Of a DNA stretch of 20,697 nt, positions 1 through 20,697 are shown one piece after another. Both the position numbers and the translations under genes were made by a program. Source of the stretch: a virus; the IMG/VR virus record IMGVR_UViG_3300047495_000060, positions 1 through 20,697 of that record; one strand, written 5' to 3'. The notes under the pieces are model-generated. The model saw only the letters and a program-made list of their open reading frames with translations, was not told where the DNA came from and searched no databases. Every line of letters begins with the position of its first letter. Positions within the stretch are counted from its first letter, which is position 1.

Positions 1-127
1 GTGATCCAGGTGCAAAGCCTTCCGGCGGTGGGGCGGCGACGTGGTTTTGGCAGCAAGGGCAAGCGCCGCGATGGCGGTTGATCCGGGTGACGATGGGCCG
101 GATCGGCGGCAGGTCGATGTGGTCATA
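1..127 (-). pseudogene. tnpC: IS66-family transposase tnpC, downstream fragment (left flank)
   Basis: The minus strand from 127 to the window edge is open and reads YDHIDLPPIRPIVTRINRHR, then a CPCC pair, then an EGFAPGS-like stretch. This is the segment that follows the N-terminal zinc ribbon in IS66 TnpC proteins. The part before the tyrosine is absent here but present at the opposite end of the window, in the right order and frame for one interrupted gene. The catalytic DDE region would lie beyond the window. Recognition is from memory of the family. The two-sided match to one gene is seen directly. Confidence 0.82.
125..127. other. Left junction of the element (attL-like), 3-bp ATA core
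   Basis: The transposase reading frame is lost just right of this ATA. The same trinucleotide sits at 20571-20573, where the other part of the transposase resumes. The integrase stop codon is only about 45 bases away, the usual place for an attachment site. A longer exact direct repeat between the ends was not found by eye, so the crossover could lie a few bases to either side. Confidence 0.6.
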
Positions 128-170
128 CGTCTGGAAAGCTAACGAGCCAATTTCAAAGGCTTATAGCGCC

Positions 171-1355
171 TCATGTCGCATTTGTTGCGCCTGTCAGGAG
201 CAAATTGGCCGCCATGCGGTCCATGGCGGCATGCCGGTGGCCTCCCCCGATGATCGGGTGGGCATACACCTGTAGAGTCAGGTCGAACTTGCTGTGCCCC
301 AATAGGCTGGCCACGTCCGGCAGTGACATGTGGTTCTCGATCATCCAGCTCGCCGCGAAATGACGCAAGGCGTGGAAGTGGAACTGGTCCCCCTTTTCGT
401 CCCAAAGCCCGGCGTCCCGGAGCAAGGGGTGCCACATCTCCCAGAGGAAGTTCTGCATCTGCCACTTCCCCCCGCCAGCGCGAAAGACGAGATCGCGCTC
501 GTTTTCCACGAAGTACTTGTCGAGCCAATCCTGGAGCAGTTGCACCAGGTGGGGAGGGATCGGCACGTCGCGTTTGCCGGCGGCCGTCTTTGGACCTTTC
601 AGCTCATTGAACATCGTCATGGCGGTCCTGATCCGTAATACTCGGGCCTGCAGGTCGATGCTCTTGCGCGTTAGTCCGAAAATCTCTCCCCGCCGGAGCC
701 CGCAGAACGCCGCCAGGTGAACGGCGCAGCGAACGAGCGAGTGAGCCCGGTAGTGGCCTTTGCGCCGCTTGATTTCGGCGGCCGCAAGGAGGCGGCTGAT
801 CTGCTCGGCCGAGAATGTCCGAATGACCTTTTTGGGAGAAGCCCCCATCTCTCGGCGGTAATCCGCTACGGGCGTCCGCTTACAAAGGCCTCGCCTGACG
901 GCATACTTCTCGATCTGCACCAAGACATCGGTATAGATCGACCTTGTATAGGCGGACCTCTGTGTTCCCTCGGACATATACTTATACCATCCCTCCATGT
1001 CGTTGAAGGTAAGGTCGTTCAAAAGCTTCTTGTTGAAGAAGGGTGTTATGTGCAGCCGGTTGACATACTCGACCTGCGAGTAGCGGCCTTGCCCGATCTT
1101 CTTATCTTCCCATCTTTGGCGCATGTGCTTGATATATTGGTCTGCAATAGCGCGCACGGTTGCGCTCTCGACCCTCGGGATATGCTCACCGCGGGATAAC
1201 TCCGATTCGACCTTGATGCGGTAATTGTCGGCCTCCTTCTTGTAGTTGAACTGCTTCCCTCGGCGCGATCCGCTGGCATCGGTATAGCGGACAATCCAGG
1301 CTTCCCTGGGTGTCCCGTCCGGCGCCGTCCAGCGCCGCTTGCTTGTGCTCGCCAT
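171..1355 (-). CDS. int: Tyrosine recombinase integrase
   Basis: This 394-aa site-specific recombinase is expected to integrate and excise the element. Residues about 18-50 (WIVRYTDASG...) look like the small arm-site-binding N-terminal domain. Residues about 64-165 form the helical core-binding domain. The catalytic domain shows R221 in FCGLRRGEI, a basic beta-hairpin KGPKTAAGKR at about 253-262, H328 and R331 in FHALRH, H354 in LLGHS and the nucleophile Y364 in LQVYAHP. All the expected catalytic residues are therefore visible and the gene looks intact. The ATG at 1353-1355 is preceded on the minus strand by AGGGAAG. The 3' end faces the left junction, as in lambda-type int/att arrangements. 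Upstream lies a repeat-rich 264-base spacer and then the XRE gene in the same direction. Confidence 0.95.
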   Translation of the reverse strand: MASTSKRRWTAPDGTPREAWIVRYTDASGSRRGKQFNYKKEADNYRIKVESELSRGEHIPRVESATVRAIADQYIKHMRQRWEDKKIGQGRYSQVEYVNRLHITPFFNKKLLNDLTFNDMEGWYKYMSEGTQRSAYTRSIYTDVLVQIEKYAVRRGLCKRTPVADYRREMGASPKKVIRTFSAEQISRLLAAAEIKRRKGHYRAHSLVRCAVHLAAFCGLRRGEIFGLTRKSIDLQARVLRIRTAMTMFNELKGPKTAAGKRDVPIPPHLVQLLQDWLDKYFVENERDLVFRAGGGKWQMQNFLWEMWHPLLRDAGLWDEKGDQFHFHALRHFAASWMIENHMSLPDVASLLGHSKFDLTLQVYAHPIIGGGHRHAAMDRMAANLLLTGATNAT

Positions 1356-1444
1356 GTGACTTCCCTGCTTCGCTGCCCACTGCCGGACAGCTCATCGGCG
1401 ATCATAACGGGGTGGAGAGATCGCTTGCCTCCCGTCGGAGCGGC

Positions 1445-1474
1445 GATGCCAATAGTGCCAATAGTGCCAATAGC
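1445..1474 (-). repeat. Nonanucleotide tandem repeat, block A (int-side copy)
   Basis: On the minus strand this block is about three tandem copies of the 9-mer CTATTGGCA. Its reverse complement matches 6826-6855 at 29 of 30 positions. It sits in the 1356-1619 gap between the XRE stop and the int start. Apart from this block and block B (1540-1591), no gene was seen in that gap. The 9-bp period would add three residues per unit if translated, but the plus-strand frame through it (NSANSANS) runs on antisense to the XRE gene and is not a convincing protein. Confidence 0.85.
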
Positions 1475-1539
1475 ACGGCGAAACCAGAACGAACCGGCTA
1501 CAAACCTGCCTCGCGAACGCTGATCCGCCTCAAACCCCC

Positions 1540-1591
1540 GATGCCAATAGTGCCAATAGTGCCATTAGCAATCCGGAATGATGTGCGCGGC
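1540..1591 (-). repeat. Nonanucleotide repeat with conserved flank, block B (int-side copy)
   Basis: On the minus strand this reads a conserved leader (GCCGCGCACATC, then TTCCGGATTGCTAATGGC) followed by CTATTGGCA-type 9-mers. The plus strand at 6978-7029 is the same 52-base sequence with three substitutions, so 49 of 52 match. The leader is not repetitive, so the two copies must be homologous and not independent slippage products. Confidence 0.88.
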
Positions 1592-1619
1592 AATCGCGAG
1601 GAGCGCCGTGTGATCGCCG

Positions 1620-1856
1620 CTATGGGCCGCTTTCCAGTTCTGCTGCCGGCGGAACGACCCCGCCGTTGTCTAGGAAGACGATCCCAGCCGCCTCGAACGT
1701 TTGCCGAATGACAGTCATGGTCGCGCGATTGGAACTCGTCCGACCGACTTCGAAGCGGTTAATCGTCGGGACGGCAACCTTCGAGTGGTTGGACAGGTCG
1801 ACGGTGCGCCATTGAAGAGCTGCACGGGCCATACGGCATTGAGCAGGGGTGATCAC
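1620..1856 (-). CDS. Small XRE/Cro-type HTH regulator
   Basis: This 78-aa protein begins MITPAQCRMARAALQW and continues through a helix-turn-helix at about residues 18-40, ending in the recognition-helix-like TINRFEVG. The tail IRQTFEAAGIVFLDNGGVV is typical of small one-domain XRE proteins common in alphaproteobacteria. Position suggests it is the element's repressor. It is divergent from the rightward early operon (2008 onward), shares a palindromic control region with it and lies directly upstream of int on the same strand. It could instead be a Cro-like or excision-control protein. No cleavage or oligomerisation domain is present, so a partner protein or the ImmA/IrrE-type peptidase at 8638 might control it. 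Confidence 0.85.
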   Translation of the reverse strand: MITPAQCRMARAALQWRTVDLSNHSKVAVPTINRFEVGRTSSNRATMTVIRQTFEAAGIVFLDNGGVVPPAAELESGP

Positions 1857-1858
1857 AC

Positions 1859-1926
1859 GCTAGTTCTATAATCTTCTAGCTGTTGACGAAAGCCACATCG
1901 GCTACTAATCCTGTAGCCGCAGGATT
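1859..1926 (+). promoter_or_regulatory. Divergent control region: promoter and overlapping palindromes
   Basis: A rightward sigma70-like promoter is visible: TTGACG at 1883-1888, a 17-base spacer, then TAATCC at 1906-1911. Three inverted repeats overlap it. GCTAG...CTAGC has arms at 1859-1863 and 1876-1880. GCTAC...GTAGC is at 1901-1905 and 1913-1917. AATCCTG/CAGGATT is at 1907-1913 and 1920-1926. The last two sit on the -10 region, where a bound XRE dimer would block RNA polymerase. The operators are assigned by symmetry and position only. Confidence 0.55.
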
Positions 1927-2007
1927 ATTCTATGATCATGCGGCCGAACGAAGTGTTGGAAGCACCTCGCCCGGCCTAACCACAACCGCTCTCCGAAGGA
2001 GCAGGCT

Positions 2008-3225
2008 ATGGCTGAGCACGCCCATATCACGGGCCTTGCGCCCAGAAGAGTCCCTACGTTCGTCGGTCCGGACGAAAGAAGAATCGGGCTGATCCCGATC
2101 TCGGAAATCATCGAAGCCGCAATCTCCCGCATCGCAAGAAGATGCGGCTTCCATCCCGAAGGCTCCGTTTCGCCGACCCCCGCACCTCCACTCCCGCCGC
2201 GGCTTCGCCCGCTGGCGGGACCTTTGGCCGCCGCTGCGGCGGCTGGGGATGCTGTCCAGGCTCGTTGGCCAAAGACGTTGTTCCCGCCTGGCCAGCATCC
2301 CTGCGATCAGCCTGGCGACGGCGGAGCCAATCCGCCCCGTCCACCGCGGAAAAATCCGCCCCGGCCGCCGCGTAAAGACAAACCACCACCTTCGAACCCC
2401 TGTCCAGAGTCTCCAGCTCGATCGTCAGCCCCTCGGCCAGGGGCTTCGGGCGCGCCCGGCCCTTGCCCCCCGGCCGGCGCAGTGCCGGCGGCGCTCGATG
2501 CGAGATATGTCGCGGCAATGGGCACTCCCCCCGCTGTCAGGTTCCGGCAGCCTCTTCCCGGCGGAGGCTGGCGGACGATCACCGGGCTGCTGCTGGGCGA
2601 GATGCATGCGCGCGGGCAGTTCCATCACTATCGAGCGCTGGCTGCTGGCGTCGTCTACCTCCTGCCGCGGGATTGGGTCGTCGGAGGACCAGGCCAAGAC
2701 ATCGCCCGGGCGGGCCTCACGGCGCCCTTGGCCGGGTTGCCACACCTGAGCCCGCCTTCGTCGGACGAGGTTATTCCTCCCACCCGGCGCGGCCTTCTCT
2801 GCGCCGCCGCCCTGACGGCTGCATTGCCGCTGAAGGCTTCGGCGCGCGCTGCCTTCGGCGTTCGATCGGCGGCCGAGGGAGCGTCCAACGATCCGCCGCG
2901 TGACGCTGATCTGATCGCGGCCTGCAACGAATATCTCCGCATCGAGCGGGCATTTGACGCCCATTGCAGGGACGTTCCGGGCGACATCGAGGATGACGAT
3001 CCTGCGGTTTCGATGCTCCTCCCGCTGCGGGAGCTGACGGAGGTCATCGTCGCCTCCCGCGCCGTCACAGCCGAGGGCCATCTGGCCCGCGCCCGATGCG
3101 CTGCGTTTCACACCCTGCCAGGTTCCCTGGCCTGTCGCGACAATCCGGCTGGTGGTCGGGAAAGTCGGTTCCGAGCCGCCGCTCTTCGGGACCTGGTACA
3201 TGCCGAAAGGGGGGACGATGCATGA
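2008..3225 (+). CDS. Uncharacterised ORF, first of early operon; possible fusion with internal Tat-like signal
   Basis: This is a 405-aa open frame with a good ribosome site (AAGGAG, 7 bases before ATG 2008). It is uneven. Residues 1-52 look like a normal N-terminus. About 53-165 is proline-rich, with a doubled NPPRPPRK repeat and weak third-position GC bias. About 165-245 (VRFRQPLPGGGWRTITGLLL...) has good codon bias. A twin-arginine-like stretch TRRGLLCAAALTAALP begins near residue 257 and is followed by an acidic helical domain. A signal in the middle of a protein is odd. The true start may be internal (e.g. ATG 2518 or a TTG near 2730), or two genes may be fused. The 3' end is well supported because its stop overlaps the next start (ATGA). 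No function can be assigned. Confidence 0.5.
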   Translation: MAEHAHITGLAPRRVPTFVGPDERRIGLIPISEIIEAAISRIARRCGFHPEGSVSPTPAPPLPPRLRPLAGPLAAAAAAGDAVQARWPKTLFPPGQHPCDQPGDGGANPPRPPRKNPPRPPRKDKPPPSNPCPESPARSSAPRPGASGAPGPCPPAGAVPAALDARYVAAMGTPPAVRFRQPLPGGGWRTITGLLLGEMHARGQFHHYRALAAGVVYLLPRDWVVGGPGQDIARAGLTAPLAGLPHLSPPSSDEVIPPTRRGLLCAAALTAALPLKASARAAFGVRSAAEGASNDPPRDADLIAACNEYLRIERAFDAHCRDVPGDIEDDDPAVSMLLPLRELTEVIVASRAVTAEGHLARARCAAFHTLPGSLACRDNPAGGRESRFRAAALRDLVHAERGDDA

Positions 3226-3728
3226 GATACCTCCCGCGTCGCCGCGACTTCTTGGCTTTCACGGCGGGTGCCGCGGCAGCCAAGGCCGCCCTGCCGTTGC
3301 CCGCGAAGGCCGACTCAGAACCGGACGTTCAGGCGCTATGGCAGCGCTATCTTGGCGCCTTTCGCGAAGCGAAGAAGGCGAGCCGCGCGGGCGAAGAACT
3401 CAGGGACGCGCTTGTTGCCCAGTATGGCGACCCTTGGGGCCGCAACAGGGCGCGCGCCCTGTGGGGGCGCGACCCACGCTACCCGATCCTCGTGGCGCTG
3501 AACGAGGAAAGCAACCGGATCGAAATTGGCCGCGTGGACCGGCTCGACGAGATGATGCGGTGCCCCTCCCAGCGCATCGCCGACCTTCGCGTGAAGCTAG
3601 CAGCGGTGCTGGGCGAGTGGCGTCAGAACGGGGAGATCGTCTCGGAAGAGTGCGAATATCACCTGACCCTCGCTTTCCTGCTGATGCAGGATGCCGAGAC
3701 GGTGCTCGGTCCCGTGGAGGTCGCATGA
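3222..3728 (+). CDS. Small protein with Tat-like N-terminus, unknown function
   Basis: This 168-aa protein starts MRYLPRRRDFLAFTAGAAAAK, a twin-arginine-type signal (RRRDFLA) with a short hydrophobic stretch and an Ala-rich cleavage region near residue 30. The rest (PDVQALWQRYLGAF..., ending DAETVLGPVEVA) is charged and helical. The ATG at 3222 overlaps the upstream stop (ATGA) and follows an AAAGGGGGG ribosome site. Similar small proteins annotated only as twin-arginine-signal proteins occur in Acetobacteraceae-type genomic islands (recollection, not checked). The preceding ORF's C-terminal half has the same layout, so the two may be distant relatives. Why an apparent export signal should occur in a replication operon is unclear. 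The RR stretch could instead be cytoplasmic and DNA-binding. Confidence 0.78.
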   Translation: MRYLPRRRDFLAFTAGAAAAKAALPLPAKADSEPDVQALWQRYLGAFREAKKASRAGEELRDALVAQYGDPWGRNRARALWGRDPRYPILVALNEESNRIEIGRVDRLDEMMRCPSQRIADLRVKLAAVLGEWRQNGEIVSEECEYHLTLAFLLMQDAETVLGPVEVA

Positions 3729-4183
3729 GCGCCATCGCAGTACCAGCGATGGCCACGGCGGCTGTTCGAAGCCAACCCCGCCTTGCATCCGGCTACGGTG
3801 GCTTGCGTGCTGCCGCTCCTCGGGGCCCGATCGATCAGGCCGAGCAGGCGAGCCATGCCATGCTGGACCGAACTCTTGCCCTCGCAGTGATCTATCTCGC
3901 CATTGCGGACCTGACGGCCGGTCCCGCGCGGCGTGGGTCATCGCGAGGGGTCACAGAGGCCGAACGGCAGGATGCCCACCGATTCCTGTTCGCTGAACGC
4001 GGTCCCTGGCACACCGCCAGGCAGGCATGGTGCTTGGCCGCGGGGATAGCCCCCGAGTGGCTCGACCGTCATCTTGCGCAAGCCTCCTGTCGGAGACCTC
4101 TTGCCCCAGCTCGGGCGGTAGCACCCGAAGGTCGGACCGGTCCGGCTGCGGCGGCGCCCTCTCCCACGTTCCAGTCTGCGTGA
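3725..4183 (+). CDS. Small helical protein, uncharacterised
   Basis: This is a 152-aa protein. The start was taken at ATG 3725 because it overlaps the previous stop as ATGA. The frame is open further upstream (to 3152), but that part is antisense-like shadow of the neighbouring gene. Residues about 38-65 (AEQASHAMLDRTLALAVIYLAIADL) form a helix, followed by EAERQDAHRFLFAERGPWHTARQAWCLAAGIAPEWLDRHL. The latter recalls short proteins of alphaproteobacterial prophages in which a W/F-rich segment precedes an AG(I/L)xPxxL motif. The C-terminus is Ala/Pro-rich and low in complexity. The function is unknown. Its place between the Tat-like proteins and the primase suggests an early phage role. Confidence 0.7.
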   Translation: MSAIAVPAMATAAVRSQPRLASGYGGLRAAAPRGPIDQAEQASHAMLDRTLALAVIYLAIADLTAGPARRGSSRGVTEAERQDAHRFLFAERGPWHTARQAWCLAAGIAPEWLDRHLAQASCRRPLAPARAVAPEGRTGPAAAAPSPTFQSA

Positions 4184-4253
4184 ACCGGTTCCGGGGCGGC
4201 GCCCGATATGCGCCGCCCCGTTTCCTGAAGCCGCGGGTTCCGATCGAGGTCTC

Positions 4254-5273
4254 ATGATCGAATACGAAGCCGATCCATTCGGCCTGACGGTGATCCGTGC
4301 ACACGGCCGCCGGCTGTCCAAACTCATCCGGCCGGATGGCGCGGGCGAGAGCTATGACCAGGTGCGCACCGTCGACCTGCATTCCACGGCGGCCGGTGAT
4401 CTCCGCCAGCTCGCCGCGCTTCTGCATCGCCTGGCGCAGCGGCCGGACTGTGCCGTTGTCCGCGGTGTCATTGCCGACCCACGCCGCACGCGCGGCGTGC
4501 GCCGGCTTCTGCATCGCGACCCTGAATCCGGCGATATGCCCACGCTGCGCGATGCGGCCCGATCGTGGATTGCGTTGGACCTCGACGGCATGCCGCTGCC
4601 GATCGGCACCGACCCGCGCGACCTGGTTGCATGCGGCGAGGCCGCGCGCCGCGCGCTGCCGGCGGCGTTCCACGATGCCGCCTGCGTCATCGCCGCGACA
4701 GCCAGCCATTGCATCAAACCAGGCGCCCGGCTCCGGCTGTGGGTCCACCTGTCCCGGCCGCTCGATAGTTCGGCGTGCCAGCGCTGGCTGCGCGGCGCGC
4801 CGGCATGCGATCCATCCACCCTTCGGGCGGCGCAGATCATCTACACGGCGGCGCCCCTGTTCGTGGGGTGCATTGATCCGCTCCCTAGCCGCCTGGCGCA
4901 TCTTCCTGGTCATGCAACTGTCGTTGTTCCATCGCAGGCGGCGCTGGCGCCTCCACCGCCGGGCAGCTCTCCGGCACAGTGCCTCACCGTGCCGCCGGAC
5001 AGCCGCTATGCCCTTGCAGCGCTAAGCCGGGCAGCGATCGCCATCGCCACGGCCGGCGTGGACACACGCCATGCGACGGCTGTCGGGGAGGCTTGGGGCC
5101 TGGCGCGTTTGGTTCGTGCAGGCGTGCTGACCGAAGGCGAGGTCGTTCGCGTCGTAGACGGCGCGCTCCAACAGGCGGGAAAGCCCGCTGGAGAGGGCGC
5201 CGCGGTGGCGCAATGGGCCATCCGCCGCCGATCGGACGCGGGGCCGTCCGGGCATCGTGGAAACGCAGGCTGA
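4254..5273 (+). CDS. Archaeo-eukaryotic primase-like replication protein
   Basis: This 339-aa protein is probably the element's primase. Residues 105-111 (WIALDLD) give the hydrophobic-D-h-D metal-binding motif (D109, D111) of archaeo-eukaryotic-type primases. RLWVHLSRPLD places H165 where the second (sxH-like) motif is expected, and the FVGCIDP segment near 203-209 resembles the third. The C-terminal 100 residues, including ATAGVDTRHATAVGEAWGLARLV, are helical and may contact the helicase-like partner. Its TGA overlaps the ATG of the DUF3987 gene (TGATG), a pairing seen in many phage-like islands. ATG 4254 follows a weak GAGG. The assignment rests on motif recognition. A structural comparison with PrimPol-type domains would test it. 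Confidence 0.72.
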   Translation: MIEYEADPFGLTVIRAHGRRLSKLIRPDGAGESYDQVRTVDLHSTAAGDLRQLAALLHRLAQRPDCAVVRGVIADPRRTRGVRRLLHRDPESGDMPTLRDAARSWIALDLDGMPLPIGTDPRDLVACGEAARRALPAAFHDAACVIAATASHCIKPGARLRLWVHLSRPLDSSACQRWLRGAPACDPSTLRAAQIIYTAAPLFVGCIDPLPSRLAHLPGHATVVVPSQAALAPPPPGSSPAQCLTVPPDSRYALAALSRAAIAIATAGVDTRHATAVGEAWGLARLVRAGVLTEGEVVRVVDGALQQAGKPAGEGAAVAQWAIRRRSDAGPSGHRGNAG

Positions 5274-6820
5274 TGCCGCCAGACGGTGACCACAAGCCCG
5301 GTACGGATCCTCGCGGTTTCGCGGCGGAAGCACTCGCCCGGGCCAGTGCGATCACGGCGCCTGCGCCGTGGCCGCAGATCGATCCAAGCTGGGCCACGGT
5401 GCAGCTCCTGCCGCCCCCGCCGCTCCCGCTGCATCTGTTCCCCGCGGCTTGGGCGCAGTGGATCACCAGCGCCGCCGAGGAGGCATCGGCGCCGCCCGAT
5501 TTCGTCGCCGCGGCCTTGTTGGGAACGGTGGGAGCGACGATCGGCAATGCCCGCTGGGCGTCGCCATGGCCGGGCTGGCGTGAACCCCCCACGCTGAACG
5601 TGGCGTGTGTCGGCCTTCCCTCATCGGGAAAGTCCCCCGCGATCGATAGGGTGGCCGAGCCCCTGGGCGATTTGCAGGCGGAGTTGAACGAGGATTGGGC
5701 TGAGCGGCAGCGGGCATTTCGCGGCGCGAAGGTCGCGGCCGAGGAAAGGGCCGCAGCGTGGAAGTCCGACGTCAAGGAAGCGATACGCCTGCGGCACGCG
5801 CCACCGGAGGAACCGGACAGCGCGGCGCCCCCCGAGCCGGCCGCGCGCCGCCGCGTCATCAGCACGGACCCGACCGTCGAACGCGCCGCCAGGTTATCGG
5901 CCGAGAACCCTCGCGGATTGCTGCTGCTGCGCGATGAGCTGGCGGGCTGGATCACGGGAATGGATCGCTACAGCAGCGCGGCCGGAGCCGATCGGGCGTT
6001 CTGGCTTGAGGCCTATGGCGGGCGCCGCTGGGCACCTGACAGGGTGAAGGATGAAGGCAATCCGATCGAGGTCCCTCATCTCACCTGGGGCATCCTCGGC
6101 GGCATTCAGCCCGGACGAGTTTCCTCCCTTCTGACCAGCGGCGATGACGACGGACTGTCCGCACGTTTCCTCTACGTGTGGCCGGCCTCGCGGCGGCCGA
6201 CACGGCCGCGCGGGATCGGATTTCCTGGCTACCTGCTCAAGTTGCTGCGCCGGCTTCGCTCGCTGCCCTGGGACGGCCCGGAGCCGGTCACGATGCCCTT
6301 CACGGAGGAGGCAGCGTGCGCGCTGCAGGACTGGCGCGAGCGGGTTGCCGATATGGAACAAACCGCCGCGGGCCTCTTTCTGTCCTGGCTCGGCAAGACG
6401 CCAGGGTTTCTGGTGCGCCTCGCGCTGATCTTCGAGCACCTGGCTTGGCGGGACGGCGCGGGGCCGCCGGCTTCGATCGGCCTCGAATCGGTCGGCCGGG
6501 CGCTCGGCTTTCTGGCCGATTACGCGCTGCCGATGGCACAGCGGACGTTCGGCGACGGCCTGTTGCCTGAGGCGGAGCGAGATGCCCACACGCTGGCCCG
6601 ATGGCTTCTCGCGAAGCGGCCACTTCCCGAACTGGTGAATGCGCGCCAGCTCCGCCGCCAGGAAGGCGCCCCGGCCATTCCAACGGCGCCGCGGATCAAC
6701 GCGGCCTTGGAGGAGCTGTCCGAGCTGGGATGGGTGCGGGCAGCCCCAGGCCGCGACGGGGCGGGCGGCCGGCCGCGAGCGGACTGGGCGGTAAACCCCA
6801 ACCTGCTTGCTGCATCATGA
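5273..6820 (+). CDS. DUF3987 P-loop protein (primase/helicase-associated)
   Basis: This 515-aa protein is taken from ATG 5273, whose A overlaps the primase stop. The frame extends upstream, but only antisense or within the primase gene. It has a Walker A motif GLPSSGKS at 114-121 and a Walker B-like LLLLRDE at 216-222. The diagnostic DUF3987 block follows: DRYSSAAGADRAFWLEAYGG near 231-250, then ILGGIQPGRVSSLL and the arginine-bearing DDGLSARFLYVWP. A winged-helix-like C-terminus (INAALEELSELGWV near 480) ends the protein. DUF3987 proteins occur in phages and islands, commonly beside primases, and are thought to be replicative ATPases, although the family remains poorly characterised. The gene looks intact. 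No strong terminator was seen after it; repeat block A begins 6 bases downstream. Confidence 0.88.
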   Translation: MPPDGDHKPGTDPRGFAAEALARASAITAPAPWPQIDPSWATVQLLPPPPLPLHLFPAAWAQWITSAAEEASAPPDFVAAALLGTVGATIGNARWASPWPGWREPPTLNVACVGLPSSGKSPAIDRVAEPLGDLQAELNEDWAERQRAFRGAKVAAEERAAAWKSDVKEAIRLRHAPPEEPDSAAPPEPAARRRVISTDPTVERAARLSAENPRGLLLLRDELAGWITGMDRYSSAAGADRAFWLEAYGGRRWAPDRVKDEGNPIEVPHLTWGILGGIQPGRVSSLLTSGDDDGLSARFLYVWPASRRPTRPRGIGFPGYLLKLLRRLRSLPWDGPEPVTMPFTEEAACALQDWRERVADMEQTAAGLFLSWLGKTPGFLVRLALIFEHLAWRDGAGPPASIGLESVGRALGFLADYALPMAQRTFGDGLLPEAERDAHTLARWLLAKRPLPELVNARQLRRQEGAPAIPTAPRINAALEELSELGWVRAAPGRDGAGGRPRADWAVNPNLLAAS

Positions 6821-6825
6821 CCTCG

Positions 6826-6855
6826 GCTATTGGCACTATTGGCACTATTGGTATC
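6826..6855 (+). repeat. Nonanucleotide tandem repeat, block A (DUF3987-side copy)
   Basis: Three CTATTGGCA-type 9-mers begin six bases after the DUF3987 stop, matching the reverse complement of 1445-1474 at 29 of 30 positions. The gap 6821-7081 holds only this block and block B. It lies between convergent genes, so it cannot be a promoter for either. Confidence 0.85.
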
Positions 6856-6977
6856 GCGTCTCTGTCCAGAGAGGGTTGCTTTTCTCGGCCCGCTGCGATG
6901 GCAGACGAGCTACCCACCCCTGGGCGCCCGGGGGCTGGAGGTCTCCAAGACTTCATCCGATATCCCGCCGATCGGCT

Positions 6978-7029
6978 GCCGCGCATATCGTTCCGGATTG
7001 CTAATGGCACTATTGGCGCTATTGGCATC
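6978..7029 (+). repeat. Nonanucleotide repeat with conserved flank, block B (DUF3987-side copy)
   Basis: This 52-base copy of the 1540-1591 block lies in the opposite orientation, with three substitutions. It contains the unique leader TTCCGGATTGCTAATGGC and then 9-mers ending TTGGCATC. About 120 bases separate blocks A and B here, against about 65 in the int-side pair, so the blocks were conserved while the spacer was not. Confidence 0.88.
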
Positions 7030-7081
7030 CCAACCTGGGAGCTGCATCGGGACCAAGAAGTCATCACCAGCGCCCTGGGCG

Positions 7082-7615
7082 TCAGACCAAATAGGTCTGC
7101 CGGGCTTCGTGCCTCGCGGCGTGGCCGGCGCCCCGCAGCGCAGCAGCGGCAGCCTGGCGCGAACCGCGCAAAGCGGGCGCCTCGCAGAACAGCGGCTGGT
7201 TTAGCTGGTCGACGATCATGCCGATGCCGGCGGTCCACCAGGTCTTCGCCGTCACCTCGCTAAGGCCGAGCTGATCGCCGAGGGTTTTCCACGAGAAGAC
7301 TGGCTTTTCAGTGCGCGGGTTGGTCAGTGCGCGCGCCCCGACCAGCTTGCGCAGCTTATGTTGCTCCTCCGGGATCAGCCCGATCCAACCGAGCGCCTCG
7401 TCCGTCGCGGCGATGTGCTTCTCACACGGCCTCGCCGCATGCAGCGTCTCGGCGACGGGGCCTTCGACCTCCGGCCAGAACGATCGGTGTCGTGCGGGAC
7501 GCACCCCGGCGGCGCGCAGCTCCAGCAAGGTCATCCCCGCTGCCGCCAGCCGAGCCGCCACGTATTCGAACTCGTATGACGTCTCGGGACTGGCGCGCCG
7601 CACAGGTATCTCCAC
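7082..7615 (-). CDS. DUF6362-like HTH protein
   Basis: This is a 177-aa protein if the GTG at 7615 is used. A second GTG at 7603 has a better ribosome site (GGAG, 6 bases upstream), giving 173 aa. The middle (ATDEALGWIGLIPEEQHKLRKLVGAR, about 70-95) followed by FSWKTLGDQLGLSEVTAKTWWTAGI (about 107-131) is a sigma-region-4-like helix-turn-helix. This is the pattern I associate with DUF6362 proteins of prophages, which often lie near packaging genes. The C-terminal 40 residues are Ala/Arg-rich. It is convergent with the DUF3987 gene across the A/B repeats. A role in transcription or DNA packaging is possible but not shown. Confidence 0.72.
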   Translation of the reverse strand: MEIPVRRASPETSYEFEYVAARLAAAGMTLLELRAAGVRPARHRSFWPEVEGPVAETLHAARPCEKHIAATDEALGWIGLIPEEQHKLRKLVGARALTNPRTEKPVFSWKTLGDQLGLSEVTAKTWWTAGIGMIVDQLNQPLFCEAPALRGSRQAAAAALRGAGHAARHEARQTYLV

Positions 7616-7663
7616 AGGGATGGAGACCGTCTATGTGCCACACACATGCCCCTTATCAAGAGC

Positions 7664-7813
7664 TTAGCTACCGTTGCCGCGTGCAGGGTGCCTTACGCGG
7701 CCGATAGCCTTCACGAGCGCCAGCCCCAACAGGCCGGCATGTTCTCCGCCAGAGAGTCTCCGGGTGACCCGGACAACCCGATCGAAGGTTTGTTCACGCT
7801 CCTGGAGCGCCAT
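7664..7813 (-). CDS. Small ORF, 49 aa, unknown
   Basis: From ATG 7811-7813 on the minus strand the frame reads MALQEREQTFDRVVRVTRRL and ends ...RHPARGNGS at a TAA (7664-7666). It fills an otherwise empty gap 48 bases upstream of the DUF6362-like gene in the same direction, and its codons are mostly G/C-ending. An AGGAAAG lies about 12 bases before the ATG, which is rather far for a ribosome site. The N-terminal two thirds would form an amphipathic helix. It is plausible as a leader gene of a two-gene unit. No family was recognised. Confidence 0.45.
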   Translation of the reverse strand: MALQEREQTFDRVVRVTRRLSGGEHAGLLGLALVKAIGRVRHPARGNGS

Positions 7814-7929
7814 GGCTGAGAGAGCTTTCCTGCGCCCACGCACGGGGGGATGAAATGCCAGTTTGAATAGCCTACTTTACACAGGACGGGAAAACGGACA
7901 ATCTACTTGCATCTCGCGGAGAGTCGATC

Positions 7930-8619
7930 GTGATCGTCCAGGCGTTTCAAGACCAGTTGCTCGCGGCGTTTCCCGAACCGACCTGGGAACCACTGGTCCG
8001 TGGACTGAGAGCGGGCATCGCGCTTGGCGATGGCTTGATGGAGACATCTCCGATTTTAAGGACCGAAATCGGGAGTGATCTTCGGGGATTCGTGAGACGC
8101 GCCGGCATCCTGTTTCATATGCAGGAGCTTTGCCGGGCCGGAATCCTGCCGTTCAGCGCGGAGGCAACCAAAATGCCTCTCGGATCGTGGCACTGGCTGG
8201 ACATCCGTTCCGGCAACTTTCTGGCCCATGTGGCGCGGACGGAAAGTGCCGGTGCGTTGCCGGAAAACTCGAAGAGCCGCCAAGCCAAGTGCTTCAAGAA
8301 CGAATACGACCTGTTCAGCGACGGCCGCATACCCGAGATCGAGGATGTTCTGGGCAGCACGACCGAGAGATATTCGGTGGTCACATTCGGCACCGATCGA
8401 ACTGGTACACTGCTTCATGCGGCGATCGGCATGCCGGACGTCGAGTATCAGCAGTGGCTTGCCTTCATCAACATCGGCAAGCGCTTCAGGCAAGTGGCGC
8501 ACGAAGTCCCGATCGCCCCCAAAACGCCCGATCCGGCAGAGTCGCTTCGATTCCGCGAGGACGTCGAGCAGATGATGGCCGACCGCGATAAGAGCCCCGG
8601 CGCAGAAAAGTTGGTCTAG
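7930..8619 (+). CDS. Unknown 229-aa protein, candidate toxin/effector paired with ImmA/IrrE regulator
   Basis: The start is GTG 7930 with GGAG 9 bases upstream. No catalytic motif or membrane segment was recognised. Features include a helical first 60 residues, a basic cysteine-containing stretch SRQAKCFKNEYDLFSDGRIPEIEDVL near 117-142, a beta-like YSVVTFGTDRTGTLLHAAIGMPD near 148-171, and an acidic C-terminal helix. The next gene starts 18 bases later with its own ribosome site, so the two are almost certainly co-transcribed. Genes directly upstream of XRE-ImmA/IrrE peptidases are often toxins or mobile-element effectors (e.g. the RosmerTA-type arrangement). That link is from gene order only. 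Its codon use is plainer and less extreme in GC than the replication genes, consistent with a separate origin. Confidence 0.82.
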   Translation: MIVQAFQDQLLAAFPEPTWEPLVRGLRAGIALGDGLMETSPILRTEIGSDLRGFVRRAGILFHMQELCRAGILPFSAEATKMPLGSWHWLDIRSGNFLAHVARTESAGALPENSKSRQAKCFKNEYDLFSDGRIPEIEDVLGSTTERYSVVTFGTDRTGTLLHAAIGMPDVEYQQWLAFINIGKRFRQVAHEVPIAPKTPDPAESLRFREDVEQMMADRDKSPGAEKLV

Positions 8620-8637
8620 GACGGAGAGGCTATCGGT

Positions 8638-9789
8638 ATGGCGAGTTCAACAGGGCAGGATGCCGCCCTGCCCAGAGTGATTCCCGAAAGGATACGCGAG
8701 GCCCGCGAGGCGCGCGGGTACACGCACGAGACCTTTGGGGCCGCGCTGGGGGTCACCCGGCAAACAGCCGCGCAATATGAGACCGGTCAAATCAGCCCGT
8801 CTTCAGATGCCCTCGTCCGCATCATATCCCTGACCCGGCAACCGCCCGCATTCTTCACGCAGCCCCGCCGGTGGAAGGCCGCTAGCGCATGTACGCCGTT
8901 CTGGCGGAGCCTGAAGCGCATGGAGAATGCCGACCGTGCCAGGATCACGCGCCGGCTGGAGTGGGCTGCCGATGTGGTCGATTACATCGAGTCGTTTATA
9001 TCCCTCCCGACGGTGAAGGTCCCCGATTTGCAGTGGGACAGCACGCTCGGCCTAGACGACGATATCGAACAGATGGCGTTGCGGGTTCGGTCAGAATGGA
9101 GCTTAGGCAATGGCCCCATACACGACATCGTTCCTCTGTTTGAGGCGAACGGCATTATCCTGGTGAGAGAGAATGTCGCGTGCGAAGACATGGATGCCGT
9201 GTCGCGCTGGCAAACAGGAAGGCCCTATATCCTGTATTCGGCGGAAGTCGAAAGCATGCCCCGAGTGAACTATAATTTGGCGCACGAACTCGGCCACCTG
9301 ATCCTTCACAGCGATTTAGAGGTTAACAGCGAGAACCTTGCTAAACTTGAGCGGCAAGCCAATCGATTTGCAGGGGCTTTCCTACTTCCGGGACTGACAT
9401 TCTCGTCCGAGGTCTTGTCAACGTCGCTAACCTATTTCCAGCAATTGAAAAGAAGGTGGCAGGTTTCGATTGCGACCATGGTCTATCGATCGAAGGACCT
9501 TGGGCTGCTGAACGACTCACAGGTCCGCTACCTATGGCGGCAAATGAATGCGCTTGGAATTCGGAAGAAAGAGCCTCTCGACGACGCGTTTACTCTGTCG
9601 AAGCCGAGCGTGCTCAAAGCATCGCTGGAGATGCTCGTCAAACATCGCGTTCAGTCGAAGGCAGACATTGAACAGGCGATCAACCTTCACCCGGAAGATA
9701 TCGAATCGCTGGTGGGAACGGAGCCCAACTGGCTGAGCAGCGACAAGATTCTGCCGTTCTCGATCCGCCCGGCGTTCCGGGAGACCTAG
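8638..9789 (+). CDS. XRE-family regulator fused to ImmA/IrrE (COG2856) metallopeptidase
   Basis: This 383-aa protein has an XRE helix-turn-helix at about 14-68 (IREAREARGYTHETFGAALG, then VTRQTAAQYETG). A gluzincin-type zinc peptidase follows, with HELGH at 216-220 inside NLAHELGHLILH. The third ligand is probably E238 in KLERQANRFAGAFLLPG. The C-terminal 100 residues are an extra helical region (KASLEMLVKHRVQSKADIEQAI). Related proteins cleave repressors to trigger excision (ImmA of ICEBs1), control the radiation response (IrrE/PprI) or act as antitoxin-regulators. ATG 8638 follows GGAGAGG. Here it probably represses its own two-gene operon and acts on the 229-aa partner or on the 78-aa XRE protein. 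The active site looks intact. Confidence 0.9.
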   Translation: MASSTGQDAALPRVIPERIREAREARGYTHETFGAALGVTRQTAAQYETGQISPSSDALVRIISLTRQPPAFFTQPRRWKAASACTPFWRSLKRMENADRARITRRLEWAADVVDYIESFISLPTVKVPDLQWDSTLGLDDDIEQMALRVRSEWSLGNGPIHDIVPLFEANGIILVRENVACEDMDAVSRWQTGRPYILYSAEVESMPRVNYNLAHELGHLILHSDLEVNSENLAKLERQANRFAGAFLLPGLTFSSEVLSTSLTYFQQLKRRWQVSIATMVYRSKDLGLLNDSQVRYLWRQMNALGIRKKEPLDDAFTLSKPSVLKASLEMLVKHRVQSKADIEQAINLHPEDIESLVGTEPNWLSSDKILPFSIRPAFRET

Positions 9790-10143
9790 CGACGCGGTGC
9801 AACCTGCACGCGCTGGAAGGGGGAGCGACATGGCAATCGGGAGTTTTGGCAATTTTGGCAATTTTGGCAGAGGGCAATTCGGTGGCCTCTGGCTGCCGTC
9901 TGTGACCGGCATCGGATATCCGGTTCCGGGGCGGCCCCCCGGAGCTGGGGCGAGCCGGCGCCTGGCGCGGTATCCTCGCAGGACCTGCGGGCGGGAAATG
10001 TTGCGTTCGGGCCCTCAGGAGGACTATATACCCCCTGCGGGCGACGGATCGGCTGATAAAGACAGCGCCCCCTGGCGGGATAAAACCCGTAGTCGCGCAA
10101 CGCGGCTCGCAAGCAGTAGCCGGGTGACTTACCTACCGCTGCC
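9790..10143. other. Gene-free convergent region with repeats
   Basis: No credible gene was found between the ImmA/IrrE stop and the hairpin at 10144. It holds the TTTTGGCAA repeats (9844-9870) and two similar segments, CCCCCTGCGGGCGACGG near 10031 and CCCCCTGGCGGG near 10069. The repeats could be read as the N-terminus of an ORF, since ATG 9830 has a GGGAG in front and gives MAIGSFGNFGNFGRG. The frame then runs antisense through the next gene with no protein-like character. Confidence 0.5.
9844..9870 (+). repeat. Nonanucleotide tandem repeat TTTTGGCAA x3 (third locus)
   Basis: There are three tandem 9-mers, TTTTGGCAA, TTTTGGCAA and TTTTGGCAG. They share the core TTGGCA and the exact 9-bp period with blocks A and B, but have a different two-base linker and no similar flanks. 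Like the 6826 block, this one lies just after the end of a rightward operon and before a convergent gene. Confidence 0.85.
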
Positions 10144-10165
10144 AAGGGCGCCTTCGGGCGCCCTT
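10144..10165. terminator. Perfect hairpin with C(TTCG)G loop between convergent genes
   Basis: AAGGGCGCC and GGCGCCCTT form a 9-bp stem closed by TTCG, an ultra-stable tetraloop when read rightward. It abuts the stop codon of the leftward 10166 gene and faces the rightward ImmA/IrrE operon. No clear T-run follows on either strand, so intrinsic termination would be weak. It may instead mark or protect RNA 3' ends. Confidence 0.6.
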
Positions 10166-10822
10166 CTACGTTCTGCCTCCTTTCGTGTGCGGCTTCTTCC
10201 CCTCCACCATGGCCGTGAGCAGCGAGGCGATCTTCATGCGGCCTCGGAGCTTGGGCAGGCGCAGAGGGTCGAAAGCGTAGGCGGACTCTACGGTCAGCTC
10301 CACGTCGAAGGGATCAGCCCTCCGGGCCTTCTTGACCGAGAAGAACACCTGATAGATCACCTGGCTGGACCCGGTTTCGACCAAGATTTCGGCTCGGTGT
10401 ATCCAGTTGCGCTCGGCGGCCGTCTCCGACACGTAGCGATTGGGATCCTCCAACATCCGCATCGCCGCCGGCAGGTGGGCGGAGAGGGCGTGCCGATCGG
10501 GACAGAATACCCGCCGCCGCCTCCCCTCATCGATGACAAACGGCGGGCCGTCCGCATCCGCAGCGGACCGGGTGAAGCAATGGGTGGTGAACCGGCACCA
10601 CGTGACCACAGGGCGCCGCAGCCGGTCGCTGGGAGTGGCGAAGGTCATCGGATCGAGGTGGGCCAGGTCGAAGGTCTGATCGCCCACCGTGATCGCCTCG
10701 TAGTAGCGGGCTGGGCGCGGAGGCTCGTTATCCGGTGGGTTGGGCAGGGTCAGCTCTCCAATGCGCCAGGTGGTCCAGTTCGCGCGCCGGGCCGATCGCG
10801 GAGACGCTCGGCCCGCGCACAT
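10166..10822 (-). CDS. Conserved hypothetical protein, last gene of the leftward arm
   Basis: This is a 218-aa frame from ATG 10820-10822. There is no clear ribosome site, and the first 25 residues are low in complexity, so the real start may be internal, before GELTLPNPPD. The body has a FDLAHLDP segment near residue 51, then RFTTHCFTRS near 77-86, RRRVFCPDRHALSAHLP near 101-117, a beta-rich NWIHRAEILVE region and FDVELTVESAYAFDPLR near 171-187. I recall a widespread family of short proteobacterial proteins with an HCFTR motif, a FC..RY/H.LS segment and a TVESAY motif. No function is established that I can name. It lies 81 bases after the small-terminase candidate and may be cargo. Confidence 0.75.
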   Translation of the reverse strand: MCAGRASPRSARRANWTTWRIGELTLPNPPDNEPPRPARYYEAITVGDQTFDLAHLDPMTFATPSDRLRRPVVTWCRFTTHCFTRSAADADGPPFVIDEGRRRRVFCPDRHALSAHLPAAMRMLEDPNRYVSETAAERNWIHRAEILVETGSSQVIYQVFFSVKKARRADPFDVELTVESAYAFDPLRLPKLRGRMKIASLLTAMVEGKKPHTKGGRT

Positions 10823-10853
10823 GCCTGGTCAACCGGCCGGGGGCAAGCGGGGC

Positions 10854-10882
10854 GGGAGCGCCATGACGGAGACGGCGCTCCC
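10854..10882 (-). other. 9-bp inverted repeat between leftward genes
   Basis: GGGAGCGCC (10854-10862) and GGCGCTCCC (10874-10882) flank an 11-base loop in the 81-base gap between the HTH/small-terminase candidate and the 10166-10822 gene. No T-run follows on the minus strand. It may act as a processing or attenuation hairpin. Confidence 0.4.
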
Positions 10883-10903
10883 AGCTCGGGACGCAGTCCG
10901 CGC

Positions 10904-11464
10904 TCACGCTGCGGCGGCCGACTCCGCCTTGAGTTCCGCCCATTCGCCTTCGGTCAGAGGCTCGGCGTTGAAGGCAGGGTGCGTCTCCCAAGACTCGTGC
11001 CCGGGCGGCGGCGGGAAATCCATATCGAGGCAGGTTGCGCTCGCCAGCGTCAGGCGCCGGTACATCTGGGCCACGATCGCGCGCACCTCCTGCTCCGGTA
11101 GGCGAGGCAGCAGCAGCTCGGCCGCCAGAGAGGCGGCTGACTCGTCCGACACGAGATAGAGGATCGCAACCTCGCCGCCGGCGACGCCCTCAAACAACGG
11201 CCGGCGCAGCCGCGGCGGCGTTACCTCGGCTTTGACGTCGCCCGTTACCTCACTCGTTAGCTTTGACCGGGAGGTCACGCGGGTAACGCGGGAGCGCTTG
11301 CCCAGCGAGGCGCCGCTGGCGCTTCTCAGCAGCTCGGCCTGCGACGCTTCCACGTCAACCAGGTTGCCGTTCATCGTGAGTCTGCCCTGATCTTTCCAAA
11401 CGGTGACTGTTTTTCGTGAGACGCCCTTGAGGCGGGCGAACTCGGCCTGTGTGACGTGAGCCAT
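10904..11464 (-). CDS. HTH protein, Nu1-like small terminase subunit candidate
   Basis: This is a 186-aa protein. Its first 45 residues (MAHVTQAEFARLKGVSRKTVTVWKDQGRL...) form a helix-turn-helix of the Nu1/COG4220 type used by small terminase subunits to choose the packaging site. A Val/Thr/Ser-rich linker with repeated VT steps follows (RVTRVTSRSKLTSEVTGDVKAEVT, about 58-82). The C-terminal half is helical (AASLAAELLLPRLPEQEVRAIVAQMYRRL). No large terminase ATPase lies next to it or elsewhere in the window, so it may also be a plain regulator. The ATG at 11462-11464 lies directly against four 7-bp tandem repeats, which supply the only ribosome-site-like AGG. Confidence 0.65.
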   Translation of the reverse strand: MAHVTQAEFARLKGVSRKTVTVWKDQGRLTMNGNLVDVEASQAELLRSASGASLGKRSRVTRVTSRSKLTSEVTGDVKAEVTPPRLRRPLFEGVAGGEVAILYLVSDESAASLAAELLLPRLPEQEVRAIVAQMYRRLTLASATCLDMDFPPPPGHESWETHPAFNAEPLTEGEWAELKAESAAAA

Positions 11465-11467
11465 CGT

Positions 11468-11495
11468 TGTTACCTGTTACCTGTTGCCTGTTACC
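11468..11495 (-). repeat. Heptanucleotide tandem repeat x4 at the small-terminase start
   Basis: There are four contiguous 7-mers, TGTTACC on the plus strand (GGTAACA on the minus), and the third has one A to G change. They begin three bases upstream of the ATG and cover the ribosome-binding region, so copy number would affect translation spacing. GTTACC/GGTAAC also recurs inside the gene around 11219-11290. Confidence 0.88.
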
Positions 11496-11645
11496 CACTT
11501 TTTGAATCCGTAGCTGGCCAAATACCGCGGGGCGAACGGCACCGCGGAGGGTGACCCCCCCAGGAGGGACCCAAGCCATTCCGGCATGCCTCGTACATGA
11601 GGACCGCACGCAGCGCATACGAAGGGCAGATCGGCCGTCAGAAGG

Positions 11646-12398
11646 TCACTTCTGGCGAGCGGTCGCCAGAGCGTGCGCAAGGGCAATATCGAATTGCCTT
11701 GGCCAGTGCTTATCGACTGAAGCCTCTACTATCTTCTCTATGTCAAATCTCGCAGTATAGGACGGCTGCTTATGAGTGAATGCTAGAACTTTTATTACGT
11801 GCCCTTTTCCGACCAGTCGGAACACGCCAGTCGGCCGCCCATTACCGGTTCCCCGTTCACGCCCGATGAAAAACTCCGAAGTATGTCCCGACGCCGCGAC
11901 CGTTCTTTTCCGTTTCCGCAGCCGTGCCGATCTCGCCGCGGCGATACTCTGATCACCAGCCAGCCCCAGCCTGCTAAGTATTGTTGTCAGGAAGCCAGCG
12001 GCGATGTTGCCGTTGGCATCGAGTGGTGTGTCGCGCGTGGGCACAACATACTGACCTCCGCTCAAGTTGGAGAGCTTCAATTCGAAGCCCTTCATGGATC
12101 GATTTCCGCCGACGTGCTGGACCTTCAAATACTTGTATGCCGGCCGCCCTTTACCCGCTTTCTCCCGGGTGGCAACCCACGCCGTCCAGTCTCCACGCTT
12201 CGCCGGCTTGGCATAGAAGGCATTCAGGGTCCACCGATTGGGCCGGTCGAATACGCGCTTCATCTCGGACTGCAGATCAGCAACCGCCAACTTGGCAACG
12301 GCCGTTAACGCGCGAGAGGTAGCGAACGGAATCTGCTTTTTCTGTAGATCCGATAGCATGCGGGTCGCGGCCCTAGTGTCGACTTTGAGGACGAACAT
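11646..12398 (-). CDS. Phage tail-completion/minor tail-type protein
   Basis: This 250-aa protein begins MFVLKVDTRAATRMLSDLQKKQIPFATSRALTAVAK. It continues with VFDRPNRWTLNAFYAKPAKRGDWTAWV, AYKYLKVQHVGGNRSMKGFEL and YVVPTRDTPLDANGNIAAGFLTTILSRL. I recognise this as a prophage structural family of about 200-250 aa near tail genes, often called minor tail or tail-completion protein. The exact role is not firmly known. AAGGAG 6 bases before ATG 12396-12398 is an excellent ribosome site. A 250-base gap with hairpins separates it from the upstream gene, so it may have its own promoter. Its stop is about 180 bases from the small-terminase candidate. Confidence 0.72.
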   Translation of the reverse strand: MFVLKVDTRAATRMLSDLQKKQIPFATSRALTAVAKLAVADLQSEMKRVFDRPNRWTLNAFYAKPAKRGDWTAWVATREKAGKGRPAYKYLKVQHVGGNRSMKGFELKLSNLSGGQYVVPTRDTPLDANGNIAAGFLTTILSRLGLAGDQSIAAARSARLRKRKRTVAASGHTSEFFIGRERGTGNGRPTGVFRLVGKGHVIKVLAFTHKQPSYTARFDIEKIVEASVDKHWPRQFDIALAHALATARQK

Positions 12399-12510
12399 GG
12401 GCAGCTCCTTCTGCAGCGCCTGGCGCTGCGGCTTCGACGTTCCGGTTTAGTTACGGGTTCAACAACAACAGGTTAAGAGAATTGGTGCTCAACCCTTGGC
12501 AGACGTCCTG

Positions 12511-12543
12511 AACGCAACAAAAGGCTTCTTCTGTTGCGTTTTT
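12511..12543 (+). terminator. Intrinsic terminator, rightward
   Basis: AACGCAACA (12511-12519) pairs with TGTTGCGTT (12532-12540) and is followed by a T-run (TTTTTAC counting from 12539). The T-run follows only on the plus strand, although every gene for several kilobases on either side is on the minus strand. It could stop antisense transcription into the tail operon. Read leftward, it has no T-tract. Confidence 0.65.
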
Positions 12544-12563
12544 ACTTAGGAGGATTGCGCCAA

Positions 12564-12588
12564 TAACTGCGGCTATCATACGCAGTTA
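12564..12588. promoter_or_regulatory. Operator-like inverted repeat in the 12399-12648 gap
   Basis: TAACTGCG and CGCAGTTA are perfect 8-bp arms around a 9-base spacer. They lie in a comparatively A+T-rich 250-base non-coding gap that also holds the 12511 terminator and a GCAGCGC/GCGCTGC hairpin at 12413-12429. The arrangement suggests a regulatory junction splitting the leftward arm into two transcription units. No convincing -35/-10 pair was found. Confidence 0.4.
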
Positions 12589-12648
12589 CGTTGCACGATC
12601 GGCCGCGGAGACTGATGCTATTCGGGATACGCGTCCTATCCCATTCCC

Positions 12649-13539
12649 CTACGGCAGGTCATTGATGCGGCCGCCCGCACTGGCCTCGATCTCAGTGCCT
12701 GGCTGGCGCACAGAGTAGGAATGTGGAACGAACGTCGGCTTCGGTGGCGTATATTCCTCCGCGCCCTTGGCGCGTTCCCCGCCCAATACGGCAGCGGGTC
12801 TTTTCGCCCAGTCCGAACCGGCACGATCAATCTCGGCTTGGCGGTCAAACTGCGCCTTCGACGCCAGTCGGCTCTTCGCAGCGTCCACGATCTTCGATGC
12901 TCGGGTGATTTTCACCACGTGCTCGAACAAGGCCTTTGCCGCCGGGTCACTCCGCCAGTCCTCCGCAAGCGCGCGGACCTCATCGCCGATACGCAGGGCG
13001 TTGCTGGCCAGCCGGATACTGCCGCCCGGAGCCTCGATCAAAAAGCTCATCTCGCCTAATTGGCGGCTGAGGCCGCCCCCAACCCCAGCCTGGGCGAGTG
13101 CATGGAGTGCCAGCAGAGCCGGCGTGGCGGCGCGGAACGCCGCGGTCAGAATCGCCATCTGCGAGGACACGGCTTCAGCCAGGGCGCCTTCGATAGCATC
13201 GCTGGCCAACTGGTGCGCTGCAACCATCTCCGCGTCTCTTTCGAGCAGCTTCGTGGGCAGGAGTTGAATGGCGGCCTCAATGGCGCTCAGCTCCGCAGCC
13301 ACGCTCGCTGCGCGCTGCTGTTGTGCAGCCGCCCGCTTGTCCAATCCGTGCTTGTCATCCGAAGAGAGCAAAGTCTCCGCGGCCGCGCGGGTGGCCGCCT
13401 GCTGCTCGGCCTCGAGCTGCTGCTTGGCGGCTGCCATTTTGCTCGAGAGTTCGCCCTCCCGTTCGGCGAGACGGCGCCGCTCCGAGGCCAAGCGATCGAT
13501 CTCGGCGAGGGCAGTGGTCAGATCTTTGGGCTTTGCCAC
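12649..13539 (-). CDS. Coiled-coil phage protein, uncharacterised
   Basis: This protein is 296 aa from GTG 13537-13539, which has GGAG 6 bases before it. A TTG 12 bases further upstream is possible but lacks that spacing. Residues about 5-110 are a long Ala/Glu/Lys/Gln-rich coiled coil (LAEIDRLASERRRLAEREGE, AAQQQRAASVAAELSAIEAA). A Leu/Ala-rich helical region follows. Then comes a more globular part (FLIEAPGGSIRLASNALRIG) and a Pro-rich tail ending GGRINDLP. Such proteins occur in prophage head/tail regions, but I cannot name a family. Its place downstream of the baseplate genes on the same strand suggests a structural or assembly role, such as scaffold-like. Confidence 0.72.
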   Translation of the reverse strand: MAKPKDLTTALAEIDRLASERRRLAEREGELSSKMAAAKQQLEAEQQAATRAAAETLLSSDDKHGLDKRAAAQQQRAASVAAELSAIEAAIQLLPTKLLERDAEMVAAHQLASDAIEGALAEAVSSQMAILTAAFRAATPALLALHALAQAGVGGGLSRQLGEMSFLIEAPGGSIRLASNALRIGDEVRALAEDWRSDPAAKALFEHVVKITRASKIVDAAKSRLASKAQFDRQAEIDRAGSDWAKRPAAVLGGERAKGAEEYTPPKPTFVPHSYSVRQPGTEIEASAGGRINDLP

Positions 13540-13588
13540 GTCATGCTCCAATGTTTGGTGACTGGATTAAGCAGGTCGAGAGCGCCCG

Positions 13589-14008
13589 CTATCGGTCAGA
13601 AAGTCCGGTGCGCTTGGCTGCCGCCTGCCATCTCTTTGCAATCGCCGACCTGGCGGTCCCGCGAGTGGCAGTCGCGCCGCCTGCGGCGAGGCGCGCGAGT
13701 GCCTTGCACGCTTCTTTGCGGCCTAGATCGGTCTCGAAAGCGTAGTGTGCCGCCATGTCCAGCCTGGCAGCGGCGTACGGGGACGAGAAGATTGCCGCGC
13801 AACGCTGGCGCTCCCGAATGCGGGCAGCACCAAGGCTGGGATTTCGAGCATCCGCGACCTCATCCTCGTCTCGATCGCTGGAATGAGCAGCAGGAAGAAC
13901 CTGTCGCGGTAGAGTCCCGCCCCCTCGGGCCCGAACGGCGGGAGACGCGGGCACGGAACTGCCGCCCGACCGATGACGAAGACCGAGCAAATGCACCATG
14001 CGTATCAT
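13589..14008 (-). CDS. Small prophage protein with capsid-protease-tail-like helical motif
   Basis: This 139-aa protein starts at ATG 14006-14008 after a strong AAGGAGGAA. Residues about 62-110 (RIRERQRCAAIFSSPYAAAR...HYAFETDLGRKEACKALARLAA) match a pattern I know from C-termini of phage ClpP/S49-type head maturation proteins and from short stand-alone prophage proteins. The pattern is RxxxIxxxPEAxGRxxLAxxLAFxTDxSxExAxxxL. Here it forms most of the protein, with no protease domain. The Arg/Ser/Gly-rich N-terminus is poorly structured. It could be a remnant of a head protease gene or a genuine small assembly protein. Confidence 0.65.
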   Translation of the reverse strand: MIRMVHLLGLRHRSGGSSVPASPAVRARGGGTLPRQVLPAAHSSDRDEDEVADARNPSLGAARIRERQRCAAIFSSPYAAARLDMAAHYAFETDLGRKEACKALARLAAGGATATRGTARSAIAKRWQAAAKRTGLSDR

Positions 14009-14025
14009 CGGATGTTCCTCCTTTG

Positions 14026-14526
14026 TCAGCTTCCAGAAACGGGCTTCGCCGTGTTCCCACCGCCCGATTGCACGCCGGAGTGAACGTGCTGCAGCGAGCT
14101 GACCGGCCCGCTGTCACACGAGGCAAGAACGTCTCCGGTGACATGAAGGTCGCCCTCGATGCGGATGGCATTGCCTGCGCCCCGCACGACGATGCCGGAT
14201 CGCGTGAGATAAACCGCCTGGCCGAGATCGTCGTAGACTGCGACTTCGCCTGAGGTCAGTTCGGCGAGGCGATAGCGCCCGTCGTTGATGGCGATCACGA
14301 CGCCCTTGGATTGATCCCCTGCCCCGGCGAGAACGACGGCATCGGCTCCGGAATGGGGATTGGACGTGAAGCCGTAATTGTTGACGGCCGGCACCCCGTC
14401 AAAGGTTTCCTGCTGGCTGAAGCCAATCTGGTGAGTCTGAGCTTGCTTCGACGTGTCATCGACCACGGCGACCGTGCCGATGCGAACCATGCCCAGCACA
14501 CGGTGCCAGAGGCTGTTATCGGTCAT
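14026..14526 (-). CDS. Phage baseplate assembly protein V / Mu gp45-like spike
   Basis: This is a 166-aa protein. Residues about 8-110 form the OB-fold-like part (MVRIGTVAVVDDTSKQAQTHQIGF, GVVIAINDGRYRLAELTSGEVAVYDDLGQAVYLT). The C-terminus is a beta-rich spike tail (IRIEGDLHVTGDVLASCDSG) ending near residue 147 in HVH, the metal-binding HxH found at the tip of P2 gpV/Mu gp45-type spikes. It would form the trimeric membrane-piercing tip below the hub. The start lies one base after the hub stop, so the two are translationally coupled, and the order hub then spike matches Mu (gp44, gp45). Confidence 0.9.
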   Translation of the reverse strand: MTDNSLWHRVLGMVRIGTVAVVDDTSKQAQTHQIGFSQQETFDGVPAVNNYGFTSNPHSGADAVVLAGAGDQSKGVVIAINDGRYRLAELTSGEVAVYDDLGQAVYLTRSGIVVRGAGNAIRIEGDLHVTGDVLASCDSGPVSSLQHVHSGVQSGGGNTAKPVSGS

Positions 14527-14527
14527 G

Positions 14528-15685
14528 TCAACGATCCCGCCGCTGAAGGCCGTCGATCACGTCGCGCGATGCCCGGTTCTGATCTGGAGCGAGCGCGGCC
14601 ATGACGGCAGGGCTGAACTGGTACAGATTTGTTGGCTGCGGCAGGAAGCTCTCGGGCGGCATCAAAACCAGATCGGCGTGCGTGCCTTCTTTGTCCCGGC
14701 GGAAGGTGACATCGGCAATCAGCCATTGCGTACTGTCGATTTTCACTTGAGGCGCGGAGATCGAGGCCAGCCGATTCGGCTCCCACAGCGCCCCGGAACT
14801 GTCGCGCCAGGAATCGACCACCAACCGGATGGCTTGCGAGCGCCCGCGCCTCCGGTTCAACTCCCAGGTAGCCTGTTGCAGCGCCAGGGCGCGGTAGTTT
14901 TGCCCGGCCTCCGCTACGAACGAAAATACCCTGTGCCGGATAGCTGAATCGGCATCCTTCACGACGGCTATTCGATTCGGGTCTTGCGATGCCGGGACGG
15001 AGTTATCGAGAAGGAAATCCGTCGATTGGATGAAGCATCGATATTCGCTGTAGCGCTCGGCAATGTTGTAGTCGACCTCGGCCATTTCGATGTTCACGCC
15101 AAGCTCGAAGCCCGAGGCCATGGCGGTCGTGCTGGCGCGCGCCAGCACCAGATTGCCGTCAGGACCATCATAGACAAGGAACTGCGCGTATCGCGCGATC
15201 TGGGCGATGATGTCGTACGGCTTTTGCGTGATGAAGAAATTGACGAACGGAATGATCGGCCCGTCACCGTCGAGAGACGTGACAGCAACGCCATAGGGCG
15301 CAGCGAGCTTCTGGGCGATCCCGAGCAGGCTTGTCTGGCGGATCGAATTGCCCTGCAGGTCTACCGCGCACAGCAGATCACAGGCCTTGCTCCTCCCGGC
15401 CACGACTACAGTTCGCCCACCCGGTCCCACCCGGTAGAAGCGTCGTTCGATCCAGCCGGTGAATACGTTATCGGTGCCGAACTGGACCGTGCAGGAACTG
15501 CCCGGGCTTAAATCCAGTGTCGTGCCGGTATCAGGGTCATTCGCGGTCAAGGTCAGCTCGAAGTTCGACGGAAAGCGTTCGATCGAGCGAGAAACGGAAG
15601 CGGCCAGCCATCCTGATATCCGGGTGTTGCCAACCGTCAGGGTCAAATCGTTCGACCCAGGGATCGGGCCGGTATATTCGCTCAA
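14528..15685 (-). CDS. Phage baseplate hub protein (Mu gp44 / P2 gpD-like)
   Basis: This is a 385-aa protein starting at TTG 15683-15685 behind AGGGAGG, right after the tape-measure stop (TGATTTG). Its motifs fit the Mu gp44 hub family: ISGWLAASVSRSIERFPSNFEL, FGTDNVFTGWIERRFY, VVVAGRSKACDLLCAVD, TQKPYDIIAQIARYAQFLVYDGPDGNLVL, and the C-terminal VVDSWRDSSGALWEPNRLASI then QWLIADVTFRRDKEGTHADLVLMPPE. It is full length for the family. The hub links the tail tube and tape measure to the spike. The gp43/N-like DNA-circularisation gene that separates tape measure and hub in Mu is absent here. Confidence 0.9.
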   Translation of the reverse strand: MSEYTGPIPGSNDLTLTVGNTRISGWLAASVSRSIERFPSNFELTLTANDPDTGTTLDLSPGSSCTVQFGTDNVFTGWIERRFYRVGPGGRTVVVAGRSKACDLLCAVDLQGNSIRQTSLLGIAQKLAAPYGVAVTSLDGDGPIIPFVNFFITQKPYDIIAQIARYAQFLVYDGPDGNLVLARASTTAMASGFELGVNIEMAEVDYNIAERYSEYRCFIQSTDFLLDNSVPASQDPNRIAVVKDADSAIRHRVFSFVAEAGQNYRALALQQATWELNRRRGRSQAIRLVVDSWRDSSGALWEPNRLASISAPQVKIDSTQWLIADVTFRRDKEGTHADLVLMPPESFLPQPTNLYQFSPAVMAALAPDQNRASRDVIDGLQRRDR

Positions 15686-15686
15686 A

Positions 15687-17663
15687 TCAGCCTCCCTGCT
15701 GGCTGGTCATCGGCATCCGGGACGGAAGCGGCTGGACCGAGTAGTTGTCACCCTGCCGGCGCACGGTCGCGGTAGCGTTGCCGTCCGAGGTCACATGGAC
15801 ATCGATCCTGGCATTCCCACTGGGACCGGACGATGCCCCGGATAGACCGGCGCCCCCGTCGCTTGAAAGCGACGGGACGGCCGGCGCCGCGGTGTATTTG
15901 CTGTAGAGCTGTTCCGCGAGATCGCGCCGTCTCCTTGCCTCTCCGGCCGAGTCTCCCGGCCGTTCGGCGTAGAGCGAGTCGATCGCGCCAGCCTGCCCGG
16001 CACTGACCCCCGGCAATCCCATCATCTGCCCGGCCTGGGCGGACTGCGCATCGCCACCGAGGCCGCGCAACTCGGCATCCTTGAAGGCAAGCTGCTCGTC
16101 CAGGGTGCTGTTCCGGATATCGTGGTGGAACATGCGCGCGAACGCCGCCTGGCGGTCGGCGTGCCATTGGAAGGCGCCGAACGCCTGGACACCATCGCCC
16201 GGCCGTCGCTCGTCAAGTCCGCTTTCGGTCAGGCCGCCGGCGACGATGCCGGCAGCCGCCTGGGGCGACCAGCCCTTCGAGGTGAAATAGGCGAACGCCT
16301 TACGCGCGCGCAGGTCCTGCTCGCCCTTTGGCAGCGCGGCCCCGGCAGACGCCCCTGTGATGCTGTTCCACAACCGGTGGAAGAAGCCACCGCCGCCATC
16401 CGTCCCCAGCCGCTGGTTAAGCTCGTCAACCCGCAGCTGCGCCTCCTCCCGGCTGACGGCATCGGGCGAGGCTTGGCCTGGCGTGTCGCCGCTCAGCAAC
16501 AGGGTCGACTCAAGCGCCAACCCGCCGGCGGTGCCGATCCCGAGAAGCCGCCCCATCCACCCAGGGAACTTGAAGGCCGCGAGGGTCGTCAGCTCCCGGG
16601 TGAGCTTGCCGACGGGAGAGTTCAACAGCCATGCGGCCCCGAGGACCTCGATGGCGACCTTCCAGCCACCAAGCGATTTGACGATGGCATCGACCTTGGT
16701 AGCGAACGAAACTGCGTCCTGCTCCAGCCCCTTCCAGTCCTGACTCTTCAGCCACTCGCCGAACTGGTGGGCGCCGCTGCCGATCTCGGCCTGATTGTCT
16801 TTGATGATGCGGTCGAAGCTGCCGAGTACGTCGCTCAGGGGACCGGCCAGCTCGGAGCCGATCGTATGGCCGATGCTGTGCAGGCGGATGTCGATCGTGT
16901 CGAATTTCTCGCGCAGCTCATCCGCTTTTTTGGCCGCGTCCTCCGACATGCCCGGGTCAATCTTGGATGCCTTTTCCTCGTATCCTGCCCACGCCGCATC
17001 TGGACGGAGAATGGCCGGCGCCATCGCCCCATAGGCGCCCCCCAGCACCTTCGAACCCATCATCTCCGCGAACATCGGATCGATCTTCTGGAACGTGGCG
17101 AGCTTGGCGCGCACCTTCTCGAACAAGGCATCCGTGGGGCCCTGCAGGTCCTTGTCGCTGATCTGCATGTACTGGAAAGCCAGAGCGGCATCGCTGTTCA
17201 AGCCGGTCAGAGCGCCCTTGGCGGCATCATGCAGGGCGGCCAGCCCTCCAGGAACCGAACTCCCGTCGCCACCGCCGAGCTGCACGGCATCCTGGATCTG
17301 CTGGAGCCGCTTGATCGGCACCAGGGCGCGCGCGGAGAAGGTCTGGAGCTGGGTTCCAAACTGCCCAAACCGCATCGCCAGGTTGCCGATGCCCGCCGCG
17401 GAAGCCAGGCCGCCCAGCGCGGCCAGGGGCGGCACGAGCTTTGTGGTTTCCCAAACGGCAGAGCGGACGGTGCGGGTATAGTCTTTCGCGCCCGCCACCA
17501 TCCTTTCCAGGTTCTCGGCGGCAGAGCGCACGGATAGCGTGGAGTTCGTCTTCTTGACGGTGTTCCCTAGGCCGCCGAGGGACTTGTCCAGGCGGCTGAT
17601 GACCGAGGATGCCTTCGCGTCATCGGCCGAGATGCCGATCGCGACGCCCTTGCTATCCGCCAT
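15687..17663 (-). CDS. Tail tape measure protein with phage tail-lysozyme domain
   Basis: This is a 658-aa protein. The N-terminal part (SVISRLDKSLGGLGNTVKKT, SAAENLERMVAGAKDYTRTVRS) is typical of tape measures, followed by helical and Ala/Gly-rich segments. A hydrophobic patch lies near 345-385. At about 450-540 there is a tail-lysozyme domain (RKAFAYFTSKGWSPQAAAGIVAGGLTESGLD, FGAFQWHADRQAAFARM), with E in LTESGLD as the probable catalytic acid. Such domains locally open peptidoglycan during injection. ATG 17661-17663 follows AAGGTGA and starts 6 bases after the stop of the frameshifted chaperone, the order usual for chaperone and tape measure. The length would predict a fairly short tail. 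Confidence 0.9.
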   Translation of the reverse strand: MADSKGVAIGISADDAKASSVISRLDKSLGGLGNTVKKTNSTLSVRSAAENLERMVAGAKDYTRTVRSAVWETTKLVPPLAALGGLASAAGIGNLAMRFGQFGTQLQTFSARALVPIKRLQQIQDAVQLGGGDGSSVPGGLAALHDAAKGALTGLNSDAALAFQYMQISDKDLQGPTDALFEKVRAKLATFQKIDPMFAEMMGSKVLGGAYGAMAPAILRPDAAWAGYEEKASKIDPGMSEDAAKKADELREKFDTIDIRLHSIGHTIGSELAGPLSDVLGSFDRIIKDNQAEIGSGAHQFGEWLKSQDWKGLEQDAVSFATKVDAIVKSLGGWKVAIEVLGAAWLLNSPVGKLTRELTTLAAFKFPGWMGRLLGIGTAGGLALESTLLLSGDTPGQASPDAVSREEAQLRVDELNQRLGTDGGGGFFHRLWNSITGASAGAALPKGEQDLRARKAFAYFTSKGWSPQAAAGIVAGGLTESGLDERRPGDGVQAFGAFQWHADRQAAFARMFHHDIRNSTLDEQLAFKDAELRGLGGDAQSAQAGQMMGLPGVSAGQAGAIDSLYAERPGDSAGEARRRRDLAEQLYSKYTAAPAVPSLSSDGGAGLSGASSGPSGNARIDVHVTSDGNATATVRRQGDNYSVQPLPSRMPMTSQQGG

Positions 17664-17669
17664 GCTGTA

Positions 17670-17831
17670 TCACCTTCTCGATTGAGCCCGGATCATGCTG
17701 CGCGCCTGCTCGTTGAACTCCAGCAGTTCGCCGATGGTGAGCGCGCCTGCAGAACCTGGTCCGGCAGCGGGCCAGCCAAAATACTTCGTCAGGGCCGCAA
17801 TCAGCTCGAAGTAGTTGGCCGGCCTTCGGCG
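17670..17831 (-). CDS. Frameshift-encoded extension of the tail assembly chaperone (E'-like)
   Basis: After a -1 slip at 17837-17831 the ribosome would read 53 more codons, ANYFELIAALTKYFGWP through ALTIGELLEFNEQARSM, to TGA 17672-17670. The zero-frame product stops at 17801. The FGWP...LxxxELLEF/WxxQA pattern is that of the E'/T-type extensions of P2 and lambda-like phages, which bridge chaperone and tape measure. The fusion would be 255 aa (202 + 53). The segment has no start codon or ribosome site of its own, so it is most likely made only by frameshifting. Confidence 0.8.
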   Translation of the reverse strand, partial: RRRPANYFELIAALTKYFGWPAAGPGSAGALTIGELLEFNEQARSMIRAQSRR

Positions 17832-18436
17832 AAAAAACCCTGAACATAGGCCGCCCCCCGGTCGAGGATGCGAACAGGCAGCAGCCCAATCAGCGGACGT
17901 GGCAGCTCCGACGAAAGCGCCACCAGCATGATCTGATAGGCGCGGACTTTCGCCGGGGAGAAGTCGGTGAGCGTCTTTTCCGCCTGGCGCATCTCAGCCA
18001 GCGTCAGCTCGCGCAGCTCCAGTTCGGAGACGATGTGGGCGCCCCATTCGATCGTTTCCGGCAAGGCGATCGTGAGGTTGCCGACGCCGGCAGCCGCGGG
18101 AGGCGGATTGGCGGCCTTCGCGGTGTCATCATCGCCCGCGTCTTGCGTGCTGGTGTCAGGCGCCTTCGTGCTCGGGTTCACGAAGCCCTGCAGGAACCGG
18201 TTCGCGGTGCCGAACTCGCTGGTGCGCAAGCCGCCCAGGCTGTCGACCGGAACACTCGTCACCATCGAGAGCAGCTTCGTCTGATAATCCCGCGTGCTCT
18301 CCACGCCGCCGCTGCCGAGCTTCATCTCGGCCTGTAGAACCTCATTCGCCTTTGGCTCCCGGAGCTGCAGCTCCGCGAATGATTTGCCGCCGGCTTCGAT
18401 CGGCTTCGCGAGGGTGATCGTCAGGGTGTCGGTCAT
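17801..18436 (-). CDS. Phage tail assembly chaperone with tandemly duplicated domain
   Basis: This 211-aa protein starts at ATG 18434-18436 after GGAAAGG. Residues 5-85 (LTITLAKPIEAGGKSFAELQL...ANRFLQGF) and 121-201 (LTIALPETIEWGAHIVSELEL...AAYVQGF) align end to end. Each has LTI-L, IE-G, EL-LRE, QAE, YQ-(I/T)-L and a final QGF. Each copy matches the usual 80-100 aa tail assembly chaperone (P2 gpE/Mu gp41-like). They are joined by an Asp/Thr/Pro-rich linker of about 35 residues. These proteins coat the tape measure during tail polymerisation. Only the second copy ends at the slippery site. Confidence 0.88.
   Translation of the reverse strand: MTDTLTITLAKPIEAGGKSFAELQLREPKANEVLQAEMKLGSGGVESTRDYQTKLLSMVTSVPVDSLGGLRTSEFGTANRFLQGFVNPSTKAPDTSTQDAGDDDTAKAANPPPAAAGVGNLTIALPETIEWGAHIVSELELRELTLAEMRQAEKTLTDFSPAKVRAYQIMLVALSSELPRPLIGLLPVRILDRGAAYVQGFFAEGRPTTSS
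17831..17837 (-). promoter_or_regulatory. Programmed -1 ribosomal frameshift site (T TTT TTC)
   Basis: On the minus strand the heptamer TTTTTTC spans the codons GGT TTT TTC in the X XXY YYZ phase required for a -1 slip. It falls 31-37 bases before the zero-frame stop and directly after the QGF end of the chaperone domain. The sequence that follows is GC-rich (GCCGAAGGCCGGCC) and could form a short stem. The -1 frame is open for 53 codons with conserved protein character. Confidence 0.85.
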
Positions 18437-18454
18437 GAGTTTTCCTTTCCGAAG

Positions 18455-18874
18455 TCAGAGGGTGCCATCGCGGCCGGCGCGATAGGCCTGGGCGATCAGC
18501 CCCACGATGGAGAGCCGCCCGAATACGAGCTGGCCGACCACCAGGTTGATCTGGCCAGCCACCTGGTGCTCCACCTCTCCCGGCATTTTGAGACCGAGCA
18601 GGGGACAGACGGAGCCAAACTCCCACGCCACAGATCGCGCTGCCCGCCAGTCCGAGGAATGCGGCTGCGGCTCGTCAGAGGGGCCGTGGGGGCAGGTAAA
18701 GCTCTCGCCTGCCCCGCAGAAGCCATCCCAGGCTCCCCGCTGCCAGGCATCATGCAGGGCCGCCGCCAGAGATGGCCGGTGCCAAGCCAGCATCACCCGG
18801 CCGAACCGCAGCGCGAGCATCCCTTCTGGCAACGCAGGGCGAGCGCCCGCGGCTGTCCATTCCAGCAGCAGCAT
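18455..18874 (-). CDS. Unknown protein directly upstream of the tail chaperone
   Basis: This 139-aa frame starts at ATG 18872-18874 with GGAG 9 bases before, and ends 18 bases before the chaperone start. Codons are G/C-ending and the aa pattern is credible: MLALRFGRVMLAWHRPSLAAALHDAWQRGAWDGF, a Cys/His-containing FTCPHGPSDEPQPHSSDW, and a hydrophobic C-terminus VVGQLVFGRLSIVGLIAQAYRAG. No family was recognised. In Mu-like tails this position is held by the tail tube and sheath genes, to which it bears no resemblance. It may therefore mark where those genes were lost or replaced. Confidence 0.55.
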   Translation of the reverse strand: MLLLEWTAAGARPALPEGMLALRFGRVMLAWHRPSLAAALHDAWQRGAWDGFCGAGESFTCPHGPSDEPQPHSSDWRAARSVAWEFGSVCPLLGLKMPGEVEHQVAGQINLVVGQLVFGRLSIVGLIAQAYRAGRDGTL

Positions 18875-19344
18875 GCCGATAAGCTCCGTTCATTTTGGGT
18901 GTTGAGGAAAGGTGCGCCCGCACGGTGTGGGACGCGCCTCGGCCGAGCGCGCACCTGACCGGCCGCGTATCGCATTGGTGCCGCCCTATCGAGCGCGGCG
19001 GCAAGGACCAGCGTAGAGCCGGACCTCAACCGTCGACCGCGGATTGGCTACCGCGACGAGATGGTCCCGGGCCTGTCCGCCTTGCTGTCCTCGTCTGGAA
19101 GCCTCTCCGGTTGGGTGAGGCGGACTTCGCTCCCCGGCCGGCCCGGGGGAGCCGTGCGGATACAGGAGAGGCTTCAGACTTTTATCGCAACAGAAAGGCA
19201 GGGCAAAGGCCAAAGCGTCAGGCAGAGGTCTGACGGATGCTTCTAGATTAGGTGTTCGCAGACTGATTGGAGCCACCAGAGCGGACGCGCGACAGCCGCC
19301 GCCTCCGGCGGAGAAGAGAGAGGTAGATCATCGCCGCGAACGCA
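18875..19344. other. 470-bp gene-poor region upstream of the tail genes
   Basis: No frame here was judged a gene. Candidates on both strands lack ribosome sites and consistent codon bias. It holds the large inverted repeat at 19093-19179, a smaller one CGTCAG/CTGACG at 19216-19221 and 19230-19235, and a CCGCC/GGCGG hairpin near 19296-19311. On the minus strand it is the leader of the tail operon, so the structures may be a 5' untranslated region, an untranslated RNA or scars of deleted genes. Confidence 0.45.
19093..19179. other. Large nested inverted repeat, candidate structured RNA
   Basis: The outer arms GTCTGGAAGCCTCTCC (19093-19108) and GGAGAGGCTTCAGAC (19165-19179) pair over 15 bp with one bulged G. 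The inner arms GCTCCCC (19129-19135) and GGGGAGC (19146-19152) pair over 7 bp, with CCGGCCGG at their base and loop. On the plus strand the structure is followed by TTTTAT, a modest terminator tail. Confidence 0.5.
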
Positions 19345-19536
19345 TCATGGCAGTCTCCTCTGGGTCCAACGCGCCCACCATTCAGCGCGCCGATCGATAC
19401 GCTCGGCGCGGCGCTTCAGCACGCTCTGCATCCATTGGCCGAACATCGCCTGAAGGGGGCACCCCCTGATCCCCGTTGCACCAGTCGCACCGTACAGAGA
19501 ATCTTCCTGGACGTTCGTTATGTCTGCCCGGGCCAT
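19345..19536 (-). CDS. Small ORF coupled to HTH paralogue 1, unknown
   Basis: This 63-aa frame starts at ATG 19534-19536, whose A is shared with the TGA of the upstream HTH gene (TGATG), so translation is probably coupled. It reads MARADITNVQEDSLYGATGA, then CPLQAMFGQWMQSVLKRRAERIDRRAEWWARW. The C-terminal half is an amphipathic basic helix rich in Arg and Trp. No family was recognised. Coupling to a DNA-binding protein suggests a co-regulator or accessory peptide. The coding case rests on the overlap and plausible composition. Confidence 0.5.
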   Translation of the reverse strand: MARADITNVQEDSLYGATGATGIRGCPLQAMFGQWMQSVLKRRAERIDRRAEWWARWTQRRLP

Positions 19537-19772
19537 CAGGCTTGCTCCCGCATATATGGCGCCACACCACGCGCTGCTAACCAGGCACCGAGGCCGGACC
19601 GTGAGGCGCAAATGATCCGCCCCACGCGAAAAATCGGTAGCTCCCCTGTAGCCACTCGATGTTTCGCTTGCCGAACCGTCAAGCCAATGGCTGGAGCAAT
19701 CTCCGCGAGGCCATAGAGGAAGTCGGTTTCTTGGCGGCTAGGCACGACTTCGCTTTGGCTGTCCTTGCGCAT
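19536..19772 (-). CDS. Small HTH DNA-binding protein, tandem paralogue 1
   Basis: This 78-aa protein starts at ATG 19770-19772 with AGGAG 8 bases upstream. The frame is open further up, but this start matches the lengths of the other two copies. Residues 16-66 (TDFLYGLAEIAPAIGLTVRQAKHRVATGELPIF, then RVGRIICASRSGLGAWL) have the excisionase/AlpA-like MerR winged-HTH pattern: helix-turn-helix, then GELP-x-F-x-x-G-R, then a terminal AWL helix. It would bind DNA and act as an excisionase, activator or repressor. It shares this layout with 19882-20118 and 20170-20412, and all three are on the minus strand. Confidence 0.82.
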   Translation of the reverse strand: MRKDSQSEVVPSRQETDFLYGLAEIAPAIGLTVRQAKHRVATGELPIFRVGRIICASRSGLGAWLAARGVAPYMREQA

Positions 19773-19837
19773 GGTGAGTCTCCTGAAGTTTCTGGGTCCA
19801 TCACTGGCCGACCCGGCGACTTTATCGCGCCGCATGA

Positions 19838-19860
19838 GTGAGGCATAGGATAAGCCTCAC
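19838..19860. promoter_or_regulatory. Operator-like palindrome between HTH paralogues 2 and 1
   Basis: GTGAGGC and GCCTCAC, 7-bp perfect arms around 9 bases, lie 20 bases after the stop of paralogue 2 and upstream of paralogue 1. They could be a binding site for one of the HTH proteins or a short attenuating hairpin. Assigned from symmetry and location only. Confidence 0.35.
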
Positions 19861-19881
19861 GGGCCGAAGCGCGACGGAACG

Positions 19882-20118
19882 TCAGGCGCGATCGCCCTCG
19901 CATCCCCTCACACCACGCGCCGCCAGCCAAGCCGCTATGCCGGATCGAGAAGCGCAAGTGGTGTGCCCTATGCGAAACGTGGGAATCTCTTTGGTCGCGA
20001 CACGATGTTTCGTGCGTCGAACCGACAGGCCGAGCACGCGGGCTATTTGAGTAACGCCGTATAGAAGGTCAGTTTCAGGAAGGTCGCATGCCTGTTTGCT
20101 TCTGCTGTCATTTTGCAC
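19882..20118 (-). CDS. Small HTH DNA-binding protein, tandem paralogue 2
   Basis: This 78-aa protein starts at GTG 20116-20118, the only start that keeps the family length; the ribosome site is weak. It reads TDLLYGVTQIARVLGLSVRRTKHRVATKEIPTF, then RIGHTTCASRSGIAAWLAARG. It aligns with paralogue 1 over its whole length, and the genes also resemble each other at nucleotide level. The recognition helix differs (VRRTKHRVA against VRQAKHRVA), so the DNA targets may overlap. A perfect TATAAT lies about 20 bases upstream, so this copy may have its own promoter. Confidence 0.82.
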   Translation of the reverse strand: MQNDSRSKQACDLPETDLLYGVTQIARVLGLSVRRTKHRVATKEIPTFRIGHTTCASRSGIAAWLAARGVRGCEGDRA

Positions 20119-20136
20119 AGTCTGACTCTCTGTAGA

Positions 20137-20142
20137 ATTATA
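20137..20142 (-). promoter_or_regulatory. TATAAT -10 box upstream of HTH paralogue 2
   Basis: On the minus strand a perfect TATAAT lies 19 bases before the GTG start of paralogue 2, in the 51-base gap after paralogue 3. The -35 region 17 bases upstream is poor (TCTCTC-like), so an activator may be required. CTCTC/GAGAG short arms flank the box. Confidence 0.45.
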
Positions 20143-20169
20143 CCCGGCAACAGATTGTGGAGAGAATGG

Positions 20170-20412
20170 TCAGGCGCCGTTGCTCCGGTATTCCCTCGCG
20201 CCACGCTCTACCAACCAGGCCGTGATGCCGGATCGAGAGGCACAAATGATCCTTCCCATGCGGAAAGTCGGGAATTCCCCATTAGCCACTCGATATTGCG
20301 TTTGGATTACAGACAAGCCGAGCGCCCGGCCGATCGCCGCGAGCCCATACAAGAGATCGTTTTCAGAGGTTACGGGCCCCGTCGCCTCGGTCTTCGTCTC
20401 GTGAATTTCCAT
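20170..20412 (-). CDS. Small HTH DNA-binding protein, tandem paralogue 3
   Basis: This protein is 80 aa from ATG 20410-20412 (MEIHETKTEATGPVTSENDL). The frame is open to a GTG at 20565, but that extra part has a much lower GC third position and crosses a strong hairpin. The start that fits the 78-aa paralogues was chosen. The core LLYGLAAIGRALGLSVIQTQYRVANGEFPTF, then RMGRIICASRSGITAWLVERG, matches both other copies. The recognition helix is the most divergent (VIQTQYRVA). It is the first gene of the leftward arm, and two ATGs fall inside an 11-bp tandem repeat at its start. It is possibly the excisionase or an arm-specific activator. Confidence 0.78.
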   Translation of the reverse strand: MEIHETKTEATGPVTSENDLLYGLAAIGRALGLSVIQTQYRVANGEFPTFRMGRIICASRSGITAWLVERGAREYRSNGA

Positions 20413-20430
20413 GTTGCGTCCATGTTGCGT
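20409..20430 (-). repeat. 11-bp tandem duplication spanning the start of HTH paralogue 3
   Basis: CCATGTTGCGT occurs twice with no gap (20409-20419 and 20420-20430). On the minus strand each copy contains an ATG, in different frames because the unit is 11 bases. The inner ATG (20412) begins the paralogue. An 11-bp spacing puts the units on nearly the same face of the helix, as in many protein-binding iterons. Confidence 0.7.
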
Positions 20431-20510
20431 GGCGTCGCCCGCCGCTTCACAGCGGAGGCTGGTTTCGCTCGAATTTGTTGGTTGTTTTGTCCGTGCTTCT
20501 AGATTGGAAG

Positions 20511-20541
20511 AATCAGGCAGTTTTGGCGCAACTGCCTGATT
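20511..20541. terminator. Perfect 12-bp hairpin near the right end
   Basis: AATCAGGCAGTT (20511-20522) and AACTGCCTGATT (20530-20541) form a perfect stem with a 7-base loop, followed on the plus strand by TTCC. It lies about 30 bases inside the right junction and could insulate the element from outside transcription in both directions. The 20413-20570 gap holds nothing else beyond the CACTAGTG palindrome at 20563-20570, which abuts the junction. Confidence 0.6.
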
Positions 20542-20570
20542 TTCCTTGGTTTCTAGACCTGCCACTAGTG

Positions 20571-20697
20571 ATAAGCATGGATAAGGGGTTGGTCGGCCAG
20601 GCTGAGCGCGGTGCCGCAGTGCGGGCAGGCGGATAGGGCCGCGGTGATGGTGCGGTCGGGGTGTTCGGCGAGCGCGCGAGTGACGCCGGGCCGGCCA
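20571..20697 (-). pseudogene. tnpC: IS66-family transposase tnpC, upstream fragment (right flank)
   Basis: The minus strand from the window edge reads GRPGVTRALAEHPDRTITAA, then LSACPHCGTALSLADQPLIHAY. This is the N-terminal zinc-ribbon region of IS66 TnpC (CPHC pair). It is then cut by element sequence giving H and a stop (TAG). The next expected residues, DHIDLPPIRP, are found at the left end of the window on the same strand. The gene is therefore split by insertion and not internally decayed. Confidence 0.82.

Follow-up and report, generated by a model that had tools for sequence, protein, structure and literature searches.

The 9-bp repeat arrays that bracket the replication module of a 20.7-kb virus record (the window, which is the whole stretch of DNA analyzed here and is itself a fragment) are probably the iterons of a replication origin, bound by the DUF3987 helicase in a replicon that this protein would drive, with the origin split in the manner of the ori and crr sites of phage P4. 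At the level of comparison between loci, the case for these putative iterons is shown by their position, period, inverted layout and co-variation with the protein, by their absence elsewhere in the sampled genomes, and by the split layout of a circular relative. The comparison proposes for the family PF13148 both a role, that of an origin-reading MCM-like helicase, and a DNA target, and it offers a simple rule to locate the candidate origin of a DUF3987 element: 9-bp inverted triplets past the stop codon.

Repeat arrays in the window

Four arrays of three head-to-tail 9-bp units, with CTATTGGCA as the unit, are present in the window (A, B, A' and B' in Table 1). Tandem Repeats Finder returned a period of 9 and about three copies at all four sites, upholding the strict period described in an earlier sequence-only reading. 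The paired blocks of that reading were also confirmed by sequence comparison, in order and orientation: A is the reverse complement of A' at 29 of 30 bases and B is that of B' at 49 of 52, with the integrase-side copies on the minus strand and the replication-side copies on the plus strand. The non-repetitive leader noted in B is a 23-bp sequence, AATCCGGAATGATGTGCGCGGCA, shared by the B copies only; as a wider signature it is carried by no other viral contig. The flanks of the A copies beyond the arrays share nothing above chance. The dyad pattern TNTTGGCANTNTTGGCA, allowing up to two mismatches, occurs 10 times in the window versus 0.10 times expected from dinucleotide shuffles, and 0 of 100 such shuffles reached 10 occurrences. 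A fifth array (C), absent from the earlier reading, is built of the sister unit TTTTGGCAA.

Table 1. Coordinates of the genes and repeat arrays of the window discussed in the text.
Feature	Coordinates	Strand	Basis or description
Tyrosine integrase	171..1355	-	Pfam PF00589, E=9e-26; phrog_1 integrase
Array A, integrase side	1445..1474	-	3 x CTATTGGCA on minus strand, first-half polarity
Array B, integrase side	1540..1591	-	23-bp leader + 3 x 9 bp
Small ORF, HTH/XRE-type regulator look (by eye)	1620..1856	-	ORF list; between integrase-side arrays and replication module
Primase-like protein	4254..5273	+	phrog_16950 DNA primase, E=1e-12
DUF3987 helicase, proposed initiator	5273..6820	+	PF13148, E=3e-59; MCM-like AAA+ motor in model
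DUF3987 C-terminal winged-helix domain, proposed iteron reader	6569..6793	+	Residues 433-507; H-E-H-H-E-E order in model
Array A', replication side	6826..6855	+	3 x CTATTGGCA, second-half polarity, 5 bp past DUF3987 stop
Array B', replication side	6978..7029	+	Leader + 3 x 9 bp
Array C	9839..9872	+	3 x TTTTGGCAA, sister unit, after XRE-ImmA gene

The unifying feature of the arrays is the DUF3987 gene, which is directly preceded by the primase-like gene and whose stop codon lies immediately before A'. This adjacency, overlooked in the sequence-only reading, is the clue to the nature of the arrays. On the other side, the integrase-side pair sits between the integrase gene and the small HTH-like ORF, for which we found no Pfam or PHROG match. 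Tail genes and TerS are also encoded in the window, so the element may be either a satellite or a damaged prophage.

Arrays beside DUF3987 genes in other elements

Arrays with a 9-bp period recur within about 250 bp of the DUF3987 stop codon in alpha- and gammaproteobacteria, prophages and viral contigs, mostly at offsets of +5 to +211 in relatives. The loci of the main sets were fetched irrespective of arrays. Across 41 loci (523 kb), the interval from -600 to +800 around the DUF3987 stop contained 22 arrays with a 9-bp period; the same interval yielded no array with a period of 7, 8, 10, 11, 12 or 13. At least five in-register 9-bp copies were present in the 250 bases past the stop in 26 of 66 loci, compared with 2 of 515 control windows from the same loci and 1 of 1,320 shuffles. 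In an independent set of viral contigs, at least six copies were found at 4 of 18 DUF3987 loci, whereas none of the 181 control windows and none of the 360 shuffles reached that number; one of the four, L174, is an element already counted as L098 in the first set. Period-7 counts, inflated in the viral set by 7-mers that match by chance with two mismatches, were left out.

Some DUF3987 genes have no array, among them E. coli YfjI (CP4-57) and, at its DUF3987 stop, L168, a near relative described below. Complete phages and plasmids with DUF3987 were few and distant, and the Bartonella and Sulfitobacter plasmids that carry the gene are no proof of DUF3987-driven replication because they have their own RepC/RepA. 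A peptide-pattern scan of single proteins recovered no close relatives, whereas an alignment query did find relatives.

The unit differs between elements (CTATTGGCA, CTATTGTCA, AACTTTAGC, TATCCGCAA and TTTTGTCAG, among others) and is constant within any one of them. Among 36 loci, those with more similar DUF3987 proteins also have more similar units, with a Mantel r of 0.41 when the winged-helix region is compared and of 0.44 when the motor is compared (P=2e-4 in both cases). Controlling for the core left a partial r of 0.10 for the winged helix, and controlling for the winged helix left one of 0.20 for the core; the two parts of the protein are too correlated for their co-variation with the unit to be separated.

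The DUF3987 protein and known origins

The DUF3987 protein of the window has 515 residues and matches PF13148 at 201.6 bits, versus a curated cut-off of 27. An AF2 model built from 4 sequences was poor (pLDDT 56), and we used the model from 19 input sequences (pLDDT 86, pTM 0.83). The best match to its AAA+ motor was SsoMCM (Z 18.4, 3.4 Å over 263 residues), and a winged helix follows the motor, so that the protein as modeled has an MCM ATPase fold with a C-terminal winged helix. The helicase Cch of SCCmec (5dgk) was among the Foldseek matches; like Cch, DUF3987 is a mobile-element helicase, although in its case a predicted one. These likenesses come from the model and not from sequence search: a sequence profile of DUF3987 against the PDB gave nothing meaningful and did not recover the MCM likeness. 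DUF3987 has been predicted to be a helicase before, and the C-terminal winged helices of such proteins have been proposed as origin readers (PMC5862659). The annotation of PF13148 assigns it no function, despite its wide occurrence in prophages, satellites and islands.

In EcCICFT073, a phage-inducible chromosomal island (PICI) of E. coli, a rep-ori segment supports plasmid replication and deletion of the origin reduces replication (PMC6092414). Reading the sequence of this origin region, we found iterons of sequence CTGTCTACC, repeated in tandem every 9 bp on each of the two strands and located behind the primase gene and away from the integrase gene. The arrays described here resemble the PICI origins of SaPIs and EcCICFT073 in having two iteron sets, in both orientations, directly 3' of the gene for a primase/helicase initiator, as seen in the position of A' and in the inverted half-arrays of 31 loci. 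Unlike these origins, the window has its two sets 5.2 kb apart and duplicated, and the initiator of EcCICFT073 belongs to the D5_N/DUF5906/Pox_D5 family rather than to DUF3987. PICI iterons also flank an AT-rich region (PMC6092414), whereas the AT content between the window arrays is 0.34-0.38, versus a window mean of 0.36, with no AT-rich tract between them. Because they have no AT-rich core, the window arrays are not classed as a PICI origin, though they are proposed to work alike. GC skew was uninformative as an origin mark, both in the window and in the circular relative L165.

Phage P4 has one helicase/primase, the alpha protein, and two distant cis clusters of one short repeat, ori and crr, one of which is near the helicase gene; both regions are required and are bound by the alpha protein. 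The likeness of the window to this system is one of layout only. The iterons of RepA/RepE-type plasmids are about 17-22 bp long, or roughly two helical turns; here too direct repeats adjoin the gene of the initiator that binds them (binding being our proposal in the case of DUF3987), but the period in the window is 9.

The PICMI satellites of Vibrionaceae, which integrate at fis, decrease in copy number upon deletion of the primase gene prim, and in the model used to detect them the primase is defined by DUF3987 plus DUF5906; iterons are unmentioned (PMC10803314). These satellites carry int, AlpA/excisionase and primase genes. Similarly, L165, a complete circle of 5,561 bp (with an exact terminal redundancy of 127 bp), encodes an integrase, an excisionase, primase-DUF3987 and TerS without virion genes of its own, and thus has the gene content of a satellite, whereas the window has tail genes and is a fragment.

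If the arrays were not iterons, they could be operators, through which a transcription regulator (the small HTH-like ORF, XRE-ImmA or a DUF6362-like protein) would control the integrase operon and the genes after DUF3987. We consider this unlikely. The arrays are intergenic and near gene starts, with A 90 bp from the start of int, and replication proteins often autoregulate through iterons, which we count in favor of operators; however, arrays follow DUF3987 stops regardless of the neighboring gene and frequently fall within the small ORF that comes after, unit and DUF3987 co-vary, and the architecture is shared with the EcCICFT073 origin. It is less probable still that the integrase-side arrays are arm-type integrase sites or excisionase sites within an attachment region. 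Arrays on that side, close to int, were seen only in the window, L165 and L168, the last having two like-oriented triplets behind int. Against such sites, no replication-side array is near int, many of the loci with arrays have no integrase match in their vicinity, most fetched loci have no array of the same unit elsewhere, and the EcCICFT073 arrays are not beside its integrase gene.

Separation of the two half-arrays

An inverted partner array is present in 31 loci, with a gap of 3-29 bp in 25 of the 31 (median 19), and arrays with three units in each half have an outer span of 64-79 bp. In the clade with CTATTGGCA-type units, the half-arrays as written on the DUF3987 strand are GNCAATAG for the first half (GNCAATT in L165) and CTATTGNC for the second, a polarity that, as read from the sequences, is common to L116, L117, L128, L165 and the window. 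The gap between the halves is 16 bp in L116, 24 bp in L117, about 0.36 kb in L128, 2.9 kb in L165 (arrays at 628-660 and 3608-3637, with polarity as in the window) and 5.2 kb in the window, where the halves bracket the replication module and each is doubled. The sequence-only reading had described blocks A and B as individually inverted; this arrangement is explained by such origins normally consisting of two inverted half-arrays, which here are widely separated but retain their polarity.

The usual origin in relatives would thus consist of two inverted half-arrays of two to three 9-bp units each, about 19 bp apart and just 3' of the helicase gene, while in the window and its close relatives the half with first-half polarity would have come to lie beside int and the half with second-half polarity after DUF3987. 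The nonamers may be read by the DUF3987 winged helix, with one oriented hexamer gathered at each half-array; the two hexamers, joined in cis or by looping, would then melt the DNA, and replication would start with the element's primase. A more specific model, which we put forward tentatively and with considerable doubt, is that DUF3987 is a bacterial MCM-type initiator-helicase loading as a head-to-head pair of hexamers placed by the two inverted iteron triplets, that the half-origins lying kilobases apart in the window clade cooperate by looping, and that the origin works only with both ends of the module. The clade is a natural series in which the halves of the putative origin range from about 20 bp to more than 5 kb apart, so that small elements such as L165, the 5.56-kb circle, lend themselves to direct tests of whether replication initiation acts at a distance.

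Three roles had been suggested in the sequence-only reading. The two that concern replication iterons or a binding array for an element protein now have strong comparative support, from 9-bp arrays after DUF3987 genes in many lineages, a unit that co-varies with the protein, and a tested satellite origin that is alike. The third, programmed inversion of the 1.5-7.0 kb segment, did not hold up and appears very improbable: although B and B', as inverted repeats of about 52-53 bp, could recombine, the closest relative, L165, keeps orientation and polarity with no sign of flipping, L128 shares the same relative polarity, the two B copies have three mismatches in 52 positions and the two A copies one in 30, no dedicated invertase was seen, and at other loci just 19 bp or so separates the arrays.

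A role at the RNA level, as a hairpin, a terminator or a peptide repeat in the small ORF past DUF3987, is similarly implausible. Close inverted arrays could fold, and the arrays of many elements are contained in an ORF that overlaps the end of DUF3987 at its stop; however, the reading frame is not conserved, one unit being read in different frames (GTIGTIG, LAQLAQ, SANSANSAN) or lying in non-coding sequence, which indicates that selection acts on the DNA. Given that A' and B' are in direct orientation, 122 bp apart, the replication-side arrays of the window cannot pair.

There is likewise very little chance that the arrays are a fortuitous or generic short tandem repeat without function, given the strong enrichment at DUF3987 stops over controls. 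Seven places in the species-genome collection matched an exact 25-base query, of which the five in other phyla or Burkholderiales (L011-L015) are arrays of at least four such units at unrelated sites; tblastn found no DUF3987 near these five, and they were set aside. The two alphaproteobacterial places (Iodidimonas L009 and Rhodospirillales L010) and L016, the sole viral match, are 3-unit arrays at a DUF3987 gene. A generic host repeat, which the sequence-only reading had named as its own refutation, was rejected by a scan of 385 alphaproteobacterial genomes, in which the triple unit occurred at five sites in three genomes, all five beside a DUF3987 gene.

A minimal element and other DUF3987 loci

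The comparison locus L165 (IMGVR_UViG_3300042374_001562), a complete circle of 5,561 bp that contains int, excisionase, primase-DUF3987 and TerS genes together with two nonamer arrays, is a minimal satellite-like replicon. Type ISP restriction-modification genes lie near the DUF3987 genes of four other loci (L009, L058, L060 and L184), found in Iodidimonas and on plasmids of Bartonella, Sulfitobacter and Acinetobacter, as if one island type carried both.

Arrays inside small reading frames, and other repeats of DUF3987 loci

In L093-L107 and L010, the DUF3987 stop codon is overlapped (ATGA/TGATG) by a small downstream ORF that often contains the arrays and encodes tripeptide repeats, such as KVAKVAKVA...TLATLATLA. 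The fifth array of the window, directly 3' of the XRE-ImmA gene, lies within a short ORF, which reads MAIGSFGNFGNFG; its unit is a close sister of TTTTGGCAG, from which the inverted pair 3' of DUF3987 in L167 is built.

L098, the same element as L174, has six 74-bp direct repeats (2220-2690) located 6.5 kb upstream of its DUF3987 gene, each including the ACCCTCAAAACCCTCAAAACC unit that also makes up the candidate origin arrays of that gene. In L173 and L175, a longer inverted repeat of the AGTTGTCACC/AGTTGTCCC type, with a step of ~10 bp, replaces the 9-bp arrays after DUF3987, a possible variant origin.

Other repeats in the window

Additional repeats and associated genes in the window
Feature	Position	Strand	Unit
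Fifth array, 3x9 bp	9839-9872		sister unit TTTTGGCAA
TerS-like gene	10904-11464	minus	
GTTACC repeats	11216-11292, 11461-11495		
Three small paralogous genes in tandem	19536-20565	minus	

The GTTACC repeats are possibly the target of a packaging protein. Among them, TGTTACC occurs four times as a 7-bp tandem immediately upstream of the TerS-like gene. The tandem paralogues are 67-73% alike over one 164-nt stretch; all three match phrog_18541, and two also match phrog_66, an excisionase/regulator family.
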